From the NCBI GenBank assembly GCA_024231905.1, contig JAAEQC010000143.1, positions 1-64,000 of the forward strand: a stretch of DNA of 64,000 bases. The letters are read 5' to 3'. The stretch comes from a bacterium. GTDB taxonomy: Bacteria > Krumholzibacteriota > Krumholzibacteriia > LZORAL124-64-63. A program made the position numbers and the translations under genes. The notes beneath the pieces were generated by a model, which was given only the letters and a program-made list of their open reading frames with translations, ran no database searches and was not told where the DNA came from. Shown one piece after another: positions 1-64,000 of the stretch; position 1 is the first letter of the stretch; every line of letters starts with the position of its first letter.

Positions 1-438
1 AACGCCCATGAGTCAGATGCCCTCCGGGCGCCAGCCGCGCTGGCGCATATCCAGGTCCGCGAGCATGGCGACCGTGTGACCACGGGCGGGCGCGAAGTCG
101 GCCCGGCCGACGCCGAACGAATGAGATGCGACGCCGTCGTCTGCAAACAAGGCGAGCGCGCCAAGGCCACCATCCCGCCGCGCACCCGCCGTGAGGTCCT
201 GTCCCGCGACGGCCACCGCTGCCGCGCGCCAGGCTGCATCCGCACCCACTTCCTCGAAGTCCACCACAAGACCTCACGCGCCAGAGGCGGCACTCACGAC
301 CCGTCCAACCTGATCACGCTCTGCGCCGCCTGCCACCGGCTCCATCACGAGAAGGGCACGCTCGTCCGCGAACCGGCGGCTACCTGGGTGGTGAAGGCCC
401 CCGGGGGCCCGCCGCGCCCCATGCTGTCCGCCGGTTGA
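1..438 (+). CDS. HNH endonuclease, C-terminal part (5' end outside the window)
   Basis: The frame is open from base 1 to the stop at 436-438, so the gene begins upstream of the window; the GTG at 76 is not a convincing start. The visible part carries a compact HNH module: a Cys pair (CRAPGC), the core HHKTSRARGGTHDPSNL, and a second Cys pair (CAAC) followed by HRLHH. The approach segment (GREVGPADAERMRCDAVV) is typical of the 13E12/DUF222-HNH family, in which a long helical DUF222 region precedes the nuclease. Members are presumed metal-dependent nucleases and are often multicopy; the biological role of most is unknown. The DUF222 part lies outside the window, so the family name rests on the C-terminal part alone. 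Confidence 0.8.
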   Translation, partial: NAHESDALRAPAALAHIQVREHGDRVTTGGREVGPADAERMRCDAVVCKQGERAKATIPPRTRREVLSRDGHRCRAPGCIRTHFLEVHHKTSRARGGTHDPSNLITLCAACHRLHHEKGTLVREPAATWVVKAPGGPPRPMLSAG

Positions 439-469
439 CGGCCCCACGACGACGATCCGCGCAACCCGG

Positions 470-498
470 TTGGCAAGCCCGCCGGTGATTGCTACTGT
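470..498 (+). promoter_or_regulatory. Predicted sigma-70-type promoter of dnaE
   Basis: A -35 box TTGGCA (470-475) and a -10 box TACTGT (493-498) are separated by exactly 17 bases. A TG one base upstream of the -10 adds an extended -10 element. Transcription would begin near 505, leaving a leader of about 60 bases before dnaE. A short GC hairpin (CCCGC/GCGGG) lies in that leader. Prediction by eye only. Confidence 0.5.
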
Positions 499-563
499 AG
501 GCGCACCCCGCTCCGGCGGGTAGGCTGTCCTGATCGAGCGCCTTCAACCACCGGACCTCGCCC

Positions 564-3500
564 ATGAGCACCGCCTTGCCCGAAACATTCGTCCACCTGC
601 ACAACCACTCGGACTACTCGCTACTGGACGGTGCCATGAAGGCCAAAGCCATGGCCAAGCGGGCGGCCGAATTCGACATGCCGGCCATCGCGCTCACGGA
701 CCACGGCAACATGTTCGGCGCGGTGGAGTTCTACAAGGCCTGCGGCAAGGAGGGCATCAAGCCCATCCTGGGCATGGAGGCCTACATCACGCGGGACCGC
801 CACTGCCGCACCTCCGATCCGGCGAACAAGTCCCACCACATGGTGTTGTTGGCCCAGAACGAGACCGGCTACGGCAACCTGATCAAGCTCTCGTCCTACG
901 GCTTCCTGGAGGGATTCTACTACCGGCCGCGCATCGATCGCGACCTGCTGGCCCAGTATTCCGAAGGGATCATCGGCCTGTCGGCCTGCATGAGCGGCGA
1001 ACCCAGCTGGCACATGCGCCAGGGCAACCTGGAGGCGGCCACCGAGGCGGCCGGTTTCTACACCGAACTGCTGGGCCGGGACCGCTACTTCCTGGAGATC
1101 CAGAACCACGGTATCGAGGAGGAGGCCCTCATCCGGCGCGAGGTGCCTGGCATCGCCAGGCAGGTGGGCTGCGGCGTGGTGGCCACCAACGACTGCCACT
1201 TCCTGGAGCAGTCACACTTCGAGGCCCACGACATCCTCATGGCCCTGCAGACGGGCAAGACGCTGAACGATCCCCAGCGCTGGAAGAGCAACACGGACCA
1301 GGTCTACCTGAAGTCGTCGCGGGAGATGCTCGAACTCTTCAAGGACTGGCCCGACGCCGTGGCCAATACCCTGCGCATCGCCGACATGGTGGACTTCGAG
1401 ATGGAGTTGGGGCACCTGCTGTTGCCCGAGTTCCCCTTGCCCGAGGGCTTCACGACTCCCGACGAGTACGTCACCCACCTGGCTCTCGAGGGCCTGAAGG
1501 CCCGGTACGACTCAATCACCCCGGAGATCAAGGAACGCCTGGAGTACGAGCTGGGCATCATCGCCCAGACCGGCTACGCAGGCTACTTCCTCATCGTGTG
1601 GGACTTCATCGACGCCTCGCGGAAACTCAATATCCCCGTGGGCCCCGGCCGCGGTTCGGCCGCCGGCAGCCTGGTCTGCTACAGCATGGGGATCACCGAC
1701 ATCGATCCCATCCGCCACCAGCTCCTCTTCGAGCGCTTCCTCAACCCTGAACGCATCTCCATGCCGGACATCGACGTGGATTTCTGCTACGAGGGACGCG
1801 AGAGGGTCATCGCATACGTAGCCGACAAGTACGGTCGCGAGAACGTTTCGCAGATCATCACCTTCGGGACCATGGCTGCCAAGGCGGTGCTCAAGGACGT
1901 GGCCCGGGTCCTCGAGTTCCCCTTCGCCGAGAGCAACCGCATCAGCGCCCTGGTGCCCGAGGAGATCGGCATCACCCTGCAGAAGGCCATCGACGAGGCG
2001 CCGGGTCTCAAGGAAGTGGCCGACGAGTCCGACGACCACGCCAAGCTCCTGCGCAACGCCCTGGTCCTGGAGGGACTGAACCGCAACACGGGCATCCACG
2101 CAGCCGGCGTCCTCATCACACCCAGTCCGCTCATCGAACACGCGCCCCTGTACAAGTCGAGCAAGGGCGATGTCACCGTCCAGTTCGACATGAACATGAG
2201 CGAGGCCCTGGGCCTGCTGAAGATGGACTTCCTGGGCCTGCGCACCCTGACGGTCATCGACAAGGCCCTGGACCTCATCGCCGCCGCCACCGGCGAGCGC
2301 CTGCGCGAAGAGGAGATTCCCACCGACGATCCCGGCACCTACCAGCTGCTCCAGGAAGGCCGCACCGTGGGCGTCTTTCAGCTGGAGAGCAGCGGCATGC
2401 AGGAACTGGCGCGCAAGATGCAGCCCACCTGCTGGGACGACATCACCGCCATCTGCGCTCTGTATCGGCCCGGACCGCTCGGTGCGGACATGGACAAGGT
2501 GTACGTGGAGCGCAAGCACGGGCGCATGAAGGTGGAGTACAAGGACCCGGTGCTGGAGCCCATCCTGAAGGACACCTACGGGGTGATCCTCTACCAGGAG
2601 CAGGTCATGCAGATCGCCTCGGCCATGGGGGGCTTCACCATGGGCCAGGCCGACACCCTGCGCAAGGCCATGGGCAAGAAGAAGATGGAAATGATGGCCG
2701 AGATGAAGGTCATGTTCCTGGAGGGGGCCCAGGAGCGGAACTTCGACCAGCGGGCGGCCACGGAGATCTACGAGGAGATGGAGTTCTTCGCCCAGTACGG
2801 CTTCAACAAGAGCCACTCGGCGGCCTACGCCCTCCTGTCCATCCAGACCGCCTGGCTCAAGGCCCATCACCCGGCCGAGTTCATGGCCGCCACCATGACC
2901 ACGGAGATGAAGAAGGCCGAGCGCATCACGCAGCTCATCGACGAGTGCAAGGCCCTGGGCCTGACGATCCGCCCGCCGGACATCAACCTGCCCCATCCCG
3001 AGTTCGGCGTGATCGACGGCGAGATCGTTTTCGGCATGGGGGCGGTCAAGGGCGTGGGGTCTGCGGCCATCGAGTGCATCGGCGAGGCGCGCGACGAACT
3101 GGGCCGTGACTTCACCGAACTTTTTGATCTCTGCGAGCACGTGGATCTGCAGAAGGTGAACCGCAAGGTCATCGAGGGGCTCATCGACGCGGGGGCCATG
3201 GACCGCCTGCCCGGCCACCGCCGCCAGCTGCGCACCAACCTGGACCGGGCCCTGGCCTTCGGGCAGCGCACGGCCCGCGACCGGGCCGGGGGCCAGACCT
3301 CCCTCTTCGGGGGTGGTGAGGCGGCGGCGCAGTTGCGTCCCACCCTGGCCGACTGCGATCCCTACGATCCCCTGGACGAGTTGAGCCGCGAGCGCGCGGC
3401 CGTGGGCTTCTTCCTCTCGGGCCACCCCTTCCACGAGTACCGCGAACTCATGGCGGGCCTGGAAACCGGCAAGGCCGAGCGGGTCCACCGCTTCAACGAG

Positions 3501-4214
3501 CGGGAGACAGTGCACCTGGCGGGCGTCATCACAAGCCACACCAAACACCGGGATCGCCACAAGCGCGTCTACGCTCGGGCCAACTTCGAGGACCTCAGCG
3601 GCGTGGTCCCGCTCACGGTGTACTCCAAGCAGTACGAGACGGCCAAGGACCTGGTGGAGAGCGATTCCATCCTCGTGGTCAGCGGTCACGTCCAGGTACG
3701 CAGCGACGAATCCCGCGAGGTAGTGGTGGACCAGATCACCCGCATCGACGAGGTCCTCGGCACCTGGGTCCGGGACGTGAAGCTGGAGATGGACCTGGAA
3801 GCGGCGGGCCAGGCGGGAGTCGCGGCCCTGGGCGAACTCTTCGCACATTTCGGCGAGCCCTGCGCCCTGCGTCCCCTGGGCGGGTGCGAAGAGGAGGCCG
3901 AGGAGACCCCGGTCAACGGAGAGGCCGAGGAGCCCGCCGCCGGCGATCCGGACGCTCCCGAGGGCGCGGCCGTCACCGCCCCGGTCCTGGCCCGACCGGT
4001 GCCCCTGGTGGTGGAGACCGAGCGGGACGGCCGCACTTGGCTCATCAAGTCCGGCGACCGCAACCTGGCCTTGACCCTGGACAGCCTGCGCGCCCTGCGC
4101 CACGTGCCGGGGGTGGGGGGGGTGCAATTGCGGGCAGCGGTGCGCCACCAGCTCGAGAAGAAGTCCGGTTTCGGCGGCGGCGGCTGGGCCCGTCGCCGGG
4201 CAGGCGCTTCTTGA
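564..4214 (+). CDS. dnaE: DNA polymerase III subunit alpha
   Basis: This is the catalytic subunit of the replicative DNA polymerase, 1216 residues, the normal size for DnaE1. It opens with a PHP domain (HLHNHSDYSLLDG from about residue 11, both His kept). The polymerase active site is intact: PDIDVDF puts the paired aspartates at D402 and D404, and MDFLGLRTLT puts the third at D555, close to E. coli numbering. GFNKSHSAAYALLS is the conserved fingers/thumb signature. An OB-fold follows at about residues 980-1065 (VHLAGVITSH, then ANFEDLSG). The C-terminus has an acidic Pro/Ala-rich linker and a short basic tail ending GGGGWARRR. The ATG at 564 has only a weak ribosome site but is the natural start, nine residues before the PHP motif. 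Confidence 0.97.
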   Translation: MSTALPETFVHLHNHSDYSLLDGAMKAKAMAKRAAEFDMPAIALTDHGNMFGAVEFYKACGKEGIKPILGMEAYITRDRHCRTSDPANKSHHMVLLAQNETGYGNLIKLSSYGFLEGFYYRPRIDRDLLAQYSEGIIGLSACMSGEPSWHMRQGNLEAATEAAGFYTELLGRDRYFLEIQNHGIEEEALIRREVPGIARQVGCGVVATNDCHFLEQSHFEAHDILMALQTGKTLNDPQRWKSNTDQVYLKSSREMLELFKDWPDAVANTLRIADMVDFEMELGHLLLPEFPLPEGFTTPDEYVTHLALEGLKARYDSITPEIKERLEYELGIIAQTGYAGYFLIVWDFIDASRKLNIPVGPGRGSAAGSLVCYSMGITDIDPIRHQLLFERFLNPERISMPDIDVDFCYEGRERVIAYVADKYGRENVSQIITFGTMAAKAVLKDVARVLEFPFAESNRISALVPEEIGITLQKAIDEAPGLKEVADESDDHAKLLRNALVLEGLNRNTGIHAAGVLITPSPLIEHAPLYKSSKGDVTVQFDMNMSEALGLLKMDFLGLRTLTVIDKALDLIAAATGERLREEEIPTDDPGTYQLLQEGRTVGVFQLESSGMQELARKMQPTCWDDITAICALYRPGPLGADMDKVYVERKHGRMKVEYKDPVLEPILKDTYGVILYQEQVMQIASAMGGFTMGQADTLRKAMGKKKMEMMAEMKVMFLEGAQERNFDQRAATEIYEEMEFFAQYGFNKSHSAAYALLSIQTAWLKAHHPAEFMAATMTTEMKKAERITQLIDECKALGLTIRPPDINLPHPEFGVIDGEIVFGMGAVKGVGSAAIECIGEARDELGRDFTELFDLCEHVDLQKVNRKVIEGLIDAGAMDRLPGHRRQLRTNLDRALAFGQRTARDRAGGQTSLFGGGEAAAQLRPTLADCDPYDPLDELSRERAAVGFFLSGHPFHEYRELMAGLETGKAERVHRFNERETVHLAGVITSHTKHRDRHKRVYARANFEDLSGVVPLTVYSKQYETAKDLVESDSILVVSGHVQVRSDESREVVVDQITRIDEVLGTWVRDVKLEMDLEAAGQAGVAALGELFAHFGEPCALRPLGGCEEEAEETPVNGEAEEPAAGDPDAPEGAAVTAPVLARPVPLVVETERDGRTWLIKSGDRNLALTLDSLRALRHVPGVGGVQLRAAVRHQLEKKSGFGGGGWARRRAGAS

Positions 4215-4264
4215 CAGACCGCGACGCTCAGGTCTAAGTTGCGCAACGCCCGGTCGTTTTTTCG

Positions 4265-4294
4265 GTGACGGAAAGACGGCCGCTTGTGTATGCT
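4265..4294 (+). promoter_or_regulatory. Possible promoter of accA (weak)
   Basis: In the 146-base dnaE-accA gap, GTGACG (4265-4270) and TATGCT (4289-4294) are spaced by 18 bases. An alternative pair is a perfect TTGACA (4211-4216, overlapping the dnaE stop) with a poor -10, TAAGTT (4235-4240), also 18 bases apart. Either could serve accA. No clear dnaE terminator is visible, although a run of six T follows CCGGTCG near 4256. Confidence 0.3.
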
Positions 4295-4360
4295 GATCGT
4301 TCGTGCCGCCGCCCGCCCCGGGCGCGCCGGACGTCGGTGATCGCCCCGAAGAAGGCAGCC

Positions 4361-5338
4361 ATGGACTGGAAGAAGAAGGGCCTCTGGCTCGATTTCGAAA
4401 TGCCGTTGGTGGAACTGGAAGAACGGATCCAGACTCTCCAGGACTCGGCCTCCGTGCGCGGCATGGACGTCACCGACGAGGTGGAACGTCTGCGCGAGAA
4501 GGCCCGCAAGCTGGGCACCGACATCTTCGCCAAGCTCGAACCATGGCAACGGGTCCAACTGGCCCGCCATCCCCGGCGCCCGACCACCAACGACTACATC
4601 CACCACATCTTCACCGACTTCGTAGAACTCCACGGCGACCGCATGTTCAAGGACGACGAGGCCATCGTCGCAGGCATGGCCACCCTGGGTGACCGCAAGC
4701 TCATGATCCTCGGGCACCAGAAAGGGCGCGACACCAAAAGCAACATCCGCCGCAACTTCGGCATGGCCCATCCGGAGGGCTACCGCAAGGCACTGCGCCT
4801 GATGGAAATGGCCGCCCGCTTCGAGCGGCCCGTGGTGACCTTCATCGACACCCCGGGAGCCTACCCGGGTCTGGGCGCCGAGGAACGAGGCCAGGCCGAG
4901 GCCATCGCCCGCAACCTGCGCGAGATGGCGGATCTGGACGTGCCCATCATCTGCGTCGTCACCGGCGAGGGGGGCTCGGGTGGTGCCTTGGCCCTGGGCG
5001 TAGGCGACCGCATCTACATGCTTGAGAACTCCATCTACTCGGTCATCAGCCCCGAGGGCTGCGCGGCCATCCTCTGGCGCGACGCGGCCAAGTCCAAGGA
5101 GGCGGCCAAGGCCATGAAGCTCACCGCCGCCGACGCCGAGCGCCTGGAGATCATCGACGGCATCATCCGCGAACCCATCGGCGGCGCCCACCGGGATCAC
5201 GAGGCCGTGGCCCACGACGTGCAGGCCAAGATCCTGGACGCCCTGGCCGAACTGGAGCATCTCCCCGCGGACGAACTCAAGGACCAGCGGCTCCAGAAGT
5301 ACCTGGACATGGGGGTCTTCGACGAAGCCGGAGCCTGA
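4361..5338 (+). CDS. accA: Acetyl-CoA carboxylase carboxyltransferase subunit alpha
   Basis: AccA forms the carboxyltransferase with AccD and moves the carboxyl group from biotin to acetyl-CoA, giving malonyl-CoA for fatty-acid synthesis. From the ATG at 4361 the protein has 325 residues, the family size; an upstream GTG at 4265 would add 32 atypical residues (Arg/Pro-rich) and is rejected. The start has a purine-rich site (GAAGAAGG). Family blocks are clear: [15 protein letters not shown], then [26 protein letters not shown] and [16 protein letters not shown], the crotonase-fold CoA-binding region near residues 160-235. accD is not in the window. Confidence 0.97.
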
Positions 5339-5355
5339 AAACGCCGATCATGGTG

Positions 5356-5384
5356 TTGACGGATCCTCCGAATTGTTGTACGAT
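5356..5384 (+). promoter_or_regulatory. Predicted sigma-70-type promoter upstream of the Trm112-like gene
   Basis: TTGACG (5356-5361) and TACGAT (5379-5384) are spaced by exactly 17 bases, a close match to the housekeeping consensus. Transcription would begin near 5391, leaving about 200 bases of leader before the Trm112-like gene and the downstream fused protease gene. The leader contains a six-pair stem (CGGGAC/GTCCCG) near 5420-5440 and three short repeats at 5531-5585. Confidence 0.55.
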
Positions 5385-5530
5385 CCCTCTTGCCAACTTC
5401 TTCGAAAACCCGATCTCTCGCCGGGACCGGCCGTGTCCCGCCGCCGAAGTACGCGAGGATCGGAGACTTCTGTTTCCAACCTTCCCTGAATGGCCTATGA
5501 TGCGCGGGTTTCCGCAGTTGAGCGTCGTGT

Positions 5531-5585
5531 GACTGCCGAACTGTGTGTTGTAGGACTCCCGAACTGGTTTGTGTGACTCCCGAAC
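5531..5585 (+). repeat. Three imperfect copies of GACTCCCGAAC in the leader
   Basis: GACTGCCGAAC at 5531-5541, GACTCCCGAAC at 5554-5564 and GACTCCCGAAC at 5575-5585 recur with periods of 23 and 21 bases. Between copies runs a GT-rich segment (GTGTG, TTTGTGTG). The last copy abuts the ribosome site GGAGG of the Trm112-like gene. Roughly helical-turn spacing could mean protein binding, or it may be a decayed tandem duplication. Confidence 0.5.
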
Positions 5586-5596
5586 GGAGGCGGAGC

Positions 5597-5773
5597 ATGC
5601 TCGATCCCAAACTCCTCGAGATCCTGGCCTGCCCCAAGTGCCGGGGTCCGGTCGTGCCCGACGACAAGCACGACTGGCTGTACTGCAACGCCTGCGCGGT
5701 CCGCTACCGCGTGGAGGCGGATATCCCGATCATGCTGCCCGACGAGGCAGAGAAGATCCCGGGTCGGGAGTAA
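5597..5773 (+). CDS. Trm112 family zinc-ribbon protein
   Basis: A 58-residue protein beginning MLDPKLLEILACPKC, the hallmark of the Trm112/YcaR family. Cys pairs CPKC and CNAC bracket a short strand and would bind zinc. The C-terminal DIPIMLPDEA matches the family end. Eukaryotic and archaeal members activate methyltransferases; bacterial members are poorly defined. The ATG at 5597 is preceded by GGAGG with a six-base spacer, whereas the in-frame upstream start at 5543 adds a Cys/Arg-rich tail unlike the family. It ends seven bases before the fused protease gene, so the two are probably cotranscribed. Confidence 0.9.
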   Translation: MLDPKLLEILACPKCRGPVVPDDKHDWLYCNACAVRYRVEADIPIMLPDEAEKIPGRE

Positions 5774-5779
5774 CCCTAC

Positions 5780-8700
5780 ATGTGTCTGTTCACGCATTTC
5801 GCGGCGGGAGCCCTGGCGGGCGGAGTGACCGGCAACATCTATGTCGGCGCCGTGGCCGGATTGGCGTCCCACGCGGTGCTGGACGCGATTCCCCACTACG
5901 ACCACCCGGACTGGCGCCTGGAGCTGGCCGGGGGCGTGGCATCGTTGATACTGCTGCTGCTGCTGCCTTTCGGCGGCGCGGCGGCCATGGTGGGAGGCAT
6001 CTGCGGTATGGTCCCCGATCTCGAAAATCTTTTTCAGAAGCTCGGCTGGATGGGCCGGAACCGGTTCCTATTCCCGTCCCACACGGGCCTGGTGCCCCAC
6101 GGGCGTGAACTCGGTCCCCGGACCCTGGTCTGGCAGGCGGCCATCTTCGTGGGCTGCTTCGCCCTGCTGGGTCTGGTGGCTCCCGGCGACGCCCTGGCCG
6201 CCACGCCGGAGGGCGCCGTCATGGCGCGGCCGGTGATGCGGACCGTGAGCGCCGACGCCGGCCGCACGGTCGTTCGGGTGGAATTTCCGGTGAAATCCGC
6301 CCCCGCTGACTGGACAGCGGTGACCTTGGAGAACGTGCACTGGGCCCGGGGCATGGACGCGCCCCGCGCCGATGAACCCCAGCGCCTGCCCCACGAGTCG
6401 GTGGCCTTGGCCGTACCCACCCGCCGCGCCCCCCAGGTACGGGTCAGCGGCGTGGAATGGTGGCGGCGACCCGACCGGCCGGTGGACCTGGACGCCCTGC
6501 TCGTTGCCGGACCGCCCGCCGTGCAGCGCGGTGTGCCCATCACCGGCCTGGACGTGCCCGTGGGCGCCGCCGGCGGTGTCCTGGCCGCAGTGACCTTGGA
6601 ATTCCTGCACCCGGCGGACGTGCGCGGCCGCGAGCAGCTGGCGGCGGCGGAATCGGGACGAGATCTCAAGGAACTGAGGAACAGTCCCTTCACCCTGCCC
6701 GGCCTGGCCAACCCGGCCCTGCATGCAACGCTGTTGGCGGGTGACCTCTCCCTGGCGGCCGCCAAGTCCGGCGCGACGGACAAAGCCGGCCCCACCGACC
6801 TCTTCGCCCTCACCCAGAACTGGGTGCGCCTGGGCGTTTCCGAGACGGGACTCTACCGGTTCACCGGCCAGCAGCTGGAGAATCTGGGCGTGCCCACGAC
6901 GACCGTGGACCCGGCCAAGCTGCGCGTGTATCGGGGCGGCGGCGTCCACATCCACGGGGATCCCGAGCTGCCCGACGAGCAGCAGAGCCGGCGCCTGGGC
7001 CTGAACGAGGTGGCCATCCGCGTGGTGGAATCCACCCCCGACGGCGAATGGAACCTGGACGACGAAGTGCGCTTCTACGGCGTGGCCACGAGCGCTTACC
7101 TGGACCGTCTGGTTCCCGGCAGCGACCGCACCGTCCACTACGACCATCCCTACTGCAACGAGGCTGTCTACTGGCTCACCTGGGAGGACGACGCGGCGCC
7201 GACGCCCCTGCCCGGCACGCCCCGGCGCGTGGTGGAAGTGGCGTCCCCGGCCGGCGCGGGCCCCGTACGCACGGCCGGCACCACCCGGCTCCACATGGAG
7301 GAGCAGCTCTTCGACGAGCGCGGCTTGGTCCTGGACAACTGGGTGTGGGATTACGACGTGACCGGCACCGAGACCGAGAGTTTCATGACCCACCGGCCGG
7401 CCAGCGAGTCTACGGCGCGGTTCCAGGTTGAGGTGCGGGCGGGGACCCGCGTTTCCCACACGGCCTCGGCCTACTTGAACGTGGACGAGAGCGCGGCGGA
7501 TACCCTCACCTTCGTGGTCAACCGAAGCACCACCCAGGAGCGCTTCCTGATCGCCGGAGAGACCGGGGATATCAGGACGGGCGTGAATTTCCTGATCCTC
7601 AAGAATCTGACCCTCTCTGGCTCGCAACTCGTTTTCGACAGCTTCGATGTCTTCTACGAGGACAGCCTGGTGCTCGAAAACGGCTACGAGGCCCTGCAGT
7701 TCGCCCTGGAGGGTGACGACGTACCGTCGCCGGCTACGTTGGAGAATCTCCGTGTGGCCACTGCGACGCCCCAGGTGACGACCCTGTGGGACGTGACCGT
7801 CCCCGACTCGGCCGTGGTGCTGTTGGGCACCCCCGCCGTCGCTTCGGTGGACTGGGAGGTGAGCCGCGATCCAGGCGTCGACCGCTTCTTCATGGCGGCC
7901 GAGACCTCCGGCCTGCGAGCCGTCACGAGCGCAGCTCGCGAGCGCCCCGCGAGCCTCGCTGATCTGGACACGCAATTGGACTACATCGTCCTGGCGCCGG
8001 CGAGCTTCATGAGCGCGGCCTGGGACCTGGCCGATTACCGCGCGCGCGATTTGTACGGCGTCTCCGCCCCGAGGACCACCGCCGTGGACGTGCAGGCGGT
8101 CTACGACAACTTCTCCGGCGGCCAGAAGGACCTGCTGGCCCTGCGCACCTTCCTGCAGTGGGTATGGGAGCAGGGCGGCCATCGCCTGGGCTACGTCTGC
8201 CTCATCGGCAACACCAGCCGCGATCCGCGGAACCACCGGGGCGCCACGCCCTATGTGGATTTCTACGATTTCGTGCCCACGTGCATCAGGTCCGCCTTCC
8301 CGCGCGAGCGCCGCGAGCATGTGTTCCAGGATGCCTATGCGTCGGACGACGATATCGTCTCCTTCGACACGGCGCCGGACAACATATACCTGGGCGTGGA
8401 GGACCGGGATATGCCCGAGGTCGTGGTCGGTCGTTTGCCTGCGGTGACCGTGACCGAGGCCGGCGACATGGTGGACCGTGCCGTGGCCTACGGGGAATCG
8501 CCGGAGCCGGGCACCTGGCGGAACCGGGTTCTGGTAGCATCGGACGATCTCTACTACACGACCTACCCCGGAGCCGCGCGTGACGAGAACTATCACGTGG
8601 CCAAGGCCGAGGACGTGACGGAGGACTGGTTGCCGCCGGCTCTCGACGTAGTGAAAGTTTATGGTGTGGACTACGACTTCCCGCCGGGATCGAATATCAA

Positions 8701-10222
8701 GTCGGCCGCCCAACGCGACATCAAGGCCGCCCTCAACGAGGGCACGTCGATCTTCTACTACGTGGGGCACGGCTCCGAGGACAACCTGGGCGACGAGCAG
8801 TACTTCCGCCTGGCCGACATCAGCAACCTGGTCAACGGCGGCCGCCGTCCGCTCTTCGTGGCTTTCAGTTGCGACGTGGGGGTCTACGACAGCTTCCTGG
8901 CCCGTTCCATGGCGGAACAGTTCGTGGCCACCAGCGCCGGCGGCGCGGCCGTATCCATATGCGCCAGCCAGGTCTCGTACGTGAGCCCGAACAACATCTT
9001 CACGGACGACTTCTTCCAGGCCCTCTATCCGGGCGCGGTGCTCCTAGATCATGCTACCGTCGGGAAAGCGCTCCTGGCCGCCAAGGGGGCGAGTTCCTCG
9101 AATTTCTCGCGCAACAATTCCCAGCGCTACAATATTCTGGGCGACCCAGCCCTGCGCTTCCTGCACCCGGCGCGCGGATTGGAGTTCGCGCCCGGCAACA
9201 TCGACACCCTGCGCCCTGGGCTGCTGCAGCGCGTTCAGCTGGACGGCGCGGCCCAGACGCCCATGCTGGGCGCCGGTGACGCCTGGGATCTGCGTGTGGA
9301 GGAGTCGACGCGCGAGGAGCACTTCGAACAGTGGGACTGGGTCTACGATCCGGAAATCCAGCAATCCCCTTGGATCCGTGTGGAGGACGGCACCTTCATC
9401 AAGCGCGGCTCCGCCGCCTTCCGCACCTCCGGCATCATGGACGGCTCCCTGTTGAGCGTCCCCTTCAAAGCCACCACCCAGTCCCAGGTCGGCGAGCGCG
9501 GACGGATTCGACTCATCTCCGACGAACGCGTAGCCGTAACCCACATCCCCGTGGTGCGTGCCGACCTCTCTACGGTGGACGACGTGATCGGGCCTCAGAT
9601 CAGCCTGAACTTCGCCGACAACAGGACGAGGGTCACCCCCGGCGCGGAGTTGCAGGCGACCCTGGTGGACTCCAGCAGCATCGCGGTGTTGGGTAACGCG
9701 CCCGGCAACTCCATCAACCTGGAGTTCGACGATTCGGGCTACTGGACGGACGTGACCGACGCGTTCATCTTCGCGCCGGACGACCACACCCGTGGGCAGC
9801 TCGTCTTCGATCTGCCGGCGGACCTGGATCCAGGGCGGCACGTGGCGGCCTTGTACGCCGCCGACGCTTTCGGCAACGTGGGGGCGGACACCCTGAGCTT
9901 CACGCTCCTGGCGGGCGGGACGAGCGGCATCTTCGATGCGACCCTCTTCCCGAACCCCACGCCCGGTCCCTGCCGGCTCATCTTCGAGCTGGGTACGGGC
10001 ATGGTCGTGCGCTGGGACGTCTACACCACGGCCGGACGGCGCGTGCGCACCATGCACCCCGGCGCCCTGGGAGCGGGACCGCAGGTCCTGCACTGGGACG
10101 GTCGTGACCAGGAAGGCGACGAAATGGCCAATGGCACCTATCTTTTCGTGCTGCGCGGATTGGGTGGGGGCCATGACGGCTCGGATTTGATAAGGACGGG
10201 CAAGCTCGTCATCATGCGGTAA
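5780..10222 (+). CDS. Fusion: DUF457/YdjM-like membrane hydrolase domain + C25 (gingipain-like) cysteine protease with FlgD-like C-terminal domain
   Basis: One 1480-residue frame. Residues 1-110 look like an inner-membrane metal-dependent hydrolase domain (DUF457/YdjM type): H6, SHAVLDAIPHYD (H31, D35, H39, D41), PDLENLF and FPSHTGLVPHGREL (H101), with hydrophobic helices between. Residues about 110-140 then form a classic signal peptide, with an Arg-containing approach, a hydrophobic core and ALA/ATPEG cleavage after A140. The rest is a secreted C25 peptidase: catalytic H997 in YVGHGSEDN and C1031 in AFSCDVGVYD, 34 residues apart as in gingipains. The C-terminus (from FPNPTPG through GTYLFVL) is a FlgD-Ig/type IX-like sorting domain. 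The ATG at 5780 has GGGAG nine bases upstream. An internal GTG at 6092 could start a stand-alone protease but lacks a ribosome site. Fusion or dual start is unresolved. Confidence 0.85.
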   Translation: MCLFTHFAAGALAGGVTGNIYVGAVAGLASHAVLDAIPHYDHPDWRLELAGGVASLILLLLLPFGGAAAMVGGICGMVPDLENLFQKLGWMGRNRFLFPSHTGLVPHGRELGPRTLVWQAAIFVGCFALLGLVAPGDALAATPEGAVMARPVMRTVSADAGRTVVRVEFPVKSAPADWTAVTLENVHWARGMDAPRADEPQRLPHESVALAVPTRRAPQVRVSGVEWWRRPDRPVDLDALLVAGPPAVQRGVPITGLDVPVGAAGGVLAAVTLEFLHPADVRGREQLAAAESGRDLKELRNSPFTLPGLANPALHATLLAGDLSLAAAKSGATDKAGPTDLFALTQNWVRLGVSETGLYRFTGQQLENLGVPTTTVDPAKLRVYRGGGVHIHGDPELPDEQQSRRLGLNEVAIRVVESTPDGEWNLDDEVRFYGVATSAYLDRLVPGSDRTVHYDHPYCNEAVYWLTWEDDAAPTPLPGTPRRVVEVASPAGAGPVRTAGTTRLHMEEQLFDERGLVLDNWVWDYDVTGTETESFMTHRPASESTARFQVEVRAGTRVSHTASAYLNVDESAADTLTFVVNRSTTQERFLIAGETGDIRTGVNFLILKNLTLSGSQLVFDSFDVFYEDSLVLENGYEALQFALEGDDVPSPATLENLRVATATPQVTTLWDVTVPDSAVVLLGTPAVASVDWEVSRDPGVDRFFMAAETSGLRAVTSAARERPASLADLDTQLDYIVLAPASFMSAAWDLADYRARDLYGVSAPRTTAVDVQAVYDNFSGGQKDLLALRTFLQWVWEQGGHRLGYVCLIGNTSRDPRNHRGATPYVDFYDFVPTCIRSAFPRERREHVFQDAYASDDDIVSFDTAPDNIYLGVEDRDMPEVVVGRLPAVTVTEAGDMVDRAVAYGESPEPGTWRNRVLVASDDLYYTTYPGAARDENYHVAKAEDVTEDWLPPALDVVKVYGVDYDFPPGSNIKSAAQRDIKAALNEGTSIFYYVGHGSEDNLGDEQYFRLADISNLVNGGRRPLFVAFSCDVGVYDSFLARSMAEQFVATSAGGAAVSICASQVSYVSPNNIFTDDFFQALYPGAVLLDHATVGKALLAAKGASSSNFSRNNSQRYNILGDPALRFLHPARGLEFAPGNIDTLRPGLLQRVQLDGAAQTPMLGAGDAWDLRVEESTREEHFEQWDWVYDPEIQQSPWIRVEDGTFIKRGSAAFRTSGIMDGSLLSVPFKATTQSQVGERGRIRLISDERVAVTHIPVVRADLSTVDDVIGPQISLNFADNRTRVTPGAELQATLVDSSSIAVLGNAPGNSINLEFDDSGYWTDVTDAFIFAPDDHTRGQLVFDLPADLDPGRHVAALYAADAFGNVGADTLSFTLLAGGTSGIFDATLFPNPTPGPCRLIFELGTGMVVRWDVYTTAGRRVRTMHPGALGAGPQVLHWDGRDQEGDEMANGTYLFVLRGLGGGHDGSDLIRTGKLVIMR

Positions 10223-10272
10223 CACCGCGCCCGCGGGGAAGGATCCCGCGAACCAACGGAGGTAGTCGGAAC

Positions 10273-11307
10273 ATGAGAAGGCTTGCAACGACGGTCCTGC
10301 TGACGGCCGTTCTGATCTCGGGAATCGCTGCCACGGCCCTGGCCAGCTCGGGTGCCGGTGCGATCAACCTGTCGTTCCCCATCGGCGCCCGTTACAACTC
10401 CCTGGGCGAGGCCGGCACGGCCCTGTCCCAGGACGCCACGGCCATGTGGTGGAATCCGGGCGGACTGGCGTTCCTGCCTGGTCGCGCGGAGCCGCACGAC
10501 CTGCAGATCATGCAGTCCAGTCTGGCCGAGGGCCTGGCTGACGACATCGGTCTCTACTGGGTAGGCTACGCCATGCCCATGGGCAACCACGGGGCCCTGG
10601 GCTTCAACATCAACTACCTGGACATGGGCGAGCAGCAAGGCCGGGACGAGAACGGTGTCGACACGGGCACCTTCCGCTCCTACATGTTCGCCCTCAGCGC
10701 CACTTACGGCGTGCAGGTGGGCCGGACCCTGGGCGTGGGCCTGGGTGTGAAGTATTTCCGCGACAAGCTGGCGGACGACCAGTTCACCCAGGACAGCCAG
10801 GCCGGCGGCGGTAGCGGCGACAGCTTCGGCGTCGATCTGGGCCTGCTCTGGAAGGCGCCCCGGCTGCGCTCGAACTTCGGACTGGCCGTCGCGAACCTCG
10901 GTCCGGACATCGTCCACGTGGACAGTGACCAGAGCGACCCCATGCCCCGCAAGATGACCCTGGGCTGGGCCTTCAGCGTGTACAACAGCGAGTACATGGG
11001 AATCCTCCTGGTCGCTGACTACCTGGTGCCCCTGTACAAGTGGAAGGGCACTGACTACGGCCTGGGCCTGGAGTGGGACCAGTACGAATACGGCGTGGGC
11101 GCCGAGTGGAACTACCTCCGCTCGCTCTACGTGCGCTTCGGCTACAAGGCCACCTACCCGGCGGCGGACATCAAAGATACGACCTTCGGTTTCGGCGTGG
11201 ACATGAAGCGCTGGCTCCGCAAGGCCATCACCTTCGATTACGCTTCGGTTCCCCAGGCTCAGGGCCTGGACCGGGTGAATCGACTGTCGCTGGGTTACCG
11301 CTTCTAA
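10273..11307 (+). CDS. PorV/PorQ-family outer-membrane protein
   Basis: A 344-residue protein with a signal peptide (ATALA/SSGAGA) followed at once by the PorV/PorQ (UPF0164) entry motif: FPIGARYNSLGEAGTA, then ATAMWWNPGGLAFL. The remainder is Gly/aromatic-rich alternating beta structure ending in LSLGYRF, a typical C-terminal aromatic beta signal for an outer-membrane barrel. PorV in Bacteroidetes shuttles type IX secretion substrates from the translocon to the attachment complex. Here the gene lies between two proteases with sorting-type C-termini, which suits such a role, but no SprA, PorU or other T9SS core gene is in the window. GGAGGT lies nine bases before the ATG. Confidence 0.85.
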   Translation: MRRLATTVLLTAVLISGIAATALASSGAGAINLSFPIGARYNSLGEAGTALSQDATAMWWNPGGLAFLPGRAEPHDLQIMQSSLAEGLADDIGLYWVGYAMPMGNHGALGFNINYLDMGEQQGRDENGVDTGTFRSYMFALSATYGVQVGRTLGVGLGVKYFRDKLADDQFTQDSQAGGGSGDSFGVDLGLLWKAPRLRSNFGLAVANLGPDIVHVDSDQSDPMPRKMTLGWAFSVYNSEYMGILLVADYLVPLYKWKGTDYGLGLEWDQYEYGVGAEWNYLRSLYVRFGYKATYPAADIKDTTFGFGVDMKRWLRKAITFDYASVPQAQGLDRVNRLSLGYRF

Positions 11308-11348
11308 CGCGGTCCGTCACTTTCTGACCCCTGGAAAGGAGTGCGCCG

Positions 11349-14300
11349 TTGGAGCGCCCCCGACTTCGTTTTCCGTTGGTTCTGTCGATCCTCGTAGTGG
11401 TGCTGGGGGCCGCTGTCCTACCGACGGCGGCGGCCGCCCAGACCGCCCGCCCGGGCCGTATGCCCATCCTCTGGCGTGATTGGACCCAGGTGCCCGCCAC
11501 CGCCGGCCGCAGTGTCGTGGCCGCCGAGGAACGGCGCCAGGCCGCAGTCCGCGATCGCTGGCACCAGGTGCACGAGATGGTGGGCGCAGCCCATGTCTCG
11601 ACCCGCGCCCAGGACGAACTGGCCCGCCGCGGTCTGGGTCCGGCCCTGCTGGACAAGAGCTTCACCGGCGCCGCTGCCACCTGGGACGGCCTGGACACCC
11701 TGCGCGTGCTCATCATCCGCATCGGGTTCCAAGAGAATCGGTCGCCGAGCCTGACCACCGTCGTGCCCGGCGGCGATTTCGAACTGGCGCCCTTGCCGGA
11801 CCGCGAGGACACCCTCTACGTGGATCCGCCGCCCCACGACAAGGCCTACGTGGAGGCCCACTTGCGCGGTCTGTCCGAGTACTACCGGTACCAGTCGGGC
11901 GGACGGCTGCACATCGAGGGCCGGGTGCTTCCCGAAGGTGACCAGGACAGCTACAAGCTCTCGGACATCGCCGACTATGGGCCCGGCAAGAACGGCAGCT
12001 GGTCCCTTGAGAAACTCGAGAAACTGGTCCGCGACGTCATTGTCCTGGCCGACACCGAGACCCAGGCCGACGGCAGTGCCGTGCTGGCCGACTACGACGA
12101 CGACGATCCCCTCGCCTACGTGATCTTCATGCACGCGGGCAGCGACTTCCAGAGCGACATCAACAACGACTCGCCCAACGACATCCCCACCTTCTTCGTC
12201 AACCTGGGGGAAGCCCAGGCCCTGACGAGCATGGACACCGATTCCGGCGCACCCGGCAGCCTGACCGATTGTTCGGTGATCCCGGAAACCACCAACCAGG
12301 ACGGCTACGCCGGCAGCATCGCCGCTGCCTTCTACCACGAGTTCGGCCACGCCCTGGGACTGCCGGACGTCTACAGCACCCGCTCGGGCGGGCCCCAGGT
12401 GGGTGTCTGGGACCTCATGGATTCGGGCACGAACCTGCCCGTTCCCCTGGGTTTCGTGAACTCGGCCGACGATACGATCCAGGCCGTGGCCACGGGCGTG
12501 TTGCCGCCCTCCCTGTCCGCCTGGAACAAGTGGTACCTGGGCTGGCTGGTCACCGAGGACGCCAACAACTCCCCGGACGGCCACCGCCTGCCGGCGGTGC
12601 AGGTGATGCCTGAGCAGTACGAATTCTACAGGGGGGGACCGGGAGGCGGGGGCTTCGACGCGAACGATCCCCAGGCTGTCCGCGCGGGCATGTCCTCGCG
12701 GGAGTGGTTCCTCATGGAGAACCGCTGGGTGCCGGGCGGACCGGGCGAGACGCCCTGGCAAGAGCTCTATCTGAAGAAGGACCCGGACACCGGAGTGATC
12801 CTCTACCTGGCGAGCGACGAGCCCGGCGAGGACGCGGTGAACACGGGCCTCTACGACTACTTCCTGCCGGCGGGCGGCCTGCTGGTGTGGCACGTGAACA
12901 TGGACCGCATCCAGTCGGGCATGGAAGACAACACGATCAACTACTACGACGACGGTCTGCGCCTGGTGGAGGCGGACGGTATCCAGGACATCGGTGTCTT
13001 CGACTCCTACGTGGTGGGTTGGACGGGTTCCCTCCTGGATCCCTTCGGCGGCTACTGGTACACGTATACTGCGGACGGCGTCCAGACCACCCACTACAAC
13101 AACTTCAAGCACCTCTATGCCGACGGTTTCCCCAACACCCGCTGCTTCGACCGGTCCTGGACGGGGCTGACCGTAACGGGGGTGCAGAACCTGGGTCTGA
13201 GCCGCGCGATGCTCACCTTCCGGGCGGAGTTGGAGCCCCTGCTGCCCAACTTCCCCTTCGAAGTGGCGGCCGTGGATTCGGCCCACGCGCGGGCCATCGA
13301 TCCGCGCTCGGTGACCGTCGTCGACGTGGACGGGCAACCGGCGCTGATCTTCGCCGACGCGGCGCCGGAAAACTGGGAGGGACTCTGGTCCACCGGTCTG
13401 TACGGCGTCCGGCCCGGCGGCGGGCCCCGCTGGCCCGGTCCGGACATCGAGCGCCTGGGCATGTTCCTCTACCTGGACGAGGCCCAGGTGGGCCTGCGGC
13501 CGGGTCCCCTGGCCGGACCGCCGGTGGCCTGGACCGAACCCGACGGCTCGGGACGTCTGCTGGTGGGCACGGTCAACGGCGAACTGGCCTACTTCCCCAT
13601 GGGCGACCTGGTCCGCGTGCCGGACTGGACGGTGGACCTGGGGGACACCTTGACCGCGGCGCCGGTGGTGCTCGACCTGGGCGACACTCCCTACGCGGTG
13701 GCCACCCCCGTGGGCACGGACCGCCTGGCGGTGCTCGACCTTGATGATGGTACGCCCCTGGCGACCGAGTTGGTTCTCTCGACCGTCGGCCTGGGCCCGG
13801 TGACCTTGGCCGGTGATCTGCGGGTCCTGCCCAACACCGGCGCCGGAACCGATCACGTCCTGGTGGTCACCGACGCGGGCTGGATGAACGTCATGCTCGG
13901 CAGCGGGCTGGTAGCCACGGGTTGGGGGGCGTGGCCGCGGGCAGCCGTGGGCCGCATCCATTCAGCCCACGTGACAGACGCAGAAGGTTCCACCCTGGGA
14001 TTCTTCGACGACGAAGGTCTGCTCAGCAATGCGCACCGCACCGGCGGCGCCTCTCTCGCCACCTGGGACACCGACGAACCCCTGGTGGCTGAACCCGCCG
14101 TGGCCGACCTCAACGGCGACGGCCGGGACGACGTGATCCTGGCCACGTCCCGGCGGATCCTGGCCTACCAGCAGGACGGCGTCATGCTCAACGGTTGGCC
14201 GCGCCCCCTGCGCGACATCTTCCCCCTGCCGGACTCGACCCGCATCCGCGGTCCACTGGTGGTCATCGATGCCGACGGCGACGGCGCCAACGAAGTGATT

Positions 14301-14918
14301 TTCGGCACCGACGGCGGCCATCTCTTCAGCCTCGACGCGACCGGCCGGCTGCGCGGCCGCACACCCCTGCGCTGGGGCGACGGCCTGGAATCGGCCTTCG
14401 CGCTCCAGGACGCCGAGGAGCCCGGCGAGGGCCGGGTGCTGTGGCTCGCCACCTCCGGCGGCACGGTCACCAGCCCCCTGCCGCGGCAGGTGAACAACGG
14501 CCGGATCGGTGCCTTCATTCTCGGCCCCGAGGCCGACGTCGAATCCCACACCAGCGAATGGCGCGGCACCGGCGGCGACGCACGACGCCGTGGTTCCGTG
14601 GGTCTGGCCCGCGACCTGGGCAACGTCGGCACGGTGTCCGCCGAGTACGACCGGGCCATCGTCTACCCCAACCCCCTGCGCGAAGACGACCTGGTGGTGC
14701 GGTTCTACAGCGCCGGGACCAGGGATGCCCGCTTCGCCGTCCATAACCTGGAAGGTGAGGTGGTGGTGCGGGCGACGATTCCCGTCACCGTGGACGCCGT
14801 GAACGAACACCGCCTTTCCCTGGCCGGACTGGCCAGCGGACTCTACGTCTGCACGTTGCAGTGGGACGCACCGGGCGGGCGCGAGACCCGCACCATGACC
14901 CTGGCGGTGGAGAAATGA
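11349..14918 (+). CDS. M6-family secreted metalloprotease with C-terminal sorting domain
   Basis: 1189 residues starting at TTG, with AAAGGA eight bases upstream. A signal peptide (PTAAAAQ/TARPG) is followed by a propeptide-like region and an M6 (immune inhibitor A-like) peptidase. The zinc site is HEFGHALGLPD, with H330, E331 and H334, and the Met-containing WDLMDSG follows. Asp-rich stretches (DYDDDDP, DINNDSPND) probably bind calcium. Later, ADLNGDGRDDVI and DADGDGANEVIF are FG-GAP/dockerin-like calcium loops in a probable propeller. The end (IVYPNPLREDDLVVRF to SGLYVCTLQW) is a secretion-sorting domain analogous to that of the C25 protein two genes upstream. Probably an exported or cell-surface protease. 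Confidence 0.88.
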   Translation: MERPRLRFPLVLSILVVVLGAAVLPTAAAAQTARPGRMPILWRDWTQVPATAGRSVVAAEERRQAAVRDRWHQVHEMVGAAHVSTRAQDELARRGLGPALLDKSFTGAAATWDGLDTLRVLIIRIGFQENRSPSLTTVVPGGDFELAPLPDREDTLYVDPPPHDKAYVEAHLRGLSEYYRYQSGGRLHIEGRVLPEGDQDSYKLSDIADYGPGKNGSWSLEKLEKLVRDVIVLADTETQADGSAVLADYDDDDPLAYVIFMHAGSDFQSDINNDSPNDIPTFFVNLGEAQALTSMDTDSGAPGSLTDCSVIPETTNQDGYAGSIAAAFYHEFGHALGLPDVYSTRSGGPQVGVWDLMDSGTNLPVPLGFVNSADDTIQAVATGVLPPSLSAWNKWYLGWLVTEDANNSPDGHRLPAVQVMPEQYEFYRGGPGGGGFDANDPQAVRAGMSSREWFLMENRWVPGGPGETPWQELYLKKDPDTGVILYLASDEPGEDAVNTGLYDYFLPAGGLLVWHVNMDRIQSGMEDNTINYYDDGLRLVEADGIQDIGVFDSYVVGWTGSLLDPFGGYWYTYTADGVQTTHYNNFKHLYADGFPNTRCFDRSWTGLTVTGVQNLGLSRAMLTFRAELEPLLPNFPFEVAAVDSAHARAIDPRSVTVVDVDGQPALIFADAAPENWEGLWSTGLYGVRPGGGPRWPGPDIERLGMFLYLDEAQVGLRPGPLAGPPVAWTEPDGSGRLLVGTVNGELAYFPMGDLVRVPDWTVDLGDTLTAAPVVLDLGDTPYAVATPVGTDRLAVLDLDDGTPLATELVLSTVGLGPVTLAGDLRVLPNTGAGTDHVLVVTDAGWMNVMLGSGLVATGWGAWPRAAVGRIHSAHVTDAEGSTLGFFDDEGLLSNAHRTGGASLATWDTDEPLVAEPAVADLNGDGRDDVILATSRRILAYQQDGVMLNGWPRPLRDIFPLPDSTRIRGPLVVIDADGDGANEVIFGTDGGHLFSLDATGRLRGRTPLRWGDGLESAFALQDAEEPGEGRVLWLATSGGTVTSPLPRQVNNGRIGAFILGPEADVESHTSEWRGTGGDARRRGSVGLARDLGNVGTVSAEYDRAIVYPNPLREDDLVVRFYSAGTRDARFAVHNLEGEVVVRATIPVTVDAVNEHRLSLAGLASGLYVCTLQWDAPGGRETRTMTLAVEK

Positions 14919-14943
14919 CCGCCGCCACCCGCAGGAGGAAACG

Positions 14944-15906
14944 ATGAAGCGCATCTGCCCGACCCTGATCGCCCTCGGGGCAGTGATCCTGCTGGCCGGG
15001 ACTCTTCCGGTCGCGAGCTCGGCCGACGAGACCGGCACCGGACGTGCCGCCTGGCTTCTGCAGCGCGGCGCCGGCGTCGGCGGAGGCCTCGCCGACACCC
15101 GCCACTTCCAGACGGAGATCGGCGGCGGCGACGCCATCGCCGAAGACGAGGGCCTGAAATCACCGGATTCGCCCCGCGGTTCGGTGGGCCTGAAGATGCT
15201 GGCCTCGGCCGTGCTACCCGGTTCGGGCGAAGTGCTCCTGGGCCACAAGCACGGCTTCGCGATCATGGCCGCCGACATCCTCGCCTGGACCCAGGTGTCC
15301 AAGCACCACGGCGACGGCGGCGACATGCGCGACCAGTACTACGCCTTCGCCGACGAGCACTACTCGGACGCCATGCTCATGCAGGGGTATTTTTCCGGAA
15401 GCACCGACATCGAACGGTCGGGGGAAGGGGCCCTGTATTTCCCCGATTTTCCGACCATGTCCGAGCTTTCCATCGAGGCGCTGGAAAGAACACTCCCCCT
15501 CTACGTGACCAAGGAGGAGGACCGCCGCGAGTACTACGAGAATCTGGGCAAGTGGGACCAGTTCGTTTTCGGCTGGGACGACTACCTGCGAGCCAGCGTG
15601 TCGCGTGCGGAATACAACTACGAGCCGACCATGCGCAAGAGCGACCTGACCCAACCCTGGGTGTCCAAGAACCGCGAGCTCTACCGGGACATGCGCGAGC
15701 AGTCCAATGACTCCTTCAAGAAGCGTGACCGCTGGTTGTACGTGAACATCGGCCTGCGCGTGTTCTCGGTCTTGGAGACCGCCTGGCTGGGCGGCCTGCT
15801 CGGCGGCGGCGACGACTCCATTGCTGTGGCCGGCCACCGGGTGCAGCTGGTGACGGCGCCGGAAGGGCCCTACCGGGGCCGCGTGGGCGCGAAGGTCTGG
15901 TTCTGA
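14944..15906 (+). CDS. DUF5683-like exported protein, copy 1
   Basis: 320 residues with a signal peptide (PVASSADE) and AGGAGGA before the ATG. The core begins LKMLASAVLPGSGEVLLGHKHGF, the usual PGxGQ-helix entry of DUF5683-type proteins, with a hydrophobic helix around MAADILAWTQV and another near LYVNIGLRVFSVLETAWLGG. The middle is soluble and acidic, with many Tyr and Asp. It ends VGAKVWF. The next gene is a clear paralogue with the same landmarks in the same order. The function of this family is unknown; association with the envelope is inferred from the signal peptide and neighbours. Confidence 0.7.
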   Translation: MKRICPTLIALGAVILLAGTLPVASSADETGTGRAAWLLQRGAGVGGGLADTRHFQTEIGGGDAIAEDEGLKSPDSPRGSVGLKMLASAVLPGSGEVLLGHKHGFAIMAADILAWTQVSKHHGDGGDMRDQYYAFADEHYSDAMLMQGYFSGSTDIERSGEGALYFPDFPTMSELSIEALERTLPLYVTKEEDRREYYENLGKWDQFVFGWDDYLRASVSRAEYNYEPTMRKSDLTQPWVSKNRELYRDMREQSNDSFKKRDRWLYVNIGLRVFSVLETAWLGGLLGGGDDSIAVAGHRVQLVTAPEGPYRGRVGAKVWF

Positions 15907-15964
15907 TCCACGGTATCCACGGGTTCGAGGGATGCACGGCCCGCGTGGCCAGGAAGGCGATACG

Positions 15965-16822
15965 ATGACGAGGCACATCATGGGGATTCTGGCATTGCTG
16001 GCCCTGGTCCTGTCCGCGGGTGCGGCCCTGGCCGGGGGTTCCGTTGGGACTGCCGGCGGTGGCGCCCTGTTGCGGGCGGAGATGGACATCCTGGGATCGG
16101 CGGCCTCGCGGGCCTGGCAATCCTCGTCCGCCCCTCGCGCCTTCGACCAGATCGGTGGCGAACGCCTGGACGAACGTCCCGACGAGATCGGCGGCGCCGG
16201 CGGTGAGCGCGAGGATCAGGAGACGACCGGCCCGAGCAACCTGCGTGAGAAGATCAAGGCCGGCGCCCTGTCGGCCGTGTTGCCCGGCGCGGGCCAGTTC
16301 ATCAACGGCCAGCGCACGAAGGCCTACATCATGGGCGGCGCCGAGGTGGCCATCTGGACCGCCTGGTTCGTCTTCGACAAGCAGGGCGACGGCCACATGG
16401 AGGACTCCCGCGACTGGGCCGCCATCTACGCCGGCACCAGCGGCGACCACGGGGACCGCATGTGGCAGGCCGTGGGCCGCTATATGGACAGCGACGCCTA
16501 CTGGACCGACCTCATCCGCGAGGCGCGAGCCCTGGGCGAAACCGCACCCGGGCCGCCGCCCACCTGGCAGTGGGTGAACAACGACCGCCGCGTCGGCTAC
16601 CAGGGATTGCGCGCCGACGGGAACAGCGCCTACGACCGCCGCGACTTCATGATCCTGTTCGCGGTCATCAACCGCGCCGTGTCGGTGGTGGACGCGGTCA
16701 TCGGGGCCGGCGGCAAGCCCGGCACCCTGGAGACCGAGGTCCTGGGTATGGGGCTGGAACTGGGCGTCGTTCCGTCCTGGCAGGACCCCGGAGCGCGCTG
16801 CGCCGTCACCAGGAACTTCTGA
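15965..16822 (+). CDS. DUF5683-like exported protein, copy 2
   Basis: 285 residues from the ATG at 15965, which has GGAAGG eight bases upstream and gives a clean signal peptide (GAALAGG); an upstream ATG at 15932 would spoil it. The core KIKAGALSAVLPGAGQFINGQ with a following hydrophobic helix (GGAEVAIWTAWFVF) matches DUF5683-type proteins. DRRDFMILFAVINRAVSVVD corresponds to the second helix of the preceding paralogue. The stop overlaps the next start (TGATG), so translation is probably coupled to the NHL lipoprotein gene. No catalytic motif is seen. Confidence 0.7.
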   Translation: MTRHIMGILALLALVLSAGAALAGGSVGTAGGGALLRAEMDILGSAASRAWQSSSAPRAFDQIGGERLDERPDEIGGAGGEREDQETTGPSNLREKIKAGALSAVLPGAGQFINGQRTKAYIMGGAEVAIWTAWFVFDKQGDGHMEDSRDWAAIYAGTSGDHGDRMWQAVGRYMDSDAYWTDLIREARALGETAPGPPPTWQWVNNDRRVGYQGLRADGNSAYDRRDFMILFAVINRAVSVVDAVIGAGGKPGTLETEVLGMGLELGVVPSWQDPGARCAVTRNF

Positions 16823-17817
16823 TGCGCACCGCGGGCAGGACCGTCGCGGCCGTCGGCCTGTGCGTCCTGATGGCGACGGCCGGTTGCGCCGGTGGCGGCG
16901 CGGCCGGGACCGGTACCGTGCGCGCCCGGACCGTGAGCGCACCGCGACCGGGCACGACCCCGGTGTCGGTGGTCTTCCTCGAGGCCCACGAGAACGTTCC
17001 CGAAGCTCCCTACTATCCCCTGGAAGGCCTGGCCGGTTGCGCCTTCACCGACGACGGCACCCTGGTGATCTGCGACGAGAAGCGCGGCGCGGTCCACGGC
17101 CTGGATTCGGGCAACCGCCGCTGGTACGAATTCGACGTGCCCTCGGCGCGTCCCTACCGGCCCATCGACGTGCTGGCCGACGGCTTCAAGATCCTGGTCC
17201 TGGACCGGGGCAACGCCGCGGTCTTCCGCTTCGAACTGGGCGGCGCCTTCCGCGATCGCGTTTTGGATGTGCGCAACGCCGATCCGGCCGTGCACACGGA
17301 CCCTGCGGGCTTCGCCATGGACCGCGACGGCCGCATGGTCGTCGCCGACCTGGGCGAACAGAATCTGCTCCTGCTCGACGCCTTCCTGGAGCCGGTCATG
17401 CGTCTGGGTGAGGCCGGGCGCTTCGAGGACCAGTTCAACGACCCGGCGGGACTCGTCTTCCTGGCCGACGGATCCCTGGTGGCCGTGGACCGGGGCAACC
17501 GGCGCCTGGCCCTGTACGGTCGCCTGGGTTTCTTTGAGTCCCTGGTGGGCGGTGGTCCGCCCGACACCAACCCCTTCGCGGCGCCCCGGGGTGTGGCCCG
17601 GGACCGGTTTGACAACCTCTTCGTGGCGGACTCCGGCAACGGCCTCGTCCACGTATTCGACCGCCGGCAGCGGCTGCTCTTCTCCGCGGGCGCCGAGGTG
17701 GCGGTGGCCGGAATTCCCGAGTCGCCGGTGGGTGTCGCCGTGAGCGAGGGCGGCCTCCTGGCTGTGACCGACCGCGCACGGTCGGCGGTGCTGGTTTACC
17801 GGATCGTCTACGAGTAA
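16822..17817 (+). CDS. NHL-repeat (beta-propeller) lipoprotein
   Basis: 331 residues. The N-terminus (LCVLMATAGC) resembles a lipoprotein signal with Cys about residue 19; the lipobox is not perfect. The body is a series of NHL/SMP-30-like blades, recognisable by repeated G-F-x-D-x-D/G and V-x-D-x-G-N segments: GCAFTDDGTLVICDEK, FAMDRDGRMVVADLG, LVFLADGSLVAVDRGN, VARDRFDNLFVADSGN and VAVSEGGLLAVTD. Such six-bladed propellers bind ligands or proteins; no enzyme is implied. Start and stop overlap neighbours by one base on both sides (TGATG and TAATG), so it sits inside a tightly coupled envelope operon. Confidence 0.8.
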   Translation: MRTAGRTVAAVGLCVLMATAGCAGGGAAGTGTVRARTVSAPRPGTTPVSVVFLEAHENVPEAPYYPLEGLAGCAFTDDGTLVICDEKRGAVHGLDSGNRRWYEFDVPSARPYRPIDVLADGFKILVLDRGNAAVFRFELGGAFRDRVLDVRNADPAVHTDPAGFAMDRDGRMVVADLGEQNLLLLDAFLEPVMRLGEAGRFEDQFNDPAGLVFLADGSLVAVDRGNRRLALYGRLGFFESLVGGGPPDTNPFAAPRGVARDRFDNLFVADSGNGLVHVFDRRQRLLFSAGAEVAVAGIPESPVGVAVSEGGLLAVTDRARSAVLVYRIVYE

Positions 17818-20800
17818 TGGACCGCCGAGGGCACGGGGGCGGCCAACTCCTGCTGCTGGCGATCGTGGCCTTCATGGCCCCGTCGGCGCCGGCGGCCGCA
17901 CAGGCTCCCGGGGACGACGCACCCCCGGTCGATCTTCCTCTCGAACAGGAATTCCACGTGGTGCCCGCCGGCACGGCTCCCCTGCAACTGGCCCACGGTC
18001 GGGTGTCTCCCGACAGCCTCCGCGTCAACGTCGACGGCCGTTCCTGGGTGCGGGACACGGACTACCGCCTGCGCGCCCGCAGCGGCGTGGTGGTTCCCCT
18101 GCGGCCCTGGCGGGTGACCACCTCCGCCGAGCCGGGGGACGACCGGGCGGTGGTGGTCGTCACCTACCGCTTCCAACCCATACCCCTGGTGTCGCGCCTG
18201 GACCTGCGGACGGTGGTGGCCGCTCCGCCCCGCGCGGCGCTGGACGACGGGACAGGATCGTCTGTCCGGTCGTCGACCGCCCTGGCAGCTCGCACGGACA
18301 ATCTCCAGGTCACCGGCTCCAAGACGGTGCAGGTGGCCTCGGGCTCCCGTCGCGAGCTCACCGTGGACCAGAACCTGCGCCTGAACATCGCCGGCCAACT
18401 CACCGAGGACATCGCCGTCCGCGCTTTCCTTTCCGACGACAACCTGCCCGTGATTCCCGAGGGCAATACGGAAGAGCTGCGGGACATCGACAAGGTTTTC
18501 GTGGAACTGCGGAGCCGGCGCTGGGGCGCCACCCTGGGCGACTTCGTGGCCGAGCGCGGCGGCAGTCGTTTCGGGCGGTACCGACGCAAACTCCAGGGCG
18601 TGGCGGCGCGGGCCAACCCCGACGGCGGCCGGGCCGAGGTGCTGGCCGGTTCGCCCCGGGGCATCTACCGCACCCTGCAGATCCGCGGCCAGGAGTCCAA
18701 CCAGGGACCGTATTTCCTGGCGGGCACCAGTGCCGGCGGAAACCTCTTCGTGGTGGCCGGTTCCGAGCGCGTGACCATGGACGGGCAGCCCCTTACCAGG
18801 GGGGCGGACCGGGACTACATCATCGACTATGTCCAGGGCTCCATCACCTTCACCTACCGCCGGCTCATCACCGCCGAGACCACCATCGTGGTGGAATTCG
18901 AAGAGGGGGAAGGACCCTACGGCCGCACCGTGGTCGGCGGCGGCGGCGGTGCCGACTTCACTCTGCCTATCCGGGGCCTGATCGGCGCCCTGGATGTTCG
19001 CGTGATACGGGAACGGGACGATCCCAAGCGATTGCGTACCGGCGAGTTGGCCGAAGAGGATGAGGCGGTCCTGGCAGCGGCCGGCGACGACCCCCTGCGA
19101 GCGGTGGCGGACGGGGTCACCGCGACCTTGTCCGGCGAGGGCGACTACCGCCTCGACGCCGGCAGCGGCCCGGGCGTCTACGTTTTCGAGGAAGGCGGCG
19201 CCGACTACGCCGTGGTCTTCTACTACGCCGGCCCGGGGCTCGGGAACTACACCCTCGAGAGGGTCACTACCACCGGCACCCGGGTCTACGTCCACGTGGG
19301 GACCGGCGGCGGATCCTACCGCATCGGCCGACCCCTGGACCTGCCCGAGTCCCGCACGGTCATGACCATGACGGCCAGCCTGGGCGACACGGCCGGCGCC
19401 CACCTGGCGGCCGAGTGGGATGTCTCCAGCCATGACCGCAACCTGGTGTCCAAGGTGGACGACCACGACAACTCGGGCCAGGCGGCGGCGGTGAACGTGG
19501 CCCTGCCGGGGCGGCATGTGGGCCGGGGCGTCCTCGATCTGGCGGCCTTCTACCAGACCCGCGCGGCCGCTTTCCGTGGCTTCGAACCGGACCGCAACGT
19601 CTTCGATTACGACGACTGGGGTCTGGCCGACCGGGCCCGCCGCCCGGGTTTCCTGGCCGAAGGCGACCGTGAAGCAGGAGCGCAGCTGGGCTGGCGCACC
19701 GGCAGCGAGGGCCGACGCTTGGCGGTGGGCGGTCGCCTGGGCACCCTGGAACACGGTCTGGCGACCACCGCCGAGCGCAGGTCAGCCAACGGGGAATGGA
19801 CCATGGCCGGCGGCCACGGCCGCCACGGCTGGCTGCGGGCCCGGGCCGACGACGCGACCGATCCCCTGGACAGCGAACGCGTGACCACCGAGCACCACCT
19901 GGACTGGCGCCTGGGGCCGGTGGTCCCCGAGGGTGGCTACCGCCTGCAGCGCTGGGAGGACGCGGCCATGTTGGGCGCCAGGGCTGCCGGTTTCCGCCAC
20001 GAGGAGTGGAGCGGTGGCCTGTCCGGAGCGCCCGGTGGTCCCTTGGCCTGGCGGGCGGGCTTCAAACGGGGCCGGGCCGACTCCCTGCGCGCGGGTGTCT
20101 GGCAGGAGGAACGGGACACCCGCACCACCACCGCTTCGATCACCACCGGCCGCTTCGCCGGCATGCGCCTGGTGGGCGAGGGGACCCTGCGGCGTATCGT
20201 GCGTCCCGGCGGCGACGACGAGACCACCCGCCTGGCCCGGGCCAACCTCTCCGGCGCGTGGGAGCGCACGGCCAGCGACTGGTCCCTGGGCTACCGGGTG
20301 GACAACAGCCGCTCGGTGGTGCGGGACCGCCAGGTGGTCTTCGTGGGCGAGGGCCTGGGGGACTACGACCGCGACGGCAACTACGTGGGGCCGGAGCAGG
20401 GGGACCACGATCTTGTGCTGGCCGCCACGGACAGCCTGCTGGCCACCACGGCGGTGCAGACCGACCTGCAGTGGCGCCAGGGTTTCGACTTCCTGGGTTC
20501 CGAGCGCTGGTACGGCGCCTGGTCCTTCCTGACCGTGGCCCAGGCCGAGGGCCGCAGCACCACCGAGGAAGTGGGCCGTCTGCTGGTCCTGGATCCGGCG
20601 GTGCTCTTCGACCGGGAAAGCGCCGTGCTGGGCGACCTGACCTGGCGCCAGGAACTCACCCTCCTGGAACACCTGAAGTCCGTGGATCTCAGGGGAGTGT
20701 GGAACTTCCGCCAGACCCGTGACCGCCAGTACGCCACCCACCCGGAGGATCGCTACACCCGCAATCTCCAGGTGAACGGCAATGTGAGCCTGTCCCGCCG

Positions 20801-21243
20801 GTCGTCCCTGCGTTTGCGGTGGGTTCGGGAGGACGAACGCCGTTTCACCGAGGAAGGCGCCACCAGTTCCCGCCGCAGCTACACCTCCCTGCTGCAGCGT
20901 TACGAGACGGCCTGGAACTGGCGGCCCATGCCCGATCTGCGTCTGTCATTGCAGGGGGAGTACGTGACACGGGACGATGCCGTATCCACGGTCGAGCAAA
21001 CGGAATTCGCCCTGCGTCCGTCGGGACGCCACCGCTTCGCCGGGGCCTGGTCCGTGCAGGCGGATCTGCGCTGGGCCGAGGTGGAATCGCAGGAATCGGC
21101 GGGGACCGTGCGCCCCTGGTTCTACCCGGAGGCCGGCGCCAACGTGGAGTCCACCCTACGCCTGGCCTGGGACCCCACCCGCTTCCTGGCCGTGTCCGCC
21201 AGCTGGTTCAGCCGCAAGCAGGGCGAGAGGAGGTGGCAGCACG

Positions 21244-27912
<6,669 letters not shown>

Positions 27913-27916
<4 letters not shown>

Positions 27917-29265
27917 GTCACAAGCACCGTGTCAGTCCCGGCGCGACCGATCGTGGCGACGTCGTGGACCTGCTGGTCACGAACATCGGCGAGCTGTGCA
28001 CGATCCACGACCCGGACCTGGACGAGTCCGTGCCGCGGCGGCGGGAGGATCTGGGCGCCTTGAACGCCATCGCCGGCGCCGCCTTGGCCGTGGGCGACGG
28101 CAAGGTCGTGGCCTGGGGGGAGGAGGAGGCCCTGGTACGCGAATTATGGGGCGAAACGGGATTGAATCCCGCCGTGGAGACGGTGGACGCCGGCGGAGCC
28201 TGTGTGGTTCCCGGCTACGTGGATCCTCATACCCATGCGATCTTCGGCCGCACCCGGCAGGATGAGTACGAGCGGCGCATCCGGGGCGAGTCCTACCTGG
28301 AGATCGCGGCTGCCGGCGGCGGCATCCAGTCCTCGGTGAAGGACCTGCGCCAGCGTTCGGAGCAGGAACTGGTGGACCTGGCGGTGCCGCGCCTGCGGGA
28401 GATGCTGCGCCACGGCACGACCACCGTCGAGATCAAGAGCGGCTACGGACTCGACCTGGACTGGGAGCTCATGATGCTGCGCGCGGCGGGGGCCGCGGCC
28501 CGGGAGGCCGGCATCGGACTCGTGCGAACCTGCCTGGCCGCCCACGAAATTCCGCCCGAGTACCGTGGCGACCGCGAGAAGTACCTCGACATCATCTGCC
28601 GGGAGATCCTGCCCCGGGTCGCGGCGGAGCAGCTGGCCGACCGGGTCGACGTGTTCTGCGAGCCCAGCGTCTTCACCCTGGCGGAATCGGAGCGGATCCT
28701 CGCCGAGGCGTCGGGCCTCGCCCTGGGCGGCACGATCCACGCCGACGAGCTGGAACCCTACGGCGGCGCGATCCTGGCCGATAGGCTCGGCGCCGAATCG
28801 GCCGACCACCTCATCGAGATCGACGACGCGGGCATCGCGGCCCTGGCCGACTCCCGCACGGTGGCGGTTCTTCTCCCAGGCACGGTCTTCACCCTGGGGC
28901 TGGACCATTACGCCCCGGCGCGGAAGATGATCGACGCCGGTTGCGCCCTGGCCCTGGCCACGGACTTCAATCCGGGTAGCTGCCCGATTCTCTCGGTGCC
29001 CCTGATCCAGGCCATCGCCTGCACCCAGATGCGTCTGACCCCGGCGGAAGCCCTGGTGGCGTCCACCCGGAACCCTGCTTTCGCCCTGGATATGGCCCAC
29101 GCGGTGGGCTCCCTGGCGCCCCACCAGACCGCCGATTTCCTCATTCTCGACGGTGACGACCACCGGTTGGTTCCCTACCGTGCGGGACACAATCCGGTAC
29201 GGGCGGTATTCTCGGGCGGCAAGAAGGTTTTTTCTCAATCGTCGCGCCCTTTGAACGATGTATGA
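27913..29265 (+). CDS. hutI: Imidazolonepropionase
   Basis: HutI hydrolyses 4-imidazolone-5-propanoate to N-formimino-glutamate in histidine degradation. The 450-residue protein from the ATG at 27913 is an amidohydrolase-fold enzyme of slightly more than the usual length (~410). The metal site is DPHTHAIF, with further ligands expected from the conserved His in CLAAHEIP and GTIHADEL and the Asp in ATDFNPGS. Family blocks FGRTRQDEYERRIRGESY and EIKSGYGL bind substrate. It overlaps the helicase stop by four bases (ATGA) and has GGAGGATCC upstream. No hutH, hutU or hutG is present, so the pathway context is missing here; the assignment rests on sequence alone. Confidence 0.95.
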
Positions 29266-29349
29266 ACGGTAGCCCGGAACCGGAGCCCTGCGACGCGAGG
29301 TCGTGAACCGGTTCTTGGCGCCAAGCATCGCAGCAACGGGGGTCGCTCC

Positions 29350-30969
29350 TTGTCGAAGCTCAGTCAACTCAAGAAGGACGCCTACCAGGCCGGCAAGAAG
29401 CGGAACTGGGATGAGGCGGTCTCCCTGTACGAGCGCATCCTCGAACAGGATAAAAACAACCCGACCGTCATCAACGAACTCGGTGACCTCTGCCTCAAGG
29501 CGGGCAAGACTCCCCAGGCCGTGCGCTATTTCCTGAGCGCCGCCGCCAAGTACCGCCAGACCGGTTTGCTGAACAACGCCGTCGCCATCTACAAGAAGAT
29601 CCTCCGCTACGAGGGCGCGAACCTGAACGCCCACTGGTACCTGGCCGAGACCCGCGCCTCCCAGGGGCTCCTGGTCGAAGGCGAGAACCACGGTCTGCAC
29701 TTCCTGGAGCACTCCCGGAACCTGACTGCGGACATCAAGGAGATCTTCCTCAAACGCTGCCTGCAGCTCTTCGAACTGTATCCCCAGAGCCAGCCCATTC
29801 TTGAACGCCTGGTCCAGGTCTTCCGCACCTGGGATCTGAATCTGGAAGCGGCGCGGGCGGGGTGCCTGCTGGCTTGTGGCCAGTGGGACGCGGGCGAACA
29901 GGATGCGGCCCGCTCCGAGGTGGAAACCCTGCACGAACGCGTGCCCGAGCTTGCCAACTACCCCGAGTGGACCCAGTGGCAGCAGCGCGTCAATCCCGAC
30001 GGTGGCTCGTCCGGATCCTATTCGGACTTCGGAGCCGTCGACCTGGCCGGGCAGAGTCCGGCTGCCGAGGAGACGCCGAAACCCCCGGCCGCCGCCCCGG
30101 ATCAGGAAACCAACGCTACGTCCCCGGCCACGGACGGGCCAAGCCGCACCGCGACCCCGGCGGCCGAACCCGCGCCGTCGGCCGGGGACGAACCACTTGC
30201 CGACGAGCCGGCGCCCGCTGCGGAGAAGCCCGCAGTCGAAGAACCGGTAATCGAGAAGCCTGCCGCGGAGGCGCCCACCGCCGCGACCCCGGCCCAGGAC
30301 GGCGAAGGCTGCATCAGCATTGACGCCGACGGTGACGCGGATCTCAACGAACTGCTGGGCGCGGCCGTGGCCGGTGTGGAGCAGGCCACCGAGACGGAGG
30401 CCCCCGAAAACATCGAGGCCGATCCCTTCGCGGCGGCCCCGGCGGAACCGGAGGCTCCGGCAGACGACGACGCGCCGGTGGATCTGCTGGCGGAGATCCT
30501 GGCCGACGACTCGAACCTGCTCGAGGGCGGGGCCGAGTCCCAGATGGCTTCCATCACCCGCGAGATCGGCTCCCAGCTCGGCGGCGACGGCGACGAGGCC
30601 GATCCCTCGGGCCTGTACGACCAGGGCACCGTCTACCTGGAGATGGGCATGTATGACGAGGCCTGCGCGGCCTTCTCCAGCGCGGCCGCCAGCGGAGACC
30701 AGAGCGTGGTCCTCAGGGCCCGCGAGATGTGGGCCGAGACCCTCCAGCGATCCAACCGCGTGGACGAGGCTGTCACCATCCTGCGTGACGGCCTGGTGGG
30801 CATGACGCCGGGCGCCCCGGAGCACCTGGGCATGCTCTACAATCTGGGCAAGACCTGCGCCAAGGCCGGCCGGAACGACGAGGCCGCCGAGGTCTTCGGT
30901 GGAATCGTCGAGTTCGACGAGAACTACCTGGACGTCCGCGACCTCATGTCGGCCTTGTCCACGGCCTGA
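29350..30969 (+). CDS. TPR-repeat protein with acidic Pro/Ala-rich linker
   Basis: 539 residues from a TTG start with a GGGGGT site. There is no signal peptide, so it is probably cytoplasmic. The N-terminal ~200 residues are tetratricopeptide repeats (RNWDEAVSLYERILEQDKNNP, then KTPQAVRYFLSAAAKYRQTG). Residues about 235-395 form a long disordered linker rich in Pro, Ala, Glu and Asp. A second TPR block closes the protein (GLYDQGTVYLEMGMYDEACAAF; NRVDEAVTILRDGL; GRNDEAAEVFGGIV). Two TPR ends joined by a flexible acidic linker suggest a scaffold that brings two partners together. The 84-base gap upstream contains a perfect 12-base palindrome (CTTGGCGCCAAG, 29314-29325). Function unknown. Confidence 0.8.
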   Translation: MSKLSQLKKDAYQAGKKRNWDEAVSLYERILEQDKNNPTVINELGDLCLKAGKTPQAVRYFLSAAAKYRQTGLLNNAVAIYKKILRYEGANLNAHWYLAETRASQGLLVEGENHGLHFLEHSRNLTADIKEIFLKRCLQLFELYPQSQPILERLVQVFRTWDLNLEAARAGCLLACGQWDAGEQDAARSEVETLHERVPELANYPEWTQWQQRVNPDGGSSGSYSDFGAVDLAGQSPAAEETPKPPAAAPDQETNATSPATDGPSRTATPAAEPAPSAGDEPLADEPAPAAEKPAVEEPVIEKPAAEAPTAATPAQDGEGCISIDADGDADLNELLGAAVAGVEQATETEAPENIEADPFAAAPAEPEAPADDDAPVDLLAEILADDSNLLEGGAESQMASITREIGSQLGGDGDEADPSGLYDQGTVYLEMGMYDEACAAFSSAAASGDQSVVLRAREMWAETLQRSNRVDEAVTILRDGLVGMTPGAPEHLGMLYNLGKTCAKAGRNDEAAEVFGGIVEFDENYLDVRDLMSALSTA

Positions 30970-30992
30970 CACCTCCTGCGCGAACCCGCTTC

Positions 30993-31021
30993 GGACCCCA
31001 GGGGAACCTTGCCTGGGGTCC
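30993..31021 (+). terminator. Strong hairpin after the TPR gene
   Basis: GGACCCCAGG (30993-31002) pairs perfectly with CCTGGGGTCC (31012-31021) around a nine-base loop. It lies 24 bases after the TPR-gene stop. There is no T-tract after it, so it may be a weak terminator or an RNA-processing element. Its right arm overlaps the -35 region of the promoter predicted at 31009-31037. Confidence 0.55.
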
Positions 31022-31037
31022 ACCGTTCACCTAAGAT
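31009..31037 (+). promoter_or_regulatory. Predicted promoter giving a leaderless mRNA for the ECF-S/barrel fusion
   Basis: TTGCCT (31009-31014) and TAAGAT (31032-31037) are spaced by 17 bases. The usual start point, seven bases after the -10, would be the A of the ATG at 31044. No ribosome-binding sequence precedes that ATG, which agrees with a leaderless transcript. The element overlaps the right arm of the upstream hairpin. Confidence 0.45.
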
Positions 31038-31043
31038 GCCGCC

Positions 31044-33638
31044 ATGACCGCACCGCGTCAGCCAACGGCCAACCGTTCGGTCCGGCAGCCCGTCCTGCTG
31101 GGCCTTTTTGCTGGTGTGGCGGTCGGCGTCGGATATCTCCTGGCCGGGGTCCCCAATGTGGAGCTCATGACGCTGGTCATCATGCTGGCCGGAGCGACCC
31201 TGGGTGCGGTCCGGGGCGCGGCGGTGGGCGTGGTGGCGGAAGCGATTTTTTCGGTGGGATCGCCCTACGGCATGGCGGCCCCGCCGTTGCTGGCGGCCCA
31301 GTTGGCGGGCATGGCTCTGGCCGGGGTGACCGGGGCGGCGTTGCGGATGGCGCTGGAACGGACCGACCGGCCGGCGCGCAGGACCGTGACGGCAGGGGTC
31401 GTGGGAGCGTCGACGGCGCTGGTCTTCGATCTCCTGACCAACGTCGGCAGCATCATCGGTTATGAACTCGACCCGCGTTTGGTCTTCGGAGGCGCCTTGG
31501 GCTTCAACCTCATCCACATGGCTTCAGTGGCCACGGCCACGGCGGCGGTCTTCCCGGCGCTGGCGCCGCGGCTCAGGCTGTTGGTGCGCAGTTCCCTGGT
31601 GGGTCGGACGGCGCCGCTGGTGCTGGCGATCCTGCTGACCGGCGGCGTGGCCGAGTCCCGGGCCCAGGGCGCGCCGACCGACTCCACGGGTCTGGCCCTT
31701 CCCGATACTGCCACGACGACGGCGGCCACGCAGCCGACGAGCGACCTGCCCGCGCCCACCGAAGGCCCGGGGGTCGAACTGGGCTGGGAGCGCCCTCTCT
31801 GGCAGCCCTTCGCCTGGGACATCCTCGATTGGTACGACTGGTATTCGCCCTACCTGGCCGTGCGCGAAGCGGGCCTGGGCGGCGCGGCCGTGGTCTTCGG
31901 GGAAGCCGGGACTTCGCCGGCGCCCCTGGTCACCGTGGACGACGTGCCCTGGGGTACGGGTCACGCCCTGGTGGACGATCCCTGGCTCGCTCCCATCCAG
32001 GGCCTGGAGGTGGGAACCGACGGCTGGTTCACCGACGGCCTGGGGGGCACCGCCGGCCGGCTGAACCTGCGTACGGCGGACCCGGATCCGGAGAAGGCCG
32101 TTTCCGAATACCGCGGCGTCAAGGGCCGCCACGAGTCCTACATGCGGGGCATCCACGTGCTGACGCCCCGAGCCGATTGGCGGGCTTCGCTCTCCTTCGA
32201 CGAGGTCATCGACAAAGAAGCCTGGAACTACACGGACGTGTCCGACGAGGAGCGTTACCTGCTCGTGGATCCGGAGTTCCCCGGACACGGCAAAGTGCGC
32301 CAGAGCCGGACGCGCATCTCCCGGCTGCTGGACGACGAGACGGGACTCGACCTGGAGATATCCAACGGCCGGGTCACCCGCGACGACGCTCCGGCCTGGG
32401 GCGCTCTGCACCGCGAGGTCTGGGACACGGGTCTCGCGGCCACGGCCTACGGCCGGCGGGCGGGCCTACGCTGGCGAACGATCCTGCACTGGCGCGACCG
32501 GGACGTCCAGTGGGGTGCACGGCCCACCGGCGTCGACTCCACCGAAAACCACCGAAAACTGGGCTCTTCCCGGGAGGGCCTGATCCTCTCGTTACGGCAG
32601 GCGCAATCGGCGCCTCCGGCACTGCCGGACTCGGCGGCCGGCGACAGCACCGTTCCGCCGGCTCCGTTCGCGGTCGAGGGCCCGGGCGGTCTCTTCCTGA
32701 ACCTGACCGTCCACAACTGGCGGGTCGTCGATACGGTGGACATCCTGGCCACCTTGCGGCCCGAGGTGGGCGAAACCTCCGGCCACGGCCAGACCGCTAC
32801 CCTGGATCTGGGAGACGAGCTCACCCTGGGTCCGGTCCGCGTGGAAGCCGCCCTGGGCGGCCGCTGGGACGATCACGCCGGCGTAGCCCCCGCCGGACGT
32901 CTGGCTGTGGGGGGCGCCGGCGACCGGCCCGCCTGGCGCCTGGAAATCGCGCGTGACGGCCGCGGTCCCCGCAGTGACGAACTGTTGACGCTCGTGGACC
33001 GGCCGGCGGGTCTGGGCGACACCGCCACCATGCTCCCCAATCCCGATCTGGGCCACGAAAACACCTTACGCGCGGGCCTGGCGGTGAATCTGGCCCTCCT
33101 GGGCAACGAACTTGCACTGAACGCGGGCGCCCGCCGCCTCCGCGACGGCATCGCCTGGGAGCCCCTGCCCGGCGAGGATTTCGTGGGCCGGTGGGAGAAC
33201 GGCCTGGAGATGGACAGCGTGCGCCTGACCGCGCGCCTGGCCCGCCAGGGCCGTTTCCTGGGCTGGGGACGGATCATGCTGGAGGGCACGTGGCGGGCGT
33301 TCGACGAAAAGATGGGCCAGGCGCCAAGCCTACCACCCAAGGACACGTACCGACTCCACCTCATGTGGGAGAACCACTTCTTCCAGGAGGACGGGGTCCT
33401 GCAGCTGGGCCTGATCAGCACCCGGCGGGGGGCCATGGACGATCCCTGGGACATCACGCGCACGACCCATCTGCCGGCCCGAACGGTCCACGACCTTCTG
33501 GTGGGATTCCGGCTGGTGGGGGTGGAACTCTCCCTGGCCTTCCGCAACCTCCAGGGCGAGCGCGTCCCCCTGAGCTACCTGACCAACAGCAGCGGACAGG
33601 AAGTGGACATGCGCCTGCGCTGGGCCTTCCGCTACTAG
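31044..33638 (+). CDS. Fusion: ECF transporter S-component domain + TonB-receptor-like outer-membrane barrel
   Basis: One 864-residue frame with two modules that normally sit in different membranes. Residues ~18-170 are six hydrophobic helices resembling an ECF-transporter S component (PNVELMTLVIMLAGATLG, then FSVGSPYGMAAPPLLAAQL), the substrate-binding part of vitamin importers. An Arg-rich stretch (RLRLLVRSSLVGR) and a signal-peptide-like helix follow, with a signal-peptidase-I-type site after A207 (AESRA/QGAP). After a Thr/Pro linker, residues ~250-345 resemble a degenerate TonB-receptor plug (PLVTVDDVPWGTG; GTAGRLNLRTAD), then alternating barrel strands to the end LRWAFRY. The S component would finish with its C-terminus in the cytoplasm, so the extra helix could export the barrel. 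Substrate unknown. No stop or frameshift separates the parts. Confidence 0.75.
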   Translation: MTAPRQPTANRSVRQPVLLGLFAGVAVGVGYLLAGVPNVELMTLVIMLAGATLGAVRGAAVGVVAEAIFSVGSPYGMAAPPLLAAQLAGMALAGVTGAALRMALERTDRPARRTVTAGVVGASTALVFDLLTNVGSIIGYELDPRLVFGGALGFNLIHMASVATATAAVFPALAPRLRLLVRSSLVGRTAPLVLAILLTGGVAESRAQGAPTDSTGLALPDTATTTAATQPTSDLPAPTEGPGVELGWERPLWQPFAWDILDWYDWYSPYLAVREAGLGGAAVVFGEAGTSPAPLVTVDDVPWGTGHALVDDPWLAPIQGLEVGTDGWFTDGLGGTAGRLNLRTADPDPEKAVSEYRGVKGRHESYMRGIHVLTPRADWRASLSFDEVIDKEAWNYTDVSDEERYLLVDPEFPGHGKVRQSRTRISRLLDDETGLDLEISNGRVTRDDAPAWGALHREVWDTGLAATAYGRRAGLRWRTILHWRDRDVQWGARPTGVDSTENHRKLGSSREGLILSLRQAQSAPPALPDSAAGDSTVPPAPFAVEGPGGLFLNLTVHNWRVVDTVDILATLRPEVGETSGHGQTATLDLGDELTLGPVRVEAALGGRWDDHAGVAPAGRLAVGGAGDRPAWRLEIARDGRGPRSDELLTLVDRPAGLGDTATMLPNPDLGHENTLRAGLAVNLALLGNELALNAGARRLRDGIAWEPLPGEDFVGRWENGLEMDSVRLTARLARQGRFLGWGRIMLEGTWRAFDEKMGQAPSLPPKDTYRLHLMWENHFFQEDGVLQLGLISTRRGAMDDPWDITRTTHLPARTVHDLLVGFRLVGVELSLAFRNLQGERVPLSYLTNSSGQEVDMRLRWAFRY

Positions 33639-33658
33639 ATCGCTCCCGCCGCCGCCGG

Positions 33659-34090
33659 TTGCCGCTCCTGTCGACCCGCCAGCGCCTGGGTATTCTCCTG
33701 GCCTTCCTGGTGGTCCTGGGCGGCCGCGCCGTGCGCCACTATCTGTTGCTGGGGCCGGAAGGCCACTGGCGCGAGGAACTGTGGCTCGACGCGGTACTGG
33801 CTGCCGCCGAACCTCCGGCGCCCCCGCCGGCACCCCCGCCCAAGCCGCAGCTCACCACGCCTTTACCGGTGAACACCTGTTCTGTGGACAGCCTGACCAT
33901 GTTGCCGGGGGTGGGACCGGTGCTCGCCGGGCGCATGGCCGCCGCCCGGACCGCCGCCGGACCTTTCCGGGACGCGGCCGACCTGCAAAGGGTCAAGGGA
34001 ATCGGACCCGCGCTCAGCGCCCGCCTGGGCCCCCTGGTGTTGTTCACCGGGACCGCCAGCGTTGATTCCATCCCCTCCGGCGACCGCTAG
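33659..34090 (+). CDS. ComEA-like helix-hairpin-helix protein, membrane-anchored
   Basis: About 143 residues from a TTG at 33659; the start is uncertain because no good ribosome site is visible and the frame stays open upstream inside the previous gene. The N-terminus has one hydrophobic helix (LGILLAFLVVLGG), then a Pro-rich spacer (PPAPPPAPPPKP). The C-terminal ~65 residues hold two helix-hairpin-helix motifs: LTMLPGVGPVLAGRMAAAR and LQRVKGIGPALSARLGPLV. This is the layout of ComEA, the periplasmic DNA receptor of natural transformation, which works with type IV pili. A pilus cluster follows directly and dprA lies further downstream, which supports that reading. Confidence 0.75.
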   Translation: MPLLSTRQRLGILLAFLVVLGGRAVRHYLLLGPEGHWREELWLDAVLAAAEPPAPPPAPPPKPQLTTPLPVNTCSVDSLTMLPGVGPVLAGRMAAARTAAGPFRDAADLQRVKGIGPALSARLGPLVLFTGTASVDSIPSGDR

Positions 34091-34202
34091 GGGCAAAAAC
34101 GGTGTCCGGCGCGGGGTTTCTGCGCCGTGGTCCCGCCACTCCGTTGCGCAATCAGGGTTAAAGTCGCCGCCCTCCGGTCCGAACAAACACGGGAAGTACC
34201 CG

Positions 34203-34238
34203 GGTCCTGGAACGCGGCGCCAACCGCGCTCCCGGACC
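34203..34238 (+). other. Possible RNA hairpin in the pilB leader
   Basis: GGTCC (34203-34207) pairs with GGACC (34234-34238), enclosing an inner CGCGG (34213-34217) / CCGCG (34224-34228) stem with a six-base loop. It lies 40 bases before pilB in the 188-base gap after the HhH gene. A second dyad, CGGCGC/GCGCCG, occurs near 34103-34125. I found no match to known riboswitch cores. In GC-rich DNA such pairings can arise by chance. Confidence 0.25.
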
Positions 34239-34278
34239 ATGCTCGAACGCCCCAACTGCGTAAAGCGGGGACCACCGT

Positions 34279-35973
<1,695 letters not shown>

Positions 35974-35996
35974 CGTTGCGCGAAAGGGAGTGACCT

Positions 35997-37073
35997 GTGG
36001 CAGGAATGAGAGAACTGCTCGAGGAGATGGTCGGCAAGGGAGCCAGTGACCTCCATCTGGCTGCGGGCCTGCCGCCCCAGTTCCGGGTGGACGGCGAGAT
36101 AGAGACCACCGATTTCCCGGTGCTGACCGGCGAAGACACCTTGAAGCTCGCCTACTCCATTCTCAACGAGGAGCAGCGCAAGCGCTACGAGAACGAGAAG
36201 GAACTGGACCTGAGCTTCGGCGTCCAGGGCATCAGCCGTTTCCGTGCCAACTGCTTCCAGCAGCGCGGTGTCACGAGCATGGCCATCCGCCAGATTCCCT
36301 ACGAGATCCAAACCTTCGAGCAGCTCGGCCTGCCGACGGTGTGCCGCCAGCTCATCCAGAAGAACCAGGGCCTGGTGCTCGTCACCGGTCCTACGGGCAG
36401 TGGCAAGTCCACGACCCTGGCCACCATGGTCGACACCCTGAACTCGACGCGCAAGGGCCACATCATCACCATCGAGGACCCTATCGAGTTCGTGCACAAC
36501 CACAAGCAGAGCATCGTGAACCAGCGCGAGGTGAACAGCGACACCGAGAGCTTCACCAAGGCGCTGAAGTACGTACTGCGCCAGGATCCGGACGTGATCC
36601 TCATCGGTGAGATGCGCGACCGGGAGACCATCTCCGCGGCGCTGACCATCGCCGAGACGGGCCACCTGGCCCTGGCCACGCTGCATACGAACAGTACGTT
36701 CGAGTCCATCAACCGGATCATCGACGTCTTTCCGCCCGAGCAGCAGAACCAGGTGCGCAGTCAGCTCTCGTTCTCGCTCAGCGGCGTGATAACCCAGCAG
36801 CTCATCCCTCGCCAACGGGGCACGGGACGGGCGCTGACCCTGGAGATCATGGTCTGCACGCCCGGTATCAAGGCCATGATCCGCGACGACAAGGTCCATC
36901 AGATCTACGGTCTCATGCAGGCGGGACAGAAGTACGGCATGCAGACCATGAACCAGTCCCTGCATCACGCGGTCATGAACAAGTGGATATCCATGGAACA
37001 GGCCCTGGGCCGCAGCCCGGACGTGGCCGAACTCCAGCAGATGGTCGGCGAGCCTCTCGGCTCGACGGTGTGA
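35997..37073 (+). CDS. pilT: Type IV pilus retraction ATPase PilT
   Basis: PilT drives pilus depolymerisation and twitching. 358 residues from a GTG with AAGGGAG six bases upstream; an ATG at 36006 would lose three residues. The start ELLEEMVGKGASDLHLAAGLPP is characteristic. Walker A GPTGSGKST has K137, matching the usual K136. The Asp box (EDPIEFVHNHKQSIVNQRE), Walker B (DVILIGEMRDRETI) and His box (ATLHTNSTFESINRIIDVF) are intact, as is the C-terminal AIRE-like helix region. It lies 23 bases after pilB. Confidence 0.96.
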   Translation: MAGMRELLEEMVGKGASDLHLAAGLPPQFRVDGEIETTDFPVLTGEDTLKLAYSILNEEQRKRYENEKELDLSFGVQGISRFRANCFQQRGVTSMAIRQIPYEIQTFEQLGLPTVCRQLIQKNQGLVLVTGPTGSGKSTTLATMVDTLNSTRKGHIITIEDPIEFVHNHKQSIVNQREVNSDTESFTKALKYVLRQDPDVILIGEMRDRETISAALTIAETGHLALATLHTNSTFESINRIIDVFPPEQQNQVRSQLSFSLSGVITQQLIPRQRGTGRALTLEIMVCTPGIKAMIRDDKVHQIYGLMQAGQKYGMQTMNQSLHHAVMNKWISMEQALGRSPDVAELQQMVGEPLGSTV

Positions 37074-37089
37074 CGAAGGAGAGCGACCA

Positions 37090-38307
37090 GTGAGCGCTAC
37101 CACGATTTTCCTCTGGAAGGGCAAGACCGCCAAGGGCGAGGTCCTCTCCGGCGAATTCGAAGCCAAGAACCGCAACGATGTGGGGGAGTACCTGCGCAAG
37201 CGGCGCATCGTCATCACCTCCATCAAGCAGAAGCCGCGGGAGATCAAGCTCTCCTTCCTGCAGAAGAAGGGCGTGGGGGTGAAGGACCTGGCCGTGTTCA
37301 CGCGCCAGTTCGCCACCATGGTCAATGCGGGTCTGCCCTTGGTGCAGTGCCTGGACGTGCTGGGCCGCCAGCTGGACAAGCCCCACTTCAAGGAGGTGGT
37401 CGCCAAGGTGACCGCCGACGTGGAGGGCGGCTCGACCCTGGCGGAGGCTCTCGAGGAGCACCCGGCCGTGTTCAGCGACCTGTATGTGAACATGATCGCC
37501 GCCGGCGAGGCGGGCGGTATCCTGGACGTGATCCTCAGCCGGTTGGCCCAGTTCCTGGAGAAGGCCGACGCCCTCCAGCGAAAAGTGAAGGGCGCCATGA
37601 CCTACCCCGCGGTGGTGCTCACCGTGGCCGGCGGCGCTTGCATTTTCATGCTGCTGTTCGTGATCCCGGTCTTCGCCAAGATGTTCTCGGACTTCGGCGG
37701 CACCCTGCCCGCGCCCACGCGTATCGTCATGGGCGCCTCGGAATTCCTGCAGGGCTACTGGTGGGCTCTGGGCATCGGTATCGCGGCCCTTATCACAGGC
37801 TTCAAGCGCTACCGCGCCACCACCAGCGGCCGGTTGCTGACCGACAAGGCGGCCCTGCGCATGCCGATCATCGGCAACGTGCTGCGCAAGTCGGGCGTGT
37901 CCCGTTTCACGCGCACCCTGGGTACCCTGATCGGTTCAGGTGTGCCCATCCTGCAGGGCCTGGAGATCACCTCCCGCACCGCGGGCAACAAGGTGCTCCA
38001 GCACGCCATCGAGGACACGTCGCGTTCCATCAGCCAGGGTGACACCATCGCCAGCCCTCTCAAGGAGAGCGGCGTGTTCCCGCCCATGGTGGTGCAGATG
38101 ATCTCCATCGGCGAGCAGACCGGCGCCCTGGACGAGATGCTCAGCAAGATCGCCGACTTCTACGACGACGAGGTCGACGCCGCGGTGGAGGCCCTCACGG
38201 CCGCCATCGAGCCGTTGATGATCGTGGTCATGGGCGGCATGGTGGGCTCCATGCTCGTGGCCATGTACCTGCCCATGTTCAAGATGGCCAACGTCGTCGG
38301 AGGTTAG
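37090..38307 (+). CDS. pilC: Type IV pilus inner-membrane platform protein PilC
   Basis: PilC is the inner-membrane platform that couples the PilB/PilT motors to the pilus. 405 residues from a GTG with GAAGGAG upstream. Two GspF domains are visible: DLAVFTRQFATMVNAGLPLVQ to LEKADALQRKVKGAMTYP, then RFTRTLGTLIGSGVPILQGL to YDDEVDAAVEALTAAIEP. Three transmembrane helices occur, around AVVLTVAGGACIFMLLFVIP, WWALGIGIAALITG and IEPLMIVVMGGMVGSMLVAM, as in the family. Start and stop are 16 and 4 bases from pilT and pilS. Confidence 0.96.
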   Translation: MSATTIFLWKGKTAKGEVLSGEFEAKNRNDVGEYLRKRRIVITSIKQKPREIKLSFLQKKGVGVKDLAVFTRQFATMVNAGLPLVQCLDVLGRQLDKPHFKEVVAKVTADVEGGSTLAEALEEHPAVFSDLYVNMIAAGEAGGILDVILSRLAQFLEKADALQRKVKGAMTYPAVVLTVAGGACIFMLLFVIPVFAKMFSDFGGTLPAPTRIVMGASEFLQGYWWALGIGIAALITGFKRYRATTSGRLLTDKAALRMPIIGNVLRKSGVSRFTRTLGTLIGSGVPILQGLEITSRTAGNKVLQHAIEDTSRSISQGDTIASPLKESGVFPPMVVQMISIGEQTGALDEMLSKIADFYDDEVDAAVEALTAAIEPLMIVVMGGMVGSMLVAMYLPMFKMANVVGG

Positions 38308-38311
38308 GGCC

Positions 38312-40075
38312 TTGGCATCGAACGGGCGCGGATCCAAATCGCCGCGCCGCGAGGCGGCTCCCGCTGCGGCCGAAGCGGTCGCCCGGCCGCTGCCGGACTC
38401 CCGGCTCCTGGCTTGGCGCCTGGGCTTCGCCGCCTTCCTGACGGCCGCCACCGTGATTCTCCTGCAGACGGGCTCCGACCGCGTGGCCGGCCCCGGCCTC
38501 GTGGTGGGGCTCGGCCTGTTGTACACGAGCCTGGCCGCGTCCTGGGCCGCGAGCATGGCCGGCGTGCCGCAGCGCCTGCTGGTGGGGCTGCAGTTGGGTG
38601 CCGACGTGCTCATCCTGGGCCTCCTGGTCCACTTCAGTGGCGGACCGTATTCGGCTCTGCCGCTGGTCTTCTGCGTACCCATCGTGCTGGCCGCCCGCTA
38701 CCTGGGCGGCCGCGGCGCCCTGGCGGTGGCCGGGGCGGCGGCGGCCTTCACCGGCGGCGGCCATTTCGGCTTGGCCCTGGGCTGGCTGCTGGCAGGACGG
38801 GAAGCCGGCGCCACCTACGTGGTCTGGTGGCCGGTGACGGTGACCAGCCTGCACATGGCCATCTTCCTGGCCGTGGGACTGGTGGCCGGAGACCTGGGCC
38901 GCCGCACCGTCCGTCGCAAGCGCAGGAGCGAACGGGCCACCCGGCCCACCAAGGGCGACGCGCGCGAGGTCCGCAACATCCTGGACAACATCCGCAGCGG
39001 CGTGCTGATGGTGGACCGCGAGGGCCGCATCAACCGCATCAATCCCATGGGCTGCCGCACCCTCGGCCTGGCGGAGCAGGACGCCCTCGGTCGCGACCTG
39101 CGCCTGGTGACGGCCGGCGGTCTGGACGACCTGGCCGGGGCCATCCTGCCCGTGGCCGCCGGCGGCAAGCGCCTGGCCCGGAGCGAGGTCATCGTGCGCA
39201 CCCGTGGCCGGGAGACGCCCCTGGGCCTCAACGTGAACCACGTGATCGGCACCGGAGGCCGCATCGAGGGCGCCATCGCCATCTTCACGGACCTGACCCG
39301 GGAGAAGGAACTGTCGGCACGGGTTCGCGAGGCGGACCGATTGGCGGCGGTGGGCGAGTTGGCCGCCAGCATCGCCCACGAGATCCGCAACCCCCTGGCC
39401 AGCATCCGCGGCAGCGTGGAGATCCTGGCCGGCGACGTGGAACTGGAGGGCTATCAGGCCCAGCTGCTGGACCTGGTCCTCAAGGAGAGCTCTAGGGTCA
39501 ATACCATCATCAACGACTTCCTGGCCTACTCGCGTATGCGCCCGGCCACCAAGCGCCGCTTCTCCGGCCAGGAATTCCGGGACGAGATCACCCTGCAGAT
39601 CCGCCAGCACATCGCCGCCAAGGACGGGGACGTGCGGGTCACCTGCGAGGTGTCGCCCGAGAACCTGCTGGTGGTGGCCGACCAGGGGCAGCTCACCCAG
39701 ATGGCTCTCAACCTGGCCATTAACGCCTGTGAGGCCATGGGTTATGTCGGTTCCTTGAGAATTGGCCTCAATGACAGCGACGCGGGCGAGACCTGCGAGC
39801 TGGTGGTGGAGGACGACGGTCCGGGCATCGATCCGGAGATCCACCGCGACCTCTTCCGGCCCTTCAAGACCACCAAGACCGGCGGCACCGGCCTGGGCCT
39901 GTCGGTGGTGGCCCACATCGCCACCGCCCACGGCGGCAACGTGGCGGCCGAGTCGGCCCCCGGCGGCGGCGCGCTCTTCCGGGTGCGCTGGCCCCAGGGA
40001 GTTCTGCTGGACCCGGAGGAGGACGCCGACCTGGTGACCGCCCCCGCTTCCCAGGATCACCGGACCGTCTTCTGA
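38312..40075 (+). CDS. pilS: Sensor histidine kinase PilS
   Basis: 587 residues from a TTG with GGAGG eight bases upstream. Residues ~32-195 hold six hydrophobic helices, the PilS-type sensor that in other bacteria monitors pilin in the membrane. A PAS domain follows (VRNILDNIRSGVLMVDREGRI), then HisKA with H356 in ASIAHEIRNPLASIRGS and a HATPase: N box NLAINACEAMG, G1 VVEDDGPGID, F box and G2 GGTGLGLSVVAH. It is read directly after pilC and before the PilR gene, its presumed partner; together they should control the sigma-54 promoters found at 41924, 43162 and 46746. Confidence 0.92.
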   Translation: MASNGRGSKSPRREAAPAAAEAVARPLPDSRLLAWRLGFAAFLTAATVILLQTGSDRVAGPGLVVGLGLLYTSLAASWAASMAGVPQRLLVGLQLGADVLILGLLVHFSGGPYSALPLVFCVPIVLAARYLGGRGALAVAGAAAAFTGGGHFGLALGWLLAGREAGATYVVWWPVTVTSLHMAIFLAVGLVAGDLGRRTVRRKRRSERATRPTKGDAREVRNILDNIRSGVLMVDREGRINRINPMGCRTLGLAEQDALGRDLRLVTAGGLDDLAGAILPVAAGGKRLARSEVIVRTRGRETPLGLNVNHVIGTGGRIEGAIAIFTDLTREKELSARVREADRLAAVGELAASIAHEIRNPLASIRGSVEILAGDVELEGYQAQLLDLVLKESSRVNTIINDFLAYSRMRPATKRRFSGQEFRDEITLQIRQHIAAKDGDVRVTCEVSPENLLVVADQGQLTQMALNLAINACEAMGYVGSLRIGLNDSDAGETCELVVEDDGPGIDPEIHRDLFRPFKTTKTGGTGLGLSVVAHIATAHGGNVAAESAPGGGALFRVRWPQGVLLDPEEDADLVTAPASQDHRTVF

Positions 40076-40263
40076 GGAGTCCGCGAAGTCCTTATACGGC
40101 CGTGCGATCTGCACGACCAGGCCGCTCATGAATCCCCGCATCTGTCGATTTCAAAAGGATTTTGTGCGTATCGACGCTAAAGGGGAACCCCGCCGCGTCG
40201 ATATCCCTCATGCACACTGCAAGGCGGTCCGGAGAGCCGGAAAACTGCGCGTTAGGAGTACCC

Positions 40264-41769
40264 ATGGCTTTGGGCAGGATCCTCGTCGTCGACGACGAAG
40301 TTTCCATGTGCCAGTACCTGTCGATCCTCCTGAAGAAGGAGGATTACGACGTGGTCACGGCCACCTCCGGGGTCGAGGCCCTGCAGGTTATAGAAACCCG
40401 CCCGGTGGACGTGGTCATCACGGACATCCAGATGCCCAAGATGGACGGCATCCAGCTCCTGAAGGGCATCAAGGCCCTCGACCCCACGACCCCCGTCATC
40501 ATCATGACCGCCTACGCCAGCGAACAGTCGGCCATCGACGCGGTGAATCTCGGCGCCTACAGCTACATGCAGAAGCACTGCAAGAACGACGAGATCAAGA
40601 TGGTGGTCCGCAACGCCATGGAGTTGCGCAAGGCCCGCTCCGAGAATCAGAAACTCAAGAAGGAACTCAAGAAGGGGCGCGGCTCCCGCAAGATCATCGG
40701 CCAGAGCGCACGCATGATCTCGGTCTTCAAGATGGTGGACAAGATCGCCTCGTCCGGGGCCACGGTCCTGATCAACGGCGAGAGCGGCACGGGCAAGGAG
40801 CTCATCGCCCAGTCCATCCACCAGCGTAGCAACCGGGCCGACTCGTCTTTCGTGGCCATCAATTGCGGCGCCATTCCGGAGACCCTGCTGGAGAGCCAGC
40901 TCTTCGGCCACGTGAAGGGCAGCTTCACCGGCGCGGACCGGGACCACGACGGCTTCTGCCGCCAGGCCGAGAAGGGCACCATCTTCCTGGACGAGATCGG
41001 GGAGACGCCCCACGCCATCCAGGTCAAGCTCCTGCGCATGCTCCAGGAACGGGAGATCTACCCGGTGGGCAGCAGCAGCCCCGTGAAGGTGGACGTGCGG
41101 GTCATCGCCGCCACCAACCGCGACCTTGAAGAAGAAGTCGCCCAGGGCAACTTCCGCACGGACCTCTTCTACCGCCTCAACGTCATTCCCATGAACCTGC
41201 CCGCGCTCCGTGAGCGAGTGGAGGACGTCCCCCTGTTGGTGGACCACTTCCTCAAGCGCTGCGCGCCCGAGTACAAGGGCAACCTGGGGGCGACCATGGA
41301 GGAGGCGGCCCTGCGCGCGCTCCAGTCCTACGACTGGCCCGGCAACGTCCGCGAGCTGGAGAACGTCATCGAACGGGCCAGCATCATCCGCGAGAACGAG
41401 CGCATCACCGTGCGCGACCTGCCGGCGGACCTGTGGGACCCGGCCACGGGAGAAGCGCCCCACACGAGCCTCACCGTGGGCGGCATGATCACCCTGGACG
41501 AGCTGGAGAAGGCCCACATCCTGGCCGTCCTGGCCAGCACCGGGGGCGCCCGCAAGCAGACCAGCGACATCCTGGGCATCAACGCCTCCACCCTGTACCG
41601 CAAGCTCAAGAAGTATGGCGTGCAGGATGACGAGGACGCGCCGCCCCAGGACCTGGTGCCCGGCGACGAGTTGCTCAGCGCGGTGGACGACATGATACGC
41701 GAGACCGCGTTGGAGGAAGCTGAGGCAGCATCGGAAACCACTCCGGAAACGGAGCCGCTCGGGGTCTGA
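40264..41769 (+). CDS. pilR: Sigma-54-dependent response regulator PilR
   Basis: 501 residues from the ATG at 40264 (AGGAG five bases upstream; an earlier in-frame start at 40162 lacks one). The receiver domain has phospho-acceptor D54 in VVITDIQMPKMDG. The AAA+ domain has Walker A GESGTGKE, a sigma-54 contact loop reading GSFTGA (a variant of GAFTGA) and Walker B GTIFLDEIGE. A Fis-type HTH ends the core (TSDILGINASTLYRKLKKYG). An extra ~50-residue acidic tail follows. It should activate sigma-54 RNA polymerase at pilA and related promoters. The 188-base gap before it contains no good promoter that I can see, so it may be read with pilS. Confidence 0.94.
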   Translation: MALGRILVVDDEVSMCQYLSILLKKEDYDVVTATSGVEALQVIETRPVDVVITDIQMPKMDGIQLLKGIKALDPTTPVIIMTAYASEQSAIDAVNLGAYSYMQKHCKNDEIKMVVRNAMELRKARSENQKLKKELKKGRGSRKIIGQSARMISVFKMVDKIASSGATVLINGESGTGKELIAQSIHQRSNRADSSFVAINCGAIPETLLESQLFGHVKGSFTGADRDHDGFCRQAEKGTIFLDEIGETPHAIQVKLLRMLQEREIYPVGSSSPVKVDVRVIAATNRDLEEEVAQGNFRTDLFYRLNVIPMNLPALRERVEDVPLLVDHFLKRCAPEYKGNLGATMEEAALRALQSYDWPGNVRELENVIERASIIRENERITVRDLPADLWDPATGEAPHTSLTVGGMITLDELEKAHILAVLASTGGARKQTSDILGINASTLYRKLKKYGVQDDEDAPPQDLVPGDELLSAVDDMIRETALEEAEAASETTPETEPLGV

Positions 41770-41883
41770 TCCTTGCACATCTCGGGACCCGCACGGCAAA
41801 TACCGCCATTTCGGGCAGGGTGCATGGGAATGCAGTGCCGCCGGAGACCTTCAGCGACATGGAGAGACCCCGCAAGGAACTAC

Positions 41884-41901
41884 GTTGCAAGGGTTTGCAA
41901 C
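41884..41901 (+). promoter_or_regulatory. Palindrome upstream of the pilA promoter, possible PilR site
   Basis: GTTGCAAGGGTTTGCAAC is a perfect inverted repeat with seven-base arms and a four-base spacer. Its centre lies about 58 bases before the predicted pilA start of transcription and 22 bases before the -24 box. This is the kind of position an enhancer-binding protein could use, but PilR binding is inference. I did not find the same palindrome near the other two sigma-54 promoters. Confidence 0.4.
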
Positions 41902-41923
41902 GAACGATGAATCGACGCGCAAA

Positions 41924-41939
41924 TGGCACGTCCATTGCA
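41924..41939 (+). promoter_or_regulatory. Sigma-54 (-24/-12) promoter of pilA
   Basis: TGGCACGTCCATTGCA matches the sigma-54 consensus TGGCACG-N4-TTGCA at every fixed position. The invariant GG (41925-41926) and GC (41937-41938) have ten bases between them, as required. Transcription would start near 41950, about 75 bases before pilA. The gene just upstream encodes a sigma-54 activator (PilR), and pilA is the standard target of PilR. Confidence 0.88.
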
Positions 41940-42026
41940 TGAAAGGACTGCCGTCTGGCAGGATAGGGGTTCCGGAGCGGCCGGGACCCGCCGACGAACG
42001 GCCTCGGGCCGAACAAGGAGAACGAC

Positions 42027-42473
42027 ATGTTCAATCGCAAGGGTTTCACTCTGATCGAGCTGATGATCGTCGTGGTCATCATCGGTATCCTGGCTGCCAT
42101 CGCCATCCCGAACTTCATTTCCATGCAGGACCGGGCCAAGGAAGCCAAGGTCAAGGGCGGCGCGCACACGCTGCAGCTGGCCGCCGAGGATTTCGCCGTC
42201 CGGAACGATGGTATCTACTCCGATGCCGCCAATGATGTCGCGGCACTGCTGCCGCAGGATCCCAATGCTGGCAACAACCTGCAGAACGCCTTCGACGGTA
42301 CCTGGAGCGAGCCCCAGTGGGCCGGTGCTGCCGGCGCGGCCGGTGAGATCGGTATCGTGGCTGTGGTCCAGAACGCTGTGAACGTGGGCTACACGATCAC
42401 CGGTTTCGGCAAGGACAACACCCAGGGTCCGAACAACGACGGTATCGTCATCACCCTGTCCAGCGGCCAGTAG
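42027..42473 (+). CDS. pilA: Major type IV pilin PilA
   Basis: 148-residue prepilin. The leader MFNRKG is cut before Phe (FTLIELM); the key Glu is position 5 of the mature protein. The N-terminal helix VVVIIGILAAIAIPNF is classic type IVa, and the rest is a short soluble head (LQLAAEDFAVRNDGIYSDA, then GYTITGFGKDN) without a Cys pair. AAGGAG lies six bases before the ATG. It is expressed from the sigma-54 promoter at 41924 and followed by a terminator at 42513, so it can be made in large excess over its neighbours. Confidence 0.96.
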   Translation: MFNRKGFTLIELMIVVVIIGILAAIAIPNFISMQDRAKEAKVKGGAHTLQLAAEDFAVRNDGIYSDAANDVAALLPQDPNAGNNLQNAFDGTWSEPQWAGAAGAAGEIGIVAVVQNAVNVGYTITGFGKDNTQGPNNDGIVITLSSGQ

Positions 42474-42512
42474 TCGCCGGTCGGTGAACACCGATACGGT
42501 CGCATGACCACG

Positions 42513-42548
42513 GGGCGGGGCCGGTTAGCCGGCTCCGCCCTTCTTCTT
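42513..42548 (+). terminator. Rho-independent terminator or attenuator after pilA
   Basis: A 12-pair stem (42513-42524 with 42529-42540, one G-T pair) closes a TTAG loop and is followed by TTCTTCTT. It begins 40 bases after the pilA stop and ends about 20 bases before the next gene, so it probably limits read-through from the strongly expressed pilin gene into the pilin-like gene. Confidence 0.75.
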
Positions 42549-42567
42549 GAAGATCGAGGACGATGAC

Positions 42568-43140
42568 GTGAAGCTGCAGCTCCCGAAATTCCCGAAGCTC
42601 CGCAAGCCCCGCCTGGTGCGACCCACCATGCCGGACCGTTCCGACCTGGTGCTGGTCGTGGGCGGCACCTGCCTGGTGGCGGCCTGCCTCTTCGTCTTCG
42701 CGGGGCCCGGACTGGATGAGGTCCGGCACACGTCACGCCAACAGGCCGTCCGCGCCAACGCAGCCACCCTTCAGCTGGCGGCCGAAACCTTCGCCGCCAT
42801 GCACCAGGGCCGTTACGCTACTGATCCGTTGGATCTCGTGCCGCTGTTGCCCGGTGATCGAGCGCCGCGGAATCCCTATACGGGCGATCCCGTGCGTTTC
42901 ACCGATGCCCCCGGCGATCTGACCTACAGGGCTCCTGCCGCCGGCGCCGACTATCTCATCGAAGCCTGGGGTGATGCGGCCGAGACCAAGCCCCTGGCGC
43001 GGCTCACGAGCCACGGCAATCCGCGCGTTGCCGCCGCCGTAAAAACCGGCGGCCAGGCCGCCGACGACGTCGACGAAACCGTGCCTCTGCTGCTCCTCTC
43101 CGGTCGTGCCGCCGGCCGTACAGCTGCCGCCGGTTTCTGA
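42568..43140 (+). CDS. Pilin-like membrane protein lacking a prepilin leader
   Basis: 190 residues from a GTG with GAGGA seven bases upstream (a TTG at 42547 is inside the terminator tail and less likely). It has one N-terminal helix (DLVLVVGGTCLVAACLFVF) but no G/FTLIE cleavage motif. After the helix, RANAATLQLAAETFAAMHQGRY and DLVPLLPGD align closely with AHTLQLAAEDFAVRNDGIY and DVAALLPQD of PilA upstream. It therefore resembles a pilin whose processing signal has been replaced by a basic Pro-rich leader (KFPKLRKPRLVRP). It may stay in the inner membrane as a pilus regulator or platform partner. Position corresponds roughly to pilG in Myxococcus, but similarity to PilG is not claimed. Confidence 0.7.
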   Translation: MKLQLPKFPKLRKPRLVRPTMPDRSDLVLVVGGTCLVAACLFVFAGPGLDEVRHTSRQQAVRANAATLQLAAETFAAMHQGRYATDPLDLVPLLPGDRAPRNPYTGDPVRFTDAPGDLTYRAPAAGADYLIEAWGDAAETKPLARLTSHGNPRVAAAVKTGGQAADDVDETVPLLLLSGRAAGRTAAAGF

Positions 43141-43161
43141 CGTTCCGCCCGCCCTCTCCTT

Positions 43162-43177
43162 TGGCACTCCCATTGCA
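43162..43177 (+). promoter_or_regulatory. Sigma-54 promoter of the pilus ABC-exporter block
   Basis: TGGCACTCCCATTGCA matches the -24/-12 consensus with GG (43163-43164) and GC (43175-43176) ten bases apart. It lies 79 bases before the ATPase gene at 43256 and after the stop of the pilin-like gene. Transcription would begin near 43189. Confidence 0.82.
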
Positions 43178-43255
43178 ACTCCCCGCCCCATGACGCCCAA
43201 GCCGCCGGATCGCCCCCGGTGGACCGCTCTCCGCGCACGGAGGTGACTGCAGACC

Positions 43256-44329
43256 ATGCACATCCCGATCAATTCCGGACCATCGGGTTCCGGCGGACAT
43301 TCCGGCCGCCAGGCGGGGCTGTCCGACGGCGGACCAGCCACCCTGGTCGATTCGCAGGCTGCTGCGGCCGACCTGGAGTCCAACGAGGCCGCGACGACAC
43401 CCCTCGCCCTGGAAGTCGCCGATCTGGGCAAGAACTTCCGTTCGGGGCTCCTGTGCCGGAGGATTCGTGGCATCGAAGGCGTGTCCTTCAACGTGCGCCG
43501 CGGCGAGATCTTCGCCCTCATCGGCCATAACGGCGCCGGCAAGACGACCACCATCAACTGCCTGTTGAAACTCTGTCGTCCCGATACGGGACGCGTCCGC
43601 ATCCTCGGCCGTAACCACGCCGAGCGCGACGCCCGGGCCCGGGTGGGCTACCTGCCCGAGCGCCCGTACTTCTTCGAGCATCTCTCGGGACGTGAACTGT
43701 TGCGCTTCTACGGCAAGCTCCTGAATCTCTCGGGCGCGGACCTGGACGTGCAGGTGGACCGTGTCCTGGCCCAGGTGGGCATGACCACCGCCGCGGACCG
43801 CCGCCTGCGCCAGATCTCCAAGGGCATGCTCCAACGCATCGGTCTGGCCCAGGCTCTCCTGGGCGACCCTGAACTCCTGATCCTCGACGAGCCCATGAGC
43901 GGACTCGATCCCATCGGCCGTCGCGAGGTGCGCGAACTGTTGCGCGACCTGCGCTCCCGGGGACGCACCATCCTCCTGTCGAGCCACATCGTGCCCGACG
44001 TGGAGATGCTGGCCGACGCCGTGGGCATCCTGCGGGGCGGTCGCCTGGTGAAGTCCTGCGAGCGGCGGGAGATCGCCGCCGGCGCCTCCTACATGGTTCA
44101 CGCCCGGGCGCCGGGGGAGGATCCCCAACGCTGGCCCACCTGGCTCCGCGAGGCCAAGCCCGAACAGTCGGGCGTGGCCCTGCGCATTCCCGCCCCGGAC
44201 ACGACCGTCCTGCGCGGCCTTCTATCCAGTTGCCATCAGGACGGCATGGCCGTCGGCTCGGTGGAAACCCGCCACACGGGCCTCGAGGATCTCTACCTGG
44301 CGGTCCACGAACAGGGGGTGAGGTCATGA
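43256..44329 (+). CDS. ABC transporter ATP-binding protein in the pilus cluster
   Basis: 357 residues. The first ~60 are a Ser/Gly/Ala-rich extension. The ATPase domain follows: Walker A GHNGAGKTTT, signature LRQISKGMLQRIGLAQALLG (a variant of LSGGQ), Walker B LLILDEPMSGLD and the His switch LLSSHIVPD. It pairs with the permease gene, which overlaps by four bases (ATGA), as an ABC-2 type exporter. In Myxococcus xanthus the same position between pilA and pilD holds pilGHI, an ABC exporter needed for pilus assembly, so this is probably the functional equivalent of its PilH. GGAGGT lies 11 bases before the ATG. The substrate is not known. Confidence 0.88.
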   Translation: MHIPINSGPSGSGGHSGRQAGLSDGGPATLVDSQAAAADLESNEAATTPLALEVADLGKNFRSGLLCRRIRGIEGVSFNVRRGEIFALIGHNGAGKTTTINCLLKLCRPDTGRVRILGRNHAERDARARVGYLPERPYFFEHLSGRELLRFYGKLLNLSGADLDVQVDRVLAQVGMTTAADRRLRQISKGMLQRIGLAQALLGDPELLILDEPMSGLDPIGRREVRELLRDLRSRGRTILLSSHIVPDVEMLADAVGILRGGRLVKSCERREIAAGASYMVHARAPGEDPQRWPTWLREAKPEQSGVALRIPAPDTTVLRGLLSSCHQDGMAVGSVETRHTGLEDLYLAVHEQGVRS

Positions 44330-45099
44330 GCGCGAGCCACGTGCAGGCCCTGGCCATGAACACCTTCCGCGAGACCGTACGCGACCGGGTCTTCTACCTG
44401 GTGGGAGTCTTCGGCTTCGTCCTCCTGTCGGCCACGGCTGTGCTCTCGCCCCTGACCGTGGGGGCCCAGGGCAAGATCATGACCGACGTGGGTCTGGCCG
44501 CCATGGTGGGCATCGGCCTGCTGGTGGTGGTCTTCGTGGGCAGCGGCATGGTCCGCAAGGAGATGGACAAGGGCACCATCATCACCATCCTGGCCAAGCC
44601 CGTGGGTCGGCGCACTTATCTGCTGGGCAAATTCCTGGGCCTGAACCTCACCCTGACGACCATGCTCGGCATCATGGCCCTGCTCTTCGGCTTGGCCCTG
44701 TACGTGGCGCCGGGAACCTTCTCGCCGCGCTTCCTGGTGGCGGTGTACCTGACCTTCCTGGAGCTGACGGTCATCAACGCGGCGGCGGTGTTCTTCTCCA
44801 CTTGCGTCTCGTCGGTGCTGGCGGCGGTCTTCACCCTGGGCGTCTTCGTGGTGGGGCACCTGAGCGACTCCATCCGCGACTTCGGCCGCCTGCAGGGCGG
44901 ACCGCTGCAGGAAAAAATCTCCACGGCCGTCTACTACCTGACGCCCAACCTGGAAGCCTTCAACGTGCGTGGCGCCGTGGTCCACGGCGACGTCATCGCC
45001 GCCGACCAGGTGTTCATGGCCACCATCTACGGCCTGGGCTGGACCGCGATCCTGCTGCTGCTGGCGGGCGGCGTCTTCAGTCGGCGGGAGTTGCGCTGA
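44326..45099 (+). CDS. ABC-2 type permease in the pilus cluster
   Basis: 257 residues with six hydrophobic helices (VFYLVGVFGFVLLSATAV, AAMVGIGLLVVVFVGSGM, MLGIMALLFGLALYVAP, FLELTVINAAAVFFS, VLAAVFTLGVFVVGHL, TAILLLLAGGVF). RKEMDKGTIITILAKPVGRR is the conserved cytoplasmic loop that meets the ATPase in NosY/ABC-2 permeases. The start overlaps the ATPase stop (ATGA) and the stop overlaps the next start (TGATG). It would correspond to Myxococcus PilI. Confidence 0.87.
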   Translation: MSASHVQALAMNTFRETVRDRVFYLVGVFGFVLLSATAVLSPLTVGAQGKIMTDVGLAAMVGIGLLVVVFVGSGMVRKEMDKGTIITILAKPVGRRTYLLGKFLGLNLTLTTMLGIMALLFGLALYVAPGTFSPRFLVAVYLTFLELTVINAAAVFFSTCVSSVLAAVFTLGVFVVGHLSDSIRDFGRLQGGPLQEKISTAVYYLTPNLEAFNVRGAVVHGDVIAADQVFMATIYGLGWTAILLLLAGGVFSRRELR

Positions 45100-45815
45100 T
45101 GGATCGCCGGCGCGCCATGTCCCATTTCCGTGCCGCGGTCGTGGCGGTGCTGTTGCTGGTGACCGTGACCAGTCTGCGGGGGCTCGACGAATCCCGGGCG
45201 GCCACGGGCCGCAACGACAAGCTCTACTTCCCCTCGGGCGAGTTCCTGGTGGAGTCCTCCCTGGGCTTCCGCGAGGCCATGGCCGACTGGCTGTGGTTCC
45301 GCTTCATCCAGTATTACGGTGGCTACAAGAAGGGCGAAAACGACCTGCGCTATCTGGACTCGGTCATCGCCTCGGTCAACCAACTGGATCCCCGCTTCAT
45401 CGAGGCCTACTACCTGGCGTCGTTCATCTACTGGTCGGACCTGGGCCAGGTCGAGAAGTCCTACGACATCCTGCGGCGAGGGATCCTCGCCAACCCGGAC
45501 AACGCCCGCCTCCACTTCCAGGTTGGCTTCATGCATTATGTGCTGGACCACGACTACCACCGGGCCGCTCTCTGGTTCGAGCTGGCCGGGAAGTGCCCGG
45601 ACGCTACGGAGAAAGAACAACGCTTCGCTGCCTTTGCCCGCTACCGGGCCGGCGACGACCGCGTCTCCCTGGCCCTGTGGAAGGAGCTGCTGGAAAGCAG
45701 CGTGAACCCGGACATGCAGGAACTGGCCGCGACGATGATCGAAAAACTGGAACGGAAACTCGCATTGCGGAAGCTCTACGGCGACACCTTCATCGGCCCC
45801 ATCCCGGAGATCTGA
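45099..45815 (+). CDS. Membrane-anchored TPR protein of the pilus ABC-exporter block
   Basis: 238 residues. One N-terminal hydrophobic helix (FRAAVVAVLLLVTVTSL) acts as an uncleaved anchor or signal peptide (SRAATG). The soluble part has TPR-like helices: REAMADWLWFRFIQYYGGY, SVNQLDPRFIEAYYLAS and ILRRGILANPDNARLHFQVG. Translation is coupled to the permease by a one-base overlap and pilD begins one base after its stop. This permease + TPR pair probably acts together; it could be the accessory subunit of the exporter. Function not established by sequence. Confidence 0.75.
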   Translation: MDRRRAMSHFRAAVVAVLLLVTVTSLRGLDESRAATGRNDKLYFPSGEFLVESSLGFREAMADWLWFRFIQYYGGYKKGENDLRYLDSVIASVNQLDPRFIEAYYLASFIYWSDLGQVEKSYDILRRGILANPDNARLHFQVGFMHYVLDHDYHRAALWFELAGKCPDATEKEQRFAAFARYRAGDDRVSLALWKELLESSVNPDMQELAATMIEKLERKLALRKLYGDTFIGPIPEI

Positions 45816-45816
45816 G

Positions 45817-46605
45817 ATGACCGGTACGTTCCTCGATCTGCCTCCCTGGGCCGCCCTGGCCGCGGCAACCGTGCTGGGCGCCTGTTGCGGCAGTTTCTCC
45901 AACGTGCTCATCCACCGCCTGCCCCGGAACCTGGGGGTGGTCAAGGGCCGGTCGTTCTGCCCCCAGTGCGGTAAGCAGATCGCCTGGTTCGACAACGTGC
46001 CCGTGCTGAGCTGGGCGCTCCTGGGCGGCAAGTGCCGGCACTGCAGTGCTCGGATACCCGCTCGCTATCCCCTGGTGGAACTGGCCGGAGCCGCCTGTGC
46101 CGCCGTCGGCGTCCTGCGCTTCGATTACGGACCCGAAGGCTGGGGGGCGGCGCTCCTGCTGCTGCTGCTGGTGAACGTGGCCCTCATCGACTGGGAGCAC
46201 ATGATCATCCCGCACACCCTGACAGTGGTGGGCATGGTGGCCGGACTGGCCTTGGCCGCCGTGGGGGCCGGACCGGGCCTCGACCGGGCCATCCTGGGCC
46301 TGTTGGTAGGCGCCGGCGTGGTCCTGGCCGTGTCCTGGGGCTGGAAACTGGCCCGGGGCATGATGGGCATGGGCTTCGGCGACGTCATGCTCATGGGTAT
46401 GGTGGGGGCATTCCTGGGTCCCTGGGCCGTGCCCGCAGTGATCTTCGGTGGAGCGCTCGCCGGTACGGTTTGGGCTCTGGCCGCCGGCCGCGGCCGCCTG
46501 GAGGGCACGGCCAAGCTGCCCTTCGGCACCTTCCTGGCCGGGGCCGCGGCGGTGGTCCTGCTGGGGGGCAACGAACTGGCGGCCTGGTATCTGGGCCGGT
46601 TCTGA
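45817..46605 (+). CDS. pilD: Prepilin leader peptidase / N-methyltransferase
   Basis: 262 residues. PilD cuts prepilins at G/F and methylates the new N-terminus. The zinc-binding pair CPQC and CRHC in the cytoplasmic loop is present. The two catalytic aspartates are D125 in LIDWEHMIIP and D189 in GMGFGD. GSFSNVLIHRLP is the family entry motif. About eight transmembrane helices follow. It starts one base after the TPR gene and is the enzyme that matures PilA. Confidence 0.96.
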   Translation: MTGTFLDLPPWAALAAATVLGACCGSFSNVLIHRLPRNLGVVKGRSFCPQCGKQIAWFDNVPVLSWALLGGKCRHCSARIPARYPLVELAGAACAAVGVLRFDYGPEGWGAALLLLLLVNVALIDWEHMIIPHTLTVVGMVAGLALAAVGAGPGLDRAILGLLVGAGVVLAVSWGWKLARGMMGMGFGDVMLMGMVGAFLGPWAVPAVIFGGALAGTVWALAAGRGRLEGTAKLPFGTFLAGAAAVVLLGGNELAAWYLGRF

Positions 46606-46745
46606 CCCGCTCGTGGGCAAAAGCTGCCCTGCGGCATATGGCGGTTCGTGCGCGATCGGGCGCCGGGCCCGGCAAGAGAGGGAATCATGAGGAATTTGGA
46701 GCCATTTCAAGCTCAAGCGGGGTGCCCTGCGGCCGATGCCGTGTA

Positions 46746-46761
46746 TGGCACGCTTGTTGCG
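46746..46761 (+). promoter_or_regulatory. Sigma-54 promoter of the pilMNOPQ operon
   Basis: TGGCACGCTTGTTGCG matches the -24/-12 consensus, with GG (46747-46748) and GC (46759-46760) ten bases apart. It lies in the 227-base gap between pilD and pilM; transcription would start near 46772, about 60 bases before pilM. An open frame of 61 codons runs through the site (46648-46833) but is unlikely to be a gene. Confidence 0.8.
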
Positions 46762-46832
46762 GATCGCGCCAGGAGGATTCCGGAGGATCCGGATTCGCCT
46801 ACAACTCGCACGCATAGCAAGGCAGGCATGTG

Positions 46833-48017
46833 ATGTTCGGATTCCTGAAACGGAAGCGGAAATCTCTCATCGGCTTGGACATCGGGTCCAACGTCGTCAA
46901 ATGCCTCAGGCTCGACCTGAGCGGAGCACGGCCCATGGTGACGAATTTCGCCATGGCCGATCTCCCGCCCGAGGCCATCGTCGATGGTGAGATCATGGAC
47001 CGTGAACTGGTCATCGAGGCGATCCGCGAGGCGGCCGAGACCGCCAATCTGCCCCACGAACCCGTGGCCAGCGCCGTGGCGGGGCGGGCAGTGATCGTCA
47101 AGAAGATCGTCATGGATAAGATGACCGAAGAGGAAGCGCGCGAGGCCATCTACTGGGAGGCCGAACAGCACGTTCCCTTCGACATCGACGACATCTCCCT
47201 GGACTTTCAGATCCTCCAGGAGGACATCGGAGCCGACCAGATGGAACTGCTCCTGGTGGCCGCCAAGAAGGACATGATTCTGGGCTGGGCCGAACTCATC
47301 CGCGACGCGGGGTTCGAACCCATGGTCATCGACGTGGCGTCCTTCGCCAACCAGAACGCCTGGGAATACACCTCGGGCTGGGGCGTTGCCGAGGATGACG
47401 TCGAGGACGAGTCCCCCGCGGACACGGACCAAGACGAGGATGTGGAGGACCTGGAGCCCTTCGCCGGCGAGGAAGAGGATGAGACGGCGCCCGAGGAGGA
47501 CGTCGCCGACTCCGAGTTCGTCGCCCTGCTGGACGTGGGCGGCGGCGTGACCAATGTACACATCATCCGCGACGGGGTGCCCTACTTCACGCGAGACCTA
47601 CCGGTCGGCGTGACCCACTTCGTCGAGGAATTCCAGAAACAGCTCGGCCTGACCTACGAGACCGCCGCCGACGTGGCACGCGGTTACGTGGAGGACGTGG
47701 ACGAGCAGCTGGTGGTCGACATCGTGCGCTCGGTCGGCGCGGAGATCTACCAGGGTCTCGAGCCGAGCCTGTCGTACCTGAAGACCTCCGGCGAGACCGA
47801 GGGCATCGACCGCATCGTCCTGAGCGGCGGCGGCGCCCACCTGCCCGGTCTGCGCGAATACCTGGCCGACAGCTACAGCGTACCCAGTGAGGTCGCCGAT
47901 CCCCTGGCCAGCCTGGACTACGCCCCGGACCTGTTCGGGGAAGAAGACCCGGAGGCCTTGAGTCCCTTGCTCTCGGTGACCGTGGGACTCGCCCTGAGAG
48001 AGGCGGTGGAGGCATGA
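46833..48017 (+). CDS. pilM: Type IV pilus assembly protein PilM with an acidic insertion
   Basis: PilM is an actin-like ATPase that binds the PilN tail on the cytoplasmic side of the inner membrane. 394 residues. Family blocks: SLIGLDIGSNVVKCLRL, EEAREAIYWEAEQHVPFDID, LLDVGGGVTNVHII and LSGGGAHLPGL. Between the two halves, residues 187-228 form an insertion with 24 Asp/Glu in 42 residues that ordinary PilM proteins lack. The stop overlaps pilN by four bases (ATGA). A GTG three bases upstream is an alternative start. Confidence 0.94.
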   Translation: MFGFLKRKRKSLIGLDIGSNVVKCLRLDLSGARPMVTNFAMADLPPEAIVDGEIMDRELVIEAIREAAETANLPHEPVASAVAGRAVIVKKIVMDKMTEEEAREAIYWEAEQHVPFDIDDISLDFQILQEDIGADQMELLLVAAKKDMILGWAELIRDAGFEPMVIDVASFANQNAWEYTSGWGVAEDDVEDESPADTDQDEDVEDLEPFAGEEEDETAPEEDVADSEFVALLDVGGGVTNVHIIRDGVPYFTRDLPVGVTHFVEEFQKQLGLTYETAADVARGYVEDVDEQLVVDIVRSVGAEIYQGLEPSLSYLKTSGETEGIDRIVLSGGGAHLPGLREYLADSYSVPSEVADPLASLDYAPDLFGEEDPEALSPLLSVTVGLALREAVEA

Positions 48018-48595
48018 TCAGGATCAACCTGCTCCCCCGTGAAGAGATGTCCACCCAGCGCAGCGTGACCATGCCGGACCTCGGCACCTTCGCGCCGCTG
48101 GTCCTGGTGCTGGTGGCAGCGGCCACCATCTCCCTGGGCTTCCTGTACCAGACTCAGCAGATCTCCACCCTCGAGACGATCATCGCCGAGGAGGAGGCCG
48201 AGAGCCGCCGGCTGGCGCCGGAGATCGCCAAGATCAAGCGCCTGAACGAGCAGCGGCAGGACCTCAACGACCGTCTCGACGTGATCACGCGCCTGGACTC
48301 GGATCGCTACTTCCGCGTGCACCTGCTGGACGAGCTGAACCGCTCCCTGCCGGGCTACATGTGGATCACGCGTTGCGAAGACCTGGGCGGCGATTCCTAC
48401 GCCGTCGAGGGCGTCACGTTCTCGAATTTCCTGGTGAGCGATTTCCTGCAGAACGTCGCCAACAGCCCCTACTTCGCCAGCGTCGATCTGCTGGTGTCGG
48501 AGAAGGGCGATATCGACGATGTGCAGGTGGTCAAGTTCCGGGCCCGCGCCCACGCCGTCCGCAAGCCCGCTACCGCGGACGTCTTCGAAGGCTAA
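48014..48595 (+). CDS. pilN: Type IV pilus assembly protein PilN
   Basis: 193 residues. The cytoplasmic N-terminus MIRINLLPREE is the PilM-binding motif of PilN. One transmembrane helix follows (FAPLVLVLVAAATISLGFL), then a periplasmic coiled coil (IIAEEEAESRRLAPEIAKIKR is rich in charged heptads) and a ferredoxin-like domain. PilN pairs with PilO to link the motor complex with PilP/PilQ. It overlaps pilM by four bases and precedes pilO by 12. Confidence 0.94.
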   Translation: MIRINLLPREEMSTQRSVTMPDLGTFAPLVLVLVAAATISLGFLYQTQQISTLETIIAEEEAESRRLAPEIAKIKRLNEQRQDLNDRLDVITRLDSDRYFRVHLLDELNRSLPGYMWITRCEDLGGDSYAVEGVTFSNFLVSDFLQNVANSPYFASVDLLVSEKGDIDDVQVVKFRARAHAVRKPATADVFEG

Positions 48596-48607
48596 GGAAG
48601 GAACGAC

Positions 48608-49264
48608 ATGGACATCGATGTCAAAAGCCCCAAGTTCCTGCGCTGGACCGTCGCGATCCTGCTGGTGGTCGTGGTCCTGCCGCTGAACTTTCTGACTTCC
48701 TCGTATTCCCTGACCTGGGGTGCGCGGAAGACCAAGATCGCGGAACTCGAAACGCGCCACGACAAGCTCAGCAAGGACCTGGAGAAGGCCCGGCTGTTGG
48801 TGCGCAACCTGGACCGGGTGGAGGAGGAGTACGCCGTGCTTCGCGAGCAGTGGAAGGTCGCCCAGACCCTGCTGCCCGAGGAGAACGAGATGCCGAACCT
48901 CCTGCGCAAGGTGACCGCTGCTGGCGAACAGTCCGGCGTGGAGTTCGAACTCTTCCGGCCCAACAGCCCGGTCAACCGGGGTTTCTATGCGGACAACCCC
49001 ATCGAGGTGAGCGTCGTCGGCGGCTACCACCAGACGGCGGTCTTCCTCTCGCGGCTGGCCAATCTCAACCGCATCGTCAACGTCTCCGGCCTGCGCTTCG
49101 AGGGCATCGACGACCAGTCCGAGACGCCCCACACGGTGCAGACGGACATGGTGCTGACGGCCTACACCCTCGGCGGAACCGGCATCGGTGACGACGGAAC
49201 CCGAACCCTGCAGGCGGAAGCGGAGGACGGCAAGCCCGTCCAGACGGCCGCCGCCGGCCACTAG
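48608..49264 (+). CDS. pilO: Type IV pilus assembly protein PilO
   Basis: 218 residues with one N-terminal helix (WTVAILLVVVVLPLNFLT), a coiled coil (ETRHDKLSKDLEKARLLV) and a periplasmic ferredoxin-like fold (GVEFELFRPNSP, then VSVVGGYHQTAVFLSRLANL), the standard PilO plan. GGAAGG precedes the ATG. It lies between pilN and pilP in the usual order. Confidence 0.93.
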   Translation: MDIDVKSPKFLRWTVAILLVVVVLPLNFLTSSYSLTWGARKTKIAELETRHDKLSKDLEKARLLVRNLDRVEEEYAVLREQWKVAQTLLPEENEMPNLLRKVTAAGEQSGVEFELFRPNSPVNRGFYADNPIEVSVVGGYHQTAVFLSRLANLNRIVNVSGLRFEGIDDQSETPHTVQTDMVLTAYTLGGTGIGDDGTRTLQAEAEDGKPVQTAAAGH

Positions 49265-49276
49265 GAGGAGCGCGCG

Positions 49277-49732
49277 ATGAAACGCACGACCCTGATGATC
49301 CTCGCCGCTTTCGCCGTGCTCCTGATGGCGGGCGTGGCCTCGGCCCAGGATTCCGATCCCGCGGCCAGTTCGGCCTCGCCTTCCCAGGTCACCCGGGAGC
49401 GGATCAACCAGATCCGGGCCAATGAGTTTTTCTACCGCTCGCACGGGCGCACGGACCCGTTCAAGGCCCTGGTGTCCGGTGAATACGAGCAGGCGACCTC
49501 CGCCGAGGTGGTCGACTTGAACAGCGCCCGCCTGGTGGGCGTCATGTGGGGGCAGGAGGACCGATTCGCCCTGGTCGAGAACGGCGAGGGCTTCGGCTAC
49601 ATCCTGCGGGTGGGGGACAGAGTGCAGAACGGTCGGGTCGTGAGCATCCGCAAGGATTCCCTCACGGCGCGCATCACCCTATACGGGATCACCAACCGGG
49701 TGGTCCTCAAGCTCGAAGAAACGGAGGACTAG
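49277..49732 (+). CDS. pilP: PilP-like periplasmic pilus protein
   Basis: 151 residues with a signal peptide (GVASAQ/DSDP) and AGGAG before the ATG. The end of the N-terminal region reads FFYRSHGRTDPFKALV, matching the D-P-F segment of PilP, followed by a small beta domain (RLVGVMWGQEDRFALVENG, VGDRVQNGRVVSI). No lipobox Cys is present, so unlike classic PilP it would be soluble in the periplasm. PilP links PilN/PilO to the PilQ secretin. It ends three bases before pilQ. Confidence 0.85.
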   Translation: MKRTTLMILAAFAVLLMAGVASAQDSDPAASSASPSQVTRERINQIRANEFFYRSHGRTDPFKALVSGEYEQATSAEVVDLNSARLVGVMWGQEDRFALVENGEGFGYILRVGDRVQNGRVVSIRKDSLTARITLYGITNRVVLKLEETED

Positions 49733-49734
49733 TC

Positions 49735-51171
49735 ATGGACGGAAGGATCCGGAACGCGGCGTGGGCCGTCCTGATGACGGCGATCCTCGTGCCCGCGGCT
49801 GCGGCCGTGGCCCAGGATGAGGCACCCGCCGCCGCGACGCAGGCGCCTGCGGCGATGGATTACCGGCAGCAGCCCATCTCCCTGGATGTCCAGGAAGCCG
49901 AGATCGGCACCGTCCTGCGCTCGCTGGCGGGCTACTCCGGCACCAACATCGTCGCCTCGCCCAATGTGACGGGTAAGGTCACGGTCAAGCTCGAGGACGT
50001 GCCCTGGGAGGACGCCCTGGGCGTCATCCTCAAGGCCCATGCCTACGACTACGTGGAAGAGGGCGGCATCTACCGGGTGGATACGGCGGAACAGCTCCGC
50101 GAGGAGAAGCTCTCGGTCGAGCGTTCGCGCGCCCAGGTGGAAGGCGTGGCGCCCCTGCACTTGCGCAAGGTGAGCCTCCACTACGCCAACGCCGAAGAGG
50201 TGAAGGACGCCCTGGAGCGCATGCTCACCGACCGCGGCAACATCGACGTGGACGAGCGGACCAACAGCCTGCTCATCAACGACATCTCCGAGCGGGTCGA
50301 GATCATCTCCGCCATGGCGTCGGAGCTGGACAGCGAGACGCCCCAGGTGGAGATCAACGCCCGCCTGGTGGACATGGACGTCACCGCGACCCGCGAACTC
50401 GGTGTCAGCTGGTCGGTCAGCAACTTCATGAGCCCCGGCAACAACGTGGCCGGAAGCATGGCCATCGAAAACGGTCTGACCGCTCCGGCGGGCGACCTGC
50501 GGGTGGCCACGGTCCAGGACTGGGGCGAGATCATGGGCAAGCTGCAGGCCATGGAGTCGACCAACGACGCCAACCTGATCTCCAACCCGGTGATCACCAC
50601 CACGGACAATCGTGAGGCGAACATCCTGGTCGGCAAGAAGATCCCGCTGATCGTCTCCGACGAGGCCGGCAACGCCATCACCCAGCTGACCACCATCGGC
50701 ATCATGCTGAAGGTCACGCCGCACATCAACAAAGACCGGAACATCACCCTGGACATCCACAACGAGGTCTCCGATCTCTCGAGCCAGGCGACGGTCCAGG
50801 GCGGCGTCATCATCAACACCTCCGAATCCGACACGCGGGTGCTGGTGGAGAACGGCGCCACGGCGGTCATCGGCGGTCTGATCCGCAAGGTGGACAGCCA
50901 GTTGGAGAGCGGCATCCCCGTGCTGAAGGACGTGCCCCTGCTGGGCGCCCTCTTCCGTCACACGACCAAGTCTACCGCCAATCGCGAGCTGGTGGTCTTC
51001 GTGACGCCGACCATCATCACCGACGAGTACCTGCACCGCACCAAGCTCACGGACGAGACCGGGACCACGTACTACCCGGGTCAGCCGGAGTACACAGGTC
51101 CCTTCCTGGCGCCCGGTGTGACCGCCGCGTCAGGGGACGGTTACGTCACCGATTCCGAGTTCGACTTCTAG
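49735..51171 (+). CDS. pilQ: Type IV pilus secretin PilQ (short form)
   Basis: 478 residues from the ATG at 49735 (GGAGG upstream). A signal peptide (PAAAAVAQ/DEAP) is followed by an STN/N0 domain (ISLDVQEAEIGTVLRSLA), one N1/KH domain (VSLHYANAEEVKDALERML; DVDERTNSLLINDISERVE) and the secretin barrel (VEINARLVDMDVTATRELGV; ILVGKKIPLI; GATAVIGGLIRKVDSQ; VPLLGALFR; ELVVFVTPTII). It lacks the N-terminal AMIN domains found in long PilQ proteins, so it is shorter than the ~700 residues of Pseudomonas. It forms the outer-membrane pore for the pilus. Confidence 0.94.
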   Translation: MDGRIRNAAWAVLMTAILVPAAAAVAQDEAPAAATQAPAAMDYRQQPISLDVQEAEIGTVLRSLAGYSGTNIVASPNVTGKVTVKLEDVPWEDALGVILKAHAYDYVEEGGIYRVDTAEQLREEKLSVERSRAQVEGVAPLHLRKVSLHYANAEEVKDALERMLTDRGNIDVDERTNSLLINDISERVEIISAMASELDSETPQVEINARLVDMDVTATRELGVSWSVSNFMSPGNNVAGSMAIENGLTAPAGDLRVATVQDWGEIMGKLQAMESTNDANLISNPVITTTDNREANILVGKKIPLIVSDEAGNAITQLTTIGIMLKVTPHINKDRNITLDIHNEVSDLSSQATVQGGVIINTSESDTRVLVENGATAVIGGLIRKVDSQLESGIPVLKDVPLLGALFRHTTKSTANRELVVFVTPTIITDEYLHRTKLTDETGTTYYPGQPEYTGPFLAPGVTAASGDGYVTDSEFDF

Positions 51172-51191
51172 ATCGACCCGGAGAGGACGGG

Positions 51192-51226
51192 AGCGGCGGA
51201 CCGGCAACGGTCCGCCGCTTCTTTTT
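51192..51226 (+). terminator. Rho-independent terminator of the pilMNOPQ operon
   Basis: AGCGGCGGACCG (51192-51203) pairs with CGGTCCGCCGCT (51208-51219) as a perfect 12-pair stem with a GCAA tetraloop, then TCTTTTT. It lies 20 bases after the pilQ stop and marks the end of the pilus cluster. Confidence 0.9.
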
Positions 51227-51233
51227 GCGGTCC

Positions 51234-51263
51234 TTGCGGCGGCCGCACCCGCGGGTTTAGGAT
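51234..51263 (+). promoter_or_regulatory. Possible promoter giving a leaderless aroK mRNA
   Basis: TTGCGG (51234-51239) and TAGGAT (51258-51263) are spaced by 18 bases. Transcription would start about 51270-51271, at the second ATG. No ribosome site precedes either ATG. The boxes are weak matches. Confidence 0.3.
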
Positions 51264-51270
51264 GGTCCCC

Positions 51271-51810
51271 ATGTGGACATCATTCGTAGGATTCATGGGC
51301 AGCGGTAAGAGCACGGTCACGCGTCTGCTCTGCAACTCGACGAACCGGCCCCTGGCCGTGTGCGACGAACTGGCGGAGGCGCGAGCGGGCCGTTCCGTGG
51401 CGGACATCTTTGCGGCGGAGGGCGAGGACGGTTTCCGAGCCCTGGAAGTGGAAGTGCTGCAGGACCTGGATCCGTGCCGCAGCCTGGTCATCGATACGGG
51501 CGGCGGTGCGGTGGAGACGCCGGCGGCGGTGGCCCTGCTGCGCGAACGCGGAGTGGTCGTCTGGCTCGACGCGCCCTGGATCGAGCTGCTGCACCGGTTA
51601 CGCGGCAACGGGGAGGCCGGCAAACGGCCCCTGGTGGAGGAACTGGGCTGGGACGGCCTGGAGCAACTCCACCGGCGGCGGCAGCGCCTGTACGCAGCGG
51701 CGGCCGACTTCCGGCTGCGGGTGGAGGACGCTGAACCGGCGGCGGTGGCCCGGACAGCCATGCTCCGGAGTCTGCTCTGGGAGCGACAGCGCGAGGCAGC
51801 GGAGCGATGA
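51271..51810 (+). CDS. aroK: Shikimate kinase-like protein
   Basis: 179 residues from the ATG at 51271 (an ATG at 51262 adds three). It should phosphorylate shikimate in the route to chorismate. Walker A is GFMGSGKST; EDGFRALE carries the substrate-binding Arg, TGGGAVE is the Gly-rich loop, KRPLVEE supplies the lid Arg and RRQRLYAAAADF the C-terminal Arg. The usual D-x-D near residue 32 reads V-C-D, so the first Asp, which helps hold magnesium, is replaced by Val while the shikimate-binding second Asp is kept. Either activity is modified or the annotation should be 'AroK-like'. The stop overlaps rsmD by four bases (ATGA). Confidence 0.85.
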   Translation: MWTSFVGFMGSGKSTVTRLLCNSTNRPLAVCDELAEARAGRSVADIFAAEGEDGFRALEVEVLQDLDPCRSLVIDTGGGAVETPAAVALLRERGVVVWLDAPWIELLHRLRGNGEAGKRPLVEELGWDGLEQLHRRRQRLYAAAADFRLRVEDAEPAAVARTAMLRSLLWERQREAAER

Positions 51811-52376
51811 GGGTCGTGGCCGGACGCTGGCGGGGACGCCGCCTGAACGCCCCCCGGGGCGATGCCGTGCGGCCGACCACCGACCGGGTGAAGGAAGCCG
51901 TGTTCTCCATCCTGGGACCGGACGTGGCAGACGCCCGGGTGGCCGACCTCTGCTGTGGCGCCGGGAGTCTGGGCATCGAAGCCCTGAGCCGGGGCGCTGC
52001 CTACGCGGTCTTCGTGGACCGGGACCGCCGGTCCCTTACCGCGGTCCAAAAGAATCTGGAAGCTTGCGGTGCGGACCCGGCGCACTATCGTCTGGTGGCG
52101 TCCGACGCGGCCGCCTGGTTGGAAGACGTCCCTGTCGGCGATGGGCCCTGGCTCGTGTTGGCCGACCCGCCCTACGGCGTCGGTGTGATCGCCGAACTGG
52201 CCGGGATCCTGGCCCGGCGGCGGGCCGAGGGAGTCGTCGCGACCGTGGTCCTCGAACACGACCGGGACGACGAACCGCGGCCCGCGGGCTGGGACGCGGA
52301 TTCGCGCCGCTACGGCGAGAGCCACATCACCATCCTGCGCCCCGGCGCGGGAGACGTCCCGGAGGATGCGCCATGA
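51807..52376 (+). CDS. rsmD: 16S rRNA (guanine966-N2)-methyltransferase RsmD
   Basis: 189 residues. The start MRVVAGRWRGRRLNAP and PTTDRVKEAVFSIL are the RsmD signature. The SAM-binding loop reads DLCCGAGSLGIEALSRGA, with a Cys-Cys where DLFAGSG is usual. The catalytic motif DPPYG is present. It methylates G966 of 16S rRNA in 30S particles. It overlaps aroK and coaD by four bases each; rsmD-coaD is a common pair in bacteria. Confidence 0.94.
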   Translation: MRVVAGRWRGRRLNAPRGDAVRPTTDRVKEAVFSILGPDVADARVADLCCGAGSLGIEALSRGAAYAVFVDRDRRSLTAVQKNLEACGADPAHYRLVASDAAAWLEDVPVGDGPWLVLADPPYGVGVIAELAGILARRRAEGVVATVVLEHDRDDEPRPAGWDADSRRYGESHITILRPGAGDVPEDAP

Positions 52377-52855
52377 GCCGACACGTCCTGTATCCCGGCT
52401 CCTTCGACCCGGTCACCTTGGGCCACGTAGACATCCTCGAACGCACCTGCCGGCTCTTCGACCGGGTCACGGTGCTGGTGGCCGCTCACGGCAAGGCAGG
52501 ATTGTTGCCCGTGGAGCAGAGGGTGGACCTGGTGAGGACCTCGGTGGCGCACCTGCCGGGGGTGGCCGTGGAGTCCTTCTCCGGCCTGTTGGTCGACGAG
52601 GTCCTGGCCCGCGGCGCCGCGGCGGTGGTGCGGGGCATCCGCAACGCCGGGGACTACGAACACGAATGGAGCATGGCCGGCGTGAACTCCCTCCTGGCCT
52701 CGGACACGGAGTTCGTCTACCTGCTGGCCCGGCCGGACCTGGCGGCTGTCTCGAGCACACTGGTGCGGGACGTGATCCGCCACGGCGGCGCCCTGGATCG
52801 TCTGGTACCGGCACCCGTAGTTCGCGCCCTGGACTCCGATGGCCGGAAGGACTGA
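52373..52855 (+). CDS. coaD: Phosphopantetheine adenylyltransferase
   Basis: CoaD makes dephospho-CoA from phosphopantetheine and ATP, the fourth step of CoA synthesis. 160 residues, the family length. The nucleotidyltransferase motif is YPGSFDPVTLGHVDI (GHxD form), with VVRGIRNAGDYEHE and AAVSSTLVRDV as the other conserved blocks. The ATG overlaps the rsmD stop; GGAGG lies just upstream. Its end is close to the obgE start. Confidence 0.96.
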   Translation: MSRHVLYPGSFDPVTLGHVDILERTCRLFDRVTVLVAAHGKAGLLPVEQRVDLVRTSVAHLPGVAVESFSGLLVDEVLARGAAAVVRGIRNAGDYEHEWSMAGVNSLLASDTEFVYLLARPDLAAVSSTLVRDVIRHGGALDRLVPAPVVRALDSDGRKD

Positions 52856-52859
52856 CACC

Positions 52860-53882
52860 GTGTTCCTGGACATCACCGTCATCAAGATCGAGTCGGGCAA
52901 GGGCGGGGACGGCTGTGTCTCCACGCGCAAAGAGAAATACGTGCCCCGGGGCGGCCCGGACGGGGGTAACGGCGGCCGCGGCGGCTCCGTCTGGATCGAG
53001 GCCGAGCGGGGCCTGTCGACCCTCCTGGATTTCCGCTACCGGCGCCATTACAAAGCCGGCGTGGGCCAGCCCGGCGGCGGCAATCGCCGCAGCGGCGCCG
53101 ACGGAGACGACGTTGTACTCAAGGTCCCCTGCGGCACGTTGGTGTACCGGGCCGAAGACGATGAGCCCCTGGGCGACCTGCTGGATCCCGGGGACCGCCT
53201 TTGCGTGGCCAAGGGCGGCCGCGGCGGCAAGGGCAACTGGGAGTTCCGCAATCCCCGCAATCAGACCCCCCTGCACGCGCAACCCGGCGCAGCCGGCCAG
53301 CAGGTCGAAGTGCGCCTGGAACTCAAGCTCATAGCCGACGTGGGCCTGGTGGGGGAACCCAACGCGGGCAAGAGCACCCTGCTGTCGGTGATCTCCGCGG
53401 CACGGCCCAAGATCGCCGACTACCCCTTCACGACCCTGGTGCCGAACCTGGGCATCGTCGATCTGGGGGATTACGCGTCCTGCACCGTGGCCGACATCCC
53501 GGGCCTCATCGAGGGCGCAGCCGACGGCAAGGGGCTCGGCCACGAGTTTCTGCGCCACGTGGAACGAACCCGGGCACTGCTCTTGCTCGTGGATCCGGCG
53601 ATAGCTCCGCCGGCCCGGTCCCTGGACGTGTTGCGCGGGGAACTGGTGGCCCACGGCGAACGTCTGGCCGACCTGCCCTGCGCCGTGGTCGTCACCAAGA
53701 CCGACTTGCTGGACGAGGAGGCCCTGGCGGCGGCCCTGGCCGAGGCGCGCGCCTGGTCCGCGGACAACGGCGGCGGCGAGGTGCTGGCCATCTCGTCCGT
53801 GGCCGGCCGGGGGCTGAAAGAGTTGAAGCATCTCCTGCGTCGGATGACCACCTTGCCGCCGGTGGGCGACGCCACGGACTGA
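52860..53882 (+). CDS. obgE: Obg-family GTPase ObgE/CgtA
   Basis: Large GTPase involved in 50S assembly and growth control. 340 residues from the GTG at 52860, which gives MFLDITVIKIESGKGGDGC, the usual N-terminus, and has GGAAGG nine bases upstream; an ATG at 52839 would add seven residues and overlap coaD. The Gly-rich Obg fold (PRGGPDGGNGGRGGSV) precedes the G domain: G1 GEPNAGKST, G2 YPFTTLVPNLG, G3 DIPGLIEGA, G4 TKTD, G5 SSVAG. No C-terminal OCT extension is present. Confidence 0.96.
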   Translation: MFLDITVIKIESGKGGDGCVSTRKEKYVPRGGPDGGNGGRGGSVWIEAERGLSTLLDFRYRRHYKAGVGQPGGGNRRSGADGDDVVLKVPCGTLVYRAEDDEPLGDLLDPGDRLCVAKGGRGGKGNWEFRNPRNQTPLHAQPGAAGQQVEVRLELKLIADVGLVGEPNAGKSTLLSVISAARPKIADYPFTTLVPNLGIVDLGDYASCTVADIPGLIEGAADGKGLGHEFLRHVERTRALLLLVDPAIAPPARSLDVLRGELVAHGERLADLPCAVVVTKTDLLDEEALAAALAEARAWSADNGGGEVLAISSVAGRGLKELKHLLRRMTTLPPVGDATD

Positions 53883-53909
53883 ACCCGCCTCCCGGTCGGG
53901 ACGAATCCC

Positions 53910-54815
53910 ATGTCGACCGAAGAAACGGCGCCCCGCTTGGTGCGCCTGACGCCCGCCGCGTCCGTCTGGCCGTCGCGCCTGGCCCAGGTGGATCCGCCAC
54001 CCCGGGTCCTGTGGTGCACCGGGCAGGTCTCCGCCCTTGCGGGCGACGGCATCGCCATGGTGGGCACCCGCCGTGCTACGAGCCGAGGGCTGGCCGTGGC
54101 CCGCAGCCTGGGGGCGGCCTGCGTCGCCCGTGGTTGGACCGTGGTCAGCGGTCTGGCCCTGGGGGTTGACGCCGCCGCCCATCGCGGCGCCCTGGATGCA
54201 GGCGGTGTCACGGTGGCGGTCATGGGCACCGGCTCCGACCAGACCTATCCCGCTGCCCACCGACGCCTGCGCCGGGAGATCGAGGTGACCGGCTGCTGCG
54301 TTACCGAATACGAGGCCGGCACACCACCCCTGCCCTACAACTTTCCCAAGCGCAACCGTATCATCGCCGGTCTGGCGCGGGCGGTGATCGTGGTCGAGGC
54401 GCCCGCCCGCAGCGGCGCGCTCATCACCGCCCTGCAGGCGGTGGACGCCGGCCGCGAGGTCTTCGCCGTGCCCGGGCCGGTGGACCTGGACACGAGCCGG
54501 GGCTGCCACCACCTCCTGCGCGAGGGAGCGCACCTGCTGGAATCCCTGGAAGATCTGGAGCGCGTGCTGGGACATCCGTCCGGCCGACCGCCGGTTCAAG
54601 GCGAATCCGGCGGCAGGGATGAACCGGCGCCGGGTTCCGCGGCCCGCTGGATCTTCGATCGGTTGGACCTGGAAGGCGTGGGCCGCGACCGCCTGCGCGA
54701 GCGCTGGCCGGGCACCGAGGACGCCTGGTGCGAAGGGCTCCTGGCCCTGGAGATGGCCCGCCTGATCCGGAGGTTGCCCGGCGGCGGCCTCGCCCGTACA
54801 ATCTGGCGCGAATAG
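53910..54815 (+). CDS. dprA: DNA-processing protein DprA
   Basis: 301 residues. DprA loads RecA on incoming single-stranded DNA in natural transformation. The Rossmann-like core is clear: VGTRRATSRGLAVARSLG, VVSGLALGVDAAAHRGAL, GTGSDQTYPAAHRRL, FPKRNRIIAGLARAVIVVEA, SGALITALQAVDAGREVFAVPG and the G-x-H-H-L segment SRGCHHLLREGA. A C-terminal winged-helix-like region follows. The N-terminal SAM domain of some DprA proteins is absent. Together with the ComEA-like gene and the pilus cluster it suggests competence for transformation. Confidence 0.93.
   Translation: MSTEETAPRLVRLTPAASVWPSRLAQVDPPPRVLWCTGQVSALAGDGIAMVGTRRATSRGLAVARSLGAACVARGWTVVSGLALGVDAAAHRGALDAGGVTVAVMGTGSDQTYPAAHRRLRREIEVTGCCVTEYEAGTPPLPYNFPKRNRIIAGLARAVIVVEAPARSGALITALQAVDAGREVFAVPGPVDLDTSRGCHHLLREGAHLLESLEDLERVLGHPSGRPPVQGESGGRDEPAPGSAARWIFDRLDLEGVGRDRLRERWPGTEDAWCEGLLALEMARLIRRLPGGGLARTIWRE
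54774..54802 (+). promoter_or_regulatory. Predicted promoter inside the dprA 3' end
   Basis: TTGCCC (54774-54779) and TACAAT (54797-54802) are spaced by 17 bases; the -10 differs from consensus at one base. Transcription would start near 54809, just before the dprA stop, leaving about 50 bases before the acyltransferase start. It would allow the acyltransferase-ABC genes to be expressed apart from dprA. Confidence 0.45.
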
Positions 54816-54857
54816 CCCTGCCCGTTGCGGGCGCCCTTTCCGGACCGGGAGACCGAC

Positions 54858-55775
54858 TTGGCTTCGCGCCCGCGCATGCTGCTGGATTTCAGCTTGCTGT
54901 ACTCGCTCTACCAGCTGGCGCGGCCCCTGCCGCGGAGTTGGTTGCTGGCGTTGGGCCGCGGCGTAGGCTCCCTCGTGTGGCGGGTCATCGGTTACCGCCG
55001 GGAAGTCGTGCGGGGGAACCTGGAACTGGCCTTCGGCGACACTCTCGACCAGCGTGCCCGGGACGATCTGGCCCACTCCTTCTACCGCAACCTGGGCATG
55101 ACTCTTATGGAGTTCCTGGCTCTGCCCCGACTGGGCCGGGGCGACATCTTGGACCTGGTGGAACTGGAAGGTGCCGAGCATCTGGACCAAGTGCGTCGGG
55201 AAGGACGCGGCGCCCTGCTCGTCTCCGCCCACTTCGGCAACTGGGAGTATCTCGGCTCGCGCGCGGCCGCAGAGGGCCTGCCCGTGAACTTCCTGGTCAA
55301 GAGCCAGCACAATGAGCGGGTAGACCGCATGCAGAACGCCATCCGGGCCGGGGCCGGAGTAGGGGTCATCCGTTCCGATGCCCCGCTGACCGAGATGGTG
55401 CGTGCCTTGCGCCGGGGCGAGTTCGTGGGTCTACTCGCGGACCAGGACGCAGGACGCGACGGGGTCTTCACGGACTTTCTCGGGCACGAGGCTTCGGTGT
55501 TCCGGGGCGCGGCCTACCTGAGCTGGCGCCTGGACATCCCCATCGTCACGGGGTATATCTTTCGCCGCCCGGGCGGCCGCCATCTGGCGCGCCTCGACTC
55601 GCCGCTGCGCCCGGACCGTAACCTTTCCGAGGCGGAGGCGGTCCGATCCCTCACCGAGGCCCACGTGCGCCGGCTGGAGGCGGCCGTGGCCCAGGCGCCC
55701 GATCATTTTTTCTGGGTCCACCGCCGGTGGAAGACCCAACCGTCCGTGGAGGACGTCACCAAGGAGACGCCGTGA
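54858..55775 (+). CDS. LpxL/HtrB-family lipid A acyltransferase
   Basis: 305 residues from a TTG with GGGAGA five bases upstream; TTG 54825 and ATG 54876 are alternatives. The family motif HFGNWE (H-x4-E) in LLVSAHFGNWEYLG is the catalytic site, and GLLADQDAG and FFWVHRRWK are the other conserved blocks. A hydrophobic N-terminus (FSLLYSLYQLARPL) targets the inner membrane. Such enzymes add secondary acyl chains to lipid A or act on related glycolipids (KdtA-dependent). No other lpx gene is present, so the acceptor is not certain. Its stop overlaps the next start by four bases (GTGA). Confidence 0.88.
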   Translation: MASRPRMLLDFSLLYSLYQLARPLPRSWLLALGRGVGSLVWRVIGYRREVVRGNLELAFGDTLDQRARDDLAHSFYRNLGMTLMEFLALPRLGRGDILDLVELEGAEHLDQVRREGRGALLVSAHFGNWEYLGSRAAAEGLPVNFLVKSQHNERVDRMQNAIRAGAGVGVIRSDAPLTEMVRALRRGEFVGLLADQDAGRDGVFTDFLGHEASVFRGAAYLSWRLDIPIVTGYIFRRPGGRHLARLDSPLRPDRNLSEAEAVRSLTEAHVRRLEAAVAQAPDHFFWVHRRWKTQPSVEDVTKETP

Positions 55776-56704
55776 TAATCGTCGAGAATCTCGTCAAGCG
55801 CTACGGCTCCCACCGCGCCGTCGACGGCATCACCTTCGAGGTGGCCAAGGGGGAGCTCTTCGGCCTCCTGGGACCCAACGGCGCCGGCAAGACCACCACC
55901 ATCGGCGTTTTGTCCACCCTGCTGCCCGCCGACGGCGGCCGGGCGAGCATCGGCGGCCACGACGTGGCCGGGGATCCTGGGGGTGTGCGCCGGCTCATCG
56001 GCGTCGTGCCTCAGGAAATCGCCCTCTACCAGGACCTGAACGCGCGGGACAATCTCCTGTTCTGGGGACGGATCCACGGGCTGGGCGGCAAGGCCCTCGG
56101 CACGCGGGTGGAGAGACTGCTGGAACTGGTGGCCCTGGGCGAACACGCCCGCCAGAAGGTGGAAACCTTCTCCGGCGGCATGAAGCGCCGTCTCAACCTG
56201 GCGGCGGGCCTGATCCACAACCCGGAAGTCCTCTTCCTGGACGAGCCCACCGTGGGCATCGACGCCCAGGCCCGCACCAAGCTGTTGGCCCTGATCGGCG
56301 ACCTGGCTGCCGACGGTCTGACCATCATCTACACCACCCACTACCTGGAGGAGGCGGAGCAACTCTGCCACCGCATCGGCGTCATCGACCAGGGGCGTAT
56401 GGTCGCCGTGGGCGACAAGGAGGACCTCATAAGCCAGATCGGCGACGAGGACCGGGTGCGGGTGCAGGTGCCGTCCGAGAGACACCGGGCTCTGACCTCT
56501 GCCGCCGAGACCTGGCCCGGCGTGGACAGCGTGAGCGAGCGCCGGGGCAAACTCGAGATCCGGGTCGCCGACGGAGGAGCGGTGCTGCCGCCCCTGCAGG
56601 CCTGGCTGGCGGCCGAGGGCCTGGACCTGGCTCAGTTGGAGGTCATCCGGCCCAACCTGGAGACCCTCTACCTCAATCTCACCGGCCGCGGGCTGAGGGA
56701 GTAG
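55772..56704 (+). CDS. ABC-2 exporter ATP-binding protein
   Basis: 310 residues from a GTG that overlaps the upstream stop (GTGA), with AAGGAG five bases before. Walker A GPNGAGKTTT, signature ETFSGGMKRRLNLAAGL, Walker B VLFLDEPTVGID and His switch YTTHYLEEAEQL place it among DrrA/CcmA-type ATPases. A C-terminal DUF4162-like region follows. It serves the two permeases encoded downstream. Substrate unknown; linkage to an LpxL-like gene hints at an envelope lipid or a drug. Confidence 0.92.
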   Translation: MIIVENLVKRYGSHRAVDGITFEVAKGELFGLLGPNGAGKTTTIGVLSTLLPADGGRASIGGHDVAGDPGGVRRLIGVVPQEIALYQDLNARDNLLFWGRIHGLGGKALGTRVERLLELVALGEHARQKVETFSGGMKRRLNLAAGLIHNPEVLFLDEPTVGIDAQARTKLLALIGDLAADGLTIIYTTHYLEEAEQLCHRIGVIDQGRMVAVGDKEDLISQIGDEDRVRVQVPSERHRALTSAAETWPGVDSVSERRGKLEIRVADGGAVLPPLQAWLAAEGLDLAQLEVIRPNLETLYLNLTGRGLRE

Positions 56705-56706
56705 CC

Positions 56707-58044
56707 GTGCGTATCCTCGTCCTCGTCCGCAAGGACCTGCTGCGCGCCTGGCGGGACCGGCGCGCCTTCGTGGTCAACCTGCTGCTGCCCCTGCTGCTCA
56801 CCTTTATCATGGGACTGAGTTTCGGCGGCGGCATCTTCGGCAAGAGCGGCATCTCGGTCATCCCCCTGGTGGCAGTGGGGGAGGACGTACCCTCGGCCCT
56901 GCGCGACCGCCTGGCCGAGCAGTTGGCCGAGACGGACTTCTTCGCCCTGGAGTGGGCCGACTCCACCGAGGCCCGCCGGCGCGTGACCCGGGGCGAGGCG
57001 GCCGCGGCGGTGGTGCTTCCCCCGGGCGCCGTGGGCGACTACTTCCGGGGCGAGGAACTGCGGATCGATGTCTGGAAGGATCCGGGCCGTCCCCTCAAGG
57101 CGGGAATCGTGGAGCAGGTCCTGCAACGGGCCCTGCGCCAGGTGCAGGCCGGCGAAGCCGGCTACCGGGCCCTGTGGCCAGATGACGAAGAATCCATGCC
57201 GCCCGGCGCCGAGGAAGACACCTGGTCCGACCTGTTCGCAGGAGACATGAACACCGTCTGGAAACGCTGGCGTCGCGTGGGGGGCGAGGGCGGCTTCACC
57301 GAGGTGGGCGAGTGGTTCCTGGCCCGCATGGACCACCAGGTGGCCCTGTCCGACGCCATGGCCGAGTCCCGCCTGGACCTGGCGGTCACCGACGCGGCTG
57401 CGACGCCCGACGTCGCCGAGAGCCGGGAGATCAACCTCTTTTCCTACTTCCTGCCGGGATTCTCCGTCTTCTTCCTCATGTTCGGCGTGGCGGCCAGCGC
57501 CCGCGATCTCCACCGGGAGAGGGCGGCCGGCACGCTTCAGCGTCAGCTGCTGGCGCCGCTGGGCACCAATCACATCATGACTGCCAAGTGGCTGTCGTCG
57601 GTCGTCCAGGGCGCAGCCCAGATGCTGGTACTGCTGGTGGCTGGCGCGGTGCTCTTTAGGGTCGATCTGGGGCCGGACTCCTGGTCGTTGCTCACCTTGG
57701 TGGTGCTGACCGCCACGGCCGCCGCGAGCTTCTTCATGATGCTGGCGGTGGTGACTCCCAACGAGAAGGTCATGGACAACGTCAGCACAACGGTCGTGCT
57801 GGTGGCGGCCATGGTCGGTGGCAACTTCGTGCCCGTGGACGCCATGCCGGCCTGGATCACCTACGTCGGCCGCTGGGTCTTCAACTACTGGTCCAACTCG
57901 GGCTTCAGTTTGGTCATGGTCCGGGGCGAGTCCCTGGCCCACGACCTGCAGCCGGCGGTGGTGCTGGCGGCCATGACCGTCGGCTACGGCCTGCTCGCCC
58001 TGGCGTTCACCGCCTGGCAACGGCGTCGGGGAGGTCTGCTGTGA
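56707..58044 (+). CDS. ABC-2 exporter permease, first subunit
   Basis: 445 residues from a GTG two bases after the ATPase stop. One N-terminal helix (AFVVNLLLPLLLTFIMGL), a large extracytoplasmic loop (about residues 40-235) and five C-terminal helices (YFLPGFSVFFLMFGVAAS onward) are the YhgE/YbhR-type ABC2_membrane_3 plan. RERAAGTLQRQLLAPLG is the loop that contacts the ATPase. The large loop is Glu/Asp-rich. Confidence 0.88.
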   Translation: MRILVLVRKDLLRAWRDRRAFVVNLLLPLLLTFIMGLSFGGGIFGKSGISVIPLVAVGEDVPSALRDRLAEQLAETDFFALEWADSTEARRRVTRGEAAAAVVLPPGAVGDYFRGEELRIDVWKDPGRPLKAGIVEQVLQRALRQVQAGEAGYRALWPDDEESMPPGAEEDTWSDLFAGDMNTVWKRWRRVGGEGGFTEVGEWFLARMDHQVALSDAMAESRLDLAVTDAAATPDVAESREINLFSYFLPGFSVFFLMFGVAASARDLHRERAAGTLQRQLLAPLGTNHIMTAKWLSSVVQGAAQMLVLLVAGAVLFRVDLGPDSWSLLTLVVLTATAAASFFMMLAVVTPNEKVMDNVSTTVVLVAAMVGGNFVPVDAMPAWITYVGRWVFNYWSNSGFSLVMVRGESLAHDLQPAVVLAAMTVGYGLLALAFTAWQRRRGGLL

Positions 58045-59267
58045 ACGGCTCCGTTATCCTGGCCATGGTCGCCTTACGCCTGCGCCGCATCTTCCGGGAC
58101 CGGTCGGCCCTCATCTGGTTCTTCGTCATGCCCATGGTTTTTTCTTTCCTCATGGGACAGCTCCTGGGGGATTGGGGCGGTTCGGGCCAACCCTCCCGAC
58201 CGCGCTTCCTGGTCTACGCAGACGAACCCGGCCCGGAACTGGAGCGCTTCCTGGCGCCCCTGCGCGATCACGAGCGCTTCGTGGTGGAGGTCCGGGACAC
58301 CACCGTATCCGCCGCGGCCCTGGCCGAAGCGGTGGAGGACAGCCGCATCACCGCCGGTCTCCTGGTCCCCAGTGGATTCGAGGCGGCGGCCGCCGGCGAC
58401 GACACGGCGAGCCTGCGCCTCTACTTCGATTCGGATCGCTTGAGCAGCCAGACCATACGCACCCTCCTGGAGGAAGCGCTGCTGCGGGCCAACACAGCGG
58501 CGGCGGCCCGTAGCCTGGTGGCCGACCCGGCGGGTGGTGAGCCCGGACGGGGCGCGGCCCAGGGGTTCGACCAGGTCGTCTTCGACCGCCTGTGGGAGGA
58601 ACCTCGGGTGCGCCTCGCGGTGGAGACCCTGGGCCGGAAGCAGGAGGAACCCGAGTTCGCCCTGACCAACTCCTACCAGCACGTCGGACCGTCCTACACC
58701 CTCTTCTTCGTCATGATGGGCGTGCTGGCCCTGGCCCAGGATCTCGTGGCCGAGCGCCGGCAGCGCACCCTGGCCCGGCTCGTGACCAGCCGCGCCGGAC
58801 CGGCGGACCTGGTCCTGGGCTTCCTGGCCGGGGGGTTCGTCATGGGGCTGGTGCAGAGCGTGATCCTGCTGGTGCTGAACAGCCTGCTTTTCCGTATCGA
58901 CTACGGCGACAGTCCGCTCACCCTCGGCCTGGCCATGATGCTCTTCGCGGGCGTGTGTGCCGGGGCGTCGGTGCTGCTGGGGACCGTGGCCCGGACCGAG
59001 GCCCAGGCCAGCGGCCTGGGCGTGGCCACGACCCTGGTGCTGGCGGCCATGGGGGGCCTGTGGTGGCCCCTGGAGATCGTCCCGCCCTTCATGCAGACCC
59101 TGGGCAAGCTGCTGCCCACGGGGCAGGCCATCACCGTCTTCCACGACCTCATCGGCCGTGGCTGGGGATTGGCCGAAAACCTGCCGCTGCTGGTGGGGCT
59201 GGCGGTCTGGTGCGTGGTCCTGACGGTCATGGCCACCTGGCGGCTGCGCCGGGTCATGGCGAGCTAG
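58041..59267 (+). CDS. ABC-2 exporter permease, second subunit
   Basis: 408 residues from a GTG overlapping the upstream stop by four bases. The same layout as the previous permease: a first helix (LIWFFVMPMVFSFLMG), a large external loop and C-terminal helices from YTLFFVMMGVLALAQDL. ERRQRTLARLVTSRAGPADL is the coupling loop. The two permeases form a heterodimer with the ATPase dimer, as in YbhFSR-type exporters. It ends 20 bases before the convergent minus-strand gene. Confidence 0.88.
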   Translation: MNGSVILAMVALRLRRIFRDRSALIWFFVMPMVFSFLMGQLLGDWGGSGQPSRPRFLVYADEPGPELERFLAPLRDHERFVVEVRDTTVSAAALAEAVEDSRITAGLLVPSGFEAAAAGDDTASLRLYFDSDRLSSQTIRTLLEEALLRANTAAAARSLVADPAGGEPGRGAAQGFDQVVFDRLWEEPRVRLAVETLGRKQEEPEFALTNSYQHVGPSYTLFFVMMGVLALAQDLVAERRQRTLARLVTSRAGPADLVLGFLAGGFVMGLVQSVILLVLNSLLFRIDYGDSPLTLGLAMMLFAGVCAGASVLLGTVARTEAQASGLGVATTLVLAAMGGLWWPLEIVPPFMQTLGKLLPTGQAITVFHDLIGRGWGLAENLPLLVGLAVWCVVLTVMATWRLRRVMAS

Positions 59268-59287
59268 TTCCCGGCCAGCGGGACGTA

Positions 59288-59605
59288 TCAGTTGGCCTGG
59301 AACCCCGTGTCGGATCCCGCCTCGGGGACCATGTCCGGTCCGCCGGAGAGCTTGATCTCCCCGTGGATGTTCTCCCAGCGCTCCACGTTGGCCGCCAGCA
59401 GCTTCTGCAGGGCCTTGGCCGACTGGGGCGTCAGGATAACCCGGCTGTGGACCTTGGCCTTGGGCGCGCCGGGCACCATGCGAGCGAAGTCCACGAAGAA
59501 CTCGGCGGGGCTGTAGGTGACGAGGGTGAGGTTGGCGTAGGTGCCCTCGGCGACCTCGGGACTCAGATCGACGGTGATACGTTTCTGGGAATTCTTGTCG
59601 CTCAT
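59288..59605 (-). CDS. DUF3467 family protein
   Basis: 105 residues on the minus strand. The start is the ATG at 59605-59603, with GGAGGT eight bases upstream; a longer frame to 59734 adds a basic tail unlike the family. Family blocks are present: ITVDLSPEVAEGTYANLTLV, FFVDFARMVPG, KVHSRVILTPQSAKALQKLL and ENIHGEI. DUF3467 proteins are small, soluble and widespread; their role is not defined. It is transcribed away from rfaE1 with a shared 119-base control region. The 20-base gap to the converging ABC permease gene has no obvious terminator. Confidence 0.9.
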   Translation of the reverse strand: MSDKNSQKRITVDLSPEVAEGTYANLTLVTYSPAEFFVDFARMVPGAPKAKVHSRVILTPQSAKALQKLLAANVERWENIHGEIKLSGGPDMVPEAGSDTGFQAN

Positions 59606-59641
59606 GGGTTTTGACCTCCCGAGGTACGTCCTGGGCCCGCG

Positions 59642-59670
59642 TTGACAGCCGTCCGGACCGATGATAGCTT
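59642..59670 (+). promoter_or_regulatory. Predicted promoter of rfaE1
   Basis: A perfect -35, TTGACA (59642-59647), is 17 bases from TAGCTT (59665-59670), which has the TG of an extended -10 one base upstream. Transcription would start near 59677, about 48 bases before rfaE1. Its -10 overlaps the -10 of the opposite promoter. Confidence 0.5.
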
Positions 59671-59688
59671 CCCGGCGGCGACCGGCAA
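59661..59688 (-). promoter_or_regulatory. Predicted promoter of the DUF3467 gene
   Basis: On the minus strand, TTGCCG (59688-59683) is 16 bases from TATCAT (59666-59661), a one-mismatch -10. Transcription would start near 59654, about 50 bases before the DUF3467 start. It overlaps the rfaE1 promoter, so the two polymerases cannot occupy the site together. Confidence 0.45.
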
Positions 59689-59724
59689 GGCGTCGGTGAT
59701 CCGCCGTCCCGAAAGAATGGAACC

Positions 59725-60705
59725 ATGATCGCAAAACTCAAGGGGATCGTCGACGACCTGTCCGGCCGGCGTCTGGCCGTGGTGGGCGACAGCATGGTCG
59801 ACCGCTTCCTGTGGGGCCGGGTCGACCGCATCAGTCCCGAGGCCCCGGTGCCCGTCGTCCGCATCGAACGGGAGAACGCCAAACTGGGCGGCGCGGCCAA
59901 TGTGGCCGCCAACATTCGCGCCCTCGGCGCGGACGTCGTGCTCTTCGGTATCTGCGGCGACGACGAAGCCGCCGGCAATCTGCGCGGACTGCTGGGCGAC
60001 CACGGCATCGACGACGGCGGACTGGTCGCCACCCCCGACCGTCCCACCACGATCAAGACCCGCGTCCTGGCCCACAACCAGCAAGTGGTGCGCACCGACC
60101 GGGAGGACGACCGGCCCGTGGACGCCCGCGTCCTCGAGGAACTGGCCGACCGTCTGGCCCGCAACGGCGACTTCGACGGCTTCGTGCTGAGCGACTACGG
60201 CAAGGGCGTGCTGACGGACTCGGCCCTGTCGGCGTTCATCGGCGAGGCCCTCCGGCGGGACGTGCCCGTGGTCGTGGACCCCAAGCGGGGCGACTACTCC
60301 CAATACCGGGGCGTGACCAGCCTCACGCCCAACCAGAAGGAGGCTGAGCAAGCCTGCGCCACGGTCATCAGGTCCGACACGGCGCTGCAGGCCGCCGGCC
60401 GCACCCTGCTGGAACGGACCGATGCCGCCGCGGTGCTCATCACCCGCGGCGAGCACGGCATGGCCCTCTATGAGAGCGGCGGGGCCGAACATCATCTGGC
60501 CACGGAGGCCACGACCGTCTACGACGTCACCGGCGCCGGTGACACGGTCATCGCCGTCTACACCACCGCCCTGGCCGCCGGGGCCGATTTCGCCACCGCT
60601 GCCCGCCTGGCCAACCACGCCGCCGGCCTGGCCGTGCGCGAACTGGGCACCGCTGCCGTGACCGCAGACCAGCTGCGGGCGGCCCTGGGGGAGGCCCAGG
60701 GGTGA
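59725..60705 (+). CDS. rfaE1: D-glycero-beta-D-manno-heptose-7-phosphate kinase
   Basis: 326 residues; ribokinase/PfkB fold. It phosphorylates heptose 7-phosphate at C1 for the LPS inner core. Blocks: VVGDSMVDRFLWGRVDRISP, APVPVVRIERENAKLGGAANVA, PNQKEAE and the catalytic DVTGAGDT. In many bacteria this is the first half of the fused HldE; here it is a separate gene overlapping rfaE2 by four bases (GTGA). Confidence 0.94.
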   Translation: MIAKLKGIVDDLSGRRLAVVGDSMVDRFLWGRVDRISPEAPVPVVRIERENAKLGGAANVAANIRALGADVVLFGICGDDEAAGNLRGLLGDHGIDDGGLVATPDRPTTIKTRVLAHNQQVVRTDREDDRPVDARVLEELADRLARNGDFDGFVLSDYGKGVLTDSALSAFIGEALRRDVPVVVDPKRGDYSQYRGVTSLTPNQKEAEQACATVIRSDTALQAAGRTLLERTDAAAVLITRGEHGMALYESGGAEHHLATEATTVYDVTGAGDTVIAVYTTALAAGADFATAARLANHAAGLAVRELGTAAVTADQLRAALGEAQG

Positions 60706-61190
60706 GCGGCTACGCGCGGGGAGTCGTCCTGGACCGATCCGATCTGGCCGCCTGGGGGGATGCCGTACGGGCCGCCGGGCGTACCATCGGCTTCACAAAC
60801 GGCTGCTTCGACCTGGTCCACGTGGGCCACCTGGCGAGCCTGCGGCAGGCCGCGGAAGCGGCGGACGAGTTGGTCGTCGCCCTCAATACGGATCTTTCGG
60901 TCAGGGACCTCAAGGGGCCGGGACGGCCGATCCTGCCCGAGGCGGACCGCGCGGCCCTGATCGCGGCCTTGCGACCGGTTTCGGCGGTCACTATGTTTGC
61001 CGAGCCGACACCGCTGGAGACGATTCTCACCCTCCGGCCGCACGTACTCGTCAAGGGGTCCGAGTACACCGAAGACGCGATCGTCGGCGCCCCCGAGGTC
61101 CGCTCGTGGGGTGGCCGGATCGTCCGTGTGCCCATGGTGCCCGGCTGGTCGACCTCCCAGATCATCGCCTCCATCCGCGACGCGGACTAG
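60702..61190 (+). CDS. rfaE2: D-glycero-beta-D-manno-heptose-1-phosphate adenylyltransferase
   Basis: 162 residues from a GTG overlapping rfaE1. The cytidylyltransferase-fold motif is FTNGCFDLVHVGHLASL (GCFDxxHxGH), followed by LNTDLSVRDLKGPGRPI, RPHVLVKGSEYTEDAIVGA and a C-terminal STSQIIASIR. It makes ADP-heptose from heptose 1-phosphate. With rfaE1 it completes the kinase/transferase pair that is fused as HldE in E. coli; gmhA and gmhB are not in the window. Confidence 0.94.
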   Translation: MSGYARGVVLDRSDLAAWGDAVRAAGRTIGFTNGCFDLVHVGHLASLRQAAEAADELVVALNTDLSVRDLKGPGRPILPEADRAALIAALRPVSAVTMFAEPTPLETILTLRPHVLVKGSEYTEDAIVGAPEVRSWGGRIVRVPMVPGWSTSQIIASIRDAD

Positions 61191-61232
61191 GGGCGTCTTG
61201 TCCAGGGCCCGCCCGGGCCGCAAGGAGACGGC

Positions 61233-62549
61233 ATGAGCAGGATTAAGGTCATCATTCTCGGGGCCGCCGGCCGCGATTTCCACAACTTCAACTGCATCTA
61301 CCGCGAAGACGAGACCTACGAAGTGGTGGCCTTCACCGCCACGCAGATCCCCGACATCGACGGTCGCAAGTATCCCGCCGAACTGGCGGGCTCTCTGTAT
61401 CCCGAGGGCATTCCCATCGAGGACGAAGAGAATCTCGTGGAGCTCCTCGGCAGCACCGATGCTGACATGTGCGTCATGTCCTACAGCGACCGCAGCTACC
61501 AGCAGGTCATGAGCCTGGCCTCGGTCGTCAACGCCGCCGGCGTCGACTTCACCATGCTGGGCGAACGCGAGAACCAGATCAAGAGCACCAAGCCTGTGGT
61601 CAGCGTGGGCGCCGTGCGCACCGGCTGTGGCAAGAGCCAGACCAGCCGCCGCATCTGCGAGATCCTGCGCGCCGCCGGCAAGAAGGTCGTGGCCATCCGC
61701 CACCCCATGCCCTACGGAGACCTGGTGAAACAGAAGGTCCAGCGCTTCGCCGAGCTCAGCGACCTGGAGAAGCACGACTGCACCATCGAGGAGATGGAGG
61801 AGTACGAGCCTCACATCGTGGCCGGAGGCGTCATCTACGCCGGGGTCGATTACGAGGCCATCCTCCGCGAGGCCGAGAAGGAAGCGGACATCATCCTCTG
61901 GGACGGCGGCAACAACGACACGCCCTTCTACCAGAGCGACCTGCACGTGGTGGTGGCCGATCCCCATCGCGTGGGTCACGAGAACTCCTACTTCCCCAGC
62001 GAGACCAACGTGCGGTTGGCCGACGTGGTCATCATCAACAAGGTCGTCGAGGCCGAATTCGAGAACATCGAGGCCGTGCGCGACAACATCCGTGAGATCA
62101 ACCCGGACGCCGTGATCATCGACGCCGCCAGCCCCCTGACGGTCGAGGGCGACGTGGACCTGATGGGCAAGCGGGTGCTCGTGGTGGAGGACGGTCCGAC
62201 CCTGACCCATGGCGAGATGACCTACGGTGCGGGCGTCGTCGCGGCCCTGCGCCAGGGTGCCGAGGAACTCGTCGACCCGCGGCCCTGGGCTACGGGCCGT
62301 CTGGCCGAGACCTTCGAGAAGTACCCGGAGATCGGCACCCTGCTGCCGGCCATGGGCTACGGCGACGAGCAGAAAGCCGACCTGCAGAAGACCATCAACG
62401 CCGTGGACTGCGAGGCCGTGGTCATCGGTACTCCCATCGACCTGACCCGCATCGTCGACATCGACAAGCCGACGGTGCGTGTGCGGTACGAACTCCAGGA
62501 GATCGGTGAGCCGAACCTGGAAACGATGCTGGCCAAGTTCATCGGCTAG
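61233..62549 (+). CDS. COG2403 predicted GTPase (cyclic 2,3-diphosphoglycerate synthetase-like)
   Basis: 438 residues from the ATG at 61233 with AAGGAG upstream. It has an N-terminal Rossmann-like domain (IKVIILGAAGRDFHNFN) and a P-loop domain (VGAVRTGCGKSQTSRRI) with WDGGNNDTPF and VVIINKVVEAEF. These features match COG2403, related to the archaeal cyclic 2,3-diphosphoglycerate synthetase. Bacterial members are common in candidate phyla but have no proven role; a P-loop kinase/GTPase activity is inferred. It is followed by a hairpin and by sucC. Confidence 0.78.
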   Translation: MSRIKVIILGAAGRDFHNFNCIYREDETYEVVAFTATQIPDIDGRKYPAELAGSLYPEGIPIEDEENLVELLGSTDADMCVMSYSDRSYQQVMSLASVVNAAGVDFTMLGERENQIKSTKPVVSVGAVRTGCGKSQTSRRICEILRAAGKKVVAIRHPMPYGDLVKQKVQRFAELSDLEKHDCTIEEMEEYEPHIVAGGVIYAGVDYEAILREAEKEADIILWDGGNNDTPFYQSDLHVVVADPHRVGHENSYFPSETNVRLADVVIINKVVEAEFENIEAVRDNIREINPDAVIIDAASPLTVEGDVDLMGKRVLVVEDGPTLTHGEMTYGAGVVAALRQGAEELVDPRPWATGRLAETFEKYPEIGTLLPAMGYGDEQKADLQKTINAVDCEAVVIGTPIDLTRIVDIDKPTVRVRYELQEIGEPNLETMLAKFIG

Positions 62550-62563
62550 CGCCAAAAGGAAGA

Positions 62564-62589
62564 GGGGCGGCCGGTCCGCCGGCCGCCCC
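62564..62589 (+). terminator. GC-rich hairpin between the COG2403 gene and sucC
   Basis: GGGGCGGCCGG (62564-62574) pairs with CCGGCCGCCCC (62579-62589) as a perfect 11-pair stem with a TCCG loop, 15 bases after the upstream stop. No T-run follows, so termination would be incomplete or factor-assisted. It lies 24 bases before sucC. Confidence 0.6.
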
Positions 62590-62613
62590 GCGTAATACCC
62601 TGGGAGGAAGCGC

Positions 62614-63747
62614 GTGAACATCCACGAGTACCAGGCGAAGGAGATCTTCACCGCCTACGGTCTGCCCGTGCCCGGCGGCAAGGTCGCCGGCGCCGTCGAC
62701 GAGGCCGTTGCCTTGGCGGAGGAGTACGGACTGCCGGTCATGGTGAAGTCCCAGGTCCTTACCGGAGGCCGGGGCAAAGCGGGCGGTGTCAAGTTCTGCG
62801 AGAGCATGGACGACGTCCGGACCGCAGCCGACGCTATCCTCGGCATGGACATCAAGGGGCACACCGTCCACAAGGTGCTGATCACGCCGGCGGTGGACAT
62901 CGACTCCGAGTTCTACATCGGCATGCTCATAGACCGCAACACCAAGCGCGTTCTCCTGATGGCCAGCGCCGAGGGCGGCGTGGAGATCGAGCAGGTGGCC
63001 AAGGACACGCCCGAGCTCATCTTCAAGCACGCCATCGATCCGCGCTTCGGCCTCCTCGACCACGAGGCCCTGGGCATGGGCCTGAAGCTCGTGCCGGACG
63101 ACATCAAGAAGGCCCGCCAGCTAGGCGCCACCATGCAGAAACTCTACCGGGCCTTCGTGGGCGCCGACGCCAGCCTGGCCGAGATCAACCCGTTCATCTT
63201 CACGCCTACCGGCGAGGGCCACGCCATCGACGCCAAGGTCAACCTGGACGACAACGCCCTCTTCCGGCACCCGGGCTACGAGGACCTGCGCGACCTGGCG
63301 GCCGAAGACCGGAGCGAACGCAAAGCGCGCGTGGCCGGCCTGAGCTTCGTCAAGCTCGAAGGCAACGTGGGCTGTCTGGTCAACGGCGCCGGCCTGGCCA
63401 TGGCCACCATGGACCTGGTCAAGTACTACGGCGGCCAGCCGGCCAACTTCCTGGATATCGGCGGCAGCTCCAATCCGGAGAAGGTGGTCAACGCGTTGAC
63501 CATCATCCTGGAGGACCCCGAGGTGAAGGCGATCCTCTTCAACATCTTCGGCGGTATCACCCGCTGCGACGATGTGGCCAAGGGCATCATCAAGGCCACC
63601 GAGTCCATGGACATCACCGTACCCATCGTGGTCCGGCTCACCGGCACCAACGAGACCGAGGGGCGCGCTCTGTTGGCGAAAACGGACCTGCACCCGGCCG
63701 AGACTATGGATGAAGCGGTTCAGAAAGCCATCGAGCTGGCCGGCTGA
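62614..63747 (+). CDS. sucC: Succinate-CoA ligase (ADP-forming) subunit beta
   Basis: 377 residues, close to the E. coli 388. The start [11 protein letters not shown] is invariant; GTG with GGGAGGAAG upstream. ATP-grasp blocks: [42 protein letters not shown] and the phosphate-loop region [18 protein letters not shown], with [11 protein letters not shown] near the end. SucCD makes ATP and succinate from succinyl-CoA in the TCA cycle. sucD follows after 59 bases, which include a six-pair hairpin (63771-63789). Confidence 0.97.
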
Positions 63748-63806
63748 AACCCCTGGACGACTTAGGTTTGGCGCCGCGCTAGACGGCGCACAACGAGGAG
63801 AGTTCC

Positions 63807-64000
63807 ATGGCGATTTTCGTTGACGACTCCACCAAGGTGGTCGTGCAGGGGATCACAGGACGCGACGGCGGTTTCCACACCCGCGAGATGATAGCCTACG
63901 GCACGGACGTGGTGGCCGGCGTGACGCCGGGCCGCGGCGGCCAGGTCTTCGACGACAAGGTTCCCGTCTACGATTCGGTGGCCGAGGCTGTCGAGAAGCA
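63807..64000 (+). CDS. sucD: Succinate-CoA ligase subunit alpha (3' end outside the window)
   Basis: The first 64 codons are visible; the gene runs off the right edge. The start [21 protein letters not shown] is the CoA-binding Rossmann entry of SucD, followed by GVTPGRGGQ and a segment ending [19 protein letters not shown] lies upstream of the ATG. It pairs with sucC. Confidence 0.95.

Follow-up and report, generated by a model that had tools for sequence, protein, structure and literature searches.

An ECF S component joined in one reading frame to a predicted TonB-receptor-type barrel in Krumholzibacteriia

The window analysed here, a 64,000-nucleotide stretch of DNA from a draft Krumholzibacteriia genome (contig JAAEQC010000143.1), contains on its forward strand an open reading frame (ORF) at 31044..33638 that starts with ATG and runs through 864 codons to its stop codon without an internal stop. 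The encoded chain opens with a predicted ECF-type S component of six membrane helices (residues 1-182, 31044..31589), which is followed by an internal signal-peptide-like segment consisting of a basic stretch, a hydrophobic helix and a terminal S-R-A (residues 183-207, 31590..31664) and by a predicted signal peptidase I site at A207/Q208 (31662..31667). A variable linker (31665..31784), containing a Ton-box-like D-S-T-G-L-A at approximately 31680-31697, then leads to a short plug-like domain (31785..32075) and to a predicted outer-membrane β-barrel of approximately 22 strands with a final Tyr (32100..33635). The conclusion that this ORF is an in-frame fusion, in which a signal-peptide-like helix links residues 1-182, an ECF S component, with a barrel of the TonB-receptor type (residues ~248-864), holds, with both folds assigned by prediction. 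The locus is an odd setting for a vitamin transporter: within window positions 28021-37073, the ORF is flanked by hutI and a gene for a TPR protein on one side and by genes for a helix-hairpin-helix (ComEA-like) protein and pilB-/pilT-type ATPases on the other, and sister families keep much of this gene order. An Rfam search returned no riboswitch match at the window, at three sister loci or at 14 permease loci.

The N-terminal part had been proposed, from the sequence of this one locus, to be a six-helix S component, and a profile search had been suggested as a check. Residues 12-166 matched nearly the full PF07155 profile (ECF-type S component), with an E-value of 1.9e-4 for the N-terminal piece and a score below the gathering score, and a stand-alone sister S component clears the PF12822 cut-off. 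Weak for the single sequence, the assignment becomes firm through its relatives: the model of the S part, built from an alignment of 20 of them, reached a pLDDT of 91.7, and 10 of its first 11 fold matches in the PDB were ECF S components, most at a probability of 1.00, with target TM-scores of up to 0.69 and Foldseek E-values that were all above 0.001. These fold matches name PanT, RibU (TmRibU), ThiT and FolT, and not CbrT. By sequence, the best PDB match of the S profile over its whole length was 6fnp_A (E 5.6e-6), the S component of the vitamin B12 transporter ECF-CbrT from Lactobacillus delbrueckii (6FNP; PMC5997447).

For the C-terminal half, a Pfam search of the barrel part alone (residues ~248-864, plug included) returned no match, and the barrel profile (A5) had no match by sequence in the PDB, so that a fold model was needed. 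The resulting model (pLDDT 84.8, pTM 0.86) has approximately 22 strands and a short plug-like region in a TonB-receptor fold. Its first PDB matches in Foldseek were the TonB-dependent receptors PfeA (1.4e-23) and BtuB (2.4e-23), with BtuB entries having the highest target TM-scores among the matches listed, mostly 0.74-0.77. Profile comparison found the fused barrel to be homologous to the receptors of sister families (probability 98.7); among six such receptors compared with Pfam, five score over the Plug cut-off and the remaining one over the barrel cut-off. Structure prediction, which had been advised for both halves, therefore gave an S-component fold and a TonB-receptor fold, and the plug-like domain and long barrel with an aromatic end that had been read from the sequence agree with the model and with the last residue, Tyr864. 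The profile check proposed for the barrel had a divided outcome, failing against Pfam with the barrel alone and succeeding as a profile match to the sister receptors with their Plug domain.

We found the S part in 28 of 38 genomes of the same Krumholzibacteriia family (f1), and in 20 of the 28, representing 20 species, it lies within an open frame of at least 828 amino acids (aa); in the remaining genomes, for which not every contig end was examined, the frame is cut by contig ends or falls on short contigs. Chance is excluded by the recurrence of the same single frame in many species and genera at 34-52% identity, and a public record (L031) encodes a full-length relative that is 47% identical. 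Ten loci read in other families of the phylum have the S gene and the receptor gene as separate neighbours at the same locus; the stand-alone S gene, mostly of approximately 180-215 aa, comes first and that of the TonB-type receptor second. The fusion is accordingly kept in family f1, and the two genes are separate at these loci of other families; had the homologues always been two genes, this would have told against the original prediction. The fused S parts form one clade (support 100/99), and the fused barrels split from those barrels of the family that lack an S part (support 100/100). Judged from these sequences, a single fusion of a conserved neighbouring gene pair in family f1 would be the simplest account of the origin of the ORF. 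In another genome (G056, L046:6561-6570), the S and receptor genes share one frame and are parted by a single TGA, then GTG, an arrangement that is one step from fusion. Five S-less members of family f1 were seen with the receptor as a stand-alone gene. At four loci of this family (L033, L034, L040 and L041), the receptor stands alone with its own signal peptide, no S part, no EcfT detected and a BtuC-type permease, matched only in part in G010 and G020.

At the junction, the orthologues have, after helix 6, a basic stretch of the PLxGR type, then a hydrophobic helix and finally a site resembling those of signal peptidase, in most cases A-X-A|Q. In the ORF of the window, these correspond to residues 174-188, to residues ~186-205 and to an S-R-A|Q site after residue 207; the Arg-rich stretch, signal-peptide-like helix and SRA/Q site described in the original prediction are all present. 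With sites picked by eye on the alignment, the (-3,-1) rule holds in 21 of the 22 orthologues scored (L021 breaks it) and position +1 is Q, E or D in all 22; a 23rd orthologue (L028), in which no site is evident, was not scored. The Ala of the site (A207) is invariant in a 17-row alignment. This conserved putative signal peptidase I site upholds, across the orthologue family, the proposal of an internal signal peptide for export, and the even number of helices that precede the signal helix would orient it for export. The Ala/Pro-rich linker varies between 21 and 64 aa among orthologues and ends at a conserved WxRPLWxPF, which opens the receptor domain. A Ton-box-like motif occurs in 8-11 of 22 orthologues versus 0.3-2.1 in shuffles, for a pattern chosen after looking, and the plug part contains no canonical Ton box. 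The 120 codons that precede the barrel, taken from 23 genomes (2,760 codons in all), contain 0 stops in the fused frame, compared with 82 and 29 stops in the two alternative frames. The S part therefore has no stop of its own in any of these genomes, and each complete translation of it must enter the barrel.

The presence of the S part goes together with that of EcfT, which was detected in 36 of 39 genomes with the S part (S+) versus 3 of 18 genomes without it (S-; p 2.4e-8). The BtuC-type permease has the opposite distribution, 3 of 39 S+ versus 16 of 18 S- genomes (p 2.2e-9), the matches in G010 and G020 being partial, and is present in all but one of nine S-less members of family f1. At the level of genera, the p values are 2.8e-5 for EcfT and 1.1e-4 for the permease. 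These counts are phylogenetically dependent, reflecting within f1 largely one switch between two clades; both states are also present in families f3 and f4, and the counts exclude one genome (G007) with an S part truncated by its contig. The host gene for EcfT (L062:6087-6863, + strand; G000:C102:152086-152856) scores over the PF02361 cut-off, lies between asd and truA, unlinked to the fusion, and encodes a protein in which both coupling-helix motifs are degenerate. Its ecfT-truA order is shared with other genomes of the family and with G039. No EcfA match over the TIGR04520 or TIGR04521 cut-off was found in any genome tested, sisters included, and no dedicated adjacent EcfA pair was seen in the host. 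The host also encodes a metal ECF transporter of the CbiM/NikM type that has an ATPase of its own and lies next to a NikR-like gene (L071:2390-4763, - strand). The ATPase of this locus, encoded beside the CbiM-like gene, is the best EcfA-like match in the host and might serve the unlinked EcfT. TonB was found in 58 of 58 genomes.

Several observations bear on the substrate. The best PDB match of the unfused sister receptors is BtuB (E 1e-14, plug part). In one genome (G002), models for BtuF, a corrinoid ATPase and BtuC rank among the best matches of a neighbouring binding protein, ATPase and permease, respectively, and none of these matches reaches its equivalog cut-off. Among 13 genomes tested, the host being one, every genome has B12-binding domains and no CbiC was found, which is consistent with dependence on uptake. 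On the grounds of the best PDB matches, the co-occurrence with EcfT and the replacement by a BtuC-type system, vitamin B12 or corrinoids are the likely substrate.

We therefore favour, at a probability of roughly 0.7, a reading in which a single mRNA is translated into a single polypeptide that signal peptidase I cuts into an S component and a BtuB-like receptor, most likely of a corrinoid route. The six-helix S component would insert first, with its C-terminus on the cytoplasmic side; the basic stretch and the hydrophobic helix behind it would then serve as an internal signal peptide, and the remaining chain would be exported through Sec. Signal peptidase I would cut after residue 207 (A207). 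The S component, retaining an extra C-terminal helix, would stay in the inner membrane and work with the unlinked EcfT, and the released chain, a TonB-dependent receptor resembling BtuB, would move to the outer membrane. The vitamin would pass the receptor and be taken on by the S component, both products being made in equal numbers. The sequences establish the conserved single frame, the homology of both halves to known families (with predicted folds), the conserved site and the co-occurrence pattern; from these and the models, we infer translation as one chain, cleavage, the substrate, the partnership with EcfT and the dependence on TonB. Several results weigh against this reading: no dedicated EcfA pair was found in the host, the EcfT motifs are degenerate, the fold matches of the S model do not point to CbrT, the locus gave no riboswitch match, the genome counts are phylogenetically dependent, the plug has neither a canonical Ton box nor a Pfam match, and the orthologues L021 and L028 depart from the site pattern.

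The alternative that deserves most attention keeps the polyprotein and its cut and changes the substrate to riboflavin, pantothenate, folate or a heme- or siderophore-like compound. The fold matches of the S model (PanT, TmRibU, ThiT and FolT) speak for it, as do the first fold match of the barrel, the enterobactin receptor PfeA, the modest sequence match to CbrT and the fact that FecCD-type permeases carry iron compounds and heme too; however, the sequence matches to CbrT and BtuB have separate sources, one in each half, and the replacement pattern with BtuC-type permeases and B12-binding domains without CbiC suit corrinoids better. We consider a non-corrinoid substrate unlikely, at perhaps one chance in five. 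Doubtful to a greater degree is the view that the barrel is made mostly from an internal start in the fused frame, with two initiations and a fused product that is minor or degraded. An in-frame GTG, TTG or ATG does occur near the junction in every genome, and sister families have two genes. Yet none of these codons is fixed in position, Shine-Dalgarno-like matches near the junction extend to at most 5 bases, and the S part is stopless in all genomes; a conserved start near 31581, which would have spoken against the original prediction, was ruled out by the varying positions of start codons there among orthologues.

It is very improbable that the chain stays uncut, as one tethered protein that spans both membranes or lies wholly in one. 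The single frame itself would allow this, but the putative cleavage site is conserved and the shortest linker has 21 residues, which when stretched measure at most approximately 8 nm, below the usual width of the periplasm. Such a linker is too short for the periplasm, and its size suggests that cutting would be needed if the barrel is to reach the outer membrane. An assembly or sequencing artefact joining two genes, conceivable for a draft genome in 236 contigs, is refuted by independent genomes of many genera, the public record included, that carry the same frame; no frameshift was found in the assembly, and the uninterrupted ORF and its orthologues bear out the claim that one frame without stops joins an S component to a TonB-receptor-type barrel.

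The nearest precedent for the processing step that we propose is FbcH, the cytochrome b/c1 precursor of Bradyrhizobium japonicum, a multi-pass protein with an in-frame internal signal peptide followed by an exported protein and cut after export. Both products of FbcH stay in the inner membrane, in one complex, whereas the second product of the fused ORF would be destined for another membrane. The halves themselves resemble known systems with clear differences. CbrT is a stand-alone S component that works with a full ECF module; the S part described here is fused to a receptor, and EcfT is the only component of such a module that was found. BtuB, to which the unfused sister receptors are closest by sequence in the PDB and which is an early fold match of the fused barrel, has the plug and barrel fold in common with the fused receptor; unlike it, BtuB has a gene to itself and a signal peptide of its own at the N-terminus, and the plug of the fused receptor is shorter and matched by no Pfam model. 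By description, a likeness also exists to BtuM, a solitary S-component-like B12 transporter of Gram-negative bacteria that is co-located with btuB and occurs in genomes having BtuB without BtuCDF (PMC6072759); unlike the fused S part, BtuM is encoded by a separate gene, and it is active without an ECF module.

Both parts of the ORF are thus of known kinds, and what appears to be new, as read from the sequence, is that a single frame unites them, with halves apparently destined for different membranes. The open-licence literature yielded no description of an S component fused to a TonB receptor, in agreement with the earlier remark that a protein of this plan was not known to have been described. 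Somewhat less firmly than the route itself, we think it probable that this is the first bacterial polyprotein to supply a vitamin route with both its inner-membrane carrier and its outer-membrane receptor, which signal peptidase I would separate and which would reach their own membranes in equal numbers. If true, this would provide a naturally occurring example of a single frame supplying two membranes. The fusion brings together candidates for a B12 carrier and a B12 receptor, a strong case of guilt by fusion in bacteria without a known inner-membrane B12 route. It opens to testing how a multi-pass membrane protein can bear an internal signal peptide that serves an outer-membrane barrel, and also whether Gram-negative bacteria without BtuCDF use ECF S components in B12 uptake.
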